From positions 1-64,000 of the forward strand of contig CALGDE010000115.1 of assembly GCA_937883785.1 (NCBI GenBank): 64,000 nt of DNA. Reading direction: 5' to 3'. Of this stretch, positions 1 through 64,000 are shown one piece after another. The position numbers were made by a program, and so were the translations under genes. Position 1 is the stretch's first letter. Each line of letters starts with the position of its first letter. This DNA comes from an uncultured cyanobacterium. Its GTDB lineage: Bacteria > Cyanobacteriota > Cyanobacteriia > CACIAM-69d. Under the pieces are notes generated by a model. It had not been told where the DNA came from. It saw only the letters and a list, made by a program, of their open reading frames with translations, and did no database searches.

Positions 1-59
1 AGTTTGGATTCGATGGCTGATCACTTCCCATCATCTCTCAATCCTGCAACGCCAGGAAA

Positions 60-686
60 TCAACTAATTTCTTTAACCCATTCAATATCCTTAAGCAGTG
101 TATGGATGTGAACATAGAAATGAGAGCATACTACTCTAAGTGCTTCGGAACACTCTATTGCACTTTTCTCGTCAGTCACTAACCAGCCTGTACTTCCCAC
201 ACCTAGCCATCTTAGGAAATCTATGCCTCCTCCAGGGGTCAACACCATAGACCTTTGCAATGTATCTGTCGCAAAGTTATCAGTGTAAATTACGTGAGAG
301 TAGGTGACGATGACATCTATATCAACTAGAGTCTCAATGAACCAGTCACCAATTTTTGTTGAGTAAGATAAGTCGGCTCCCTTGCGAAGTGGCTTCCCCA
401 ACACATCTTGGAGTTCCTGTTTGATCAAAGACTTTACCCTTGATTTTTTGATGCGCCCTCCACTTTCTCTATAAAGTAGAACTTGATTGAATTGAGCAAT
501 GTACTCATTAGATTGATTACGAAAGCCTTTATTCTTTTCATCAAGGAAAAAATCTAATAATTCATATTGTTTTTGAGATGTATCGTTTAGGTCGGCCATT
601 TCGCTGTATGCATTGTTGACAAGAGAGAGAGCTAAGTCTTCTCGACTCTTTTTATCAAGCGTTTCCACAAGCGATAAAAATCCCAA
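60..686 (-). CDS. Hypothetical protein, second copy of a tandem paralogous pair
   Basis: The family is not recognised. The 208-residue frame can start only at a TTG, but homology to the gene just upstream (762-1559) begins about 25 codons earlier. The open frame continues upstream through residues reading WSILDALREA to a TAA at 762-764. Shared blocks include KIGDWFIETL against KLSDWCFETL and VTYSHVIYTDNF against LTYGHSIYLSEA. No signal peptide, membrane segment or catalytic motif is visible. Codon use is AT-richer than most of the window and HIP1 sites are absent, which suggests acquired DNA. It may be the 3' half of a longer two-repeat protein split by a nonsense mutation, or a separate gene using a non-standard start. 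Confidence 0.55.
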   Translation of the reverse strand: MGFLSLVETLDKKSREDLALSLVNNAYSEMADLNDTSQKQYELLDFFLDEKNKGFRNQSNEYIAQFNQVLLYRESGGRIKKSRVKSLIKQELQDVLGKPLRKGADLSYSTKIGDWFIETLVDIDVIVTYSHVIYTDNFATDTLQRSMVLTPGGGIDFLRWLGVGSTGWLVTDEKSAIECSEALRVVCSHFYVHIHTLLKDIEWVKEIS

Positions 687-761
687 TGCGTCTGCGTTAT
701 TAATTCTTTTCGTAATACTAAAATTGCTTCTCGCTTCTCGTAATGCATCCAGTATTGACCA

Positions 762-1559
762 TTAATAAAAGGAATTATTGAACTTTTTCTTGACGAGTTG
801 AAAGTCTTCTATTGCATTGTAAATATTTATGAGTTCAGTTGAGATTTGAGAAGCACTAATGTCTTCTAGTAAGCATAATATTTCTTTCGTGGTGAAAGAG
901 GCTAGCTCGCTCAGTGTTTGAAGCACTTCCTCTTGATTCTCTTCACTTACGGAATCAAAAGCAGGGATTCCCATTCCCCAACACTCAGGAATCGAAAAAT
1001 CATTCGTTAGCTTCAGATTTTTTGCTTCTGATAGGTAAATTGAGTGTCCATAAGTAAGAGCTACTCCACCAGGATTAAGGTTGATTAGTGTTTCGAAGCA
1101 CCAATCGCTCAATTTACGTTGATAGTGAAGCTTAAAAAGGCTTTCATTGATGAGTATTCCTAAATTCTCTCCTAACTTTGCCTTCACATGGTTTTTCAAA
1201 GCAAGTTTTGATACGAGTTCTTTCTTGGTAGAATCTTGATTCAATCGTTCTAAGATATACTTTCGTCTCAAAGACGAAATCTGATTCTGAAAATCCCCTT
1301 TAAGACTTAGCTGCTCAGTTGTGATGGAATCGCCACAAAAAGTAGCTCCTTGTTCATGTCGCTCACAAACTAAAGCACGAATAATATCAAGTTGAATCTC
1401 TGAGGGATAAGAGTTGATTACTTCTAAAAATGATTGGGTATAAGTTGATTTAATTCGCCTCAGAAATGGAAAATCATTTTGCGTCTCCTCAATTGCCGCT
1501 TTGAGTGACCATTTATAAAAACTAAGATCAAACCGGTCTCTTTGTTTTTGAATATTCAT
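762..1559 (-). CDS. Hypothetical protein, first copy of a tandem paralogous pair
   Basis: A 265-residue soluble protein of no recognised family, starting at ATG (MNIQKQRDRF). Charged, probably helical segments fill residues 80-150. The strongest match to the downstream gene is around residues 145-180, with KLSDWCFETLINL followed by a GVALTYGHSIYL block. Its last residues, FNNSFY before the TAA, mirror its own N-terminal FDLSFYKW, so the end of this gene looks like the beginning of the second copy. Transcription runs into the 60-686 gene in the same frame. Lack of HIP1 sites and closeness to an insertion sequence suggest a mobile or recently gained segment. Confidence 0.65.
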   Translation of the reverse strand: MNIQKQRDRFDLSFYKWSLKAAIEETQNDFPFLRRIKSTYTQSFLEVINSYPSEIQLDIIRALVCERHEQGATFCGDSITTEQLSLKGDFQNQISSLRRKYILERLNQDSTKKELVSKLALKNHVKAKLGENLGILINESLFKLHYQRKLSDWCFETLINLNPGGVALTYGHSIYLSEAKNLKLTNDFSIPECWGMGIPAFDSVSEENQEEVLQTLSELASFTTKEILCLLEDISASQISTELINIYNAIEDFQLVKKKFNNSFY

Positions 1560-1565
1560 TAGTCT

Positions 1566-1740
1566 CTAGCTCACTAGCCTCATATTCGGTATAGCTAGTA
1601 AAGATACATACTGCTGTAGTATCAATTTCAAGGCAAATGTTCCAACAGCTGTCGCCAATAATTCTTTCGTCCGATCTTCAGTTCGATACTCAATTACTCC
1701 TTGACTATTAGGAGGATCTACAAAAAAAAGTCACCTCCAT
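1566..1740 (-). pseudogene. Possible small gene remnant with a frameshift at a T8 run
   Basis: On the minus strand an ATG at 1740-1738 begins MEVTFF. It runs into a coding-strand T8 run (A8 on the plus strand at 1722-1729). In the ATG frame it stops after four more codons. In the neighbouring frame a 50-codon open stretch reads VDPPNSQGVIEYRTEDRTK and ends with TAG at 1568-1566, six bases before the next gene's ATG. The IS1-type element sits about 50 bases upstream. It could be a frameshifted small gene of the same operon, a recoding site, or chance. Confidence 0.3.
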
Positions 1741-1817
1741 TGTCTCCCCGTGGTTGAAAGGGGCTCCTACCTCATTTCCCAGTAATAAAGAGGACTGGTA
1801 GTGCTGCGACGTAATGG

Positions 1818-2309
1818 TCAGAGTGCGAGGGAGAGGTTGTAGTGATTCAAGAAATAACGCAGCGCCCCCGCATGATTCTCCACTTTCTTGGAGAACGATA
1901 GGGCACATCTAACTAACCGGGACATCCTCTGACGCAACGTATTGTTCAATCGCTCAATATGATTCGTTTGTCCCTGCTCTTTCCCTCCAGGACGATGACG
2001 TTTGCTGGGTAAGACACAGCCGTAGGCATCCCAGAAATCGGTGTGGCACACAGCGCATTGGCGATACACTCCCGGAAAAGACTCCCACAACTGCCTCGCC
2101 GTATGCTCACTGCGGTCCCCTAGGGCAAATCCCACCACCTCGCGGGTGTCCCGGTCCATCGCCAGCCACACCCACTGCTTCTGCCGTTTGCTGCCCACAA
2201 ATGACCACAGCTCATCCATCTCTACGGTCAATTGACCTTTTTTTTCGGGGACACCGACAAATCCTCGTGCACGCTTTCCAGCTTCTGGTTCACGTAGGTT
2301 TGGAGCCAC
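1818..2309 (-). CDS. insB: IS1 transposase catalytic part (InsB-like)
   Basis: The DDE catalytic portion of an IS1-family transposase, expected to be made as an InsAB' fusion that cuts and joins element ends. Visible catalytic-region motifs are DELWSFVG, HTDFWDAY and NHIERLNNTLRQR, which carry the three acidic residues in the order seen in IS1 transposases. The frame overlaps the InsA frame at the A8 run (T8 on the plus strand, 2238-2245). A -1 shift there reads VPEKKGQLTVEMDEL. The stop codon lies in the inner edge of the left inverted repeat. The leading residues in this frame before the A8 run are probably translated only in the InsA frame. Confidence 0.88.
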   Translation of the reverse strand: MAPNLREPEAGKRARGFVGVPEKKGQLTVEMDELWSFVGSKRQKQWVWLAMDRDTREVVGFALGDRSEHTARQLWESFPGVYRQCAVCHTDFWDAYGCVLPSKRHRPGGKEQGQTNHIERLNNTLRQRMSRLVRCALSFSKKVENHAGALRYFLNHYNLSLAL

Positions 2310-2524
2310 CGTGGGGAAACCCCAGTGACCCGAGCAATGCCCGCTAGGGACAAGCGCTCCAACAGAAGTTTATCCACCAGTTCTCGAGTGGAGGCTTCTA
2401 TTGGCTGCCGGGTGGGATTATCAACAAACTGGCGTCCGCAGTCACGACAGCGATACCGCTGTTTGCCGTAGTGAGTGCGTCCATATTTCATGGTGTTTTT
2501 GGACTGACAACGAGGGCAGGTCAT
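2228..2524 (-). CDS. insA: IS1 InsA-like DNA-binding protein
   Basis: The regulatory and DNA-binding half of the IS1-type element. The chosen ATG at 2524 gives MTCPRCQSKN; a longer frame would start inside the inverted repeat. A zinc-finger pattern CPRCQS followed by RCRDCGRQF is clear, then a helix-turn-helix-like stretch LSLAGIARVTGVSPRWLQTY. It ends in PKKKVN with TGA directly after the A8 slippery run. In IS1, InsA alone represses transposition, while the frameshifted fusion is the transposase; the same arrangement is inferred here. Confidence 0.85.
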   Translation of the reverse strand: MTCPRCQSKNTMKYGRTHYGKQRYRCRDCGRQFVDNPTRQPIEASTRELVDKLLLERLSLAGIARVTGVSPRWLQTYVNQKLESVHEDLSVSPKKKVN

Positions 2525-2632
2525 AAGAATGAGAGAACGTGCGGCTTCTCTCCATCCAACCATCATCACCATTACGTCGCAGCACTACCAGAGGACTTTC
2601 TACAGTGAATTTTCTCGACCGTACGGTTCAAA

Positions 2633-2676
2633 AGTAGAGATGAACGTCCTCGGGAGTAGAGATGAACGTCCTCGGG
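2633..2676. repeat. 22-bp tandem duplication
   Basis: Two identical copies, 2633-2654 and 2655-2676, of a unit beginning AGTAGAGATGAACGTCC. The second copy runs directly into the end of the neighbouring miniature element. Confidence 0.85.
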
Positions 2677-2898
2677 GCTGGGCTCAGTTAAACTTCAACC
2701 CCAATCAGGACTTACGCCAAGCCCCCTTTACCAAGATGGGAAGCCAATGCAACGTTTATTTTTGGACTCAAACAGCATGCTTGCGTAAGTCCTGCCAATA
2801 GTAACGAGGGTTACAGCAGCCCCTAGCCTGTTTGATTTGAGAGGGCGTGCACTTTCCGCTGTGTAAAGCTTCTGGCGCTTAACTGAGCACATGCCCTA
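2674..2898 (-). mobile_element. Miniature inverted-repeat element, copy 1 (interrupted)
   Basis: The outer ends read GGGGCTGGGCTCAGTTAAAC on the left and, in reverse complement, TAGGGCATGTGCTCAGTTAA on the right. Removing an inner 89-bp element plus one copy of its CCAAT target repeat leaves a unit of about 130 bp that aligns end to end with the reverse complement of 52201-52329, including GTAACGAGGG and GCGCCAGAAGCTT. It has no coding capacity. Confidence 0.75.
2706..2794. mobile_element. Second miniature element nested in copy 1
   Basis: An 89-bp insert with inverted ends CAGGACTTACGC and GCGTAAGTCCTG, flanked by the 5-bp direct repeat CCAAT at 2701-2705 and 2795-2799. It carries no open frame. 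The ends resemble those of an IS-derived non-autonomous element; the parent transposase is not in this window. Confidence 0.75.
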
Positions 2899-2914
2899 GA
2901 GCGCGCGCAAGGTT

Positions 2915-4789
2915 CTAGGAACATCCTGGCGCACCAGCTTGGGTGACGGTACTCAAGTCAGCGGTAAATGTGGCCGTGTAGTCAAACCCACCGACGCCGG
3001 TAGCAGTGCAGCTAAAAGCGCTACGGTCAGGGCGACGCGGAGAAAAGGCGGAGTTGGCACGAATGGTCACCGTATTTGCACCCAGTCCTAACTCTGTTAA
3101 ACGCAAGCTATTGCTGGAGCCGTTGCTTTGCAGAGCAGAAATAAAGGTTGCCTGCCGCACATCACCGGTATTGGGGCTGATTTGAGCTAGCACCGTCACA
3201 CTGGGGCCGCCCCCGGCGCCATAGGAACTAAGCCAGCCGTTGGTAGCAAATCGGCGAAAGTCTCGGTCGGGCGTGCCGCGAGATCCGGTAGACGTAAAGG
3301 CAGCATACAGACGATCGCCTCCATCCCACACCAAGCCATAGCCGGTGCTGTCGTCGCCGGTAATTTCATAGTCTTCCCGACACCACACCTGCTGCCCATT
3401 ATCAAAGCGAGCAATACGAGGATCTTGGTTGTTGGGGCTTGTTTGCACAAATCCCACATAAATGGTGCTTGTCCCCTGGGTGATGCGAGTGACCCCACGG
3501 GTACGCAAGGTGCTTTCACTTTCATTGCAAGCAAAAGAAATGGCGCCGCTGACGGATGAAGCGATCGCCCCACCTCCGCTACCCACATTGTTGCCGCCGT
3601 TATTTTCCCCATCGCCGCCGGTATTACCGCCGTCAGCGATCTCGTCTTCAGGATCGCAGCGCACAAAGTTGCGGGTCACTTCCCGGCAAATAAAATTGGC
3701 TAATCGGCGATCATCGAAGTCGTCGGACACCTGTCCCCGCTCGGACACATCGGAGCTGGGGGCGATCGCCAAATCATCGAGGGTGGGCTCTGAATCATCG
3801 CTGACCCCATCGGTTCCACCGGCGTCAGCGATGGGAGCGGCGGGCACCGAAGACGGCACGCTAGACCCTGGCTGACCGGTAGGGGTTTCCGTTCCGCCTT
3901 GACGAATAAATGCAGGAGTTGTGCGAGTGGCGCTGCCGCCCCCGGGAGAGGTGGGGCTGGGATTGGAAAGGGGGCGACGATCCGGGGCGTTGCCAGACCC
4001 ATTGCCTCCAAGTCCACCGCCAGTGCTGCGGCTGGTGACCCGAGCTGCATTTTGCCCCGCGCCACGAGCGCTCAGGTTACGGCTGGCGCCGTTTGAAGGG
4101 GTGGGATTGGTCGACGGCGAAGCGGCCGGCGCATCGTCTGGCTCCCAGGCGCCACATTCATTGAGGACACCGTTTCTGTTGTCAGTGCCGTGGTCCCCAA
4201 GGCAGCCTAAAATTGCCCGCTGGCGATCGCTGGTGATTCCTGCTGTTGAGGGGCTTGCGGTGGGACCCGCGCCTACCGCCCGAGGTGATGAAGCCCCCTG
4301 AGCAGGGTTGCGATCGCCCCTTGGAATCTCCATAACACTGCCCGGTCCAAAGCTTTGGGCACGAGGCGGCGCTGACGCGGTGGTGGAACTCCTGCCGCTA
4401 GTTGTGGTGCCAGCTGTAGCGCTGCTGGTTGCTCGAGCGGTAGAACTTGAAGCGCTGGTACCGGCAATACTCCTTGTGGCGCTATTGTTCGTCAATCGAC
4501 TCGATCTATTACTCGCCACCGCAGTGAACTCGCCACCGTCAGCGCCGTAGGTTTGACAGACCTCGAGGGCAGCGTTGTTGGGCTGAAATCCAAACTCTTC
4601 AATGCAATTCATTAGCCGTCGCACTCGCTCGGCGCTTAAACCGCGGGTTTGCCCCCACGCCGCCGGGATTCCAACGCCGGTAGGCAGCAAACTGGTCCCC
4701 AGCGCCAGCAAAATCGGGGCGATCGCCACAGCACGACCGTAGCGCAAGGGGAAGGAAGAGAAAGAGCCCATAGTGTTGCCAGAAAACAT
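2915..4789 (-). CDS. Exported low-complexity hypothetical protein
   Basis: A 624-residue protein with a signal peptide near residues 15-45 (hydrophobic AIAPILLALGTSLLPTGVG, then PAAWGQ as a likely cleavage region). A short cysteine-containing N-terminal domain follows (MNCIEEFGF to LEVCQTYG). Residues 85-340 are Ser/Thr/Gly/Ala/Pro-rich linker containing a second partial copy of the Cys motif (ILGCLGDHG to LNECGAWEP). The C-terminal 230 residues look globular, with several cysteines (FICREV, VRCDPEDE, FACNES, QVWCRED, AFSCTA) and beta-rich wording. It is probably periplasmic or cell-surface. No function is assigned. An ATG at codon 7 is an alternative start. Confidence 0.7.
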   Translation of the reverse strand: MFSGNTMGSFSSFPLRYGRAVAIAPILLALGTSLLPTGVGIPAAWGQTRGLSAERVRRLMNCIEEFGFQPNNAALEVCQTYGADGGEFTAVASNRSSRLTNNSATRSIAGTSASSSTARATSSATAGTTTSGRSSTTASAPPRAQSFGPGSVMEIPRGDRNPAQGASSPRAVGAGPTASPSTAGITSDRQRAILGCLGDHGTDNRNGVLNECGAWEPDDAPAASPSTNPTPSNGASRNLSARGAGQNAARVTSRSTGGGLGGNGSGNAPDRRPLSNPSPTSPGGGSATRTTPAFIRQGGTETPTGQPGSSVPSSVPAAPIADAGGTDGVSDDSEPTLDDLAIAPSSDVSERGQVSDDFDDRRLANFICREVTRNFVRCDPEDEIADGGNTGGDGENNGGNNVGSGGGAIASSVSGAISFACNESESTLRTRGVTRITQGTSTIYVGFVQTSPNNQDPRIARFDNGQQVWCREDYEITGDDSTGYGLVWDGGDRLYAAFTSTGSRGTPDRDFRRFATNGWLSSYGAGGGPSVTVLAQISPNTGDVRQATFISALQSNGSSNSLRLTELGLGANTVTIRANSAFSPRRPDRSAFSCTATGVGGFDYTATFTADLSTVTQAGAPGCS

Positions 4790-4867
4790 TGCCGGGAAAT
4801 AACTTCAGAGACGCAGTTGCCGCAGAATTGTTGCGGCTCACCCCCCTGGAATTCCCAATAATCGCCC

Positions 4868-5851
4868 CTAGCCTAACCCAAGCTCTCGCTTAAGTAGCTC
4901 CATTGACTGGGAACCAATGTAGTTTTCACAGCAAATTACCTGGGGTGCGCGGATTAGATCGTTGCGAGCCGCCGCAATAATCGCCTTCACCTTAGGGAAG
5001 CTGTCGCGATCGCACCCAATAAACCGGGCGTTTTTCACCAGGGCATTGAGCTTATAGGTGTCGTTCGGCTGGGCGGTCATAACCATCAGTTCGTCACCAC
5101 GGAAGCTGTGCACAATCACCTCAGAAGCCCGCAGCCACCCGGCGCTAATGCTCACCAAGCCAATGCGCGTCTCTTCCGGCAAATTACGCACAAATTCAAT
5201 TTCTTCGGCGTAGTCGTAAATATCGACGGGAATAATCCGCACCGACTTGGGAGCAGCAATCTTTTCTGCATCCCCAATAAAGTAACGACTGGTCACCACC
5301 GTCGCCGATGCCATTCGATCTAAAGACTCCGACAAATCCTCCAATGCCACCAGTTGCACCGGAATTTGCAACGCTTGCTCAATTTCCGACGCCATAATTT
5401 CTCCGACGCCCAAATCCTGCTGGGGTGCCGTCACAATCACCCGCGCCCCACAGCGCAGTCGCCAGTCAATTTCTCCTAAAAATAACTCTCGGGCTTCGCT
5501 AAGGCTGCACCCCGACTCCAACAAATGGTCCAGGCTTTGCTTCACCACCCCATAGGCTTCGGGGTGAGAATCGAAAATGGGCGATCGCAACTGAGCGCCC
5601 CCTTCATGACCCAGCGCCCGTACATAAATCCCCGACCCTGCCTGGGCTTCCACCAGCCCCGCATCCTCAAGCTGTCGATACACTTTGCTGATGGTATTTC
5701 GGTGCAGCCCCGTTTCCATCGCAAGCTGGCGTGTGCTGGGCAGACGATGTCCCGGTGGATACTGACGAGAGGCGATCGCAAAACGAATCTGATTAAATAA
5801 CTGCGACGAAGCAGAAATTTCTCCATCAGACTGAATACGGAACCGAACCAT
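4868..5851 (-). CDS. plmA: GntR-family regulator PlmA
   Basis: A 327-residue transcription factor. Residues 15-80 form a GntR winged helix (PPGHRLPSTRQLAMETGLHRN, then TISKVYRQLEDAGLVE). The remainder is the long C-terminal domain characteristic of cyanobacterial PlmA rather than FadR, HutC or MocR types. PlmA is conserved in cyanobacteria, was named for plasmid maintenance, and is known to bind the PII-PipX complex, linking it to nitrogen signalling. The ATG has GGAG about nine bases upstream. It is a single gene with about 300 bp free upstream. Length and sequence agree with the family, so the assignment is strong although the target genes are unknown. Confidence 0.85.
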   Translation of the reverse strand: MVRFRIQSDGEISASSQLFNQIRFAIASRQYPPGHRLPSTRQLAMETGLHRNTISKVYRQLEDAGLVEAQAGSGIYVRALGHEGGAQLRSPIFDSHPEAYGVVKQSLDHLLESGCSLSEARELFLGEIDWRLRCGARVIVTAPQQDLGVGEIMASEIEQALQIPVQLVALEDLSESLDRMASATVVTSRYFIGDAEKIAAPKSVRIIPVDIYDYAEEIEFVRNLPEETRIGLVSISAGWLRASEVIVHSFRGDELMVMTAQPNDTYKLNALVKNARFIGCDRDSFPKVKAIIAAARNDLIRAPQVICCENYIGSQSMELLKRELGLG

Positions 5852-6150
5852 AAACGTTGCTCCAGAACACCAGTAGGCGAGGGGAAGTTAAATTAGTAAC
5901 AAGCTGCTGAAACGCAAATTCGATCACCCCAACGTGATCGAAGGTCGCAATTAGTGTGTCCCATGCAAGCCCGTCGAACCCGCCTGTCTTTAGTCAGTCT
6001 AGCCTTTCGGTTTTTGTGGGCGCGGGAAAAGTTAACAAAGTGCCGATTTCTAAGCGCCACAGCCCTCTTCAGCACATCGACTTATTTTTCACCTTCTCGC
6101 CTTTAAAGAGACTTACCCCTTACTCCCTAAAGCTGAATTGGCAACCGGTC

Positions 6151-7218
6151 TTAGGACTCTGAAAGCTGTAGGAATTTTCGGTACACTGTGGCGATCGCTC
6201 CCACTCGCCGAGCCTGGTCACGATATACACACTCCCACTGGGTTTGAGCGGACCCTTCCCGGCGACAAATACCAATTAAGCCCGTAGCCCGGTTGGTGCC
6301 ATCCCGTAAATCCAATCGCTTCTCATCGTCTAAATAGAACGACGCGGTGCGAGCCCAAGCATAAGCCTCTAGCCCACTCAGACCCCCTTTACGGGCGATC
6401 GCCAGCGCCTTAGGAAACCAGCGGGAATGAATAGGGCTCGCCTGATTGTACAAATCAACCCCATTCAGCAACCCCTCCAGGTCCTCACGAGGATCAATTC
6501 CTGCCTGGGAGAAATCACTCAATACCGTCGGCAGCCGACCCGCTAACCGCTGCACACACTGATCCGCCGCCGCCGCCAAGTCACCACCACTGCGCCCCTG
6601 ATCGCTACAGGGACCATAATTAACCACCCGGGCGCCCCAGGATAAGTTGCCTGGATCCACGTGCCCGTAATAAGACCGAGTAGGCTGCACATACAGCGAC
6701 CCGTTGCGCACCATCAGACGGTACGTTCCTTCAGCCACTCCCACAGCCACGACTCCCAGTGAAGTTGGCCCTTGGTACAGCCTTCCGAAAAGTTCTTTAG
6801 GAATCGGCAACGTTTCCAGAGCAGGCGGTTTCAATTCAGGCTTCTGTGACGCATCACCGCCTCCTTTGCTTCCCCCTTTAAGCCAGAACGCTTCCTCATC
6901 CTTAAATGCCGCATTAGGAGGAACTGCATTGACATCCATGCTTGGGGTTGGCTCAGGTCCTTTAGAACCATCCGCGGACTTCGTATTGTCCACTTTAGCC
7001 TCAGCACTACCTAGCGCAGCTAGCTGTAGGGGCTGAACTTCGCCGCCGTCAAACTGGCCACCGCCCCCCCCATCAATCAGGGAACCGGCATCAATCCCCG
7101 ACAGGCTTTGATAAGAACTGGATTGGGTAGGGGTCAAAGCCGTAACGCCCAACAGTCCGATCCCGCCCACTCCCAGGGTGTGTACCAACAGCTTTCCCAC
7201 CGCTGGAGGGCGCAACAT
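6151..7218 (-). CDS. Exported hypothetical protein
   Basis: The ATG at 7218 gives MLRPPAVGKLLVHTLGVGGIGLLG, a plausible signal peptide or membrane anchor, and a 355-residue product. The frame stays open up to 7371, but that start would bury the signal inside the protein. After the anchor comes a Gly/Ser/Pro-rich linker to about residue 135. A folded domain of about 215 residues follows, with SYYGHVDPGN, GARVVNYGPCSDQG, ADQCVQRLAGRLP, YAWARTASFYLDD and GLIGICRREG. The family is not recognised. The four Cys residues in this domain suit an oxidising periplasmic setting. It is followed downstream by plmA on the same strand, 300 bp away. Confidence 0.7.
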   Translation of the reverse strand: MLRPPAVGKLLVHTLGVGGIGLLGVTALTPTQSSSYQSLSGIDAGSLIDGGGGGQFDGGEVQPLQLAALGSAEAKVDNTKSADGSKGPEPTPSMDVNAVPPNAAFKDEEAFWLKGGSKGGGDASQKPELKPPALETLPIPKELFGRLYQGPTSLGVVAVGVAEGTYRLMVRNGSLYVQPTRSYYGHVDPGNLSWGARVVNYGPCSDQGRSGGDLAAAADQCVQRLAGRLPTVLSDFSQAGIDPREDLEGLLNGVDLYNQASPIHSRWFPKALAIARKGGLSGLEAYAWARTASFYLDDEKRLDLRDGTNRATGLIGICRREGSAQTQWECVYRDQARRVGAIATVYRKFLQLSES

Positions 7219-7542
7219 ACAACGTACGTAGTCAGAAATAAACAAAATAAGTGGAAATAAAAAGGCAGATGTAAAGTTTTGGCGACTCGTATTCCCCCGA
7301 CAACTGCTAAACGTACCAGTGCGTTTAGCCGGGGCATGCACTCCGATAGGATGATTTTTTATTAGGGGCAATAAGCTTACTACGCTTGATGCCGCCTTAG
7401 CTTACCTTAACAATGTTTAAAGTGCTTCTTAGATTAGCGCAATTTTCTATTGCGCCTAAGGTTTTATTCCTGTTCTAATCCGCATCGCTTTCTTCCTATT
7501 AAGCCTATCGCTTCCAAGCCAGACACCCTTTAGACAGCAAAA

Positions 7543-7564
7543 CGCCGGGATATTGTTCCCGGCG
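7543..7564 (-). terminator. Rho-independent terminator of petE
   Basis: An 8-bp perfect stem, CGCCGGGA paired with TCCCGGCG, with a 6-nt loop. On the minus strand it is followed by TTTTGCTGTC. It lies about 90 bp after the petE stop. Confidence 0.75.
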
Positions 7565-7650
7565 CTTTCCTAACTCGCACCGTTAAAAATACAGCGCTAT
7601 TAGACTTGCTTATAAGCTATTTAGCTGAACTTATAATCTTTTTCCCGTGC

Positions 7651-8040
7651 TTATTGTACGGAGATTACGCCGTTCATACCGGCACCACGGTGGGGTGCAC
7701 AGTAGTAGGTGTAGTCGCCAGCGGGAAGGTCAGCGGGCAAGGTAATTTGGGTTTGACCTTTACCCAGCATTTTGCCCAGGGTCTTCATTTCATCAGCATC
7801 AAACTTAGAGCCGTCGTCAAACACCACGTTGTGGGGAAGACCAGCAGCATTGTTCCAAACAATGGTGTCGCCAGGGGCAGCCTTGATCTCGCGAGGGCTG
7901 AACTGCAATGCGGAGGTCATCTCAACATTTTGAGTCTCTGCGTTAGCAGCAGGGGCAGCGAAGCACACCAAGCCCAGTGCCAAGCTCAAAGTTACAGCAG
8001 CTAGACCGAGGCGGCGGCCTACCGATTGGATAAAGCTCAT
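7651..8040 (-). CDS. petE: Plastocyanin
   Basis: A soluble blue-copper protein of the thylakoid lumen that carries electrons from cytochrome b6f to photosystem I or cytochrome oxidase. The 129-residue precursor has a signal peptide at 1-34 (GRRLGLAAVTLSLALGL, cleavage after NAE or ANA) and a mature domain of about 95 residues. The copper ligands are all present: His70 in LPHNVVFDD, and Cys114, His117 and Met122 in YYCAPHRGAGMNG. The ATG is preceded by AGGA eight bases away. It is a single-gene unit with its own terminator and a candidate promoter at 8099-8128. In many cyanobacteria petE responds to copper; no such site was identified here. Confidence 0.97.
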   Translation of the reverse strand: MSFIQSVGRRLGLAAVTLSLALGLVCFAAPAANAETQNVEMTSALQFSPREIKAAPGDTIVWNNAAGLPHNVVFDDGSKFDADEMKTLGKMLGKGQTQITLPADLPAGDYTYYCAPHRGAGMNGVISVQ

Positions 8041-8098
8041 TATTGTTTTCCTGTGGTAAATGAGGAATCGTTAGACGTGTCGTCTCATAACTGCACGA

Positions 8099-8128
8099 AT
8101 TGTATCCTTCTCAGTGAGTATCTGAAAA
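8099..8128 (-). promoter_or_regulatory. Candidate petE promoter
   Basis: On the minus strand TTTTCA (8128-8123) and TACAAT (8104-8099) are separated by 18 bp and sit about 60 bp upstream of the petE ATG. The call rests on consensus similarity only. Confidence 0.35.
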
Positions 8129-8234
8129 GTCCGAATCCTTAAGTTTTTCGAAATCTCAGTCTTAAGATTCCAGAGATAAGACTACAGCGACGGCGCCCTT
8201 TTTAGGGATTTAGAGCGATCGCTGCTCTTCCCCC

Positions 8235-8981
8235 CTAACTCTGTTTAAGATTGCCCGCGTGAAGACCGCACTCTTTTTTATCCGCAGTTTCCCACCACCA
8301 GCGTCCTTCCCGCTCGTGCTGGTTGGGCAATACGGGTCGGGTGCAGGGCTCGCAGCCAATACTAATAAACCCACGCTCGTGGAGGGGATTGTAGGGCACT
8401 TCGTAGGAGCGGATATAGAGCCACACCTTTTCTGAGGACCAGTTGGCGAGGGGGTTGAATTTTACGAGGGGATGGTCGGGGCTGCCGAAGAAGCCGTCGT
8501 TTTGAATGACGGGCACATCGGAGCGGGTGGGACTTTGATCCTTGCGCTGTCCAGTGACCCAGGCATCCAGGGTGCTCAGCTTGCGGCGCAGGGGTTTGAC
8601 TTTGCGGACGCCGCAGCATTCTTTATGTCCATCTTCGTAGAAGCTGTACATGCCCTTTTTCCGCACTAGCTCTTCCACAGCGGCGGTTTCAGGGTACATC
8701 ACTTCGATTTCAATATCGTAGTGTTTCCGCACATCTTCTAGGAAACGATAGGTTTCCGGATGGAGGCGACCGGTGTCGAGGCTAAATACTTTGAAGGGCA
8801 TCCCCAGTCGGTGGGCCATGTCGATTAGCACCACGTCTTCCGCGCCGCTGAAAGAGATGGAGATATTGTCGAATAGGGACAGGGCACGCTCCATGATGAT
8901 TTTGGGGTGCTTGCTGACTAATTCTGCGTCAAGGGCTTCGATATCTAATTCGGTGGTGGGTTTTGGGGCGACTTGGATCAT
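8235..8981 (-). CDS. cysH: Phosphoadenylyl/adenylyl-sulfate reductase CysH
   Basis: Thioredoxin-dependent reduction of activated sulfate to sulfite in assimilatory sulfur metabolism. The 248-residue protein has an ATP-pyrophosphatase-like SFSGAEDVV loop (44-52), a substrate motif [13 protein letters not shown] (66-77) and the catalytic ECGLH (Cys238). It also has the Cys122-Cys123 pair and Cys210-x-x-Cys213, the four ligands of a [4Fe-4S] cluster. That cluster is typical of enzymes that use APS directly, whereas E. coli-type PAPS reductases lack these cysteines. Annotation as PAPS reductase is common, but the cysteines favour APS activity. No other sulfate-assimilation gene is adjacent. Confidence 0.93.
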
Positions 8982-9195
8982 GGCGGCGTAAGGACTTGGG
9001 ATGCTTCTCTAGAAAACGGATCGGGAACGAAACGGGTGTTTACTTTTTCTTGGGTCGTATTGTATCAATCGAATGGATGGATTAAGCCAGATTACTTAGG
9101 GGCAATGGGGCGGGTATTGGGGCGATCGCCGGACGGATCTCCCCATGGGCGATCGTCACAGTCCGACCTGAGTGTTGCAGCACCCAGTGCAGAGA

Positions 9196-10761
9196 CTAGT
9201 GCAGGAAGTGGCGCATACCGGTGAACACCATGGCAATGCCCAGTTCGTTGGCGGCTTTGATGGATTCGTTGTCACGCATGCTGCCGCCGGGTTGGATGAT
9301 GGCAGTGATTCCGGCGCCAGCGGCGGTGCGTACGGAATCGTCGAAGGGGAAGAAGCCGTCGCTGGCGAGCACTGCGCCGTGGGATTTTTCGCCCGCTTGC
9401 TCTAGGGCAATTTTGACGGAGCCGACCCGATTCATTTGTCCCGCGCCGATGCCGAGGGTGGCGCGATCGCCCGTGACGACAATGGCATTAGATTTCACGT
9501 TTTTCACCACTCGCCAGGCAAAGGCAAGCTCTGTTAATTCATCGGCGGTGGGTTCGCGATCGGTGACCACTTTCCAATCGTCGGAGTTAATGGGCTGGCT
9601 GTCGGCGTCCTGCATTAAAAATCCGCCAGCGAGCGCCTTTACGGTGCGGGAAGGTCCGGCAGTTAAATCCGGCAACACTAGGATTCGCAGGTTCTTCTTC
9701 TTCGCCAGCACTTCTTTGGCATCGTCGTTACAGCCGGGAGCCACGACGCATTCCAGAAAGGTTTCGGTAAAGGCGGCGGCGGTGTCAGCATCGATGGGAC
9801 GGTTTACGGCAACGATGCCACCGAAGGCGGAGACGGAATCAGCGGCGAGGGCTTTGCGGTAGGTGTCTTCCAAAGGCGAATCCACTGCTGCACCAACGGC
9901 GACGCCGCAGGGGTTGGTGTGCTTCAGAATGGCGACGGCGGGGGGATTCTTCGGATCGGCAAAGTCGGAAATAATTTGGCGGGCGGCTTCCAAGTCCACC
10001 AAATTGTTGTAACTCAGGGCTTTACCTTGCAATTGCTCTGCCGCAGCCCAGCCATTGGCGGCACCGGAGGCATACCAAGCCGCGGTTTGGTGGGGGTTTT
10101 CGCCGTAGCGCAAGCTTTGGAATAAATTGCCTGCTGTGGCATAGGACGACGGTAAGCTCTCGGTTTCTTCAGTGGCGTCGTTGTCCGTGAGGTAATTGGC
10201 GATCGCGCAGTCATAGTTCGCGGTGTGCCAAAACGCCTGCCGAGCGGCTGCCTGCCGAAAACTTAGGGACGCTTCACCGTTAGTATCCAATTCTGCCAAG
10301 TAGCCTTCGTATTGATCAGGCTGGCAAAGGATGGTGACGTGGGCGTGGTTTTTCGCTGCGGCTCGCACCATGGTGGGTCCGCCGATATCGATTTTTTCAA
10401 TCGCCTGGGGGCGGGTGACGTCGGGCTGGGCGATCGTGGCTTCAAAGGGATAGAGGTTGACCACCACCAAATCGATGGGGCGCATGCCGTTGGCTTCTAA
10501 ATCGCTGGCATCGCTGTCCAGGTCGCGGCGAGCGAGAATACCGCCGTGGATTTTTGGGTGTAGGGTTTTGACCCGTCCCCCCAGGATCTCCGGTGAGCCG
10601 GTGTAATCGGAGACTTTGGTGACGGGAATCCCGGCATCTTGTAAGGCTTTTGCCGTTCCTCCACTGCTGACGATTTCATAGTTGTGCTTCTCCACCAGTT
10701 GACGGGCAAACTCCACCACGCCGGTCTTATCGGAAACGCTCAGCAGTGCTAACGGTGCCAT
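9196..10761 (-). CDS. purH: Bifunctional AICAR transformylase / IMP cyclohydrolase
   Basis: The last two steps of purine synthesis: formylation of AICAR with 10-formyl-tetrahydrofolate, then ring closure to IMP. The 521-residue length is typical. The N-terminal cyclohydrolase domain (about 1-190) begins LALLSVSDKTGVVEFAR, with RVKTLHPKIHGGIL and GGPTMVRAAAKNH. The C-terminal transformylase domain has LRYGENPHQTAAWY, ILKHTNPCGVAV, SAFGGIVAVN and DGFFPFDD. The start is the ATG at 10761. It diverges from the esterase gene, with a 120-bp shared upstream region. Confidence 0.97.
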   Translation of the reverse strand: MAPLALLSVSDKTGVVEFARQLVEKHNYEIVSSGGTAKALQDAGIPVTKVSDYTGSPEILGGRVKTLHPKIHGGILARRDLDSDASDLEANGMRPIDLVVVNLYPFEATIAQPDVTRPQAIEKIDIGGPTMVRAAAKNHAHVTILCQPDQYEGYLAELDTNGEASLSFRQAAARQAFWHTANYDCAIANYLTDNDATEETESLPSSYATAGNLFQSLRYGENPHQTAAWYASGAANGWAAAEQLQGKALSYNNLVDLEAARQIISDFADPKNPPAVAILKHTNPCGVAVGAAVDSPLEDTYRKALAADSVSAFGGIVAVNRPIDADTAAAFTETFLECVVAPGCNDDAKEVLAKKKNLRILVLPDLTAGPSRTVKALAGGFLMQDADSQPINSDDWKVVTDREPTADELTELAFAWRVVKNVKSNAIVVTGDRATLGIGAGQMNRVGSVKIALEQAGEKSHGAVLASDGFFPFDDSVRTAAGAGITAIIQPGGSMRDNESIKAANELGIAMVFTGMRHFLH

Positions 10762-10881
10762 AAACTTCTCATTTTTGGAAAATGATCTTGGATACGACCC
10801 GCCGTAGACGGTGCAATTCGTGCGTACCCTAGATTCAGTACGAAAGCATTCTACAAGAGCATTTCACAGAGGTGTGCGCCT

Positions 10882-11508
10882 GTGTCTTTAACTGCCACTA
10901 CGATTCCGCCCGAAGACGCTGAAAACGCTGATGGGCTGGTGATTGTCCTCCACGGTTGGGGGGCAAACAGCGCCGATTTGGTATCCCTGTCGCCGATGTT
11001 GGATTTTGGCAATTGCTACTTTGCATTTCCCGATGCGCCCATGCCCCATCCCCATAATCCTCAGGGGCTGATGTGGTACGACTTGGAAGCGGAAGGTTAT
11101 CCCGGTTTGGAGAACAGTCGAGATGCGTTAAAAAACTGGCTCACCGAAATCACCGCCGAACTTAAGGTGCCTCTGGAAAAAACCATCCTGGCAGGCTTCT
11201 CCCAAGGAGGCGCGATGACCTTGGATGTGGGGCTGGATCTGCCTTTAGCCGGACTAGTTTCCTTAAGCGGCTACCTGCACCACGATCCACCCAAAGATCT
11301 TTCCAGTGCGCCGCCGGTTCTGATTATGCACGGCACCCGCGATCCCATCGTGCCGCTGCAAATGGCGCAAATGGCGAAAGAAAATCTCAGCAAACGGGGA
11401 GCATCCGTCACCTACTTCGATTTCCCCATGGATCACAGCATTTGTCCCGATGAAATTTTTCAGCTTGGGAAGTTTATTCGCGATCGCCTCACCGTTAGCA
11501 CCAGCTAA
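10882..11508 (+). CDS. Alpha/beta hydrolase, carboxylesterase/phospholipase family
   Basis: A 208-residue cytoplasmic esterase of the YpfH/acyl-protein-thioesterase type. The motif LHGWGANSADL forms the oxyanion region, the nucleophile elbow is GFSQGG with Ser107, and the probable acid and base are Asp154 (HGTRDPIVP) and His185 (PMDHSICPD). There is no signal peptide. The start is GTG with AGAGGTG upstream. The natural substrate cannot be read from sequence. It precedes the PmbA-like gene by 76 bp on the same strand. Confidence 0.88.
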   Translation: MSLTATTIPPEDAENADGLVIVLHGWGANSADLVSLSPMLDFGNCYFAFPDAPMPHPHNPQGLMWYDLEAEGYPGLENSRDALKNWLTEITAELKVPLEKTILAGFSQGGAMTLDVGLDLPLAGLVSLSGYLHHDPPKDLSSAPPVLIMHGTRDPIVPLQMAQMAKENLSKRGASVTYFDFPMDHSICPDEIFQLGKFIRDRLTVSTS

Positions 11509-11584
11509 AGGGGGATTGAGAGCGCTATATTGAAAACGTTGAGATTTGTATCAATCCCCGTAACTCGGTTCTAGTTAGCTACCC

Positions 11585-12925
11585 ATGATCGACATTCAAA
11601 CTCTGGCTTCGACGGCACAAACCTTGGCGGAAGAACTGGCGATCGCCAAGTTTGATATTTATGGGTCATCCACAGATTCAACCAGCGTCAAGGTGGATAA
11701 GGGGGAGCCGGAGAATGTGAAGGCGTCCCAGCGGTCCGGTGTAACGGTGCGAGTTTGGAACGAGAAGGGGCAGGTAGGAATTACGTCCACGACGGATTTT
11801 GATCAGACGGGGTTGAAGACAGCGTTGGCGACGGCGAAGGAGGCGAGCGAGTTTGGGGTGGTGGAACACGCGCCGGATTTTAGCCCCGCTGCCACTGAGC
11901 CGATTCCTGACTTAAAGAGCGATCTTGTGGAACCTGCGCCGATTCCTGATTTGTTGGATGCGTTGGTGAAGGCGGAAAAGGAATTTTTGGATGCTCACCC
12001 GGCGATCGCGGCAGTGCCCTACAACAACCTGTCCCAAAGCGATACGGAGCGGTTTTATCTGAATAGCGAAGGGGCAATGCGCCACGAAGCTCGGTCTGTT
12101 GCCTCTACTTATTTAGTGAGCAAAACGGAGCAGGAGGGCAAGAAGCCTCGCAGCGCTGGTGCTTACCGGGTGTCCCAAGGCTTGGCGACGTTAGATATGG
12201 ACGGCTGCGTGGGCGAGGCGATCGAGAAAACTGTCAGCCATTTGGATTACAGCACGGTGCCGTCGGGGCAATACACCATCGTGTTTTCCGCTGAAGCATT
12301 TCTGAGTTTGCTGGGGGCGTTCTCGAATATGTATAACGCCCAAAGTATTTTGGATAATCAAAGTCTTTCGACGGCGGAATCCCTTGGAGAAGCGATCGCC
12401 TCTCCCCTGCTGTCGGTTTACGACGACGCCCACCATCCCGACAACATTGGCGTTAGCTATTTCGATGGCGAGGGCACACCAACCCAGCGAGTGGCGCTAA
12501 TCGAAAAGGGCGTGCTGACCAACTTCCTCCATAGCGCTGGCACTGCAAAGCGCATGGGAGCGAAGCCCACTGGTCATGCGGGCATTGGGGCAAAGGTTAG
12601 CGTCGGTCCTGAGTTTTACCACGTCACCCGAGGGGAGCAGGCGGAGAAATCCTACAGCTTGGATACCGCTGAGAACGTGATCTTTATTGATGAGGTGCAG
12701 GCGCTGCACGCGGGTGTGAAATCGTTGGAGGGGTCATTCTCGTTGCCCTTTGACGGTTGGTTGGTGAATAAGGGGAGTCGCCGCAGCGTTGATTCTGCCA
12801 CTGTTGCCGGTGATTTCCGCGAACTGCTGAAGTCCATTATTTATGTGGAAGAGGAAACGGAAGTGACCCCCGGCGGCGTTTGCCCACGCATTTGGGTTGA
12901 AGGCTTGTCCGTTACCGGCGACTAA
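11585..12925 (+). CDS. pmbA: TldD/PmbA family protein (TldE-like)
   Basis: A 446-residue member of the TldD/PmbA family. In bacteria TldD and TldE form a heterodimeric zinc protease acting on unfolded peptides, microcin precursors and CcdA. In that pair the metal site is on TldD, and PmbA/TldE lacks the HExxxH motif. No HExxxH is visible here, so this is the TldE-type partner. Recognisable segments are SSTDSTSVKVDKGEPENVKA, RSGVTVRVWNEKGQVGI and the C-terminal PFDGWLVNKGSRRSVDSATV, followed by GDFRELLKSI. No TldD partner is next to it. Its stop overlaps the convergent VOC gene by 4 bases. Confidence 0.87.
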   Translation: MIDIQTLASTAQTLAEELAIAKFDIYGSSTDSTSVKVDKGEPENVKASQRSGVTVRVWNEKGQVGITSTTDFDQTGLKTALATAKEASEFGVVEHAPDFSPAATEPIPDLKSDLVEPAPIPDLLDALVKAEKEFLDAHPAIAAVPYNNLSQSDTERFYLNSEGAMRHEARSVASTYLVSKTEQEGKKPRSAGAYRVSQGLATLDMDGCVGEAIEKTVSHLDYSTVPSGQYTIVFSAEAFLSLLGAFSNMYNAQSILDNQSLSTAESLGEAIASPLLSVYDDAHHPDNIGVSYFDGEGTPTQRVALIEKGVLTNFLHSAGTAKRMGAKPTGHAGIGAKVSVGPEFYHVTRGEQAEKSYSLDTAENVIFIDEVQALHAGVKSLEGSFSLPFDGWLVNKGSRRSVDSATVAGDFRELLKSIIYVEEETEVTPGGVCPRIWVEGLSVTGD

Positions 12926-13380
12926 TGCTGGTTATCGAGGGTGCGATCGCCAATACGCGAATCCCCCCGAGAGCCAAACACAGCTTCGGCATTGCAGTAG
13001 AACTTGAATTCCATCAGGTTGTCGAAGGGGTCGGCGATAAAAACGGTGTAGTGTTCTAGCCAATCACCGGTAAAGCGCCGGCGAGGTTTGTCGTAGAACG
13101 GAATTTCCTGCGATCGCATCCGTTCCACCAATGCCTCCCAATCCTCCAGCGTTTCAAATACCAGCCCGAAATGGCGGGGGTAGACGCCGCGTTGGGGAGA
13201 AATATCTTTCGCCAAATGGGCTACTAGCTGATTGCCGTAGAGGTTTAAAATCAGCGCCGATTTTGACTCGCGCCCTACCTCACAGCCAAGCCGATCTCCA
13301 TAAAACTCCTTTGCCTGCGCCATATCCAATACGGGAAATGCCAAGTGAAATACTGCTGATCCTGATAGGTCTCGCTCCAT
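12922..13380 (-). CDS. VOC-superfamily protein (glyoxalase/dioxygenase fold)
   Basis: About 152 residues from the ATG at 13380; a TTG five codons upstream is weaker. One VOC domain fills the protein: FHLAFPVLDMAQAKEFYGDRL, GCEVGRES, HFGLVFETLEDWEALVERM and the C-terminal FIADPFDNLMEFKFY, whose ending Glu is a typical metal ligand. The substrate is unknown; the family includes glyoxalases, extradiol dioxygenases and resistance proteins. The last codons overlap the end of the convergent PmbA gene. Confidence 0.85.
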   Translation of the reverse strand: MERDLSGSAVFHLAFPVLDMAQAKEFYGDRLGCEVGRESKSALILNLYGNQLVAHLAKDISPQRGVYPRHFGLVFETLEDWEALVERMRSQEIPFYDKPRRRFTGDWLEHYTVFIADPFDNLMEFKFYCNAEAVFGSRGDSRIGDRTLDNQH

Positions 13381-13460
13381 AGTCTCCACCCTCAAAGTCC
13401 TTTCAATTTAGGCTTTCAATTTAGGATAGATAGGACGAAGCGCAGGTGCGAGGGGAACAG

Positions 13461-14252
13461 ATGGGGGCGATCGCCGATTGGGTCACCGTGGGTAGCGAGT
13501 TGAGCTGGCAGCCGTGGCTATTTGGCGCGGTTTTAAACGCGGTGCTGCTGTTGATTGTGTGGCGATTGCCCAAGGCGTTGTTGACCCCGGCGGGGATTGT
13601 CCATGCTTGGTTTTTGGGCGTAATTGTTTGGGGATGTTTGGGGTGGCCGGGCTATGTGGTGGTTGGGCTATATTTTATTGCCGGGTCGGCGGTGACGCGG
13701 GTGGGGTTGGCGGAAAAGGAAGCGGCGGGGATTGCGGAGAAGCGATCCGGGGCGCGGGGTCCGGAAAATGTGTGGGGTTCGGCGGCGACGGCGACGGTAT
13801 GTGCTCTGGGAGTGCTGGGGGCGATCGCCACAAACTCTCCTCAATGGATTCCCTGGCTATGGCTGGGCTATGTGGCTAGCTTTGCCACCAAACTATCGGA
13901 CACCTTCGCCAGCGAAATTGGTAAAGCCTACGGTAAGCGCACGTTTTCCATGGTCACCCTACAGCCGGTGGCGGCGGGTACCGAGGGGGCGGTGAGTTTG
14001 GAAGGGACGATCGCCGGAGTTATTGGTTCGTTGTTGATTGCGCTGGGCGGCTGGGGCGTGGGTTTAATTTCCCTGCTGGGCATTGCCATCTGCGCAGTGG
14101 CAGCGTTTATTGGCACCACCGCCGAAAGTTTTATCGGTGCCACCCTTCAGGACAAGTTCAACTGGATGACCAACGAAGTAGTAAACGCCATTAATACGCT
14201 GATTGGGGCGATCGCAGCGATCGGGTTAGGAGTAATTCTCGGCTTGGGATAG
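13461..14252 (+). CDS. DUF92 / TIGR00297 membrane protein (phytyl-phosphate kinase-like)
   Basis: A polytopic membrane protein of about 263 residues with seven or so hydrophobic segments. Characteristic pieces are LTPAGIVHAWFLGVIVWG, GSAVTRVG, GARGPENVWGSAATATVCAL, ATKLSDTFASEIGKAYG, EGAVSLEGTIAG and ESFIGATLQDKFNWMTNEVVN. Plant VTE6, a phytyl-phosphate kinase of tocopherol and chlorophyll-phytol recycling, belongs to this family, and that role is inferred here. The ATG at 13461 follows GAGGGGAA and is preferred over the in-frame GTG at 13446. Confidence 0.85.
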   Translation: MGAIADWVTVGSELSWQPWLFGAVLNAVLLLIVWRLPKALLTPAGIVHAWFLGVIVWGCLGWPGYVVVGLYFIAGSAVTRVGLAEKEAAGIAEKRSGARGPENVWGSAATATVCALGVLGAIATNSPQWIPWLWLGYVASFATKLSDTFASEIGKAYGKRTFSMVTLQPVAAGTEGAVSLEGTIAGVIGSLLIALGGWGVGLISLLGIAICAVAAFIGTTAESFIGATLQDKFNWMTNEVVNAINTLIGAIAAIGLGVILGLG

Positions 14253-14318
14253 TTGGGAGGCTGTGGGGTTAGATTGAGAGTAGTTGTTTTGCTATGAGAT
14301 TTCGTCGGAGAAAGTCCC

Positions 14319-15014
14319 ATGGTTGTTGCCCCGGTTACTGCCACCCCCACCGTTGCTATTTCCCCCGATAGTTTGATGATTCCCAGTGGCGGTCATGTGG
14401 TGTTTCAAGGGGTGACCTGGGAGCAGTTTGAGGCGATCGCCCTGACCTTTGGCTACACCTCTGGCTACCGATTAGCGTATGACAATGAAAAGTTAGAAAT
14501 TATGGTCCCCTTTCCCGAGCACGAGTATTTCAAATCTTCCCTCAGCGACCTGGTTAAGGATATTGCAGACGAGCTAGACATGGATTATGCGTGTTACGGC
14601 TCCACCACCTGGCGTCAGCATCTGAAGAAAATGGGGGTAGAGGCAGATGATTGTTTTTATATTCAAAACGAGGCGATGGTGCGGGGGCGAACAGATCTTG
14701 ACACCAGCTTGAAGACAGATCCGCCGCCAGATTTAGTGTTGGAAATTGATGTAACCAGCAAATCCCTGGCAAGGTTCCCTATTTACGCTCAGTTGGGAGT
14801 GCCAGAAATTTGGCGTTATGACGAGGGTAAACTGGAGATTGACGAGTTGGTAAAAGAGGGGATTTACCAGCAGCGAGAAACCAGTGTGGCGCTTCCTAAA
14901 ATTCCTGCGAGCGAGTTACCAGATTTGATTGAGCAGCATCGTTCCCAAGGGCAGCGAGCGATACGAAAGGCGGTGCGATCATGGGCAGCGCAATTTCGGC
15001 AGTCTGATGAGTGA
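14319..15014 (+). CDS. Uma2 family (DUF820) putative endonuclease
   Basis: A 231-residue member of the PD-(D/E)xK-fold Uma2 family, which is greatly expanded in cyanobacteria and of largely unknown role. The core motif is PPPDLVLEIDVTSKS, with the acidic DLVLEID strand, then IYAQLGVPEIWRYDEGKLEI. The N-terminal stretch VTWEQFEAIALTFGYTSGYRLAYDNEKLEIMVP is typical. GGAG lies nine bases before the ATG. It follows the DUF92 gene by 66 bp. Confidence 0.87.
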   Translation: MVVAPVTATPTVAISPDSLMIPSGGHVVFQGVTWEQFEAIALTFGYTSGYRLAYDNEKLEIMVPFPEHEYFKSSLSDLVKDIADELDMDYACYGSTTWRQHLKKMGVEADDCFYIQNEAMVRGRTDLDTSLKTDPPPDLVLEIDVTSKSLARFPIYAQLGVPEIWRYDEGKLEIDELVKEGIYQQRETSVALPKIPASELPDLIEQHRSQGQRAIRKAVRSWAAQFRQSDE

Positions 15015-15249
15015 CATTAGTACGCTGATTGGGGTGATCGGGGTGGGACTGATCTCATTGACTTTGGGTAAGGTAAAAATAAGAGACTAAAAGTTGATGA
15101 CCCACCTTGGCTCTCAGCTTTTGTGCATCTATTCCCATGGCTCATCGGTGGAGAAAACATGTTTATCTTTCAGGTTGGGAATAGCGGTAAACCCCTGAAT
15201 CAGTCAGTCAGTTAATCCTTAGCCCTGCACCAATAGAATTTTGCTGAAA

Positions 15250-16944
15250 ATGCGCCGAACAAGAAAAAAAACAACGATCACAAGCATTTACAGAGTATTT
15301 TTTCTGACGATGACGCTGATTAGTGTCATCAGCTTAGTGATGTTCATTGTCGGAGAAAAGCAGGCTTTAGACGATAACTATTGGGTGACGCATACCCATG
15401 AAGTAATCACCACCGCTGCCAACTTTGATAAGCAGTTAGTGGACGCAGAAACCGGGCAACGAGGATTTCTACTAACGGATTCGCCGTCATATTTGGAGCC
15501 TTACTACACCGGTAGACAAGGAGCAACGGAAAGACTAAACAAGCTTAAATTTCTGACCCATAGCGACGATGCTCAACAGCAGCGATTAGAAGAAATTCAG
15601 GGGTTGATGCAACAGAAGTTTGCGGAGTTGCAGGAGACGATTGACCTAGCCACAAGCGGACGGAAAGATCAGGCTCTGGCGCTCGTCAAAACTGACGAAG
15701 GTAAGCAACTGATGGACGATATGCGCCCTATCCTTTACAACTTCACTGAGGCAGAGTCCCGCCTTTTGGAGGAGCGACAGGCGCAATTCAAGACAACAAC
15801 GTTTACGGCTCAAATTTGGTATATCTCTGAATTAGTTATCGTCGTTATTGTGCTGGTAATTGGTTCTACCATAATCAAAACCAAGGTGATTATCCCCCTT
15901 ACTGATCTGGCCAAATTCGCACTCAAACTGGGTCAAGGAGAAAAAGTTGACTTTCCCAAGCATTCAGAAATTGAAGAAGTTGAGAACCTTACTCGATCAT
16001 TTGAGTATATGGCCGGCGAAATTGAGTCTCGATCTACGGCATTAGTCGCTCAGAAACAACAATTGCAATTAAGGGTTGATAGACAAACCCTCGAACTAAT
16101 CCAAAGCGAGAAAATGTCATCTCTTGGGCAATTGGTTGCAGGTGTCGCCCACGAGATTAATAACCCGGTGAACTTTATTCACGGCAACATTACTCCACTG
16201 ATTGAGAACACCCAAAATCTGCTTGATCTAATTAAGCTTTATCAAACGACTTATCCCACCACATCCGTTGAGATTGAAGAGAGAATTGAAGACATTGATT
16301 TAGACTTTTTAAGGGAAGACTCTCTCAAAATTCTGGACTCAATGACAGTTGGGACAAAACGCATTCGCCAGATTGTAAGTTCCCTTAGAAATTTCTCTCG
16401 CTTGGATGAATCAGAATACAAGGCAGCAGATATTCATGAAGGGCTTGATAGCACGTTGTTGATCCTAGATCATCGCATCAAAGCGACCTCTGAACGACCC
16501 GGAATTCAAATTGAAAAAGACTACGGTAATCTACCCCTGGTGAAATGTTATCCAGGGCAATTGAATCAGGTGTTTATGAATATCTTGGTTAATGCCTTAG
16601 ATGCTTTAGAAGAGCGCGATCTCGATCGGTCTTTAGAAGCGATTAATCAAAACCCTAGTACCATCAAACTTCACACTCAGCGGCTTGGGACTGATCGAGT
16701 GGCAATTCACATTGAGAATAATGGGCCAGAGATTCCAGAAAAGATTCGCCAGCAGGTTTTTGATCCGTTTTTCACCACAAAACCTGTTGGTAAGGGCACA
16801 GGCATTGGAATGTCCATCAGCTATAAAATCATCACCGAAAAGCATGGCGGCACCCTTCATTGCCAATCCTCTGCTGGTGAAGGAACCAGATTTATAATCG
16901 AAATTCCATTTGATCTGCAACGTTCTTCGGAAGGATTGAACTGA
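15250..16944 (+). CDS. CHASE3-domain sensor histidine kinase
   Basis: A 564-residue membrane kinase starting at the ATG at 15250 (a TTG three codons earlier is possible). TM1 lies near residues 15-40. The CHASE3 sensor follows ([24 protein letters not shown], then [15 protein letters not shown]), with TM2 near 200-220 ([17 protein letters not shown]) and a HAMP segment ([15 protein letters not shown]). The phosphoacceptor His is residue 301 in [15 protein letters not shown]. The ATPase domain shows [14 protein letters not shown] and [14 protein letters not shown]. No response regulator is adjacent, so it is an orphan kinase. The gene lacks HIP1 sites and is AT-richer than its neighbours, a possible sign of transfer. 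Confidence 0.92.
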
Positions 16945-17151
16945 TGTGATGGGGTTTGTTAGTTGTTCAACCACAGGCTGAATCATTAGCTTTTTTACTT
17001 TTCACATATCCACTGAGGCGATCGCAGGGTGGCGGATTATTTCTCGTTCGCCATGCGTTGAAGCCTCCGGTTGAATGGGGTAGGCTTGAGCCACTTTAAT
17101 TAGTGCGTTCACTGGGTGCGCCTGACCAACGCGCTGTTTGTCACCCATCCC

Positions 17152-18654
17152 ATGACCTTTCTGTCCCTGTCCTACACCCTGTTTTTGCCGTTGGTAGTGG
17201 CAGCCTTTTGGCTTGCTCCAACACGACTATGGCGACTGTCGGTGCTGCTAATTGTCAGCCTGGTTTTTTACGGGTTGCACGAACCCATCGACATCACGTT
17301 GCTACTGGCGGGGGTGTTGATTAATTTTTGGCTGGGGCTGGCAATTGGAGGCGTGCCCAGCCTCCAGGTGCGCAACCTGCTTCATCCTCAGCGCGACGGG
17401 CGACGACAACAACAACGCAAAAAGCTCCTCACCATCGGCGTTGTTTTCAATATCCTGCTGCTCTTCGGCTTTAAATACGTCCCCTTTGTGCTGAACACCC
17501 TGGGTTGGGGCTTCCAAGAACCCGCCCTCTTCGATATCGCTGGCTGGGTGACCCGCTATATCGCCGCACCGCTGGGGCTAAGCTTCTTCGCCTTCGAATG
17601 CATCGCTTACCTGGTGGACGTTTTTCGCGGCGCCCCCCCCGCCGAAGATTTTATTGAGTTTGCCACCTACAAACTCTTCTTCCCAAAGCTACTGTCCGGT
17701 CCCATCGTTCGCTACCAAACCCTAGCCAGCAAGCTAAAAAACATTGCCCAACAGCGTTTTCTAAATTCAGCCCAACTCAGCGAAGGGCTTTGGCTAATTG
17801 CCTGCGGTGCGATCAAGAAAGGAATCGTTGCCGACTCTTTGGCGATCGGGGTGAACCTTGCGTTCAACAATCTGGAGCGGGCAGGCAGCGGTGATATCTG
17901 GCTAGCCACCGTCGCCTATGGCTTGCAGCTTTACCTGGATTTCAGCGGCTATGTAGATATCGCCCGAGGCAGTGCCCTACTGCTGGGCTTCGAGCTGCCC
18001 ATGAACTTCGACTTCCCTTACCTATCCAACAGCCTTGCCGACTTCTGGCGGCGGTGGCATATGACCCTAGGAGCCTGGCTACGAAATTATCTTTACTTCC
18101 CCCTCGGCGGCTCCCGGCTCGGTTTATGGCGCACCTGCCTGAACCTGTGCATCGTGATGCTGCTCGGCGGATTATGGCACGGTGCGGCATGGGGCTTTAT
18201 CGTGTGGGGCGGCATTCATGGACTCGGGCTGGCGCTCCATCGCTGCACGGAAAATCTGAGCCAGCGTCTCCCCCAACTGCAAAAATTCTGGAAATCTCCC
18301 CCCGGCTGGCTGCTAGGCTGGAGCCTTACCCAAGCCACCGTATTCTTTAGCTGGATATTTTTCCGTCTGCCGGATTTAAACCAATCTGGACGGGCGATCG
18401 CCCACTTCTTTAATCACCCCGCTGACCCCCAGTTTGTCACCTTGGTTTATCAGGAAACATTGGGATTGGATCGGTCTCAAATAGTTTGGCTATTGTTAGG
18501 AATTGTGGGCGTTATGGTGCTTAACTATGGCATCGAAAAAGGACTTCGCCTGAAACTTAACTGGCCCATAAAGCTTGCCCTTGCCCCCACCTGCCTATTG
18601 GCGGTTTGGATTTTGGCTCCCGAAGGAGTGCCTTTTATCTACTTCAATTTCTAA
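17152..18654 (+). CDS. MBOAT family O-acyltransferase (AlgI-like)
   Basis: A 500-residue polytopic membrane enzyme that moves acyl, usually acetyl, groups onto a surface glycan or similar acceptor. The ATG at 17152 gives MTFLSLSYTLFLPLVVAAFW, the usual start of this family; an in-frame GTG at 17116 is less likely. Diagnostic motifs are FGFKYVPF, PLGLSFFAFECIAYLVDVFRG, FPKLLSGPIVRYQTL, DFWRRWHMTLGAWLRNYLYFPLGG and the conserved-histidine region GLWHGAAWGFIVWGGIHG. An AlgJ/AlgX or SGNH partner is not next to it, so the acceptor is unknown. Confidence 0.92.
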   Translation: MTFLSLSYTLFLPLVVAAFWLAPTRLWRLSVLLIVSLVFYGLHEPIDITLLLAGVLINFWLGLAIGGVPSLQVRNLLHPQRDGRRQQQRKKLLTIGVVFNILLLFGFKYVPFVLNTLGWGFQEPALFDIAGWVTRYIAAPLGLSFFAFECIAYLVDVFRGAPPAEDFIEFATYKLFFPKLLSGPIVRYQTLASKLKNIAQQRFLNSAQLSEGLWLIACGAIKKGIVADSLAIGVNLAFNNLERAGSGDIWLATVAYGLQLYLDFSGYVDIARGSALLLGFELPMNFDFPYLSNSLADFWRRWHMTLGAWLRNYLYFPLGGSRLGLWRTCLNLCIVMLLGGLWHGAAWGFIVWGGIHGLGLALHRCTENLSQRLPQLQKFWKSPPGWLLGWSLTQATVFFSWIFFRLPDLNQSGRAIAHFFNHPADPQFVTLVYQETLGLDRSQIVWLLLGIVGVMVLNYGIEKGLRLKLNWPIKLALAPTCLLAVWILAPEGVPFIYFNF

Positions 18655-19066
18655 GCTTTAGTTTTTAAGCTTCAGTGTTCGAATTTCAATCCTTAGGGGC
18701 GATCGCCACCACAGAAGCGTCCCAAATCCATACGCCGCCTAACTTACAGCCCTTATTTCCCCTCTCAAAGCGTTCCAACTATGCCCCTACGGTGCAACGC
18801 AACAGAGGTAATGAATAGCACACCTTGAGGGCGTAAATATTGGACGTTGACTGTGCTTACCTGAATATTTCACATTTGTCAGTGCCACACACCACTACCC
18901 TCCAGTGCCCCATGCCATTTTCGAGGGTGGTTACACACTATAAGCTCAGTAGCCATCTACCTTTGCCACATAACCTTCGTTTTGATGAGGTTATAAAAGG
19001 TGAGGCATTATCGCAGTCACCAACATTGTATACAAAATACCAACTCTCCCTCGCACATTCCCTTCG
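18655..19066. other. Intergenic region without recognised content
   Basis: Between the MBOAT gene and the sigma-like gene. One HIP1 site is present (near 18700). No hairpin, repeat or credible gene was seen. Confidence 0.5.
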
Positions 19067-19978
19067 ATGGCTCCAATTCCGCGATCGTCCGCTCCGTCGT
19101 ACCGCTCCCCTCGGGATCCTATTCCCTACCCCCTTGATGAAACCTTTGTTCGCACCCTTAAAAACGCCCTCCACGAGCGAGATCCCCAGCGTTTTTTCCC
19201 AGCGTCAGCTCACGAGTTAGGTAAATCAGGTGATGTTTCTCAACTTAATCGCCTGTTGTTGCTGATTCCCCAAATGCCCGATTTATACCGTCACAGCCAT
19301 CCTGACTATGGGGAAGCCCTTAACGAGGCGCTACAAACCATCAACAAGCGCCTAACGGAGTTTCAATGTTGTTGGGATGACAGCGCCACTAACATCCGCT
19401 GGCGGTTTATTTCTTGGCTGAATGGGCAACTGCGCTATCGAGTAAAGGATCTCTATCGCCAGGATGTGCGGCGGCGAGGTGAAGGCACTTTGAGTTTGGA
19501 TTGCACGATCGCCCAAAATAACGAGTCGTCAGCGACCTTGGGAGAAACAATCTCGGCGGATTTGGACGGGATTACCCTGTCGGGGTTAGACAGGGTGATT
19601 AGCCGAGTCCAGCGAGAAAATACCCAGCGCCAGGGACTATTGGTGGAGCTTTATATTGAGCAGGATCCTGACTGTGCTTTGAAAGGATGTCATGCCCGTC
19701 AATCGACCCGGCTAAACTGTCAGGACGTGGCGCAAAAAATACTGTTGCGGCTGCGGGGGGAAAAAGTTGGGGCGCTGGCAGCGGAAAAGAAGCTGTCGTG
19801 GCGATCGCTGGCGGCACAGCTCAAAGTAAAGGAGCAAACCGTCCATAGTCACTGGAAGCGTAAGTGTTTACCCTTATTGAGGCAAATTGCTCAAAAGATT
19901 GAAGCCCAGTCTGAAATGTATGCCCAGCGGCTATTGAAGTCAGATTTGTTACCTGATACTGATCCCAATTCCGAGTAG
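19067..19978 (+). CDS. Sigma-70-like (ECF-type) regulator, cyanobacterial family
   Basis: A 303-residue protein with an N-terminal alpha-helical region and a mid-region WRFISWLNGQLRYRVKDLY resembling sigma region 2. Its C-terminal HTH (LSWRSLAAQLKVKEQTVHSH, then WKRKCLPLL) resembles sigma region 4. The block VELYIEQDPDCALKGCHARQ, ending NCQDVAQKILL, marks a cyanobacterial group usually annotated as ECF-like sigma factor. These genes are commonly followed by a DUF1822 gene, as here (100 bp). Whether it binds RNA polymerase is not known. The ATG is at 19067. Confidence 0.75.
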   Translation: MAPIPRSSAPSYRSPRDPIPYPLDETFVRTLKNALHERDPQRFFPASAHELGKSGDVSQLNRLLLLIPQMPDLYRHSHPDYGEALNEALQTINKRLTEFQCCWDDSATNIRWRFISWLNGQLRYRVKDLYRQDVRRRGEGTLSLDCTIAQNNESSATLGETISADLDGITLSGLDRVISRVQRENTQRQGLLVELYIEQDPDCALKGCHARQSTRLNCQDVAQKILLRLRGEKVGALAAEKKLSWRSLAAQLKVKEQTVHSHWKRKCLPLLRQIAQKIEAQSEMYAQRLLKSDLLPDTDPNSE

Positions 19979-20077
19979 CTTACTAGGGCGCGTTATTATT
20001 ACGCATTCCCAGGTAAGTGCTGGCACACAAAGCTGGCTCTTCAATATCACTCCAAAATCACTCCCAACGAATTAATT

Positions 20078-21223
20078 ATGGCTAACTGTCCTTCTCCGGT
20101 GCCGGTCGCCGTTCAGCCTAACTGGCTGCGCACCGGGCTGGCGATCGCTGCTGAACAGTCAAACCCTGCTTTTGGCAAGGTGGCAATGCTGAACCACTTA
20201 GCAATGGAAGCGGCACAAAGTTTATTGCAATGGCTAGATATTCCCTGTCGCTATGGCGATCGCCCGGCGGTGGCCCTGTGGGGAATGTTGGATTTTTCCG
20301 AGTTGGAGGTGGGGGGCGCAGGGGAAGACTCGGGGGGGCAAATTCTATGTCGTCCGGTGATTTTACCCGAAGTTAGCCGTTCCGATACGGACAGGGCAGG
20401 CGACGACGATGGCAATACGGACGCTGATTTAACTAACGCTGATTTGACTAACGTTGGTTTGACTGACGCAAACTTAACCTGTGATCTACCGTTGGATTTG
20501 TCGGAAGAGACGGTGGCCTGTGTGCCCGTTGGTTTCGATGAATCCCTGAAGCGGGCATGGATTTGGGGCTATGTGCCGGTGGCGGGCTTTGAGGTGGGGG
20601 TAAGGGGAACGCGGTCGTTTTCCTTTGGAGCTGTGCCGTGGCGATCGCTGGAGGAACTAGCGGCGGATTTGCAGCGATGGACTCGGCTCTCTCAAGAACT
20701 ATGTCGCCAAACGGATTTGTGCGATCGCCTCAGTGCTTTGGTGGGACCAGTGCCGTTGGTGTCGCTGATGGCTCGGTGGCCGCATTCCCAGGAGGGGGCG
20801 ATCGTCGGAGCCAGTTTACTCACCCAATATTGGCGACGAAATCAGGAACCTAGGGTCGCCCAGCTTTCCCCTGAAGGCACCTCTGAAAACGCTTTTGAAA
20901 CAGCAAATTTTGAAACAGCAAATATCGAGGACATTGATCCCCTCAATACGCCTTTTGACGCGCTGGTTTATTCGGAGGACGAAGACTATGACGATTACGA
21001 CGTGCTGGACGAAAGTGAGAGCGTTGAGCAACAGCTAGCAAGTCGGGTGCGAGATTCATCCCAGTCGTCGTCTTACCAGGTTGAGGATGCCGATAAGAGA
21101 ACCCGGGTGGAAGGGGCGGTTTCTGATGAGGCGATGTTGAAAGTTAGTGAACTGGAGGCGATCGCCCAGGACCTAGATCGATGGTTTCGTGGAATGGACT
21201 ATCCCGACAGTTCGCTGCTTTAG
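20078..21223 (+). CDS. DUF1822 family protein
   Basis: A 381-residue protein. The N-terminal part (QSNPAFGKVAMLNHLAMEAAQ, LLQWLDIPC) and SLKRAWIWGYVPVAGFEVG are characteristic of DUF1822, a cyanobacterial family found downstream of the ECF-like gene type seen here. A short insert near residues 110-130 reads ADLTNADLTNVGLTDANL, a miniature pentapeptide-repeat stretch. The C-terminal 110 residues are acidic with repeated FETAN. It is probably functionally tied to the preceding sigma-like protein, possibly as a regulator or anti-factor; this is inference from gene order only. Confidence 0.8.
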   Translation: MANCPSPVPVAVQPNWLRTGLAIAAEQSNPAFGKVAMLNHLAMEAAQSLLQWLDIPCRYGDRPAVALWGMLDFSELEVGGAGEDSGGQILCRPVILPEVSRSDTDRAGDDDGNTDADLTNADLTNVGLTDANLTCDLPLDLSEETVACVPVGFDESLKRAWIWGYVPVAGFEVGVRGTRSFSFGAVPWRSLEELAADLQRWTRLSQELCRQTDLCDRLSALVGPVPLVSLMARWPHSQEGAIVGASLLTQYWRRNQEPRVAQLSPEGTSENAFETANFETANIEDIDPLNTPFDALVYSEDEDYDDYDVLDESESVEQQLASRVRDSSQSSSYQVEDADKRTRVEGAVSDEAMLKVSELEAIAQDLDRWFRGMDYPDSSLL

Positions 21224-21333
21224 GGGGTGCTAGCCGTTAGACGCTCAGATTAAACGCCATCAAATGCCAAAGTCAATAGCTGTGGGAGAGCTGTGGGGGT
21301 CGCCTTTAAGGCATATGCTCCCCACGGTTTCCT

Positions 21334-21723
21334 TTAGCGTGAGCCAGTGGATCGAACTTCGCCAGCGTTGGGAATAATCACCCGAGTACGATCAACGGTG
21401 ATTGCCGGTTGGGCTGCCCGTCCGCGAGGCTGACTGATGGCATTGTCCACGGTGGTGGTGTCGCTGCCGGTACCTGCCGCACCGCCGCCACTGAGGGGAT
21501 CTGCCGAGCCATTCAAGGCGTCGCCCAAAAATGTATCGCTAAATCCAGCGCGATTCCCCCGGCGAGATTCTTCAAAAAATGCCGGGCGTGGGCGGCGGGG
21601 TTGATCTTGATTTTCCTGGGAGATCGCCGCTCCCGAACCCCAACTAATCGCCAAAGCTCCGGCGATCGCGCCCAATCCTGCAATCCGCTTCAGCATCCTA
21701 TTGTTATGCGCAAAATTATTCAT
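21334..21723 (-). CDS. Small exported hypothetical protein
   Basis: About 129 residues from the ATG at 21723, preceded by GGGAG; the frame reaches 21747 but the extra codons lack a good start. The hydrophobic segment LKRIAGLGAIAGALAISWGS near residues 12-32 is a probable signal peptide. The mature part is disordered, rich in Arg, Gly, Pro and Asp, with no cysteine. It is convergent with the DUF1822 gene. No family is recognised. Confidence 0.6.
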   Translation of the reverse strand: MNNFAHNNRMLKRIAGLGAIAGALAISWGSGAAISQENQDQPRRPRPAFFEESRRGNRAGFSDTFLGDALNGSADPLSGGGAAGTGSDTTTVDNAISQPRGRAAQPAITVDRTRVIIPNAGEVRSTGSR

Positions 21724-21832
21724 AAACTCCCCTTCCAAACCACTCAACTCTTACCCCATGATAAGAAACCGCTCGTTTCAGTTCCCACCATATTCGTTAT
21801 CCTAAGTTCTGCCCTCGTCACCGGTTTTATCC

Positions 21833-22669
21833 ATGGCTACCCAGTCTGCCGTACTGTGCCCCCCCGGCGTTGCGGTAAAAAGTAAAAAATTTGCCGCCGA
21901 GTTTACCCTGCCGCCCACCACCCACAACGCTAACCATATCCTAGTTAAACCTAACCTCGGTTACCCTGAATCAGCGCCTGTCACGGTGAGTTTGGAGATG
22001 TTGGCAACGGTTTTGCAGGAGTTACGCAAAGCTAGTCCTGGCGCACAAATTACCATTTTGGAAGGGGTGTGCTCCAAGGTGACGTTCGATGAAATTATGG
22101 CAACCCACGGTATTGCAGGACTTTTGGACGATGGCATGGCGCTGCTGGATGCGGACACAGTACCCCTAGCAGAGTATGAAAATCGCTTTGATAAACCGGT
22201 GCGTTACGAGGCTATGACGGCTCCGGCACTGTTGCGAGAGGTGGATTGCTGCATTTCCGTAAGTGCTTTTAAACGCACTCAGCTAAAAGGGCGCACCTTA
22301 GTGTCGGCGTCGCTAAAAAATCTCTACGGACTATTTCCCCGCGCCCAATACAAAGCCCGCAGCACTAGCTCGCGCGGTCAGCTTCATCGCCCGTCAGTGC
22401 CGAAAATTTTAGAAGACGTGTACGGCTGCATTGGCTATTTATTTGACGGCGGCATTGTGGATGGGGCGATCGCCTACCTCAGCCCGGACCTAAAACCCAA
22501 TCGCAAAAAGGCAGCGGTCCCCTGCGGCTGGTCTGCCTATGGCACTGATTTACTGGCGGTGGATCGAGCAATTTGTGATGCAGCCAAGGTCGCCTGTCCC
22601 GATTATGTAACTGCTATTGAAGCTAAACGGGCTGAGGCGATCGCCCAAAATCCCAGCACTTTTGAATAA
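21833..22669 (+). CDS. DUF362 domain protein
   Basis: A 278-residue protein with the DUF362 signature: HILVKPNLGYPESAPVTVSLEM at the front, then ITILEGVCSK, VDCCISVSAFKRT and VSASLKNLYGLFPRAQYKAR. No ferredoxin-like Cys motif is attached, unlike some family members. The biochemical role is not established. It lies 17 bp upstream of nnr on the same strand, so co-transcription is likely. Confidence 0.85.
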   Translation: MATQSAVLCPPGVAVKSKKFAAEFTLPPTTHNANHILVKPNLGYPESAPVTVSLEMLATVLQELRKASPGAQITILEGVCSKVTFDEIMATHGIAGLLDDGMALLDADTVPLAEYENRFDKPVRYEAMTAPALLREVDCCISVSAFKRTQLKGRTLVSASLKNLYGLFPRAQYKARSTSSRGQLHRPSVPKILEDVYGCIGYLFDGGIVDGAIAYLSPDLKPNRKKAAVPCGWSAYGTDLLAVDRAICDAAKVACPDYVTAIEAKRAEAIAQNPSTFE

Positions 22670-22686
22670 CTCTCCAGTAACTGCCA

Positions 22687-24309
22687 ATGCCCTTTTCCCC
22701 CTCATCTCGGCAACCTAGAGCGGCGATCGCCCCCTTTGCGGTAACGGCGGCGGAGATGCGAGGGATCGAAGGGCGGGTGTTTGCGGCGGGAATGCCTGTG
22801 GCGGCCCTTATGGAAAAGGTGGGGATGTTGATTACCCAGCAAATTTTGCAGGTGTTGTTGGACTATATCGACGAAAGCTGTCCGGCGAAGATTGGTGTGC
22901 TGGTGGGACCGGGGCATAACGGTGGCGATGCTCTGGTGGTGGCGCGAGAGTTATGGCTCCGAGGGTTTTCGGTGCAGCTTTTTCATCCTTTTGAACGCCG
23001 AAAACCCCTTACGGACGACCATTGGCGCTACTGCAAAAGTTTGGATATCCCCATCGCTGAATCGGTAGATAATTTGCTGAATGTGCCAGAACTACCGTCA
23101 TCGCGATCGCCCCAAACACCCAATATTGTCCTAATCGACGGACTGTTCGGCTTTGGACTGGAGCGGGAGATTACCGGTGAACTGGCGGCAGCGATCGCCC
23201 AAATCAATGCCAGCGATCGCCCCATCTTGAGCATTGATTTACCGTCCGGCATCCACACCGATACGGGGGCAGTGCTGGGCACCGCAATCGAAGCAACCCA
23301 AACTTTTTGCCTGGGACTTTGGAAACGTAGCTTTTTGCAGGATGCAGCGATCGCCCATCAGGGAAAAGCAACACTAATCGACTTCGACCTGCCCCTCGAC
23401 GATATTCGCGCCGTTTTGCCAGCGCCCAACCCCAAACGAATTACGCCACAAACCTGGTGCAGCCCGGCAAAGCGATCGCCCCTTGCCCACAAATACACCC
23501 AGGGACATTTGCTGCTAATCGTCGGCTCCCAAACCTACAGCGGCGCGGCGATTTTGGCGGGATTGGGGGCACGGGCTAGCGGCGTCGGCATGTTGACCAT
23601 TGCTGTACCCGTCAGCCTCAAGCCAATTTTGACGGCACAACTCCCAGAGGCGTTGGTAATTGGCTGCCCCGAAACGGATGATGGCGCAATCGCCCAACTC
23701 CCCGACGGTTTGCTGGAAAAACGCTCCTACGACGGAATCGCTGCTGGCTGTGGTTTAACGGTTTCCAGCGCCCAAGCCCTACTGCCCCAGCTACTGCAAA
23801 CGGACGCGCCCCTAATCCTCGACGCTGATGCCTTGACCGCCTTAGCCCAAACAACTGCTCCTATAAATCGCACTGCGCCCACAATCCTCACTCCCCATCC
23901 CGGTGAGTTTAAGCGGCTTTGCCCCCAGTTATCAGATGTGCTCAGGGGCGATCGTCTGGACGCCGCCGCCCAAGCCGCCCAACATTGGCAAAGCTTGATA
24001 TTGCTGAAGGGAGCCCGTACGGTTTTGGCGGACGCTCATGGAAATTCACAAGGCGTTGCCCACAGTACGCCAGCCCTGGCGCGAGGGGGAAGTGGCGATG
24101 TGTTGGCGGGGTTGTTGGGGGGATTGTGGGCTGGGGCGCAGGCGGCAAAAAATAGCGGCAATCCGTGGCATGGGGATTGGTTGGATTGGGCGGCGACGGC
24201 GGCGGGTTGGCATGCGGAGGCTGGGATTTTGGCGGCAGAGGAGCGATCGCCCCTGGGAGTAGACGGGCAAACCTTGGCACTGGCAATTTTGCGCCGTCAG
24301 CAAAGTTGA
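22687..24309 (+). CDS. nnr: Bifunctional NAD(P)H-hydrate epimerase / dehydratase
   Basis: Repairs damaged hydrated NADH and NADPH. The 540-residue fusion has the NnrE epimerase first (about 20-230: AEMRGIEGRVFAAGM, GPGHNGGDALVVAREL, DGLFGFGLEREITGE, SIDLPSGIHTDTGAV). The ADP- or ATP-dependent NnrD dehydratase, ribokinase-like, follows (about 260-540: HKYTQGHLLLIVGSQTYSGA, ILTPHPGEFKRL, LLKGARTVLAD, ARGGSGDVLAGLLGG). All key glycine-rich motifs are intact. The ATG at 22687 follows the DUF362 stop by 17 bases. Confidence 0.95.
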   Translation: MPFSPSSRQPRAAIAPFAVTAAEMRGIEGRVFAAGMPVAALMEKVGMLITQQILQVLLDYIDESCPAKIGVLVGPGHNGGDALVVARELWLRGFSVQLFHPFERRKPLTDDHWRYCKSLDIPIAESVDNLLNVPELPSSRSPQTPNIVLIDGLFGFGLEREITGELAAAIAQINASDRPILSIDLPSGIHTDTGAVLGTAIEATQTFCLGLWKRSFLQDAAIAHQGKATLIDFDLPLDDIRAVLPAPNPKRITPQTWCSPAKRSPLAHKYTQGHLLLIVGSQTYSGAAILAGLGARASGVGMLTIAVPVSLKPILTAQLPEALVIGCPETDDGAIAQLPDGLLEKRSYDGIAAGCGLTVSSAQALLPQLLQTDAPLILDADALTALAQTTAPINRTAPTILTPHPGEFKRLCPQLSDVLRGDRLDAAAQAAQHWQSLILLKGARTVLADAHGNSQGVAHSTPALARGGSGDVLAGLLGGLWAGAQAAKNSGNPWHGDWLDWAATAAGWHAEAGILAAEERSPLGVDGQTLALAILRRQQS

Positions 24310-24333
24310 ATGGCGAAACTGTACACTACCCTT

Positions 24334-24996
24334 TCATTTGACTTTGCTTCTCGAAAATGGGGGGAGAATCTGAAACCACTCTGCAAATTTCAACTCTAGC
24401 TCTTCACCTCCTTCCATCCCCAGATCGTCTACCCAAGCTTTAATGCAAAGTAAAAACTCATATAGGTCTTTTTCCACTTGCTTTAACTGCTGCTTGAAAT
24501 AAGAGTATGAACTTTCTATGTGGAAGTATTTCTTTGAGGTCTTTTCCTTTGACTCTATGTCGGAGTAAATACGAACAACGTCGCCTTTTCTCTCCACACC
24601 GGGCATAGGACTGTGACCCATCCAAGGCGACTGTCCCGTCTTTAAAAAAACAACCCAATTATGCCAATCCTTTAAATCGCAACAGCACATCGGACAAATG
24701 ACCTTTGTTTTTTTCTTATTTTCCCCTTGAGATATGGCTTGAATACCTCCAGGTAAAACTGCACCATTTAAGCGCAAAATTGAGCCGATCACATCTTGGG
24801 CATCGCTATTAATTGAAACTCTGTTGTATTCTGCAAGTTCAAGAAAAATTGATCCGATTTCTGCGGAGCTAGTTTCTTTCCATAGCCGAATCAAAGACCA
24901 CGACTTTATTGTTTGAATATCCCAAGGATAAACGAGGCGTTGTCGAGGTCGAGGAACCTCCACAACGGCATGTAATTCTGTTAGCTGATGTATCAC
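24334..24996 (-). CDS. Hypothetical protein with a CPMCCC motif
   Basis: A 220-residue protein of no recognised family. A cysteine cluster, VICPMCCCDLKDWHNWVVF near residue 100, together with the His could bind zinc. The rest is mixed helical and charged, and the C-terminal half contains YFKQQLKQVEKDLYEFLL. The start is GTG at 24996 without a clear ribosome site. The gene is visibly AT-richer than nnr next door and contains no HIP1 site, suggesting lateral gain. It is convergent with nnr, 24 bp apart. Confidence 0.55.
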   Translation of the reverse strand: MIHQLTELHAVVEVPRPRQRLVYPWDIQTIKSWSLIRLWKETSSAEIGSIFLELAEYNRVSINSDAQDVIGSILRLNGAVLPGGIQAISQGENKKKTKVICPMCCCDLKDWHNWVVFLKTGQSPWMGHSPMPGVERKGDVVRIYSDIESKEKTSKKYFHIESSYSYFKQQLKQVEKDLYEFLLCIKAWVDDLGMEGGEELELKFAEWFQILPPFSRSKVK

Positions 24997-25083
24997 TTTA
25001 TCTCGCCACTGAAATGGTTTCTCTTCGGTGAACGATCACTCAAAAATTGCGGAGAAGCTGGGCTGAAGCGTCTAATAAGGGCA

Positions 25084-25338
25084 CTAAGTTTTTTGATTCT
25101 GTGACTTAAACCTTCCCGCAATAAAGTCTCTGTTTTGTAGATGCTTTGTCTTTCTACCGGTAACCCGTTTACGCCACATCCTAAAGCTAGAAGACTTCAT
25201 TTCCCGGCGCATCAAAGCAATCACCTGCTTTTCCTGCAAGCCAAACTGAATCGCGATCGCATCAAAAGGAGTGCGATCTTCCCAAGCCATTTCCACAATG
25301 CGGTCGATGGTGGCTAAATCCAAATCAGGAAGTTTCAT
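25084..25338 (-). CDS. TIGR03643 / DUF2805 family protein
   Basis: 84 residues from the ATG at 25338 (a TTG eight codons earlier is possible). The whole protein matches the small family: LPDLDLATIDRIVEMAWEDR, PFDAIAIQFGLQEKQVIALM, SSFRMWRKRVTGRKTKH. The basic C-terminus and HTH-like centre suggest nucleic-acid binding, which is inference. The function of the family is unknown. Confidence 0.85.
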   Translation of the reverse strand: MKLPDLDLATIDRIVEMAWEDRTPFDAIAIQFGLQEKQVIALMRREMKSSSFRMWRKRVTGRKTKHLQNRDFIAGRFKSQNQKT

Positions 25339-25547
25339 ATTTACCGATAGCGTTGTCCCCAAACCAAGCCTAACGAATAACGCTCAATCGATAACAGCCA
25401 CCCCAAAATCGCCGCGACGAATAAAGGACGGGCGACAGCAAGGGATATGAAAATTTCTCCTAACTCTGCGGAATTTTCTAGAAGAGGAAGAAGAGAGAAA
25501 TTTGTTAAGGTTTAATAGCGCTTAAGCAAATAATTTTGTGATCCGCC

Positions 25548-27842
25548 ATGGCTCATCCCATTGTTAAACGATTTAAACTCGCCCTTGGTAAATACCCTTG
25601 GTTACTACTGGTATTGCCAGCACTGGGATGTGTAGTCGGTGGCGTGGTTGCCAGCCAGCCCAACGGTGACCCCAACTACACAATGCAGGGCATTTTGTCC
25701 TATCGCCAACAGGCCGTGTCATTCTCCCAAACTGGAGCCGACGTTCTACGGCAGGGACAAACTCTTACGGAAGAGGTGTTGCTAGCCGATGACGTTATTG
25801 AAGGCGTGGCAGCGGGAATTAGGGTTGGTCCAGAAGAGGTGGCAAAGAAAGCCCGAGTTAAATTTATTCAGCCAGACCCGGAAAAGGACCCCGGCGCTTC
25901 TCCATACATTGAAGTGGCCTACAAAGACGGCAATCCCCGAAGAGCCAAGGTGGCAGTGGATTTGCTAATGACGCTAATGGAGGAAAAAAGCCTTCAGCAA
26001 AACGTGGCCCGGCTAAAGTTAATCACTAGCTCAGTGGAAGATCGACTGCCAGAGGTTATTGGAGATCTGCGGGCAGCGGAGCGGAGACTGGAAAATTTTG
26101 ATCGCATTGAAGGCGCTGCCATCCTAGCGGTACAAAACGGTAGCCTAGTGGGCGGAATTACTAACAGCCAGCAGCAACAGCGACAGTTACGCCTTCAGCT
26201 CGAGGGACTTGGGGCGCAAATTAGCAGCTTGGAACAGCGCCTGGGACTATCGGTGGATGAAGCCTATGTGTCCTCAGCATTAAGTGCCGATCCCACGGTG
26301 CAGCAGTTGCGAGCTCAGCTAGACCAGGTGGAATCGGAGCGGGTCATCCAGAGCAAACGCCTGCGGGACCAGCATCCGGTGATGCAGGATTTACAGCGTC
26401 AGCGAGAAACTTTTGAAGAACTACTGACGGCGCGGGCACGAGAGGTACTTTTGGGTACGGGCAATGTGCGACCTCTGGAAGCGGGAGGGTCAGTGCAAAT
26501 CAACAGTAATTTGGACCCTGCCCGGCAGCGGCTAGCTAATGCGCTGGTGGAATTGCAAACCCAACAGGAAACCATTCAACGGCAGCTACAAACGGCAATT
26601 CGTACCGAAGGGGAACTGCGTCAGCAATATCGCACAATCCCCAATAAGCAGCTAGAGCGCGATCGCCTGGCTCAGCAGGTGGCGTTGAAAAAAGCGCTCC
26701 ACGACCAAATGCAAACAAAGCTGGTGGACGCCGAAGCTGCCGAGGCGGAAACCGTTAGCAGCTTAGCCCTGGCGCGTCCTGCCCAGCTTAAGTCAAAGGA
26801 AATTCCCGAAAGTCCGTCGCTAATTTTGCTTTTGGTGGCTGGACTCGGTGGCGGTTTGGTGGGCGCCCTAGCGATTCTTGCAGTGCTGGGTATCTTGGAC
26901 GGACGTTTCCAGGCGGTGCCGGAACTAGTGGCATCCTTTACGGAGCGGGAGGTGGCGATCGCTGGAACCCTGCCCGACCTAGTATTGCCCGGTTGGCCTG
27001 AGGATATTTTGCCGGTGTTGGTGGAGCCGTCCCCCTACGGAGAAGCTTACGAACAGTTCCGCAGCCAGCTTCGGCAGCTTAATGACCAACTGGCGGTGGT
27101 GTTGGTGACCAGCATGGATAACCAGGAGGGTAAAAGCGTCGTTGCCTACAACTTGGCGATCGCCTCAGCGCGGGCTGGAAAGCGAACCTTGCTGTTGGAG
27201 CTAGGGTTGCGATCGCCGTCTAACGCTCGGGCGCTGCGGGTGGCCCTGGATCCAGAGGCATTGGAAGAGCCGCTGCAATACTACAGCAACCTCAGCAACT
27301 GCGTACGATTGGTGCCCGACGTGGAGAATTTATATATGATTCCCTGCCCCGGTCCTCAACCCAACCCGGCAGCCATCATCGAGTCCAGCGAAATGCGCCA
27401 GCTAATCGCCGATGCTCGCCAGCGCTTTGACTTTGTGGTGGTTGATTCCACAGCGCTAACGGGCTGCAATGACACCCTGTTGCTGGAGCCGGCCACCGAC
27501 GGAATTTTATTGGTGGGTCGCCCTGGTGTAACCGTCAAGAGCCGGTTTAACAGCGCCCTTGACGTAATGACCGACGAAGATCAGCTTTCCATGCGCCTAA
27601 TTGCCGGGGTGATCAACGGCGCTGAGGGCATCGTTGCAGACGCTGAAGTGGACGATGAGCTAGAGGCGGTGGACGATGAACTTTTGGATCCGGAAGATTT
27701 AGAAGTGCTGAAGAAAGCCCGGGCAGATAAGAAGCGAAAGTCCATGTCTGACCTGTCGTCGCCCAACTGGGAACGCCCTGCGCCACCGCCTACAGAGCCC
27801 GAGGATGAGCGGTTGCTACCAGAAGATGCGGTCCTGAGGTAG
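25548..27842 (+). CDS. Wzz/GumC-like chain-length protein fused to a BY-kinase-like ATPase
   Basis: A 764-residue membrane protein for exopolysaccharide assembly. TM1 near 18-36 (YPWLLLVLPALGCVVGGVV) is followed by a long periplasmic coiled-coil region (about 150-410) and TM2 (SLILLLVAGLGGGLVGALAIL). The cytoplasmic ATPase has Walker A with Gly528-Lys529-Ser530 (NQEGKSVV) and Walker B FDFVVVDS. The second Walker motif, normally reading IDADLRRP, is LLLELGLRSPS, so the key Asp is replaced by Glu. The C-terminal tail is acidic and proline-rich with no tyrosine cluster. It may therefore act in chain-length control without classical tyrosine autophosphorylation. No glycosyltransferases are adjacent. 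Confidence 0.82.
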   Translation: MAHPIVKRFKLALGKYPWLLLVLPALGCVVGGVVASQPNGDPNYTMQGILSYRQQAVSFSQTGADVLRQGQTLTEEVLLADDVIEGVAAGIRVGPEEVAKKARVKFIQPDPEKDPGASPYIEVAYKDGNPRRAKVAVDLLMTLMEEKSLQQNVARLKLITSSVEDRLPEVIGDLRAAERRLENFDRIEGAAILAVQNGSLVGGITNSQQQQRQLRLQLEGLGAQISSLEQRLGLSVDEAYVSSALSADPTVQQLRAQLDQVESERVIQSKRLRDQHPVMQDLQRQRETFEELLTARAREVLLGTGNVRPLEAGGSVQINSNLDPARQRLANALVELQTQQETIQRQLQTAIRTEGELRQQYRTIPNKQLERDRLAQQVALKKALHDQMQTKLVDAEAAEAETVSSLALARPAQLKSKEIPESPSLILLLVAGLGGGLVGALAILAVLGILDGRFQAVPELVASFTEREVAIAGTLPDLVLPGWPEDILPVLVEPSPYGEAYEQFRSQLRQLNDQLAVVLVTSMDNQEGKSVVAYNLAIASARAGKRTLLLELGLRSPSNARALRVALDPEALEEPLQYYSNLSNCVRLVPDVENLYMIPCPGPQPNPAAIIESSEMRQLIADARQRFDFVVVDSTALTGCNDTLLLEPATDGILLVGRPGVTVKSRFNSALDVMTDEDQLSMRLIAGVINGAEGIVADAEVDDELEAVDDELLDPEDLEVLKKARADKKRKSMSDLSSPNWERPAPPPTEPEDERLLPEDAVLR

Positions 27843-27860
27843 GTCTTTTACCATGGGGGC

Positions 27861-28997
27861 GTGAATTGCAATAACTCCCCCCTCCAATCCCTCAACTCTG
27901 GTGGCTGGTTTAAGCTGATTTGCGGCGCTAGCTTCCAGCATGTGCCGTCCATTCGCAGCCTAGTGATTGCCTATGGGCTGGAGGGAGCTGACTGTATTGA
28001 TGTGGCAGCGGAGCCAGCGGTGGTGGCTGCCGCCCAGGAAGGGTTGGGAGCCTGTGAACGATTGGTTCATGGAACAAAGCCACAAGGCGATTCCTGGCAA
28101 CGCCCTTGGTTAATGGTTAGCGTTAACGATGGCGAAGATCCCCACTTCCGCACCGCTCGTTTTGATCCCAGCCGTTGCCCCGCCCACTGTCCGCGCCCCT
28201 GCGAGCGAGTCTGTCCCACGGGGGCGATCGCCTTTGAGGCAAACATCCCTAACAACAGCGCCCATAGCAGCGTAATCGAGCCCCTGTGTTATGGCTGCGG
28301 GCGGTGCCTGTCAGTTTGCCCCCACGGCTACATTGACGCGGTCACTTACCAGCGATCGCCCCAGGATTTACCGGCGCTGGTGTTGGACCTGGGGGTAGAT
28401 GCCCTGGAAATTCACACCCATGTGGGACACTACAAAAAATTTCAAACCCTATGGCGTTCCGTACGTCCCTATTTGCCCAACCTCAGGCTCGTAGCCGTTA
28501 GCTGCCCTCGCCATCCCGACGCCATTCCCTATTTGCGCGAGATTTGGGATTGGGTGGGCAGCGATGTGCGGCGATCGGGATGCGCCTGGCTATGGCAAGC
28601 GGATGGCAAACCCATGAGCGGCGACCTGGGACAAAAGGCCACGGACCCGGCGATCGCCTACGGTGAAGACCTGTTGCGCGCTAACCTGCCCGGCTTTATC
28701 CAGCTTGCGGGCGGCACCAACCAAACCACCGCCGACAAACTACGCCAGCGGGGATTGTTGGGAAAAATCGCTGGAGTCGCCTACGGAGGCTACGGACGAT
28801 CCCAGCTAAAGCCCGTATTGGACCAGCTAGAACAGCGGGAGCAGCGGTGCAACCAAACGCTAACGCTAGAATCCCAGGCAGATTTACTGCACAGGGGACG
28901 GGCGATCGCTCGCAACTTAATTGCCCCCCTAAAAGGTTCGGTCCCCGTCAATTCCCCCACAAACTTGACACCGGCCCCTTTAAAGCAGCGTCCTTAG
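27861..28997 (+). CDS. ldpA: Circadian clock input Fe-S protein LdpA
   Basis: A 378-residue iron-sulfur protein. LdpA senses the redox state and feeds light-intensity information to the KaiABC clock. Two ferredoxin-like [4Fe-4S] motifs are present: Cys106, 110, 114 and 118 (RCPAHCPRPCERVCPTG) and Cys143, 146, 149 and 153 (CYGCGRCLSVCPHG). The N-terminal VPSIRSLVIAYGLEGADCIDVAA and VDALEIHTHVGH segments match the family. The start is GTG at 27861; the nearby ATG at 27853 is out of frame and stops at once. It follows the Wzz-like gene by 18 bp. Confidence 0.92.
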   Translation: MNCNNSPLQSLNSGGWFKLICGASFQHVPSIRSLVIAYGLEGADCIDVAAEPAVVAAAQEGLGACERLVHGTKPQGDSWQRPWLMVSVNDGEDPHFRTARFDPSRCPAHCPRPCERVCPTGAIAFEANIPNNSAHSSVIEPLCYGCGRCLSVCPHGYIDAVTYQRSPQDLPALVLDLGVDALEIHTHVGHYKKFQTLWRSVRPYLPNLRLVAVSCPRHPDAIPYLREIWDWVGSDVRRSGCAWLWQADGKPMSGDLGQKATDPAIAYGEDLLRANLPGFIQLAGGTNQTTADKLRQRGLLGKIAGVAYGGYGRSQLKPVLDQLEQREQRCNQTLTLESQADLLHRGRAIARNLIAPLKGSVPVNSPTNLTPAPLKQRP

Positions 28998-29647
28998 GGG
29001 CAAAGCATAGTCGATTTCATCAATTAAAGTTGAAATTTCAAAGCGACAAAACTTGTAATTTCTCGTGTTTTTTAAGGCGGCGATCGCAACATTCCAGCGC
29101 GAGTAAAAACGCCACAACTTAGCTTGAAATCTAACCCGCCAGCGCCTCAGAACAATTTTCCTAAAACAATCTGAAACTTCTCGACAGTTTTCCAGATCTT
29201 TTTTGGCGGATCCCCAGCGTTGGTGCCGCTTACAGCCATTTGCACCATTGTCCATTTCGTGATCCCAATATCCCCCACTTGGGGTTACCATGCGAACAGG
29301 ACCAACGCCAAGACCATATCAAAGCAACTCAGCTTAAATAACGAACCGGCAACTTCCAGGGAAAGTTCCGCGAAGATCACTTACCGTTACCGCCCCAGAA
29401 AACACCCCAGTAAAGCCATGTTGAAATCCTAACGGTCACCTATCTTCGATTTTTGCGTCTACCTCTAAGCTTTTTTCCAAAGAGCTTTCGAGCTTTAATT
29501 TCACATTCCCCTGTTCCAAACTTTTCCAAGTTCTCAAAATTCTCTAAGTTTGGTTTCGAGGATTGATTTGAACTAGCCAGCTCAATAAAGCGCAAAGAAC
29601 TTAATGTCAGTTTGAACCGGTAATTTTAGGCAAATTTTACAAACAAC
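28998..29647. other. Intergenic region, AT-rich
   Basis: 650 bp between ldpA and the Ycf45 gene with one HIP1 site near 29080. A minus-strand frame at 28980-29291 exists but resembles no protein and overlaps the end of ldpA. No convincing hairpin or repeat was seen. Confidence 0.5.
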
Positions 29648-31612
29648 ATGCCCCAACCACTGACCGCCGACAACACGCTTGACGTGACGCCTGCGACTGA
29701 AGCTTCCGGGGAGTCCGCCTCAAATAATAATCCTAACGCCATCCCCTCCAACGGCGACCCCAACCCTATCAGCCCCAGGCACGAAAACGCAAGCACCGAT
29801 CAAGTAGCCGACGAGCAGTCCACCGAATTAATGGAATCTATTGAACTAGGACGAACCCAATCCAGCGGCGATTTAGAGCAACTGCTGGGGGTGCTCCCCC
29901 TGCCTTTAGCCAGCCTATTGCGCAACCATGACAAGTTAGATGATCTAGTGGAAGTAGTGATGGACTTGGGGCGGCGTCCCGAGGCGCGATTTTTCCACGG
30001 CTCCGAGTATTTGGGCGATGAAGCTATCACCATTACCCATGACGACCTGGAGTATACCGTCGAAAGGGTGGGACATTTTGGCGGTGATAATCGTGCGGGT
30101 ATTGAACAAACCCTTCACCGCATTAGCGCCATGCGCAACCGCCAGGGCAAAGTGGTGGGGTTAACCTGCCGGGTGGGTCGAGCCGTATTTGGCACGATCG
30201 CCATGATTCGCGATTTGGTGGAAACGGGCGGGTCCATTTTGATGCTGGGGCGACCGGGGGTGGGTAAAACTACGGCCCTGCGGGAAATTGCTCGGGTGCT
30301 GGCGGACGATTTGGATAAGCGGGTGGTGATTATTGACACGTCCAATGAAATTGCGGGGGATGGGGATATTCCTCACCCGGCTATTGGGCGATCGCGACGG
30401 ATGCAGGTATCGCGCCCAGAGCTACAGCACCAGGTGATGATCGAGGCGGTGGAAAACCATATGCCAGAAGTGATCGTTATTGACGAAATCGGTACGGAGC
30501 TGGAAGCCCTGGCGGCGCGCACGATCGCCGAGCGGGGAGTGCAGCTGGTGGGAACCGCCCACGGTAATCAGCTCGCCAACTTGATTAAAAATCCTACCCT
30601 GTCGGATCTGGTGGGGGGCATTCAGTCGGTGACCTTGGGTGACGAAGAAGCCCGTCGTCGAGGGTCCCAAAAGACGGTGCTGGAGCGGAAAGCGCCGCCT
30701 ACCTTTGAAATTGCGGTGGAAATGCAGGAGCGCCAGCGGTGGGTGGTATATCCGGAAGTGGCGAACACCATTGACCGGCTGTTGCGGAAAAAGCCCGCCG
30801 ACCATCAGGTGCGTACCGTGGACGACAACGGGGAAGTGTCCGTTACCCACGAGCAGCCGGAGGAGCAGTTGCCTTTGGATTCGCCGAAGCGGGGTCGCAA
30901 CGGTATGGTTTATTCGCCCATGTCGGGATCGGACGGCTGGCGCGGCGCGGGACGGATGCAGGCGGTTCCCCCTCGGGTGTCCCGTGGCAATAATATTGGC
31001 GCTTTGCGTCCCGTGGGTTCGTCCTTGAGCCCATCGGAGGAGTTCCAGCAACTGCTTGACGCTAGCTCGGTGGAGCCGGATAAGGGGGTGGACGATCGCG
31101 GTCGCATTAGTGGCTACACCTACGTTTATCCTTACGCCATTAGCCGCCACCAGCTGGATCAGGTGATTGAGCTGATGAATTTGCCGGTAATTTTGACGAA
31201 GGAGTTGGATTCAGCGGATGCGGTACTGGCGTTGCGATCGCACCTGAAAAATCATTCCAAGCTGCGCCATTTAGCTAAAAATCGTCAGCTTCCCATCTAT
31301 ATTGTTAAGTCCAACAATATGTCCCAAATTAGCCGCACCTTAAAGCGGCTGTTGAAAATGGACGACGGCGAAGCAGAACCGGTGGATTTGCGCTTGTTTT
31401 CCAGCAAGGGCAATGACGATGAGTTAGAGGCGCTGGAAGAGGCGCGGCTGGCGGTAGAGCAGATTGTGTTGCCTAAGGGACAGCCTGTGGAATTGCTGCC
31501 GCGATCGCCTAAGGTGCGAAAAATGCAGCATGAGCTAGTGGAACACTACAAGCTGTCATCCACCAGCTTTGGCGACGAGCCCAACCGCCGTCTGCGGATT
31601 TTCCCCGCCTAA
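29648..31612 (+). CDS. Ycf45-type AAA ATPase with R3H domain
   Basis: A 654-residue protein. A disordered N-terminus (1-60) precedes an AAA ATPase related to Ycf45 of red-algal plastids and to SpoIIIAA: Walker A GRPGVGKTT (201-209), VVIIDTSNEIAGDGD and Walker B EVIVIDEIGTELEA. A conserved region YTYVYPYAISRHQLDQVIELM follows (about 490-510). The C-terminus carries an R3H-like segment (KVRKMQHELVEHYKLSSTSF). R3H domains bind single-stranded nucleic acid, so an RNA or DNA role is expected but undefined. The ATG is at 29648. Confidence 0.88.
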   Translation: MPQPLTADNTLDVTPATEASGESASNNNPNAIPSNGDPNPISPRHENASTDQVADEQSTELMESIELGRTQSSGDLEQLLGVLPLPLASLLRNHDKLDDLVEVVMDLGRRPEARFFHGSEYLGDEAITITHDDLEYTVERVGHFGGDNRAGIEQTLHRISAMRNRQGKVVGLTCRVGRAVFGTIAMIRDLVETGGSILMLGRPGVGKTTALREIARVLADDLDKRVVIIDTSNEIAGDGDIPHPAIGRSRRMQVSRPELQHQVMIEAVENHMPEVIVIDEIGTELEALAARTIAERGVQLVGTAHGNQLANLIKNPTLSDLVGGIQSVTLGDEEARRRGSQKTVLERKAPPTFEIAVEMQERQRWVVYPEVANTIDRLLRKKPADHQVRTVDDNGEVSVTHEQPEEQLPLDSPKRGRNGMVYSPMSGSDGWRGAGRMQAVPPRVSRGNNIGALRPVGSSLSPSEEFQQLLDASSVEPDKGVDDRGRISGYTYVYPYAISRHQLDQVIELMNLPVILTKELDSADAVLALRSHLKNHSKLRHLAKNRQLPIYIVKSNNMSQISRTLKRLLKMDDGEAEPVDLRLFSSKGNDDELEALEEARLAVEQIVLPKGQPVELLPRSPKVRKMQHELVEHYKLSSTSFGDEPNRRLRIFPA

Positions 31613-31701
31613 TCCTCCGCTTAATTAGATTGGCCTATTCCGCCGGTTATGGTCCCCCAAACGGGCTACAAGAAGCCTAGAGCCCCAAGACGGAATACAT
31701 C

Positions 31702-32520
31702 ATGAGTGCATCGCCCAATCTCGATAGCCTGGTCCTGAGTAATGAACCATTTTTCCTGGAAGCATCGGGCGATCGCCCTGCCTGTCTGTTTCTCCACGGC
31801 TTAGGAGGGGGTCCCTACGAAGTGGGATTGCTAGCGCCCTTTTTGAACCAACAGGGATGGGCGGTGCAGGCGATCGCCTATCCCGGTCACGATTACCGTC
31901 CCGTAAACGGCAAAATGCCTGATTCCTATTGGGAAGATTGGCTAGCGCGAGCCAGTCAAACCTACGACCAATTGCTGGAGAGCCATGGGGAGGTGGTCGT
32001 CATTGGATTTTCCACGGGATGTCCCGTGGCGCTGAAATTAGCCCTTGATAAAAAAGCCACCCATCCGCCCAAGGCGCTAATTTTGATGGCACCGTTTATG
32101 GCGATCGCCCCATCCCCATGGGTTCCGGTTATGGGAGCAGCGGAGTTTGCTAATCGCCTGTTGGGCAACCTGGTGGGAAAGGTGCCTCGGAAGGGTTTAG
32201 CTATAAGTGATCCCAGAATCCGCGCAGCTGCAATGCAAGCCTGCCCGTTCAAAACCTTTAACTTACGAGCCGTCAACAGTGCCTTGGAGCTCATCAAGAT
32301 CGTTAGATCCCAACTGGGTAGCGTGGAACAGCCCACCCTAATTTTTCAAGGAAAAAACGATTCCGTGGTCGCCCCCCAAGGTGCCCAATGGATTTTTGAT
32401 GGGTTGGCATCGGAGGACAAGACGCTCCATTGGTTAGACAATTCCAATCATTTTGTGCCGTTAAATGGCGATCGCGATTTTGTGTTTAAAAAGATCAAAG
32501 CCTTTCTGGAGCGACTGTAA
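31702..32520 (+). CDS. Alpha/beta hydrolase (carboxylesterase / monoglyceride lipase-like)
   Basis: A 272-residue hydrolase with LFLHGLGGGPYEVGLLAPFL near the front, nucleophile motif VIGFSTGCPVALKLAL, acid region IFQGKNDSVVAP and final histidine WLDNSNHFVPLNGD. This layout matches the carboxylesterase/monoacylglycerol-lipase group, acting on esters such as lipids. No signal peptide is visible. It is convergent with eno, 56 bp apart. Confidence 0.87.
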   Translation: MSASPNLDSLVLSNEPFFLEASGDRPACLFLHGLGGGPYEVGLLAPFLNQQGWAVQAIAYPGHDYRPVNGKMPDSYWEDWLARASQTYDQLLESHGEVVVIGFSTGCPVALKLALDKKATHPPKALILMAPFMAIAPSPWVPVMGAAEFANRLLGNLVGKVPRKGLAISDPRIRAAAMQACPFKTFNLRAVNSALELIKIVRSQLGSVEQPTLIFQGKNDSVVAPQGAQWIFDGLASEDKTLHWLDNSNHFVPLNGDRDFVFKKIKAFLERL

Positions 32521-32576
32521 ATCAATCAAAAAAAGCAATCCAGAAAGGCTTAGAGTCAGTTCATTCTCGCTGCTAA

Positions 32577-33932
<1,356 letters not shown>

Positions 33933-34207
33933 TTAATAATCCATCAAAAAAAACGTCTAGGAGTGGTGACAAGGAACGGGGAAAGGGCGACTAAGCGGAC
34001 AAAAACTGATGGAGCAGTGGTGCCGTGAGAGAACATTGACGTAAAAAGAAGTTTAGGAGGAGTCACTGAATCAAAAGCCCTAGTGAAGCTGGCTATGATG
34101 GAAAATGTGCGCCGAAATAGCGTGAATTTTATGCAGCCTTCGATGACCTTTGATTCCCTGCTGCGCACCCTGTTTTGAGCCCAAATTTGCTTGTTATTAC
34201 TGGACCT

Positions 34208-35185
34208 ATGTGGCGAAATCGACTGGTTTTGTTTTGTTTAATGGCGGGACTGTTGGGAGCCTGTGGCACTGAATCGTCTCCTACCAACACCACCCAAGCA
34301 CCCACACGAACAACGGGTCAAACGGCGGCCACTGACTCCTCCAACACTAATTCTGCGGCCATACCAGCAGGCGACTATCCGGTGCAACAGGTTAGCTATG
34401 ACGACTCCAACGGGCAATATAGCTTGATGTTGTTGAATACGCCCCAGGGAACGTCGCCGGTTTTTCGCACTAATGCGCTGCAAATGGCGCGACTTTCTGA
34501 GGAAGATTTGCAGGCGGGAAAGGCGTCTTATTTTCGTGTAGCGGGGGGCGATCGCATCCTATATTTGAGCCCAGATTTTCAAGTTCAATATGTTCCGTCA
34601 ACGGCTCAAACCCAGGTGGATCCTAATACGGGGCGCGAAAGAATTGTTTATGTGCGCCAGCGCCCCACCTACTGGAGTCCGTTTGCCACGGGGGTGTTGA
34701 CGGGGGCGATCGCTTCAGACTTACTAACCCCGCGCTACTACGTCCCTCCCGCCTACGTGGTGGGTCAGCCGCTGGTGGGTTACGGCGGCTACGGCAACAC
34801 CTACGATCGCGCCGTTTCCAGCTACCGAACCCGCTACAACGAGCCGCCTCGGGCAACGCGCACCCAGCAGTTTCGCACCACGGGTTCTATCACCCGATCC
34901 AGAAACTCCACCACTGGCAATACCACCACCCGCACCACCACGACCAATCGCCAAAGCTCTCCGACAGGTACAGCGGGAACCACCACTAACCGCACCACCA
35001 CCACCCGAAAACAGCCCACCAATACCAATCGATCCACAGGCTCCGGCGTCGGCTCCAGCACCTTACGTAATTCCAGCGGCACATCCACATCAAAGCCGCG
35101 ACGGCGATCTGGAGGATCTAGCTTTGGCAGTTCTGGCGGACGGCGATCGCGATCCTCCGGCGGCTTCCGGCGTAGACGACGGTAA
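34208..35185 (+). CDS. Putative lipoprotein with basic low-complexity tail
   Basis: The ATG at 34208 gives 325 residues beginning MWRNRLVLFCLMAGLLGACG. This is a lipoprotein signal with lipobox LLGAC, so Cys would be the lipidated first mature residue. A central folded part (GDYPVQQVSYDDSNGQYSLM, ILYLSPDFQVQYVPS) follows a Thr/Ser-rich linker. A short hydrophobic stretch reads FATGVLTGAIASDLLTPRYYVPP. The last 120 residues are Thr/Arg/Ser/Gly-rich and end in a run of arginines, giving a strongly basic tail that could bind anionic cell-wall or surface polymers. No family is recognised. Confidence 0.65.
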   Translation: MWRNRLVLFCLMAGLLGACGTESSPTNTTQAPTRTTGQTAATDSSNTNSAAIPAGDYPVQQVSYDDSNGQYSLMLLNTPQGTSPVFRTNALQMARLSEEDLQAGKASYFRVAGGDRILYLSPDFQVQYVPSTAQTQVDPNTGRERIVYVRQRPTYWSPFATGVLTGAIASDLLTPRYYVPPAYVVGQPLVGYGGYGNTYDRAVSSYRTRYNEPPRATRTQQFRTTGSITRSRNSTTGNTTTRTTTTNRQSSPTGTAGTTTNRTTTTRKQPTNTNRSTGSGVGSSTLRNSSGTSTSKPRRRSGGSSFGSSGGRRSRSSGGFRRRRR

Positions 35186-35210
35186 CGAATATACGCCCGT
35201 AATTTAAAAA

Positions 35211-35239
35211 AATTGAGGCTTAACTGAGCACAGCCCCTA
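35211..35239. repeat. Solo end of the miniature element family
   Basis: GGCTTAACTGAGCACAGCCC, continuing CTAA, matches one terminal repeat of the dispersed element described at 52201. The opposite end was not found nearby. Confidence 0.55.
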
Positions 35240-35241
35240 AT

Positions 35242-35287
35242 AAGCCGGCGAATTATTAGGCTTTTTAAAGTCACCTTTGCCGGCTTT
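35242..35287 (+). terminator. Possible terminator after the lipoprotein gene
   Basis: AAGCCGGC pairs with GCCGGCTT across a 30-nt loop and is followed by TATTGTTTTTG. The long loop makes this a weak candidate. Confidence 0.4.
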
Positions 35288-35866
35288 ATTGTTTTTGTTC
35301 ATAGTCCTTTCGCCAGAGGTTTTGGAGTTGACACTAACGGCAGCGTTAAGGCGTCTCCCCCTTTGTCTTTCACAATCGGGGGGAAGCTGAATATAAAAGC
35401 TGGTGCGATCGCCGCAACGTTGCTGCCACCCTCTGCGCCAGGCTGATCCCGGTGTAGGCAGTCAAATTGCCATAACAACGGACAGCAAAACAAGGGGGCT
35501 GCTGTAGGAAACAGTGAGTTGATCCCTATGGGAGTGCAGGGATTGATTGGGACATCAACAAAATTACGAGTAGCCAAACCACTGTAAGGATTCCAGTCCC
35601 TGGCACGTCTCATTCCAAAAAGGCATGGCTTTTACATTGGCAAATGGACAAAGCTTTTGCCCCCTGGTGGCAACGCCTTATTAAGGTTTCCCATGTTGCG
35701 GACTCCGTAGAGCAGTTAGCGGTAATTTCAAGCCAAATGTTCAAAACGCCAGAGACTATGGTTAATTAAACCTCAAATACGGCGGCAGTAAGGGTTTTAA
35801 TACCTACTGTTTTTTCCTTTGAAGGGGGGCACATTACCAACCGGGCCAGACTTTCTAAAACGCCTT
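35288..35866. other. Intergenic region
   Basis: About 580 bp between the lipoprotein gene and the convergent FTR1 gene. A minus-strand frame at 35299-35613 is open but not protein-like. Nothing else is recognised. Confidence 0.45.
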
Positions 35867-36802
35867 TTATTGCGCCTCTTGCCTAGCTTGCTTCACCTTC
35901 TGCTTGGTGGAAAGTGTGGAAAAACTGCGTAGGTAGAGTGCGGAAATCGTGGCTACTGTAGCGATATAAGCGATCGCCTGAGCCACATACAAATGATCGC
36001 GGTACCCCAGAAGTGTTTTAAACACCAAACCGGGAAATTGGCGATCGCTCAACACTGACGACAAATCCCAAAGTTGCGGTCCTAAAACACAGGAATCTGG
36101 CAGGGACCAGCAGTCAATTAGCCCTAGGTCATTGGCGACTAATGCAACACCGTTACCGTGTTTTAGGGCAGAAATTGTCAGCGCTCCAATTAATACAATT
36201 AAAACCGCTCCCATAACTTTAAAAAAGCTGGAGATATTAATACGAATGCTCCAGCGAAATAGTAAGACGCCTAAAATTCCCGCCCCCAACAAACCCGCGA
36301 TCGCCCCCAGTAAGGTCACCAGTCCCTCTTGAAACTGAGCCGCTAAGAACACCGCTGTTTCAAATCCTTCCCGCGTTACGGCGATCGCAATAATGCCGAA
36401 AATTCCCCATCCCGCTGTATCAGAATTTAAAGCAGCCGTTACAGCCGATTTCACCTCGCCACTTAAGGACTGGGACTGCTGAGTCATCCACACCAACATC
36501 CATCCCAACAGGGCGATCGCAGTAATGCCCAAGCTGGTTTCCAAAAGCTCCTTAAGTAAAGGCGCATAGGTTTGCTGAGACTGATCCAGTGCCTGAATTC
36601 CTTGCACAAGAAGAGTCCCAATGACAACGCTGGCAATAATTCCTCCAACGATGCCAAACCACACCCAGCGATTTAAATTTGACCGCGAGGCTTTAGCTAA
36701 GCTAGCCAACACAATTCCCACTACCAAAGTGGCTTCAAATCCTTCGCGAAGGGTGACGACAAACGCCGGTAAAGCTGCTGTCCAATTACTCAAATCTGCC
36801 AT
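35867..36802 (-). CDS. FTR1-family iron permease
   Basis: A 311-residue polytopic membrane protein of the oxidase-coupled iron permease family (Ftr1/EfeU). Both diagnostic REGFE motifs are present: TLREGFEATLVVG (Arg19-Glu23) and VTREGFETAVFL (Arg144-Glu148), where the Glu residues handle iron during passage. There are about seven hydrophobic segments. No EfeO/EfeB partners are adjacent. An 18-bp-period repeat lies about 90-120 bp upstream of the ATG and could be an operator, but no clear Fur box was seen. Confidence 0.92.
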   Translation of the reverse strand: MADLSNWTAALPAFVVTLREGFEATLVVGIVLASLAKASRSNLNRWVWFGIVGGIIASVVIGTLLVQGIQALDQSQQTYAPLLKELLETSLGITAIALLGWMLVWMTQQSQSLSGEVKSAVTAALNSDTAGWGIFGIIAIAVTREGFETAVFLAAQFQEGLVTLLGAIAGLLGAGILGVLLFRWSIRINISSFFKVMGAVLIVLIGALTISALKHGNGVALVANDLGLIDCWSLPDSCVLGPQLWDLSSVLSDRQFPGLVFKTLLGYRDHLYVAQAIAYIATVATISALYLRSFSTLSTKQKVKQARQEAQ

Positions 36803-36888
36803 TTCAAATGTGCCACTTCAAATGTGCTTTTTTCAATGCCATTTATCTCTAAAATTTCTGTCTGAAAAGGTTCGAAAATTATTCGACT

Positions 36889-36923
36889 TTATTCAGTATT
36901 TCACTTTTATTCAGTGTTTCACT
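36889..36923. repeat. Tandem repeat upstream of the iron permease
   Basis: Two 17-bp copies, 36889-36905 and 36907-36923 (TTATTCAGTATTTCACT, second copy with G for A), spaced one base apart in the FTR1 upstream region. Confidence 0.7.
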
Positions 36924-37101
36924 GGGGATTCTACTGCGGCGCAATAGAGTTTCAATCACTTCCTATCTAGCACCTTATTCGCCCCTAAAACAATTCACCG
37001 GAAGTTAACAAAATCTTACCGTTTTCGCAGAAGCTGAGAAACTCTGATGAACTCGATTAAACTCTAGTGGTAATTGACAGGGACAGGTGGAGCTTACTTA
37101 A

Positions 37102-37164
37102 AACTGCTTTGACACTAGAACTGCTTTGACACTAGAACTGCTTTGACACTAGAACTGCTTTGAC
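37102..37164. repeat. 17-bp tandem repeat, 3.7 copies
   Basis: Exact units AACTGCTTTGACACTAG at 37102-37118, 37119-37135 and 37136-37152, plus a 12-bp partial unit. Lies 150-215 bp before the methyltransferase ATG. Each unit contains TTGACA, so the array repeats a -35-like hexamer. Confidence 0.9.
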
Positions 37165-37316
37165 AAATGCATTCAATAAAGGCATTCTTGACGTTCTTTT
37201 TTGAATGCTTTTATAGGCATTCTTTAAGCACTTCTTTGAAGCGCTGTTCAGGCACACCTTGTTCGTGGTTACTCTTTCCCTCGCTATTGCCCCCATTAAG
37301 TTTACTAAAACCTTCT

Positions 37317-38279
37317 ATGACCGCTACAGCAACTCGATCTTCTAAGTCTTCCGTCGATTTTGCCTCCCGCGCCGTCAACGTACTTTTGGGCATTAAACCA
37401 GTCGCCAGCTTTGCCAAGCACCAGGCTCGCAGCCGCATCATTAAGCGGGCAGAGGCTTTGGGAATTCCCTGGCGACGGCAAGCTAAACAGCTCCAGGAGC
37501 GCGACTGGAAGGAAGATTTAGCGGCAGTGGAAAATTCAGATTTAGCTTATCCCGATTACTATCTCAACAGCTTTCACGCTTACGAAGAAGGGAATTTAGG
37601 GTGGTCGCCCGCAACGGAGGTGGAGGTGGCCGCCTACGCGGTTCACGCCAAAATGTGGGATGAGCCCCGCCGCGACGGTGATGCCTACATGCGCCAAAGT
37701 TTTACGGATCTGGTTAAGGACCATTTTCGTAATAATCCCCATTTGGAGTCTCCTCGGGCGATCGCCGACCTAGGCTGCGGCGTGGGCATGAGCACCTTTG
37801 CTTTGCAAGATATTTTCCCAGACGCCCAACTAACGGGCATTGATCTATCGCCGTACTTTTTAGCCGTTGCCCGTTACAACGCAGATCATTCAACAATGAA
37901 CCGCCAAAAGTCCCAGCCCAACTGGGTTCACGCAGCGGCAGAAGCAACCCATCTGCCAGACGGATCTTTTGATTTGGTGAGCACGTCGTTGATGTTTCAC
38001 GAGCTGCCTCAGTCGGCGGCGATCGCCATTATCAAAGAAGCGCGACGACTCTTAAAACCAGGCGGCACCTTTGCGTTTATGGACATGAATCCCCAGTGCC
38101 ACACCTTCCAAACCATTCCCCCCTTTGTATTCACCCTACTGAAAAGCACCGAACCTTACCTGGACCAATATCTTCAGCTTGACCTGGTGCAAACCCTGAT
38201 CGACGCTGGCTTCGGTGCCCCCACCATCACCATCAACACCCCCCGCCACCGCACCGCGATCACCACCATCCCTCGCTAA
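37317..38279 (+). CDS. Class I SAM-dependent methyltransferase
   Basis: A 320-residue methyltransferase from the ATG at 37317 (MTATATRSSKS); the frame is open upstream to 37167 but that part is not protein-like. The SAM-binding motif IADLGCGVGMSTFAL is clear, followed by LTGIDLSPYFLAVARYNA, the post-motif FDLVSTSLMFHELP and RRLLKPGGTFAFMDMNP. An N-terminal helical extension of about 150 residues (KRAEALGIPWRRQAKQLQERDW, LAYPDYYLNSFHAYEEGN) is typical of a cyanobacterial subgroup. The substrate is unknown. SipA follows 37 bp downstream. Confidence 0.88.
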   Translation: MTATATRSSKSSVDFASRAVNVLLGIKPVASFAKHQARSRIIKRAEALGIPWRRQAKQLQERDWKEDLAAVENSDLAYPDYYLNSFHAYEEGNLGWSPATEVEVAAYAVHAKMWDEPRRDGDAYMRQSFTDLVKDHFRNNPHLESPRAIADLGCGVGMSTFALQDIFPDAQLTGIDLSPYFLAVARYNADHSTMNRQKSQPNWVHAAAEATHLPDGSFDLVSTSLMFHELPQSAAIAIIKEARRLLKPGGTFAFMDMNPQCHTFQTIPPFVFTLLKSTEPYLDQYLQLDLVQTLIDAGFGAPTITINTPRHRTAITTIPR

Positions 38280-38316
38280 CCTCCAATCCCTAATCCCTAC
38301 CCATCATCCCCCATCT

Positions 38317-38568
38317 ATGACCTCCTCTCCACCCCCAGAAATCACCGTGGGCTGTCGCGTGCGCCTCGTTGCCCTGCCAGACTTTGTTAAAACCGCCGAC
38401 CCCATGCCCATGTTGCGCCCTCCCACGGTGCTCACCCTCGGTGCAGAGGGTTTGGTGATGGAGCGGCGATCCCACAACACTTGGGTTATCCGCTTTGAGG
38501 ATCAATCCTATCTACTCTCCCCGTCCTACTTAGAAGTTACTGAATCGTCCCAATGGAGCACCTCATAA
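38317..38568 (+). CDS. sipA: SipA-like small protein (DUF3148)
   Basis: 84 residues from the ATG at 38317. The core VGCRVRLVALPDFVKTADPM, then PMLRPPTVLTLGAEG and TWVIRFEDQSYLLSPSYLE, is the DUF3148 beta-barrel signature. In Synechococcus elongatus SipA binds the histidine kinase NblS, which controls high-light and starvation genes, and so it is a modulator rather than an enzyme. The same role is inferred. It is 37 bp after the methyltransferase. nblA elsewhere in this window belongs to the same stress response. Confidence 0.82.
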   Translation: MTSSPPPEITVGCRVRLVALPDFVKTADPMPMLRPPTVLTLGAEGLVMERRSHNTWVIRFEDQSYLLSPSYLEVTESSQWSTS

Positions 38569-38672
38569 CCCATCCCTTGTTAGTCTGTAACTAGCACTTC
38601 CTTCTTCACCTTTTATTCAAAGCCGCCTTCAGAGCTATCCTCCCTTTCGGAAACCCCTATCGTTAGAACACC

Positions 38673-39212
38673 GTGACCAATATCGTCGCCGTATATCCAG
38701 GAAGCTTTGACCCCATAACCTTGGGACACCTGGATATTATGGAGCGAGGGGCACAGCTTTTTGACCGGTTGGTGGTGGCGGTTTTAAAGAATCCTAATAA
38801 AACGCCTCTCTTTTCCGTAGAAGAGCGGGTAGTTTTAATCCAGCGTTCCACGGCGCACTTGCCTAACGTTGACGCTGACTCATTTTCTGGGTTAACGGTG
38901 GACTATGCCCGACGCATTGACGCCAAAGTTCTAATTCGCGGTTTGCGGGTTATGTCGGACTTTGAAGCGGAATTGCAAATGGCCCACACCAACAAAACCC
39001 TGAATGACCACATTGAAACCCTGTTTCTAGCGACCCGCAGCGACTATAGTTTTTTGAGCAGTAGCGTTGTCAAAGAGGTCGCTCGCTTCGGTGGTCCTGT
39101 TGATCACTTAGTTCCAGCCCCTGTTGTTACAGAAATCCAGCAATGTTTTCCAACAGTACCCCCGGTCCCGCCGCCAACAATGCACCCTCCGACTCCCCAG
39201 CAGGATCCGTAG
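38673..39212 (+). CDS. coaD: Phosphopantetheine adenylyltransferase
   Basis: Transfers AMP from ATP to 4'-phosphopantetheine in coenzyme A synthesis. Start is GTG at 38673. Motifs are [19 protein letters not shown] (with T-x-G-H), [36 protein letters not shown] and [18 protein letters not shown]. The family usually has about 160 residues; here 179, because a proline-rich tail ([13 protein letters not shown]) follows. The tail's bases are shared with the possible upstream start of the next gene. Typical partners of the CoA pathway are not adjacent. Confidence 0.95.
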
Positions 39213-39214
39213 GT

Positions 39215-39922
39215 ATGGCTGCCCCCGAAACCGTTATCCAGGGTCCAAATCCCCCCGACACAGGGAATAAGGTCAATGGCGCAGGGGAAAACGGCAATGA
39301 TGGTGGAAATTCTGCGGGAAACACCGGCAGTAATATTCAGCTCGAGCTAAATCGCCTGGAAGAAATGGTGCTGGATAGTCCCCGAGTGCCCTTTGGACGC
39401 CGCACCTTGATTGACGAGGAGCAGCTTCTGGACCAGCTTGATACGATTCGTCTAAGTTTGCCGGCGGCGTTTAGAGAGGCGGAGGCGATCGTGCGTCAGC
39501 GAGAGCAAATTTTGACGGAGGCCCAGCGCCAGGCTCAAGAAATTATTGGTATGGCGAAGCAGCAGGCATCGCGTTCTGTGGAAGAAACGGCGGTGATGCG
39601 TCAGGCACAAATGGATGCGGAGCTTTTACGGCAGCAGGTGGACGAAGAGTGTGCTGTGGCGCGACAGCAATTGTTGGCGGAGCTGGACCAAACCCGCGAA
39701 AGTACAATTTTGGAGTTGGAAGAGTTACGGCGTACGGCGATCACTGAATGTGAAGCCATTCAAGACGGTGCCGATGACTATGCGGATCGCGTTTTAAGCA
39801 ATATTGAACGGCAACTCAGTGAAATGCTACGGGTTATTCGCAATGGTCGCCAACAGCTTCAGCAAGATTCCGACCAGGTGACTCAAGCCACCAATGCAGC
39901 AAAAGCAAATCCGCCTTACTAG
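39215..39922 (+). CDS. cdv3: Cdv3/DivIVA-like coiled-coil cell-division protein
   Basis: 235 residues from the ATG at 39215, with AGGA nine bases upstream and two bases after the coaD stop; an alternative ATG at 39143 would overlap coaD by 70 bases. A disordered Gly/Asn/Pro leader is followed by ELNRLEEMVLDSPRVPFGRR, then LIDEEQLLDQLDTIRL and a long coiled coil (REAEAIVRQREQILTEAQRQ to the end). The segment and its place after coaD match cyanobacterial Cdv3, a DivIVA-like factor of septum placement. The stop codon TAG is the first three bases of a miniature element, so the original C-terminus may have been longer. Confidence 0.65.
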   Translation: MAAPETVIQGPNPPDTGNKVNGAGENGNDGGNSAGNTGSNIQLELNRLEEMVLDSPRVPFGRRTLIDEEQLLDQLDTIRLSLPAAFREAEAIVRQREQILTEAQRQAQEIIGMAKQQASRSVEETAVMRQAQMDAELLRQQVDEECAVARQQLLAELDQTRESTILELEELRRTAITECEAIQDGADDYADRVLSNIERQLSEMLRVIRNGRQQLQQDSDQVTQATNAAKANPPY

Positions 39923-40047
39923 GGTCTGTGCTCAGTTAAATATCAAATCTAATGGCGACAAGGGTTATAGCCCCTAACGTTTTTTAGTTTAGAAGAGCGT
40001 TTATTCCCCACAGTTTGAAGCTTCTGGCGTCTAACTGAGCACACGCC
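39920..40047 (-). mobile_element. Miniature inverted-repeat element, copy 2
   Basis: About 128 bp starting TAGGGTCTGTGCTCAGTTAA and ending in the reverse complement of GGCGTGTGCTCAGTTAGACG. The interior GACAAGGGTTATAGCCCCTAA and GAAGCTTCTGGCG align with the other copies. It overlaps the cdv3 stop codon. Confidence 0.75.
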
Positions 40048-40121
40048 AGAATCCACCACCTCAAACAGGAGAAAACATTATCCTCTGGTGAAGTAAAACG
40101 CCTCTGTAAAAACAGCACAAC

Positions 40122-40160
40122 AAGAAACCGCGTGAAAGGTTTAACCTCACGCGGTTTCTT
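40122..40160. terminator. Bidirectional terminator between cdv3 and desB
   Basis: A perfect 14-bp stem, AAGAAACCGCGTGA paired with TCACGCGGTTTCTT. The plus strand continues in T-rich TTTTA. The A-rich stem base supplies Ts on the minus strand, so it can serve both convergent genes. Confidence 0.8.
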
Positions 40161-40226
40161 TTATGGGCCTATTTTCAAATATCAGAATCAGGCCAGTGAT
40201 GCTAGCCAAGCATTGTCAGCTAAATA

Positions 40227-41357
40227 TTACTGACTAGGGTCTGCTTTGTAGAATGCAGGCGAACCTTCATTGTCAATGTAATGGCAGGTTTTCTTTGCAT
40301 TCCAAAATGCATCCCAAACAGAGCGTTCCGACTTGCGATAGTGCTCGCCTAAAACAGGCTTAATCGCTTCCGTTGCTTCCTTCAAGTGGTAATGGGGAAT
40401 GCTTAGGAACACATGGTGTGCCACGTGGGTTCCAATATTGTGGTGGATATTGTTGATAAACCCGTAGTCGTGATCAATGGTAGACAAAGCTCCTTTAAAG
40501 AAATACCAATCCTTGCCGCGATACCAGGGAATTTCCGGATCGGTATGGTGCAAGTAGGTGACCAGATCTAGCCACATTACAAACACAATGTAGGGCATTA
40601 AATAGTATTTAAATAGCCACATTGCTCCCCATTGAAGTGTCAGGAATCCCAGTCCGCCAATCATGGCGCAGATCCAAAAGGTACTGGTGATAATATCCCA
40701 TTTCTCCGAAGGCTTAAACAGAGGACTGCTAGGTAGAAAATGACTAGCTTCACCGCGCTCTGGAGAGTGCTTAAACAAGTAGAAAGGATACAGAAATAAA
40801 ATCATTTGAAAACGAAGGAATTTAACGTATCCCTCCATTCCTTCGTAGCCTTTTTCTGTTATTGGATGCCAGCTTTCATCAGTTTCAATATTGCCCGTAT
40901 TGGCATGGTGAGTGCGGTGACTAATACGCCAGCCATGGTAGGGCACCAAAATTGGCGTGTGGGATAAATGACCGATAAAGTTATTGACCCATTTGTATCG
41001 CGAAAAAGACTGGTGACCGCAGTCATGACCCACTACAAATAGGGCCCAGAACATCGTTCCTTGGACCGCCCAAAACACAGGCCAAAAAAACCAGGAATCT
41101 AAATAGTGGGCAATTCCATATAGCCCGGCAATAATGCCAATATCTAAAAAGAAATATGAGAGCGATCGCGGCAAAGAGGATTGGAAACATTCCAGAGGAA
41201 TCGCGTCTCTTACCTGTTTAACGGTAAAAGGAAGCCGTCCTTCATAGGTTGACTTCTCATGGGAAAATTGATCTTGGGGAGATTGATTTTGAGAATCTGG
41301 CTCAGGCGATCGCTTGTTTTGATTCGAATTGACGGGGGTGGGGATACCAACCTGCAC
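40227..41357 (-). CDS. desB: Omega-3 (delta-15) acyl-lipid desaturase
   Basis: A 376-residue membrane di-iron desaturase that introduces the omega-3 double bond in membrane-lipid acyl chains using ferredoxin. Three histidine boxes are intact: HDCGH (111-115), HRTHH (147-151) and HVAHH (311-315, within HHNIGTHVAHH). The blocks RLPFTVKQVRDAIPLECFQ and LSHTPILVPYHGWRISHRTH are characteristic of DesB rather than DesA or DesC. A hydrophilic N-terminal extension of 40 residues is unremarkable. desB genes are usually cold-induced; the 430 bp upstream was not resolved into promoter elements. Confidence 0.93.
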   Translation of the reverse strand: MQVGIPTPVNSNQNKRSPEPDSQNQSPQDQFSHEKSTYEGRLPFTVKQVRDAIPLECFQSSLPRSLSYFFLDIGIIAGLYGIAHYLDSWFFWPVFWAVQGTMFWALFVVGHDCGHQSFSRYKWVNNFIGHLSHTPILVPYHGWRISHRTHHANTGNIETDESWHPITEKGYEGMEGYVKFLRFQMILFLYPFYLFKHSPERGEASHFLPSSPLFKPSEKWDIITSTFWICAMIGGLGFLTLQWGAMWLFKYYLMPYIVFVMWLDLVTYLHHTDPEIPWYRGKDWYFFKGALSTIDHDYGFINNIHHNIGTHVAHHVFLSIPHYHLKEATEAIKPVLGEHYRKSERSVWDAFWNAKKTCHYIDNEGSPAFYKADPSQ

Positions 41358-41787
41358 GTTAAATCCTCCAGGGGAAGTGAATAAATCACCAAAATACTTG
41401 TGCCAGAAACAGCCACAATATTTCGTTTTATAAACCGTAGGTATACTAGCACAGGAATTCTGTCCCGTTTGACTTTAAATCTCCAGCAAAAAGTCAAAAA
41501 GAGGATCTAAAAACATCGAAAAATCGTCGTCAAAGCTACTGAATCTTTTTCAAGGTACGTAATCGCAAGTACATCTTAGGGGGTTACCTTTGAATCCCAT
41601 TTTTCAGTGCTGAATTTCTGCCAGAATGGATCTTTATAAAACCCTGTAAATAATTCTGTTTGGCGTGGGGCGGCAGATTTGTCCTGTGGTTCCACCTCAC
41701 AGTTTTATTTAAAAAACTTCCATCGGAAAATTCTGCCTTAGAAACGTATTTGGGGCACGAAATACCATCCGAAATAGGGCAACAACA
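41358..41787. other. Upstream region of desB, AT-rich
   Basis: 430 bp separating desB from the rRNA methylase gene, both on the minus strand. It presumably holds the desB promoter and leader and the methylase 3' end. No repeat or strong hairpin was identified. Confidence 0.45.
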
Positions 41788-42585
41788 TTAAGGGTTAGTG
41801 GCATATTGTCGCTGGGCTTCATACAGCAGTAGGGCAGCACTCATGGCAACGTTTAAAGATTCTACGTCAGGGGACTGGGGAATGCTAACGGCAGTGTCTG
41901 CAAGGGCGGAAAGCTCTGGCGACAGTCCACCTCCTTCGTTCCCCAGCAAAATTAAGGTCGGCGATCGCCAATCCAAGTCCCAATAGGTACGGCTGGCGGC
42001 GGGAGCAGTCGCCACAACCTGAACTCCCCGGATTTTTTGAGCTTGAATCGTATCGATCAAATCTGGCGAAGACCGCAGAGGCACCCGAAACCATTGCCCT
42101 GCACTGGCTCGTAACACCTTAGGGTGGTCCAAATCGACGCTGTCGCTGCTAACGAGCAACTCGGTAACGGCAGTGGCGGCAGCAACGCGGATAATCGCGC
42201 CCAAATTACCCGGGTCCTGAAGACGTTCTAAAGCCAATGACACTTGAGGTCTCTCTCCCGTAGCCTCCATTGAAGGCGTCCAGGTGTCGCGATAGGCTAC
42301 CGCCGCTATGCCATCGGGATTCTTGGTGGTGGCGATCGCTCCCAGCACCGCCTCCGACACCGCTTCACAGCGCCCTACCGTCTCCGACAGTTGCTCCCAA
42401 AGACGCTGATGGGTACCCAGCCAATGTTCCGTGGCGCACACCACCGCCAGGGGATATCGTTGCTGACAAGCTGCTTCCACCAGGTTGGTGCCTTCCAGCA
42501 AAAAACAACCCTGTTCCCGACGTCCCTTCGCCCGATGAAGCTGGCGAATTTGTTTAACAAGGGGGTTGCGGGTGCTGGTCAACAT
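41788..42585 (-). CDS. TrmH/SpoU-family RNA 2'-O-methyltransferase
   Basis: A 265-residue SPOUT methyltransferase acting on rRNA or tRNA ribose. The N-terminal substrate-binding part begins TSTRNPLVKQIRQLHRAKGR, then GCFLLEGTNLVEAA. The three knot motifs follow: LALERLQDPGNLGAIIRVAA, ILLGNEGGGLS and IPQSPDVESLNVAMSAALLL. They form the trefoil knot that holds S-adenosylmethionine. The exact target nucleotide cannot be told. The ATG is at 42585. Confidence 0.92.
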   Translation of the reverse strand: MLTSTRNPLVKQIRQLHRAKGRREQGCFLLEGTNLVEAACQQRYPLAVVCATEHWLGTHQRLWEQLSETVGRCEAVSEAVLGAIATTKNPDGIAAVAYRDTWTPSMEATGERPQVSLALERLQDPGNLGAIIRVAAATAVTELLVSSDSVDLDHPKVLRASAGQWFRVPLRSSPDLIDTIQAQKIRGVQVVATAPAASRTYWDLDWRSPTLILLGNEGGGLSPELSALADTAVSIPQSPDVESLNVAMSAALLLYEAQRQYATNP

Positions 42586-42593
42586 AAAAAATT

Positions 42594-42718
42594 GGAATCT
42601 GTGCTCAATTGAGCCTCAAACTTCGTCACTGAGAGGATTTCAGCCCCAGTATTTCCTGCGAAGAAGGACATGGACTGCCCACGGTGAAACCTTTCAGCGC
42701 CAATACAGCACATGCTCA
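42594..42718 (-). mobile_element. Degenerate miniature element, copy 3
   Basis: GGAATCTGTGCTCAATTGAG, followed by CCTCAAACTTCGTC and TTCAGCCCCAG, and at the far end CAGCGCC and CAGCACATGC, track the consensus with many changes. It lies between the methylase start and tRNA-Leu. Confidence 0.5.
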
Positions 42719-42824
42719 AACAGCCCATCCTGCGCCAAGGTCACCACAGAACAGGAGAACGCTGCCCTCTAGGATGCCGCTGATGCTGACCAGTATCCAG
42801 CATTAGCGACAATTTTTTCCACAA

Positions 42825-42909
42825 TGCGGAACCCGGGACTTGAACCCGGATGTCCTAAGCGGACACAAGAACCTGAATCTTGCGCGTCTACCAATTCCGC
42901 CAGTTCCGC
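42825..42909 (-). tRNA. tRNA-Leu (CAG)
   Basis: An 85-nt class II tRNA on the minus strand. The acceptor stem GCGGAAC pairs with GTTCCGC before the discriminator A. The D-arm reads GGCGGAATTGGTAGACGC. The anticodon stem CAAGA/TCTTG holds loop TTCAGGT with anticodon CAG, a long variable arm follows (TGTCCGCTTAGGACA), and the T-arm is CCGGGTTCAAGTCCCGG. CCA is not encoded. Confidence 0.95.
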
Positions 42910-43424
42910 AAACTTCTCTCAGAGTTCCATTAGAAATAGTTGACTTTGAGACGCTCTACATAGTAGCACCTTTACATAAGGATGCAACCTTTACCATTGC
43001 TTGATCTAGGCTCCGTTCGAGACAACCGTTTCTGCCCGTCGTGATTGCTCCCAAATTTGCGCTGATTTTTTGCGATATCCCCTTTATCTTTCACCTTACA
43101 TTTGCTGTACAAGTAGCAGCATCAATCTGTGGCAAGGATTCCCAGATCAAGATTCAGGGAAAAAGTATCACTTGAAACATTTTAAAAAGTGGTTTCGAAA
43201 AATAGTTCAAAAGCACATTAAAGAACAGGCAAAAAACGTTGCCATATTCCTGAAGTTATCTAATTTCAGTCGATTTAACATTCAGTGGGTCTCTGTATTT
43301 TTTCTGCACCGTCATAGGCTTCAGCAGGCTCAAGTTATTCAACAACTTGTCAAAGCGGGGCATTTGGGTAGAATCTATACAAAAAATTTAGACACCACCA
43401 ACACAACCTTCGGAGGACAAGACC
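42910..43424. other. Intergenic region upstream of murA
   Basis: About 515 bp, AT-rich, between tRNA-Leu (minus) and murA (plus). An open frame at 43070-43507 crosses into murA but is not protein-like. A strong GGAGGA lies at 43412-43417. Confidence 0.5.
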
Positions 43425-43427
43425 ATT
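43412..43427 (+). promoter_or_regulatory. Shine-Dalgarno site in front of an ATT codon in frame with murA
   Basis: GGAGGA at 43412-43417 is followed after seven bases by ATT (43425-43427), 13 codons in frame upstream of the first GTG of murA. The in-frame TAG at 43389 closes the frame upstream, and no ATG, GTG or TTG lies between that TAG and 43464. The GTG at 43464 has no comparable ribosome site. Confidence 0.5.
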
Positions 43428-43463
43428 ACTCTTGCAATTTCACCCCAATCCACTGCCTCTACT

Positions 43464-44834
43464 GTGGTGGCTCCTGTCCTCGAGGTGGTTGGAGGACATA
43501 CCCTTAGCGGTCACTTGCCGGTGTCCGGCGCAAAAAATTCCGCCTTGGTGCTGCTGACAGCTTCAATTTTATGTTCCGACCAGTGCCGCCTCAGCAATGT
43601 GCCGTCTTTGGTGGACGTGGCACGCATGGGACAGGTGCTGGAAGCCTTTGGCATCAAGGTGAAACGCCCGGAGCCTAATTGCTGGGAACTGGACGGATCG
43701 GCGATCGCCCATGCCCATGCGCCCTACGAAATTGTGAGTAAGCTACGGGCCAGCTTCTTTGCGATCGGACCTTTGTTGGCCCGACTGGGCACCGCGCGGG
43801 TGCCTTTGCCCGGCGGATGTGCCATTGGCGCTCGCCCGGTAGAACTTCATGTGCGCGGCTTGAAATCTTTAGGCGCTGACGTACATATCGACGGCGGCAT
43901 GGTTAATGCATCTGTTCCGGGGGGACGGTTGAAGGGAGCCAAGATTTATTTGGACTACCCCAGCGTTGGCGCCACCGAAACTTTGATGATGGCAGCCACC
44001 TTGGCGGACGGAGAAACGATTATCGAAAATGCTGCCCAGGAGCCGGAAGTGGTTGACCTGGCAAATTTATGTCGAGCCATGGGGGCCCGCATTAAGGGGC
44101 ACGGCACCAATACCATTGTCATTGACGGCATGGAGAAACTTCACGGCGCCGAATACGCCACAATTCCTGACCGTATTGAAGCAGGCACTTTCCTGGTGGC
44201 AGGGGCTATTACCCGGTCTGACCTAGTGGTGGGTCCCGTGGTGCCGGACCATATGACTGCCGTTATTGCCAAGCTGCGCGAAGTGGGCTGTCGTATTGTG
44301 CCTGAGGGGGACAATCACCTGCGCATTCAAGCGGGCGATCGCCTTTTGCCGACCGATATTGAGACCTTGCCTTTTCCCGGCTTTCCCACCGATATGCAGC
44401 CCCAACTGATGGCGTTGTTAACCCTGGCAGAGGGCAGCAGCATTATTACTGAAACCGTTTTTGAAAATCGCCTGCGCCACGTGGGCGAGCTATCACGCAT
44501 GGGAGCGGATATTCGAGTTAAAGGATCCGCTGCCATTGTGTCTGGGGTACCGTTTTTATCGGGGGCTCCGGTGACAGCAACGGACCTGCGAGCTTCGGCG
44601 GCACTTATTTTGGCAGGGCTTACGGCCCGGGGCACCACCATTGTGCAAGAGCTTAAGCATTTGGATCGTGGCTACGAAAATATTGAGCAGAAGCTCCGGG
44701 GCGTTGGTGCGAAAATTCGCCGGATTACGGACCCTAACGAGCTATCGGCGGATATGTCTAGCGCGGATCGATTGGTGCAAACCACCACGGAGGAGGTAAA
44801 AGCTGGCGATCGCCCTCCGGTATCGATTAACTAG
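43464..44834 (+). CDS. murA: UDP-N-acetylglucosamine 1-carboxyvinyltransferase
   Basis: First committed step of peptidoglycan synthesis: transfer of enolpyruvate from PEP to UDP-GlcNAc in the cytoplasm; target of fosfomycin. 456 residues from the GTG at 43464. Family motifs are [48 protein letters not shown] with the catalytic Cys119, [31 protein letters not shown] and [16 protein letters not shown]. An ATT codon 13 codons upstream with an excellent ribosome site may be the true start and would add [13 protein letters not shown]. The C-terminal 25 residues are a polar extension. Confidence 0.95.
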
Positions 44835-45068
44835 GGACGCATAAATCCAGAGCGCCATCTGAAGCGCTTTAGAGTTAAAGCAGGATAAATCGGCAAGATC
44901 CGCAGAAATTTGCCAGGATAAGGGAGCGATACCTTCAGTCTGTTTCAGGGTTTGATATGACTCTGAACGGGAGCGATCGCCCCATTCCTGGCATTTTGCT
45001 TTCTGGCATTTCATTCCCAGCATTTTTACTCGTTAGCGTTTTCTAGCTTTTTTAGGAGAACCACGCCC

Positions 45069-45887
45069 GTGACCATGCAGCTACTTGGTTTAAAAGCGGA
45101 CGACTTTCGTCATCCTTTGGACCGGGAATCGACCCGCGCCCTGAAGCAGCTTCCAGGGCTTGATCTAATTGTGCGCAGTGTCCTCGGGTCCGTTGCCGAA
45201 GAGTTTATGTATCTGGACAACATTGCGTCCAGCGTTAAGGTGGGTCCCGATCAACTGCCAGACATTGATCGCCTCAATAAAGACGCCTGCGTCACCTTGG
45301 ATCTGGAGCCACCGGAGGTGTATGTGCGCCAGCATCCAATGCCCAACGCTTACACCTTTGCCATGCGTGGGCAACATCCGTTTATTGTTCTCCATACGTC
45401 CCTGATCGATCTGCTGGAACCCATGGAAATCCAGGCGGTGATTGCCCACGAGCTGGGACATTTAAAGTGTGAGCATGGCGTGTATTTGACTTTGGCAAAC
45501 TTGATGGTGCTAGCGGCTAGCCAGGTGCCTGCTTGGGGACGCTGGGTGGCGGAAGGGTTACAGGAGCAGCTGATGGAATGGGTGCGTTGTGCAGAGTTGA
45601 CCTGCGATCGCGCGGCTTTACTGGCCACCCAAAACCCCACCGCTGTTGTGTCAGTGTTGATGAAGCTGGCGGGGGGATCGCCCACTTTAGCCAAGCAGCT
45701 TAACCCTGCTGCGTTTTTACAGCAAGCGCGCGACTACGATGCGGCCGGGAAAACCCAAACGGGTGCACTGTTGAAGCAAATGAAAACTGCCGGCTTAAGC
45801 CATCCGGTGCCGGTGCTGCGAGCGAAGGAAATTGATCGCTGGGCCCACAGTCGCACCTATCAGCAAATTCTGAAGCGAGCGAGCTAG
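45069..45887 (+). CDS. M48-family zinc metallopeptidase
   Basis: A 272-residue peptidase with the zinc motif AHELGHLKCEHG (His127, Glu128, His131) and a downstream metal-binding Glu in the region VRCAELTCDRAALLATQ. Flanking text PNAYTFAMRGQHPFIVLHTSL fits the M48 (HtpX/Ste24/BepA-like) family. Unlike HtpX it has no obvious N-terminal transmembrane pair, so it is probably soluble or peripheral. GTG at 45069 and ATG at 45075 are both possible, with AGGAGA upstream. Confidence 0.88.
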   Translation: MTMQLLGLKADDFRHPLDRESTRALKQLPGLDLIVRSVLGSVAEEFMYLDNIASSVKVGPDQLPDIDRLNKDACVTLDLEPPEVYVRQHPMPNAYTFAMRGQHPFIVLHTSLIDLLEPMEIQAVIAHELGHLKCEHGVYLTLANLMVLAASQVPAWGRWVAEGLQEQLMEWVRCAELTCDRAALLATQNPTAVVSVLMKLAGGSPTLAKQLNPAAFLQQARDYDAAGKTQTGALLKQMKTAGLSHPVPVLRAKEIDRWAHSRTYQQILKRAS

Positions 45888-45994
45888 AAAGGGGCACAGG
45901 GGGAGGTCCTGTTTAAATTCCATTCATAAAATCCCTGCATATTTTTATGCAAAGTGGGGTATATTATCTAGGCGCTGAAAAAGCGCATCACATT

Positions 45995-46075
45995 GGGCAA
46001 GTGGCGGAACGGTAGACGCACCACACTCAAAATGTGGCGCCTTCGGGCGTGAGAGTTCGAATCTCTCCTTGCCCA
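45995..46075 (+). tRNA. tRNA-Leu (CAA)
   Basis: An 81-nt class II tRNA. The acceptor stem GGGCAAG pairs with CTTGCCC before discriminator A. The D-arm is GGCGGAACGGTAGACGC. The anticodon stem CCACA/TGTGG holds loop CTCAAAA with anticodon CAA, the variable arm is CGCCTTCGGGCG and the T-arm is GAGAGTTCGAATCTCTC. CCA is not encoded. Confidence 0.96.
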
Positions 46076-46162
46076 TATTTAATGGCATTCATATAGGAAA
46101 TGCCCAAGTTAGCGCGACTTTGTCGCTGTAGGCGCATTGTGCTGATGCCCGTGTTGTTTGGG

Positions 46163-47758
46163 TTAATTCCTGTTGTCCACGACAGTGGCACTGCTTTGTG
46201 ATGCCGAACCTGCGGTCGCTGTAGTCGAATCCAACGTTTCCAGATTTTCCAGCTGCGCCAGCGCCTGATCCACCTGCATATCCAATTTACTATCGGTGCG
46301 CTTTTGTTGACGATACCAGGCGATCGCCGCCGGTCGTCCCCGTTTCGCCGAGAGCAACAACGTCCCCCACACCGTCACCAAAGGGTCACTAGAGTCCACC
46401 CGTAACTGGGTTTCGATGCGGGACCATAGCAAATCCCCATGGCTCGCCAAATCATTCACCAATCCACCGCGATCGCCACTGTCCTGCCAACGGTCCCAGG
46501 CTCGCTGCCACTGCCCATCAGCCAAGGCCGCAACCACTGGATAATGGCTGCCAGAGCGCTGGGAATCAGACTTCGCTTGAGCCACCATCGCGTGATATTG
46601 GATTACGTCATACTGCGCCTGAAGCCGATCCTCCCAGGGAGCGTCCCCAGTTTCAGAGTGCTGATTGTCCGGCGATCGCTGCTGTTCCAGCTGGTCGTAA
46701 AGGGCAGTCAAACTTTGGTAAGACTGGGACCACAACTTGCCTTTGGCTAAATTTAGCGCCCGATTGTACAGAGGCAAATCCACCACCGACTCCCGCAGGG
46801 AAATGGGCGTCAAAGTAATGGGATTGGGCTCAAAAGCAAGATCTGCCACTTCATAAATGCGAAAGTCAGGGTTTAACGCCGTGCTAGCGTCCACAATCAA
46901 CTCCGGAGCACCGTCACCGGTAACTTGGCTCCACCGAGGAAACTGCCCGCCAGGACTATGCCATTGAAGCAACTCCGCCAAATGTCCCGTCTCCGGGTTG
47001 TAACGCAGCACTTTCCCATAAAGACTAGTGGCTTTGCCGTGGTGATGGCGACCGCTCACCGTAAGCCAGTGTCCCCCCTCCGGCGCTGCCCGATTTAACT
47101 TTGTCACATTTCCCAAGGGCAGCGGCTGATTGGATCCCTGGCGATCGCCCAGGGTCCACGGCGACAACACAAAAGATTCCGCCGGTCCATCAATTTCCAA
47201 GCGCACTGTCTGCCGATACCGAGGGGAGCGATCGCCCTGGGCTTCACCTTTGTCCAAGCGATATACTCTCAGCTCACGAATTTCCCAACATTGCCCAGTT
47301 TTTACGGAACAGGATTCCGCCACCGCCAAAAACGGAATCAGGACATGCTCCTCATCCAAACTGGTCACCTCCCCCAAAGTTAACCCATACTGGTTGGCGA
47401 TTCCTCGAATATCATCAAGGGCCAATAAATCCTGATCCGTCACCTGGCGTCTTTGGGGCAACAGCGGTCCCAACCACGCCATCGAGTCAGGACTCAAAAT
47501 ATACGACAACCCAATCCAGGTTCCCCCCACAACTCCCGCCAGCGCAAAAAACAACACCATAATGGCTGAGGCTGACGCCACCTTAATCAACCCTCCCGGC
47601 GGCGAGTTCTTAGATTTTGCATTGCCAGAGTTCTTTTTCGCGCCTCCATTGAAATCGCCTCGACGGCGATCGCCCAGACGAATTGTTGTTACCGTCGGCT
47701 GGGAACGGCCGACGGAATGGGGAGAAAAACGGGCATTGCCACGAGGTAACGACGACAT
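46163..47758 (-). CDS. Membrane-anchored hypothetical protein
   Basis: 531 residues from the ATG at 47758; the frame is open to 47917 but those codons include Cys/Phe-rich, unlikely protein. A basic disordered N-terminus of about 55 residues precedes one transmembrane helix (VASASAIMVLFFALAGVVGG). A long extracytoplasmic part follows, with a beta-rich middle (HVLIPFLAVAESCSVKTGQCW, LRVYRLDKGEAQG, APELIVDASTALNPDFRIYE). The C-terminal helical region looks repeat-like (GKLWSQSYQSLTALYDQLEQQ, ADGQWQRAWDRWQDS). It is a probable cell-envelope protein of unknown role. Confidence 0.7.
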   Translation of the reverse strand: MSSLPRGNARFSPHSVGRSQPTVTTIRLGDRRRGDFNGGAKKNSGNAKSKNSPPGGLIKVASASAIMVLFFALAGVVGGTWIGLSYILSPDSMAWLGPLLPQRRQVTDQDLLALDDIRGIANQYGLTLGEVTSLDEEHVLIPFLAVAESCSVKTGQCWEIRELRVYRLDKGEAQGDRSPRYRQTVRLEIDGPAESFVLSPWTLGDRQGSNQPLPLGNVTKLNRAAPEGGHWLTVSGRHHHGKATSLYGKVLRYNPETGHLAELLQWHSPGGQFPRWSQVTGDGAPELIVDASTALNPDFRIYEVADLAFEPNPITLTPISLRESVVDLPLYNRALNLAKGKLWSQSYQSLTALYDQLEQQRSPDNQHSETGDAPWEDRLQAQYDVIQYHAMVAQAKSDSQRSGSHYPVVAALADGQWQRAWDRWQDSGDRGGLVNDLASHGDLLWSRIETQLRVDSSDPLVTVWGTLLLSAKRGRPAAIAWYRQQKRTDSKLDMQVDQALAQLENLETLDSTTATAGSASQSSATVVDNRN

Positions 47759-47775
47759 ATCAACGTAAAACGCGG

Positions 47776-47805
47776 AGCAGTGGAAACAAAAGCAGTGGAA
47801 ACAAA
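47776..47805. repeat. 15-bp tandem duplication
   Basis: AGCAGTGGAAACAAA occurs at 47776-47790 and again at 47791-47805, just upstream of the ATG at 47758 on the minus strand. Confidence 0.8.
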
Positions 47806-47985
47806 AAACGTCAGAGAAAACTCTCTCGCTTTCGGTTATACCCTCCTTTGCAAGATCATGTCTCCCATTAAGCTGCAGAAGCTTAGCGCAGCAGGAAGTG
47901 TACGCCCCCCAAAACAAATATACCCCTAAAAACTAAATCCCCCCCACTTAGTGACGTTGAAAAGCAAAAGTTCGGCAGTGCCCAC

Positions 47986-48115
47986 TGGGGCGTGTCATCA
48001 ATATGAGCACCAGAAGCCTTACGTGGTGGGGAGCACACCCCCTTTGAAAGCAAAATGTTCAGGGGCTGAAAGCTTAACAGCTAAAGACTTTGAGACTTAA
48101 ATAAGCACAGCCCCT
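47986..48115 (+). mobile_element. Miniature inverted-repeat element, copy 4
   Basis: About 130 bp in the same orientation as copy 5. GGGGCGTGTCATCAATATGA, then GCACCAGAAGC, GTGGTGGGGAGCACACC and AGGGGCTG follow the consensus, and the right end AATAAGCACAGCCCCTA retains the terminal repeat. It lies between nblA and the 47758 gene, both on the minus strand. Confidence 0.65.
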
Positions 48116-48189
48116 ACCTTTATCTTCTCTATGCCAAGGGGTTAATCAGCCATGGCAGCGCCGAGCAAAAAAAATAACCCTCCGGCTCA

Positions 48190-48208
48190 GCCAGCAAAAT
48201 TAGCTGGC
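48190..48208 (-). terminator. Possible nblA terminator
   Basis: A 6-bp stem, GCCAGC and GCTGGC, with a 7-nt loop, 50 bp after the nblA stop. On the minus strand a T8 run follows about 17 bases later. The distance makes it weak. Confidence 0.35.
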
Positions 48209-48259
48209 GGCAAAAGGGCAGAAGATATTTTGTTGTGTCGAGTTTATTCACCCAGGCGC

Positions 48260-48451
48260 TTAAATGGTCATGCTGGCGTCGTTCCGCTCCTGACGAATAA
48301 ATTCTTTATAGAAATTCTCGCGAACCATCATTTGCCGATAAAGCTCCACTAGGAAGTGGCGAGCCTGCTCACCATCGAGTTTGTCAACCTGACTTTCAAA
48401 AGACCGAAGAGTGAACTTCTGCTCCAAGGATAGGTTCATGGCGTTTTCCAT
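48260..48451 (-). CDS. nblA: Phycobilisome degradation protein NblA
   Basis: A 63-residue adaptor that triggers phycobilisome breakdown during nitrogen or other starvation by linking phycobiliproteins to the Clp protease. The complete helical hairpin is present: LSLEQKFTLRSFESQVDKLD, GEQARHFLVELYRQMMVREN, FYKEFIRQE. The ATG has AGAGGTGAG six bases upstream. A perfect NtcA box lies 64-77 bp upstream, in line with induction by nitrogen limitation. A strain with nblA is expected to have phycobilisomes. Confidence 0.95.
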   Translation of the reverse strand: MENAMNLSLEQKFTLRSFESQVDKLDGEQARHFLVELYRQMMVRENFYKEFIRQERNDASMTI

Positions 48452-48514
48452 AAATACTCACCTCTGCTCTAGTGTTATTTGTTGCGGCGACAAAAATAAA
48501 CGCCAACGTCACTA

Positions 48515-48528
48515 CGTAACTGAAACTA
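48515..48528 (-). promoter_or_regulatory. NtcA-binding site upstream of nblA
   Basis: GTAACTGAAACTAC is an exact GTA-N8-TAC, the NtcA consensus, 64-77 bp before the nblA ATG. A TATTTT -10-like hexamer lies 17 bp downstream on the minus strand, slightly closer than the usual 22-23 bp. Confidence 0.7.
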
Positions 48529-49320
48529 CTTAGTAACTGCGACCCCCTGGACATTTACCCCGAGAAGAAGGTTTAACCCCCTCCAACGGGTGCCTAGCAA
48601 CGGTCTTTTTCCCGCCTTTGCGCCAGAATCCTGACCTTAAATCAGGGCTCTTTTGCGTTCTGTGGCTCCCATATTATTACACTATTTAAATAAAAATTGA
48701 CAAATTGCATACCGTTCTGATTTTGTTCGCCTTGAACCTTTCGGGCGATCACTGGTCAAAATGCCACAAAAGCATCGTCCCTCAGCAACGGTTCAAATAT
48801 TGCTGTTTTATCGCTGCAAAGTTATTCCAAGGAGATTGCCACCTGGGCAACAGTTAGGCGTCTCCTCGACGGGGTGCAACTTGGGAAACATATAAATACC
48901 TTTTAAATATCTTTGTGCACAAAACCGCGCTTACATAACCCTCTGTGGGCTGAGAACGTATCAAAACCTTACGGATTCAGGACTTTTCCCACAGACCAAT
49001 ACAAGCCATAACAAGAGGTCGGGATTGTCCAAAGTCGAGATTAGAATGGCAGCATCTCATCAATGATTGAACTCACCGAGAAACCGTAAAACGCTGCTTC
49101 GCCTTTTGTTTTTTAACTTTCGGGCGTAGTCACCGACCGAGAACATCGCTCGTACTCTTTTTTAATGCAGCGATTGGGTAGGAGTCTGCTTTAGGGAAGA
49201 TTGTCGGAAGCTGAGCCCACTTCGTGGGATTTTGCAGCGCAGTTCTGGTTTACGTCGCTGTCCTTTTCGGATTCGCAACGGCATCAGCGTGAGCTCATCG
49301 TGGTGGGTGATTTGGGATGG

Positions 49321-49349
49321 AAGGGCGCTAGGTCAGCGTCCTTTTTTTT
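49321..49349 (+). terminator. Orphan plus-strand rho-independent terminator
   Basis: AAGGGCGCT pairs with AGCGTCCTT (9 bp, one G-U), with loop AGGTC and then a T8 run. The nearest plus-strand gene upstream is more than 3 kb away, so it must end an unannotated transcript or be accidental. Confidence 0.75.
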
Positions 49350-49403
49350 GTCTCGTTTTTGTCCGCTCAAAACAGCACGCAAAACATATCTCGACAACGG
49401 TTT

Positions 49404-49428
49404 GCGCAAGGGGTTGCCCCCCTTGCGC
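49404..49428. other. Stable hairpin downstream of hmpF
   Basis: A 10-bp perfect stem, GCGCAAGGGG with CCCCTTGCGC, and a 5-nt loop, about 95 bp after the hmpF stop. No T-run follows on either strand; it may protect or end the hmpF message. Confidence 0.55.
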
Positions 49429-49521
49429 ATGTTAAATTCAGCGACAGCCACCACATGACGACAGGCCGCATAACGCGAGGTAAAGCACGTGCGTCTTGAT
49501 TCGCCCCAAGGGAAATACTTT

Positions 49522-51222
49522 TTAGGCGAGGGACGCAACAATAGACTGGATTTGAGCGATCGCCCCTTGTTGAGCCTCTGACGGTCCCACAGCGCCCTCT
49601 AAATTCTCTAGGAGTGACCGAAGATGCTCTTGCAACCCATCCAGCTGATCCTGAGTGGGCTGAACAATATCGTCGGTTAAGGAAACCTTGCCCTGTAAAT
49701 CTCCAAGGTTCTTCTGCTGCTCCAAAAGTTGGTTTGAACGTGCCTGTAGCTCTCCCCAGCTTGCGGCTCGCTCTCCCTCACGCTCATTAAGCTGAATTTC
49801 CACCGACTCCACTTCTGACTTCAAAGTGGCGATCGCCCCATCCAAAGAGTCACGCTCTCCCTCCAGCTTTTCAATGGCTGCTGTCACCTCACCAACAACC
49901 GGCGTTAGGTCCACAGCACCGTCGCCTCCCTTTGGGGACAGCCCCTGGCGCTTACGCAATACCCCTTCATTCAGGTGGAATACCTCTTCACGCTCATTTA
50001 AATTGCGGCGAATTCCCAGCAAAGACTCGTTGAGTTTGTCATAGCTCTCTTTTTCATCGGCGAGCTCTGGCTCCATGGCAATGCGGTCATATTCGTTCGC
50101 CTGGTTCATCTTTTCCTGAACCTCTTGAATCGCCTCCTGCTGGTATCCCAACTCCTCTTCCTGATCTTTCACAAACTGGGACATCTTATCCAAGTCTCGC
50201 TTCAGCTCCCCCACCATCTTCTCCAGCTCACCCAGGTCCATCGCCTCCAGCGCAGCAATGTCCACTTTGTCTGACGTGGTCACTTCGCCCGCCGCCAAAC
50301 GGTCCAGCGTTTCCTTTAACTGCTGCTGCCCCTGAATCCGTAGTTCCAACTCTTCCTTCTTCGCGCCCATTTTCTCCAGGGACACCTGCTTTGCCCGCAG
50401 CTCACTTTGATCCCCAGCCAAGGCTAAACCATCATTGCGCCACGAATCGAGGGCATCATTAAGGGCTTGGACTTCCGCATCTATCCACCCCTGCAATTCC
50501 GACAAGCTTTGCCGCTCAGCTTCAATAGCCTCCCAACGTCCTGCCAAGATAGTTCCTTGGGCTTCAGCAATTTGTAAGCAAGTTTCCACCGCCGGACGCA
50601 AGGACGACGCATCACCGCCCGCTGCAATTTGCTGGGTGAGGTTTTGAAGAGTCTGGGCCTGTTGCGGATCCAGGCTAGGGGTGTCCTGAATTTGCGATCG
50701 CTCTTGCTCCAACCGCTGCTGCTCCCCCCGCAGCTGATCCCAAGCTTGCTTAAGCTCCTGATTTTTATGCTCAATCTCCTGATTAAGCCGTCCTGCTTCC
50801 TGGCGCTGCCGTTCTAAATTCTGGCTCTCCTGTTGAATCTGCTCCAGCTCCTCTCGCCGGGATTCCATTTCCATTTCTCGACGGTTAAGCTCCTGACTTT
50901 GAAAAGTCAGGGACTCCATCCACTGTTGAATCTCTTCTTCCTTACTTTTCGATTTTTCCTGCTGCCGAGAGTAGCTTTGCAGCAGCGTTACCAGTTGCCG
51001 TGCCCCTTCCTTAATGCGCTGGGCGCGGCGATCGCCGCCGCTGCCCACCACCTCCACCATGACCAAGGAGCCGTCTTTGTGGTTGCCAATATCATCAACA
51101 GCGATCGCTGGCTCATTACTAGCCGCATTCCACTGATCACCTTTCTGACAAGCCAGTAGCTTCAGCTCTGCCTTGCTGCCCATCAGTCCACGCTTTTGGA
51201 CGACCTCTGCTAAATACAGCAC
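49522..51222 (-). CDS. hmpF: Pilus motility taxis protein HmpF
   Basis: A 566-residue coiled-coil protein. The N-terminal 90 residues (LYLAEVVQKRGLMGSKAELKLLACQ, WNAASNEPAIAVDD) are the conserved HmpF head. Residues 95-280 and much of the rest are long heptad-type coiled coil, rich in Glu, Gln, Leu and Arg. In filamentous cyanobacteria HmpF is needed for gliding and hormogonium motility and shows polar dynamics with the type IV pilus system. It starts at GTG 51222. It is divergent from the taxis operon, 1.16 kb away, supporting a joint role in pilus-driven taxis. Confidence 0.9.
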   Translation of the reverse strand: MLYLAEVVQKRGLMGSKAELKLLACQKGDQWNAASNEPAIAVDDIGNHKDGSLVMVEVVGSGGDRRAQRIKEGARQLVTLLQSYSRQQEKSKSKEEEIQQWMESLTFQSQELNRREMEMESRREELEQIQQESQNLERQRQEAGRLNQEIEHKNQELKQAWDQLRGEQQRLEQERSQIQDTPSLDPQQAQTLQNLTQQIAAGGDASSLRPAVETCLQIAEAQGTILAGRWEAIEAERQSLSELQGWIDAEVQALNDALDSWRNDGLALAGDQSELRAKQVSLEKMGAKKEELELRIQGQQQLKETLDRLAAGEVTTSDKVDIAALEAMDLGELEKMVGELKRDLDKMSQFVKDQEEELGYQQEAIQEVQEKMNQANEYDRIAMEPELADEKESYDKLNESLLGIRRNLNEREEVFHLNEGVLRKRQGLSPKGGDGAVDLTPVVGEVTAAIEKLEGERDSLDGAIATLKSEVESVEIQLNEREGERAASWGELQARSNQLLEQQKNLGDLQGKVSLTDDIVQPTQDQLDGLQEHLRSLLENLEGAVGPSEAQQGAIAQIQSIVASLA

Positions 51223-52200
51223 GCTGCCCTTACCTCTTTCGTCATATTCAGTGGTGTTCGGCGGCTAAACTTAGCCTTACCAAAGCTAGGTTCTAATCTA
51301 GCCCTCATACTTCGTGCGTCAGGATTTACCCTTCCCCAACGCCACACTCTATCCCACCAACCCTTGTGCTTCGACAACATTATAAGAGTGCCTCTTAGGT
51401 AGCTGCTCTAAGGACACAAAAATGTCATCGTAAGTCGAGTTTATGGCTAGCTAAGCGTCTGACTCAATGCCAAAACTTTCTGAAGGCCAAAACTTTCATG
51501 TCAAGCTTCTTGGCTAATTGGAACAGGGTCAACGAATTACCTTGGTTGAGGAAAATTCACTATTCCCAAACTCTGATCTTTCTTGATCCTTGGCCAAGTG
51601 AGCCATGGGGGTTGCCGTTATCCACTCTAGCAATTCCCACCTGCCACTGTATAGACCGATCTTGGACGTCCATCAAAGTCCCAATTACCGTTTTTAGCCC
51701 TATGGATTGCCACCCTAGCCCTCATTCCAGCTTCGCGATCAAGACCAATGAAAAGGTTACAATTGTAGGCAAGCAATTTTAAGGAACATCGCGAGCTAAT
51801 AAGGGTTAACCCAAGGGGGCATCCACGCAAGATTCAGCTCGGTGCAAGTTTCAGCTTGGTAACTGCTGTGGCTTTCATCTTTCAAGCTTCTTCATCCCAG
51901 GGAGTATTTATTTTCCACCACGAGCAGCTTTCAGAGCCCAGCCATAACAAACATTAGGCAGTGGAATCCAGCCACTTAGTTCAATAGGTGCAACTTAGTT
52001 CAACAGGTGCAAAGGTTGCTGCTTATTCCGCACGAATTTCAGTTTTAAAGGCTCAATTTTGCAATCCTTAAACAGAAAAGACTGAAAAAAGCATTTACTG
52101 GGAAAAATAGCGTTGTGTGCGCAGTCGAAAGTTGCGAATGCGAGGATTGGCACAGGAGAAGCGTAGATGGAAATAATTTGGGTGGTATTAGCTGAGTCTC
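51223..52200. other. Divergent upstream region of hmpF and the taxis operon
   Basis: Nearly 1 kb without a credible gene, expected to hold both promoters. It contains a 19-bp tandem duplication at 51974-52011 and ends at miniature element copy 5. Confidence 0.5.
51974..52011. repeat. 19-bp tandem duplication
   Basis: ACTTAGTTCAATAGGTGCA at 51974-51992 is repeated at 51993-52011 with one change (T to C). Confidence 0.85.
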
Positions 52201-52329
52201 TAGGGCGTGTGCTCAGTTAAGCGCCAGAAGCTTCACACAGTGGGGAGTGCACACCCTAGAGACTCAAAAGTCTAGGGGCTGTAGCCCTCGTTATTATCGG
52301 GTTTGAGGTTTAACTGGGCACAGCCCCTA
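52201..52329 (+). mobile_element. Miniature inverted-repeat element, copy 5
   Basis: The best-preserved copy, 129 bp. The left end is TAGGGCGTGTGCTCAGTTAA, and the right end in reverse complement is TAGGGGCTGTGCCCAGTTAA. The interior has GCGCCAGAAGCTTCACAC, a short palindrome GACTCAAAAGTC and GGGGCTGTAGCCC. Both ends abut TA. It lies 50 bp before the ATG of the PATAN-REC gene. Confidence 0.8.
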
Positions 52330-52378
52330 CTTCGAGGGATTTCTCGCGTTTTCTGACTCCTACTTTTATCGTAAAGCC

Positions 52379-53611
52379 ATGCAAGGTAACCTCAACGAAA
52401 TTGATATTCGCAGCATCCTCCAGCTTATTCAGTTGGGGCAGCGCACAGGGGAGCTTTTTGTTGAGACCTACCAGCCGACCGGGACGGTCTATGATCGCCA
52501 CTTGGTTGACGGGCGATCCCCTTGGGAACGGCGAAGCTGCTGGTTTGTATTTTTTCTTAACGGACGCATTGTGTATGCCACTAGTGCTGAACAGGGAACC
52601 CAGCGCCTTAAGGATTACTTGGGACGCTATGGGCTAGAAGAAGAGCTGGACAGCGCCAAAGGATCAGCCGACCTAACGGTGGGAGGCAACCCAGAATATA
52701 GCTGTTTGTGGATGCTTTTGGAGCAGCATCGCTTGGACCCAGCCCAGGGACGCACCATCTTAGACGGTATGATCCGCGAAACTCTCTTTGATCTGCTAAG
52801 TCTGCACTCGGGCACTTTTGCATTTGAAATTGGCCCCGCCCTTGCCCCTCAGCTCACCACCTTTGATACGGGACAGTTAGCAGCCCAATGTTTGAAGCAA
52901 GTGCAGCAGTGGAAACAGTTTTATCCTCATATCCAGTCGCCCGATCAATGTCCCTTATTGGTGGAGCGGGACGACGTGCAGGAGCGGCTGGCGGAACAAA
53001 CCTTTAAAACCCTAAGCGATTGGGCAACGGGGGCGATCGCAATCCGTAAAATCGCCCGCACTCGCAACCGCGACATTCCCACGGTGGCACGAGTCATAAT
53101 GCCCTACGTTCAACAGGGCATTATTCAATTAATCGACCCACCAACGGCCCGGGTGGAGCTGGATCGAAAAGCCGTTGCCCAGAGACAAAGTGGAGCACCG
53201 TTGGTCGCCTGTGTGGAAGACAGCCAAACCGTGCGCCAGGCGATCGAAAAAACCCTTCAGGTGTTGGGCTATCGAACCGCTGGCTATCCCGGCCCCATTT
53301 CAGCGCTAGGGGCGCTATTTGATGTGCGTCCTGACTTGATCCTCTGCGATATTTCCATGCCGGAGCTAGATGGTTACGAACTGTGCGCCATGTTGCGCCA
53401 GTCCAGCATTTTTCGCCGCACGCCTATCGTGATGCTGACCGGGTTAGACGGATTTTTGGATCGTATCCATGCCAGAACCGTCGGGGCCACCGACTATTTA
53501 ACTAAGCCTTTTAAAAAGCACGAGTTACGAGCACTGGTGGAACGCTACGCCGGTCCTGCTCATTTGGAAACTTTTTCCACCTCCATAGAGCTGGGGGCAG
53601 TTACCAATTAG
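52379..53611 (+). CDS. PATAN-domain response regulator (PilG/PatA-like)
   Basis: A 410-residue regulator. The N-terminal PATAN/DUF4388 domain (about 1-250) begins GNLNEIDIRSILQLIQLGQRTGELFVE, with WFVFFLNGRIVYATS. The C-terminal receiver (about 275-395) has CVEDSQTVRQAI, phospho-Asp324 in LILCDISMPELDGYE, VMLTGLDG and the conserved Lys in YLTKPFKKHEL. PATAN regulators control phototaxis direction by acting on pilus motor ATPases, and this gene heads the usual PilG-H-I-J-L order. It is divergent from hmpF; a 926-bp gap separates it from the next gene. Confidence 0.88.
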   Translation: MQGNLNEIDIRSILQLIQLGQRTGELFVETYQPTGTVYDRHLVDGRSPWERRSCWFVFFLNGRIVYATSAEQGTQRLKDYLGRYGLEEELDSAKGSADLTVGGNPEYSCLWMLLEQHRLDPAQGRTILDGMIRETLFDLLSLHSGTFAFEIGPALAPQLTTFDTGQLAAQCLKQVQQWKQFYPHIQSPDQCPLLVERDDVQERLAEQTFKTLSDWATGAIAIRKIARTRNRDIPTVARVIMPYVQQGIIQLIDPPTARVELDRKAVAQRQSGAPLVACVEDSQTVRQAIEKTLQVLGYRTAGYPGPISALGALFDVRPDLILCDISMPELDGYELCAMLRQSSIFRRTPIVMLTGLDGFLDRIHARTVGATDYLTKPFKKHELRALVERYAGPAHLETFSTSIELGAVTN

Positions 53612-54537
53612 GCTCAAGAACCACCATTAACTGTTAACTATTGGGCTCCTCTATCTTTTTTCTTCTTGTCTAAATTAACGGTATTGACTGCCTAGGAATT
53701 GTTGTTGTCCATAGCCAGTTCGAGAAAAGTAAAGCAATTTTGATACGTTCGATCAAAACTGAATTCGCACTATTGGCTTTGCCAACGATTTATTCGCGAT
53801 ACCCCTCAGTGCCCGCAGATTGTTCTATTGGTTGAAGAGCTAGTTCAAGAGCTGACCATAAAACTTCAAAGCCACTAGCTTTATAGGCTTCAGTTCTCAA
53901 CATTATTTTATGTTGAAAAAAGTGTGTACATTACCACGCACCGTTTTGGCACTTGTTTACTGATGGCAGATCCTAGCCCCCCTATCACTGCGATATGACG
54001 ATGGAACTTCAGAGGACTACTTAAGCGGAGCTAGCGGAAATTTGGAGAGTACCCGTGGAGCTGAGTCAAAGCTCAATTTCAGCGTCCTGTTCCATCCCCT
54101 AAAACGCTGATTTTCGTGGGCGCTTCCATGGGCTTCTTATTTAGAGAATCTAGGGGCGGTCCCGTCGACAACCTGTTAGAGTAGACCTGCTATGCCTAAG
54201 TGAACATTTATCACAAAAGCATATGGCGACTACAGGCTAAGTGCCCCCCTTAAGTTTTTACAGAAGTGGATCTGTGTAAAACAGTCCATGGTGGTTGTCT
54301 CACAGCTCCACCATTACCCCATTGTTCGACTTAGTGTTTTAAGGGCTTAGCGATTGACGTATTGAATTGGAGTATTTAGGCAGCGTAGGGTTCTTTTGCA
54401 CCTACTTTTACCTAGGGTGCTTAAGGTCTCCGGTTTAACGTTTAAATTTGCCACTGCCATTTTTGTTGCCGCCTAGGTTATCTTGGGGCGGGTTCGGTTA
54501 GCACTTCCCCTTTAAGAAGGGACAAGTTCAAGTCACT
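53612..54537. other. Long intergenic gap inside the taxis locus
   Basis: 926 bp between the PATAN-REC and CheY-like genes with no credible gene, strong hairpin or repeat. Its length suggests a separate promoter for the downstream genes. Confidence 0.5.
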
Positions 54538-54903
54538 ATGAGCACAGTCTTAGTTGTTGAAGATAGCATCGCCCAGCGGGAGATGATCACGGAGCTTCTC
54601 CAGGGAAGTGGGCTGACTGTCAGTATGGCCGGGGACGGCGTTGAGGCCTTAGAAAGCTTACAAAAGCAAAAACCAGATTTGGTTGTATTGGATATTGTGA
54701 TGCCTCGAATGAATGGTTACGAGGTGTGTCGCCGCTTAAAGTCTGATCCCAGTATGCAAAAGGTGCCGGTGGTGATGTGCTCTTCTAAGGGAGAGGAGTT
54801 TGATCGATACTGGGGAATGAAGCAGGGAGCAGACGCGTATATTGCAAAGCCATTCCAGCCAAAGGAACTGGTAGGAACGGTGAAGCAGTTGTTACGGGGA
54901 TAA
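54538..54903 (+). CDS. CheY-like response regulator (PilH-like)
   Basis: A 121-residue stand-alone receiver. The acidic pocket is Glu8-Asp9 (VVEDSIAQRE), the phospho-Asp is Asp52 in LVVLDIVMPRMNGYEVCRRL, followed by VVMCSSKGEEFDRYWGMKQG and Lys104 in YIAKPFQPKEL. The absence of an output domain suggests it acts by protein contact, either on the pilus machinery or as a phosphate sink. ATG start at 54538. Confidence 0.93.
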   Translation: MSTVLVVEDSIAQREMITELLQGSGLTVSMAGDGVEALESLQKQKPDLVVLDIVMPRMNGYEVCRRLKSDPSMQKVPVVMCSSKGEEFDRYWGMKQGADAYIAKPFQPKELVGTVKQLLRG

Positions 54904-55129
54904 TGGGTAACCTAGCGATAGCTGTATTTTGGGCAGGCGCTTCCCTCCCTATCTACAAGGTGGCGGACCGAAAGAGCTTATTGGAAAGGCAGGCAAATTG
55001 AAACAAATAGGTTAGAACGGGCCCATTAGAGTAGGGCGATTGAAATCAATACATTAGGGGCAACTGGTTAGAAATCAAGACTAAAACCAGGGGCAACCAT
55101 TGAAGACTAATTAGGTGGTTTTGGACGTT

Positions 55130-55669
55130 ATGGTTGGTAATCCAGATTTTTTAACCGGGCGGGGACCGGAACACGCGCCAGAGTTTCAGGAGCTGGAAAG
55201 CCCTGAAGGTGAAATGCACCTGCGCTTTTTTGTGGGGGCTCAGCAGGAATTTGCACTGCCGGCGATCGCCATTAAGGAAGTCACCGAACCGTCCCCAGAG
55301 CAGATTACGCCAGTGCCTAACGTGTCGCCCCTACTGCTGGGCACATTGAACGTGCGAGGGCAGGTGCTATGGGTGGTGGATTTTGGACAATTTCTAGGGG
55401 AGTCTGTGTCGGTCACCGCAGACCGCTCTGATATTCCAGTAATTGCCATTGAAGATCAAGAAACTATGCTGGGTCTAGCGGTGACGAAAATCTCCAAGAT
55501 GGATTGGCGAGATTCGGAAGATTTGGAGCCACCCTCCGGCGCTCCCGATTCGGTGCGTCCTTTTCTAAAAGGAGAGTGGGCAGCTGACCCCCCTGGCACA
55601 GCGCCTTTACGCTTGTTAGATTATGGGGCAATCCTCCATTCCAGTCGTTGGGGTGGCTCTGACTCATAG
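55130..55669 (+). CDS. CheW-like coupling protein (PilI-like)
   Basis: About 180 residues from the ATG at 55130 (GTG five codons earlier is possible). The CheW domain shows FFVGAQQEFALPAIAIKEVT, ITPVPNVSPLLLGTLNVRGQ, VLWVVDFGQFLG and VIAIEDQETMLGLAVTKI. It couples the chemoreceptor to the CheA kinase. It is placed between the CheY-like and MCP genes, with 226 and 108 bp gaps. Confidence 0.92.
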   Translation: MVGNPDFLTGRGPEHAPEFQELESPEGEMHLRFFVGAQQEFALPAIAIKEVTEPSPEQITPVPNVSPLLLGTLNVRGQVLWVVDFGQFLGESVSVTADRSDIPVIAIEDQETMLGLAVTKISKMDWRDSEDLEPPSGAPDSVRPFLKGEWAADPPGTAPLRLLDYGAILHSSRWGGSDS

Positions 55670-55777
55670 CTAAGCTTTCTATTCACGGCAGCTGCGGCGA
55701 CGCCCCCGACAAACCTTTATTTTCAACCCTCCTTCAAGACACCTTTGCACTGAGATCCGAATTTCCGGAGACGGTAG

Positions 55778-58700
55778 ATGGCACCTAGCATGGACTACAA
55801 CCAGGAATATCAACGGGCTAATACAGCCTACGTCCAAGGGGACTATGAATCTGCCGCAGAGATTATTGATCGGCTGGTAACGGTTGAGCCTGATGATGCT
55901 AACGCCCGTTTGTTACGGGGACATATTTACTGCTACGGACTGCAGCGATATGAAGTAGCCCAAGATGACTATCAGGCGGTTCTGAATTTGACCAGTGATC
56001 CAACATTTTTGGAATACGCTCAAACGGGATTACAGGATGTGGCTCAGGGTATGGGGACTGCCGAGGGCAACGGTAGCGGCGATGCCAACGCTGATGGGCA
56101 GTTTGCAGATTTAGATTTTGACTTTGAGGACAGTGCATCCGGATTGGGAGCGGGACTGTCAACCTCTGAGTCCACCCAGGAAAACAGTGAAGATTTTGGT
56201 ATCGCCAGCTTAGATGATTTGGAGCTTGGGGATGATGTGGACACAGGGCTGAGCCTGGGACGTATAGGGGCAGCGGAAGAGGAGCTTGGGGGCGGCAGTG
56301 CAGATTTGTCTGAGTTTCAGGAGGGAGATCTGGGGAGCGCTCTAGGCGTTGATTCAGGCAGCGATTTAGGGATTGACGGCGACAGTTCCGATGATCCTTT
56401 TGCGGCGATGGTCTCCGGTGATGTTCCCGAGGAAACGGGGGACGGTGCCGGTGGCGATCCCTTTTCAGCGATGGCTGGCGGTGAAGAGGACAGCGTTGTG
56501 TCTTCGGCAGATGCAGGGTTTGCTGATGATCCTTTCGGCGTTTCTGGCGATAATCCGGGAGATGGCGGCGTTGACGATGGCAGCGGCGACTTATTGGACG
56601 CCATCGAAGGAGAAGATCCTTTTGGAAATGTTGATTCGGCAACTCCGGAGCCTTTGGGCAGTGATTTGGACGGCGAATTAGGGGGCGATTTTGACGGTGA
56701 CCTGGGGGGTGACCTAGGTAGCGATTTTGAGAGTAATTTTGGGGGTGAACTGGACGGTGGGTTAGGCGGCGACCTTGACGTGGATTCTGAAGACTTAGAC
56801 TTAGGCAGTTTGGATTTAGGATCGGACGACTTAGGGGTGAGTGATGGGACGCCAGGGGATGAGCCTGGTGGCGGTTTTGGGGAATTTGGAGAGGAGGCGT
56901 TAGCGGCAGATTTGGCAGCCGATATTCCTGAAGAAGCACTGCCCGTGGACAATAAGGAAGTTGGTGACGGAGAGGGGGATCTCGGTGGCGAACTTGGGTT
57001 CGATTCATCTTGGGACCTGGACGAAATCGATGGTCCTGGCAGCATGCAAGAGGAAGGAGGGCTGGGTAGTGATGCCTTTGCCCACCCGGACGAGGTGGAA
57101 CAAGAATTTTTGCAGGACGTGTCCTTTGCCAACAATGCGCCCTTTGGAGACCTGGACGACTCGGTGACCCTTGGCACGCCAGTTTTAGATGATGTGTCGG
57201 GGGTTATTGCTTCGGAGACGTCAGCGCCCCAGGAAGGGAGTGCTTTCGAAGAGAACTTTGGGGAAGACTTTGGTGGAGATCTTGGCGGAGAAGAGGATGC
57301 TGGCTTGGGTTTAGGGTCTGGCTTTGCCACGGAAACTGGAGATCTTGAGACAAGGGACAACGAAGGATTTGGTTCTTTAGATTTGGGGGACGAGGACCTG
57401 GGCAATGGGGACCTAGGCTTTGGGAACTTGGGGGACGACGCTTTGGGAGAAATTGGTGAGGGTCTGGACGACGGAAGCCTTAGTGCAGGGCAAAGTTCAG
57501 AGTTGATAAACGATCAACCTGGCTTTGGGAGCTTTGATGCCGATGGTTTTGATTTAGAAGGGGGGGCGGCGATCGCCACGGCGGAAGGATCTCCCGGTGA
57601 CGCGAGTGCGGCAATGGGCTCAATAGATGATGGGATGGGCAGTGGTGGTTTAGGGAGTAGTGGTGTTGCGGAAGGAGACGCCGAGGATAGCGGGTTTGGC
57701 GACGGTGGATTTGGCGACGGTGGATTTGGTGAAGAGCTGGAGGAGAACCCTTTTGGGGGAGGTGGCGGAGACAATCCCTTCGGAGATGGCGGTGGGTTTG
57801 GCGATTTTCCCGAGTCTTTTGATTTAGACAGCGAGGATAATTCGCTAGGAGATGCTTCAGCGGCGAATGCTGCTCCCAACCAAGAGCTGTCTGACGGCAG
57901 CATGTTTGGAGAAGAGGTCAGCGAGCCCAGTGTGTCATCAGGTATGTCCGTTGGTGGAGATGATCCCGCTGACGATATTTCTATTTCTAGCTTTCTCCCC
58001 GGCGGTCGCAATGCGGAAGAGTCGGACGATGGTGATCGCACAGAATTTATGACTGAGCTGATGGTGGATGAGGTGGGAGAGCTGACGCCTCCAACGGTGT
58101 CGCCCCCCCGTTCATCGTCGCCAATGCCACCTATTCCTGATGGTGAAGCGGAGGAGCGCGAGGAAACCCTGTTTATGATGCCCCAAGGGGCTGATGGGTC
58201 CGAGTTTGGAGATTTTGGCTCCATCGGCGGGCTGGACCAAGATGATGCCTTTGAGTTGGGCGATGGGAGCGATGCAGAGGCTTTTGCACCGTTGCCCGAT
58301 GAAAGTGGGCTTAGCCAGGAAGACGCTCCTCAGGAAGAGTTGAGCTCATTTATTGAGGATGGGGCGATGGGGGCGATCACGGACCCTAACGACACCTCTG
58401 GCAATGACGAAGACGCCTTTTCTATGGATGAGTTGGCGAATGATATGTCGTCTATTTCAGCAATTTCTGATTCTTCGTCGGCAGGTGGCAGCGACTTTAT
58501 GGATGACCTGGATGAGTTTGATGATCTGGGAAGTCTGCCGGATTTCAGCTTGACCAATGCCAACGCCGAGTTTGCGGGGGACGACGACGGGTTTTCTCTG
58601 GGGGATGGCGCTGGGTCTATCAGCAACTTGGCGGGCACCGGGGACAATGAGATTTTTAATATTGCCGGTGGCAGTGCGCCGGAGGAACTACTGAGTTTTG

Positions 58701-60181
58701 ACCAGCCGGAGAGCCGAGCGGCAGAGCCGGTGGTGACCACTGAGGGCAGCCTGCTGGCGCCCTTCGACAATGCCCGTTTAAACACTAAGCAAGTGGTGAC
58801 GGCGATGGCGGCGGGGTTAGTGGCCACCATTAGCGTGTCCGGCATGGCCTATTTAGGGATGAGTTTTGCCAAGGATCAGGGAGCCAACGGAGATACCATT
58901 GGCGAGATCCGCAATATTGGCTTGTTTTCGGCGATCGTGGCGGGGCTGAGCAGCGGTGGTGTGGCTTGGTTCCTGGGGCGGCGGGCGTCGCGGCAGTTTG
59001 ACCAGTCGGCGGTGGACTTGCAGGTGCAGTTTGACTCGGTGTGCCAGGGAAATTTAAGCGCCACGGCGAAAGTGTTTGGGGATGATGAATTTGGGGATTT
59101 GGCTAACGGTTTCAACCAAATGATGCGGGTAATTTCCAGCACCATGGGTGAAGCCCAGCGGAAAGCCCAGGAACAAGAGCAAGCGCGGGAAGACCTACAG
59201 CGCCAAGTAATTCGACTGCTAGACGATGTGGAAGGGGCAGCTCGTGGTGACTTGACGGTGCAGGCGGAGGTAACAGCGGACGTGTTGGGAGCCGTTGCTG
59301 ACTCCTTTAACTTGACTATTCAAAACCTGCGGGAAATTGTGCAACAGGTGAAATCAGCGGCGCGAAAAGTGAACGAAGGATCCTCGGAAAATGAGGCGTT
59401 TGCCCGAGCGCTATCTTCCGATGCGTTGCGACAGGCGGAGGAGCTGGCGGTAACGTTAAACTCCGTGCAGGTAATGACCGATTCCATTCAGCGGGTGGCA
59501 GAAAGTGCGGCTGAGGCGGAGGAAGTGGCGCGGTCTGCGTCGTCCACCGCGTTGAAAGGGGGTGAGGCGGTAGAACGCACCGTGGCTGGTATTTTGCAGA
59601 TTCGAGAAACGGTGGCGGAGACGACGCGAAAGGTAAAGCGTTTAGCGGAGTCGTCCCAGGAGATTTCAAAGATTGTGGCGTTGATTTCTACCATTGCTTC
59701 GCGAACCAACTTGTTGGCACTAAACGCCAGTATTGAGGCGGCTCGAGCTGGCGAGGCGGGCAAAGGCTTCGCTATTGTGGCGGACGAGGTGAGACAGCTG
59801 GCGGACCGATCTGCAAAATCATTGAAAGAGATTGAAAAGATTGTGATGCAGATTCAAGGGGAGACCAGCTCGGTAATGACGGCGATGGAAGAAGGTACCC
59901 AACAGGTCATTGAGGGTACGAAGCTGGCGGAACAGGCGAAGCGATCGCTGGACGACATTATTCAGGTATCGAATCGTATTGATGTGCTGGTGCGATCCAT
60001 TACGGCGGACACGGTGGAGCAGACGGAAACGTCCAAATCCGTGGCGCAGGTGGTGCGGTCCGTTGAAAAAACGGCGCAAGATACGTCCCACGAAGCGCAG
60101 CGAGTATCGGGATCCCTACAAAGTTTGGTGGGCGTTGCACGAGACTTGCTGACGTCGGTGGAGCGTTTCCGAGTGGAGTAA
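55778..60181 (+). CDS. Giant methyl-accepting chemotaxis protein (PilJ/HmpD-like)
   Basis: 1467 residues, roughly twice the usual size. Residues 1-90 form a TPR-like segment ([40 protein letters not shown]). About 95-1000 is an acidic, Gly/Asp/Glu/Leu/Ser-rich low-complexity region with six D/N-P-F motifs at residues 206, 227, 251, 280, 657 and 666. TM1 is near 1007-1029 and TM2 near 1046-1068, with only some 17 residues between, so there is no periplasmic sensor. HAMP-like segments follow, then the signalling domain with the conserved tip [21 protein letters not shown] and [16 protein letters not shown]. Sensing therefore probably occurs through cytoplasmic partners. The start is the ATG at 55778. 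Confidence 0.93.
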
Positions 60182-60340
60182 AGATCCTTTGGGATGCCTT
60201 TTGCCCTGGCTTAAGGTCGCTTATAAAGCCACGTATTCAAAACTGCATTCACTGGGTTGCATTTATCTGGCTTGCCTGTATCCGGTCCCATTAACTTTTC
60301 CGATTAGGAAAGTGCTCACTTTTAGGTAGCTGGTGGGGCA

Positions 60341-60383
60341 TTGGTTGGTTTATTTAGGAGACTCTTCTAAATAAACCAACCAA
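60341..60383. other. Long perfect hairpin between the MCP and CheA genes
   Basis: The 20-base arm 60341-60360 (TTGGTTGGTTTATTTAGGAG) pairs with 60364-60383, with one G-U pair and a 3-nt loop ACT. No T-run follows on the plus strand, so it is more likely an RNA stability or attenuation element than a simple terminator. Confidence 0.75.
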
Positions 60384-60541
60384 CATCAGCCGAAGCGACT
60401 GACTTAGGGGGCGACCCATCGTTGGAAGTTGCTCCGACCCCTGAGCTACATTAGAGATTGAAAATTAGCTACCAATAATTAGGCTGTAATTAAGCGAGTT
60501 GTAAAACCGTTTAAAGGCGGCGATTAGAGAGGCGATTAGCC

Positions 60542-63500
60542 ATGCAAGATCAACAGCAGCGCATCATGGGGTATTTCATTGAGGAGGCGCGGGACCACCT
60601 CAATACCCTGGAACAGGGGCTTTTGAATTTGCAGGCGACCGTTAATGACCCGGAAATGATTAACGAGGTGTTCCGGGCGGCCCACTCAGTGAAAGGTGGA
60701 GCAGCAATGCTGGGGCTGGGAAGCATTCAGCAGACGGCACACCGTTTGGAAGATCATTTCAAAGTGTTAAAGGAGCACCCCATTCCCATTGACCGGGACT
60801 TGGAGTCATTATTTTTAAAAGTTTTTGACACCTTGGTGGAGCTGCTAGACCATTTGCAGGGATCCTTCGGGCTTACGGATGAAATTGGCGATCGCATTTT
60901 AAAAGAGGCAGAGCCGGCCTTTAACGCCCTTAGCATGCGACTGAGCCAGGAAATGCAGGCCCAGGGGCTGTCGGAGGAAGAGACGCCCACGGTGCTCAGT
61001 CCCTTTGTCACTGGAGATACGCCGGAATCACGCCTGGCCAAGGTTTTTCAGCAGGAAGTGTCTCAGTATTTGCGGCAGATTTTAGATCGGTTTAAGCAGG
61101 AAGATAATGCCGCCGGTCGTTCTGCATTAGGGGAGCTTTGCCAACAACTTCAGGATTTGGCCCAAGGCTATGAGATGCCGGAGTGGAACCAGCTGTTGAG
61201 TGCAGCAAAACAGGCGGTGTTAAATCCGGATAACTCCTATCGTCAGCTGGCTCCGGTGCTGATTCGTGATATCAAAACGGCGCAGGATTTGGTTATTGCA
61301 GGGCAGGGAGATGCGATCGCCGTGGGGCTGGAGCTGCGGGAGTTGGCCCAGGGAGACGAAGGCGACACAACGGAGATTTTGCCCTTTGGTACGGCAGCGG
61401 TGGATTTAGACGCTGCGGGCAGCCCCGGGAGCAGCTCCTTTGAGGACTTATTTGACGGCGACGAAACTGAAGACGCTTTGGATACATCTGGCGAGGCAGC
61501 TATTGAGAATGCCGCGGCTGAGAACAGTGAGCTGGACTTTGACTGGCTTTCTGGCAGTGCCACGGGAGCTGCGACCGGAATTGACGGCATAGAGCTCAAT
61601 ACGGGCAATCCTCCCAGTGCGCCGGCGGAGTCAGGGAGTGGACGCGTCACCAATGGTCCTGAGGTGGGAGATGTGGAGCTCAACACCCTGGCCGATTTGT
61701 TTGAAGGGGAGGTGTCGGAGCTAGAGGATGTGTGGACGGCAGATGATATTGAAAGCTTTAACGAGCTCAATACCGAAGCTGAGACAGGAAGTAGCAGCAA
61801 ATTTAGTGATTTTTCCGACTTGTTCTTCGATACCGATGCGGAGGGTTCCACCGCATCAACCCCCAGTTTGGAGGATGACGCTGGCTTCCTAAACGATGAC
61901 TTCCTAGATGAATTGGTGATTCAGCAAGGGGTTAGTGAGCTGTCGGATATGGGCGACGTTATGCTCCAAAGCTTCGACGGTGGCGAGGCAACGCCTCCGG
62001 TGAAGCCTTCTGCAGCAGAGTCCGGTAGCGATGCCAGCGTTGATGACTTGCTGGCCATTGGCGATGTGGATGATAACGGTGAAGCAAACGAAGGCGATTT
62101 AGGCGCTTTATTTGATTCCGTTGAGTTGTCTCCGGAGGATGGGGAGACAGCGGAAGATGTCAGTGACGAAGGGACCATAAGCGGTGGCGACGACTTAAAT
62201 TTGGACTTGGACGGGCTGAGTGTAGACAGCGCGGAAGCAGAGCCGGCGGAGGTTGCCGATGGAGCAGCGGCTTTGCAGGGGAATCCTCTGGACGATATGG
62301 CGGATTTATTCGGCGGCGAGTCCTCAGGGGATGAGCTCGCAGAGCTTGTGGGTAGTGATGGCAATGATGATTTGGGAGGCGACCTGTTTGGAGAGGGCGC
62401 TGACGATGGGGGGCTTGACGCAGAATTAGAAGGACTGAGCGGTATTGCAGAGGATGACGGTCTAGCGGAGGATCCGTTGGGGCTCGGTGAGTTGGGGCTT
62501 AATGATGCAGGGGCAGATGTGCCCGGGGAGGCAGGAGGCGACTCCGCCGGGGCTGATGAGCCCATCGGTGAGGAGGAACTCACGTCCCTGGGACTAGAAG
62601 AGGAACTCGATGATTTGCTGGTAGGTGAGGACGCGGACCTGGGCGACGACACTTCTATGGCGGATTTGGAGGGGTGGCTTGATACTTCGGGTATTCAAGA
62701 CAGCAGTGAAGGGCTGGAAGGCATTCCCAGCTTGGACGGTTTAGACGGCGAAGCGTGGGGTATTGGTGATGATGGCGGGGAGCTATTGAGTGAAGATCCC
62801 CTAGAGGCATTGACCGCAGAGGGGGCTTTAGATGCGGCGGCAGGAGAGACCGCGCCGGAGGGCGGTGAAGCGTCAGAGGGGTTGGCGGCACTGGGAATGG
62901 AGGATTTGGACGAGCTAGACCAGTGGCTTACGGAAGATGACGGCGGTGGCGGGGAGGCGATCGCCGACGACTTGGGAGAGATGGAGGATCTAGATGCCCT
63001 ATTGGCTGAGGACGTGAGTCTGGAGGATTTGGAGGCGGCGGAGCCCGAGTCAGCGACCCCGTCAGAGGAGCTGGCAGAAATTGCGGTGCCGGAGCTGGAC
63101 GATCCCAATGTGGCGCAGGATATTAACGGCGCCAGCTTACGACAACGGGAGGTGTCCCCGGCGGCCGATGATGCGCTGGCAGATTTATTTGGGGATGATT
63201 TTCCCGATGGGGATGAGGATCCTTGGCAGGGGGACTCTAGTGCCGACACAGCGGGACAGGGTAACGCCTCCGTAGATGTGGTGCTATTGGGAGGTGAGGA
63301 CAGCGATGATTTGGACGGTGATCTTGAAGGGCTCCTAGGGGAAGCCGGAGAAATCGCCGAAGGGGTCGCCAGTGATGCAACAGCCGGTGGCTCCGAGCTA
63401 GAAGGTCTGGAGGGGCTGGAAGGGCTCGGAGGAGAGATAGTTAGCGGCGTAGATGATTGGTCGGAGTTTATCGGCGAGGAAACCGGCGAAATCGGCGGAG

Positions 63501-64000
63501 ACGAATCCGGTGGCTTAAGTTTGGACGGGCTAGATCTAGAGGGATTGGAAGGGCTGGACGGCGCTGGCGATATGGAAATAGCCGGCGGGCTTGATGAATT
63601 GCTAGAAAATCTAGGCGGGGCGGAGCAAACTACCAGTGTTCCTTCGGGAGACTTAGACGAGCTCGATGCCCTGGCGTCTGGGTTGGGACTGGGAGAGGGG
63701 GCAACGGACACCGGCAGCTTTTCCGATTTGGAGCAGTTTTTAGATGGGGGTGACGGGGCGTCGGACGGGGCGTCTGGTCAGGGTTTATTCTCTGAGCTGG
63801 ACGGGTTGCTAGGGGGCTCTGATCCAACGGGGTCCTCCGGTGGCGGTGGCGCAGCATCCTTTGATGACCTAGAGGAACTCCTGCAAGGGGAACCGTCGAC
63901 GGTGCAAAGCGATGGTGTGACGTCATCGCCTAAGGGGTTGCCTCCTGAAGCTGCCACGAAAGCGGACGGGGTGATCGCCCCGGCGGCGTCAGGCTCGGTG
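60542..64000 (+). CDS. CheA-type histidine kinase (PilL/HmpE-like), partial
   Basis: Open to the window end (1153 codons seen, 3' part missing). Residues 1-110 are a histidine phosphotransfer domain: YFIEEARDHLNTLEQGLL, FRAAHSVKGGAAMLGLGSIQ with phospho-His48. A second helical region covers about 165-290 (FQQEVSQYLRQILDRFKQED). From about 295 to the window end the protein is acidic low-complexity sequence with recurring D-L-F motifs at residues 302, 385, 426, 588, 614 and 881. The dimerisation, ATPase and CheW-like domains expected of CheA are not yet reached and should lie downstream. The ATG at 60542 follows the MCP by 360 bp. Confidence 0.9.
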   Translation, partial: MQDQQQRIMGYFIEEARDHLNTLEQGLLNLQATVNDPEMINEVFRAAHSVKGGAAMLGLGSIQQTAHRLEDHFKVLKEHPIPIDRDLESLFLKVFDTLVELLDHLQGSFGLTDEIGDRILKEAEPAFNALSMRLSQEMQAQGLSEEETPTVLSPFVTGDTPESRLAKVFQQEVSQYLRQILDRFKQEDNAAGRSALGELCQQLQDLAQGYEMPEWNQLLSAAKQAVLNPDNSYRQLAPVLIRDIKTAQDLVIAGQGDAIAVGLELRELAQGDEGDTTEILPFGTAAVDLDAAGSPGSSSFEDLFDGDETEDALDTSGEAAIENAAAENSELDFDWLSGSATGAATGIDGIELNTGNPPSAPAESGSGRVTNGPEVGDVELNTLADLFEGEVSELEDVWTADDIESFNELNTEAETGSSSKFSDFSDLFFDTDAEGSTASTPSLEDDAGFLNDDFLDELVIQQGVSELSDMGDVMLQSFDGGEATPPVKPSAAESGSDASVDDLLAIGDVDDNGEANEGDLGALFDSVELSPEDGETAEDVSDEGTISGGDDLNLDLDGLSVDSAEAEPAEVADGAAALQGNPLDDMADLFGGESSGDELAELVGSDGNDDLGGDLFGEGADDGGLDAELEGLSGIAEDDGLAEDPLGLGELGLNDAGADVPGEAGGDSAGADEPIGEEELTSLGLEEELDDLLVGEDADLGDDTSMADLEGWLDTSGIQDSSEGLEGIPSLDGLDGEAWGIGDDGGELLSEDPLEALTAEGALDAAAGETAPEGGEASEGLAALGMEDLDELDQWLTEDDGGGGEAIADDLGEMEDLDALLAEDVSLEDLEAAEPESATPSEELAEIAVPELDDPNVAQDINGASLRQREVSPAADDALADLFGDDFPDGDEDPWQGDSSADTAGQGNASVDVVLLGGEDSDDLDGDLEGLLGEAGEIAEGVASDATAGGSELEGLEGLEGLGGEIVSGVDDWSEFIGEETGEIGGDESGGLSLDGLDLEGLEGLDGAGDMEIAGGLDELLENLGGAEQTTSVPSGDLDELDALASGLGLGEGATDTGSFSDLEQFLDGGDGASDGASGQGLFSELDGLLGGSDPTGSSGGGGAASFDDLEELLQGEPSTVQSDGVTSSPKGLPPEAATKADGVIAPAASGSV

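Follow-up and report, generated by a model that had tools for sequence, protein, structure and literature searches.

The P2 domain is the module that brings a response regulator to a CheA kinase. The CheA described here, encoded by an uncultured cyanobacterium, has a long acidic linker in the region where a P2 domain would be expected, and the tripeptide DLF recurs along it. The partner receptor carries an acidic linker of its own. This locus raises the question of whether the DLF motifs are more than a product of composition, and of what the two linkers might bind. The window (the whole stretch of DNA that was analysed) is 64,000 nucleotides in length and ends inside the CheA gene. About fifty operons were read in detail, and motifs were counted at family level with one orthologue per family.

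The CheA gene and its operon

One neighbourhood of the window holds HmpF, a PATAN regulator, a CheY, a CheW, the receptor, and the CheA, which is the gene content of an Hmp/PilL-type operon:

49522..51222, minus strand: HmpF coiled-coil taxis protein (NF038350, 485.7 bits; cut-off 200)
52379..53611, plus strand: PATAN (DUF4388) plus receiver response regulator (HmpA/PilG), the proposed partner of the CheA linker (Pfam PF14332, 109.3 bits; PF00072, 82 bits)
54538..54903, plus strand: CheY-like single receiver (HmpB/PilH; Pfam PF00072, 107.4 bits)
55115..55669, plus strand: CheW (HmpC/PilI; Pfam PF01584, 79.7 bits)
55778..60181, plus strand: partner receptor (MCP of HmpD/PilJ type), 1467 aa, with TPR (11-69), acidic linker (101-1011), two hydrophobic segments, HAMP, and MCP signalling domain
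60542 to 66010 in window-equivalent coordinates (L007:10543-16011), plus strand: CheA gene (HmpE/PilL type), its 3' end 2,010 bases outside the window
60563..60853, plus strand: Hpt (P1) phosphotransfer domain of CheA, residues 8-104 (Pfam PF01627, 64.8 bits; AF2 pLDDT > 90; Foldseek matches to CheA P1 structures)
61022..61351, plus strand: second folded helical bundle of CheA, residues 161-270 (AF2 pLDDT ~92; no histidine; no Pfam match)
61367..64000, plus strand: acidic disordered linker of CheA, residues 276 to ~1160, the last ~7 residues outside the window

The HmpF gene adjoins the operon in many genomes. Every protein of the operon is acidic, including HmpF (net -44) and CheW (net -17), which rules out a basic partner encoded in the operon and bound to the linker by charge.

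The CheA gene encodes 1822 aa in a single intact frame, whose 5' part (60542..64000, plus strand) lies in the window. Because this frame runs through to four core domains, an assembly or frame artefact is ruled out. The Pfam domains follow in the order Hpt (8-104), H-kinase_dim (1163-1219), HATPase_c (1381-1519), CheW (1535-1662), and C-terminal receiver (1696-1808), as is characteristic of the Tfp class; the protein is thus a hybrid CheA of the Hmp/PilL (type IV pilus) system. By orthology to the Nostoc and Synechocystis genes, it would be expected to control type IV pilus motility. Pfam gives no match to a P2 or CheY-binding domain in this CheA at E <= 0.01, a threshold at which a weak, divergent P2 is conceivable, and the region where P2 is expected is predicted to be disordered in the AF2 model (up to residue 443).

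In this model of residues 1-443, helical domains fold at 2-140 and 161-270, and disorder follows, with pLDDT < 50 from residue 273 on. The helical bundle at 161-270 is probably a degenerate Hpt-like domain. It is also kept in free PilL-N proteins; as it contains no histidine and yet is retained there, this degenerate Hpt, if it is one, may take part in docking. The linker that follows consists of 27% D+E and 1% K+R, and the acidic character ascribed to it by the initial annotation is borne out. That annotation also had the acidic region continuing at the end of the window; this holds for its last few residues, but the region ends only ~20 bases later, at about residue 1160, after which the dimerisation, ATPase, CheW, and receiver domains are intact.

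Recurrent motifs and conserved islands of the CheA linker

DLF occurs at CheA residues 302, 385, 426, 588, 614, and 881, exactly where the initial annotation placed it. Four of the six sites are ADLF or EDLF, as was claimed for all of them; residue 426 begins SDLF and residue 614 GDLF. The DLF sites, together with a conserved island (island A) and copies of a longer motif (motif B), are distributed as follows:

61445..61453, plus strand: DLF site 302 (FEDLFDGD)
61655..61711, plus strand: island A, GPEVGDVELNTLADLFEGE, residues 372-390, including the DLF at 385 (13/18 other families, z 7.2)
61817..61825, plus strand: DLF site 426 (FSDLFFDT)
62303..62311, plus strand: DLF site 588 (MADLFGGE)
62381..62389, plus strand: DLF site 614 (GGDLFGEG)
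63182..63190, plus strand: DLF site 881 (LADLFGDD)
63719..63742, plus strand: motif B-type copy FSDLEQFL, residues 1060-1067
63785..63811, plus strand: motif B-like copy LFSELDGLL, residues 1082-1090
63860..63883, plus strand: motif B, FDDLEELL, residues 1107-1114, 54 aa before the kinase core

No tripeptide of the linker is more enriched than DLF (6 against 0.42 expected). The initial annotation had proposed comparisons with shuffled sequence and with orthologues, and both uphold the motif. None of 20,000 composition shuffles reaches six copies, and the z of 7.7 exceeds the 95% null maximum of 6.7 over all tripeptides. Under a first-order Markov null, six copies are reached in 49 of 5,000 sequences (p ~0.01). 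Across orthologous CheA linkers, DLF is found 73 times against 15 expected, in 17/19 families, and the extended form [FLMIV]xDLF[DEG] 28 times against 1.5. The shuffles, the Markov null, and the orthologues rule out a chance origin, and the DLF motif is, on the strength of these sequence comparisons, real and selected. DNA tandem duplication is ruled out as its source: the linker contains only one two-copy 12-mer, and the codons differ among the six sites.

Some match to this CheA was found in 54/59 relatives, and in about 50 of these the orthologue scores high and stands well apart (bits above 540, paralogues falling below 330). In a wider sample, 282/390 genomes of the class match at E <= 1e-50. 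The orthologous linkers range from ~20 to 1736 aa with their acidity largely kept, and DLF persists in orthologues whose linkers otherwise defy alignment. Between two genomes of the window's own genus, the linker is 78% identical and the core 95%; at the places inspected, neither DLF 881 nor FSDLEQFL differs, and FDDLEELL has become FDDLEDLL.

Two islands, absent from the initial annotation and stronger as features than DLF itself, stand out from this background. Island A, with the consensus GPEVGxxELNxLADLFEGE, is missing from many families; in the AF2 model a short helix (377-385) covers its LADLF, and the rest of the arm is disordered. Motif B, FxDLExLL, occurs 53 times over the orthologues against 0.06 expected. 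A profile with the consensus [ED]F[DAGS]DLE[KAR]LL[EQ]D finds it in 61/73 orthologues, 27-72 aa ahead of the kinase core. In an AF2 model of the C-terminal half of one orthologue's CheA, the motif B helices are short and have pLDDT < 50; because the whole model is of low confidence (pTM 0.28), it lends docking no support. Motif B was absent from four large (> 2000 aa) proteobacterial CheAs that were checked, and these examples do not bear it out as a general feature of Tfp CheAs. DEFDDLEKLLEDAD and GPEVGMAELNSLADLFEGE are candidate docking peptides.

Seven complete linkers lack DLF altogether, all of them in three families (f12, f17, and f26). The Hmp-type PATAN regulator is absent in f12 and f17 and most diverged in f26 (30-32% identity), and HmpF is present in all three. 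That loss of DLF tracks the absence or divergence of the PATAN regulator is suggestive only, as the association is post hoc, involves three lineages, and is confounded by short or F-poor linkers. One genome (G049) has three DLF and no PATAN orthologue that could be found.

Several linkers and loci were unusual. The CheA linker of L083 (f17) consists of about nine near-identical repeats of ~42 aa (FDFEESLGDIPTLDFSEGTEGSLGEFDFESFTP...), unlike the other linkers read. A paralogous, non-Hmp CheA in a Chlorogloea purpurea MAG (L101:6838-10384) has a linker with six or seven (L/V)(E/D)(E/D)(V/I)FG repeats, which resemble LDDLFG yet are distinct. At L182:8165-17149, receptor and CheA alike have broken open frames (101 aa + 893 aa and 276 aa + 1758 aa, respectively), possibly through sequencing error.

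The receptor linker and split kinases

The initial annotation held that both signalling partners are expanded in a similar style. Their linkers are indeed alike in composition, but their motifs differ and their lengths are uncorrelated (Spearman 0.13, p 0.57, 20 families). A long receptor linker (760-911 aa) is confined to the window's own family, with 240-660 aa elsewhere. A matched co-expansion of CheA and receptor is ruled out by these lengths. The reading of D-L-F as a motif common to both partners fails as well: receptor linkers contain DLF twice against 5.7 expected, in 1/23 families. They are instead rich in [DN]PF (58 against 8.7 expected, 22/23 families), which CheA linkers contain 10 times against 7.2. 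The [DN]PF tripeptides are read in eukaryotes by EH and AP2 domains; we know of no bacterial domain of these types. Islands of the receptor linker across families are EETLFM and FLDEFDEFDDLGxLPDF, and the features in the window are:

56393..57781, plus strand: [DN]PF motifs of the receptor, residues 206, 227, 251, 280, 657, and 666
58163..58177, plus strand: receptor motif ETLFM, residues 796-800
58496..58546, plus strand: conserved island of the receptor, residues 907-923 (15/22 other families)

One sub-motif, FDDL, is enriched in both linkers (23 against 2.4 in CheA, 12 against 0.8 in the receptor), so CheA and receptor may have a common binder of FDDL. At receptor residues ~1005-1067 (58790-58980), two hydrophobic segments are separated by a short loop only. 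No periplasmic sensor domain is therefore apparent; the receptor seems to lack one, in which case both the TPR and the acidic linker would lie in the cytoplasm. Nearly every orthologous receptor has an N-terminal TPR. Pfam finds no LysM in the receptor, as a FimV/HubP-type protein would have, and an MCP domain instead.

In some families the kinase is divided between two genes. Families f31 and f37 encode the kinase half as a protein of its own, 1064-1167 aa long and with 254-348 aa of the acidic arm. Motif B is intact in the four f31 genomes and has the variant form FGELEALL in f37. The free Hpt half (three genomes) stops soon after the second helical domain, without the acidic arm. In f8 and f27, and likewise in a Richelia MAG, the split falls within the linker, and here too motif B remains with the kinase half. 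Since split CheAs keep the arm and motif B on the kinase half, the arm is part of the kinase core and no obligatory tether. The same division is seen in Synechocystis, in its pair PilL-N/PilL-C (slr0073/slr0322, 1095 aa; PMC7076178, PMC4632739).

A proposed docking arm, its possible partners, and known systems

Because the recurrence of DLF is real, conserved across the class, and distinct from the motifs of the receptor, the CheA arm is probably a string of docking sites. According to the explanation we favor, which we hold tentatively at a little under an even chance, the disordered acidic arm would stand in the position of P2 as a docking arm, its acidic residues keeping short amphipathic helices exposed. 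The motifs would be of several types: dispersed [LMF]xDLF[DEG], island A near the Hpt module, and FxDLExLL in one to four copies just ahead of the dimerisation domain. On binding they may fold as helices and recruit to the kinase core a response regulator, most likely of PATAN type (HmpA/PilG), and perhaps the Hpt module as well; the sites, numerous and of low affinity, would give a high local concentration. The motif set of the receptor linker ([DN]PF, EETLFM, and DEFDDLG) presumably serves another partner.

In two-hybrid assays of the Synechocystis proteins, PilL-C (Hik43) binds the Hpt half, Hik36, as well as Rre6 (PilG, of PATAN type), and no protein binds the CheY-like Rre7 (PilH) (PMC7656254). 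Rre6 and Hik36 are both still bound by a Hik43 truncation from which the catalytic, CheW-interaction, and receiver domains are missing; the N-terminal region is required, and the authors did not settle what the Hik43-Rre6 contact is for (PMC7656254). These results fit a docking arm for the PATAN regulator, but the truncation holds both the arm and the dimerisation domain, so the arm is only a candidate binding site.

The main rival arises from the likeness of motif B to the EIDALL motif of FliM, and makes FxDLExLL its analogue, binding the a4/a5 face of HmpB/PilH or of CheA's own receiver. At sequence level, the consensus [ED]FxDLExLLED (EFDDLEKLLED here) has the core [DE][IL][DE]xLL in common with E. 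coli SQAEIDALLNG, and EIDALL binds the a4/a5 groove of CheY (PMC9126983). The arm also sits at the P2 position, and f12, the sole lineage without both the Hmp CheY and the Hmp PATAN regulator, is without motif B. However, PilL-C showed no binding to PilH/Rre7 in the two-hybrid study (PMC7656254), f15 lacks an operon CheY yet keeps FADIEAIL, and no docking of motif B in cis was seen in the low-confidence C-half model. Amphipathic [DE]L[DE]xLL helices are common, which makes the FliM likeness a mere lead, and we regard this rival as unlikely. It is distinctly improbable that the arm is a composition-driven spacer or condensate former, serving distance, solubility, or phase behaviour, with its motifs as hydrophobic stickers that have no specific receptor. 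The great variation in length with acidity largely kept, and the cutting of the arm by gene splitting, would suit such a spacer, but the FxDLExLL octamer is position-specific and far above expectation, island A recurs across most other families, and the CheA and receptor arms are alike in composition and unlike in motifs.

Two further proposals concern the partner, and both are very improbable. In a shared-adaptor scaffold, as the initial annotation suggested, the CheA and receptor linkers would bind one adaptor (HmpF or CheW) and build a polar signalling array. The two linkers share an acidic, disordered character and an enrichment in FDDL, and HmpF lies beside the operon in many genomes; nevertheless, the motif sets differ, the linker lengths do not co-vary, and both adaptors are themselves acidic. 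HmpF and CheW also persist in lineages without DLF motifs, so neither is an obvious partner of the DLF arm. Alternatively, the CheA arm would bind the N-terminal TPR of the receptor, a kinase-receptor contact parallel to the one mediated by CheW. The TPR is nearly universal among these receptors, and in the polar organisers FimV and HubP such domains are the proposed sites of client binding (PMC12918733), but f12 keeps the TPR without having the arm motifs, and the most diverged TPR is that of f5, where DLF is kept.

The docking-arm explanation can be extended to two partner-specific motif codes conserved throughout the class, [LMF]xDLF and FxDLExLL in CheA and [DN]PF, EETLFM, and DEFDDLG in the receptor, which would select the regulator (PATAN or CheY type) that meets the kinase, the disordered arm having replaced P2. 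This wider proposal is doubtful. If true, it would describe a bacterial two-component kinase in which arrays of short linear motifs replace a folded docking domain. The kinase motifs are short (eight residues), conserved, and open to mutation, and with the separate receptor set they lend themselves to direct tests by point mutation and peptide binding.

No description of these disordered arms or of their motifs was found in the openly accessible full-text literature. A survey of CheA architecture reports that Tfp CheAs such as ChpA have no P2 and that dimerisation domains are longest in those of Cyanobacteria and Chloroflexota; disorder goes unmentioned in its text, where "linker" is used once (PMC10782961).

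The operon has the same components as the Hmp/Tax3-PilG system (Nostoc HmpA-F; Synechocystis PilG-PilH-PilI-PilJ-PilL), with HmpF confirmed by NF038350. Like the CheA described here, Pseudomonas ChpA has no P2, an N-terminal Hpt, and a C-terminal receiver; in ChpA, however, many Hpt domains fill the space before the core. The CheY-binding N-terminal EIDALL of FliM/FliY is likewise a short acidic amphipathic helix with a [DE][IL][DE]xLL core, whereas motif B lies inside a kinase, is repeated, and starts with Phe, and CheY as its partner is putative. FimV and HubP combine a long acidic cytoplasmic disordered region with a TPR, as the receptor does, a likeness in architecture, homology aside; unlike the receptor, they carry LysM in the periplasm and lack signalling domains.
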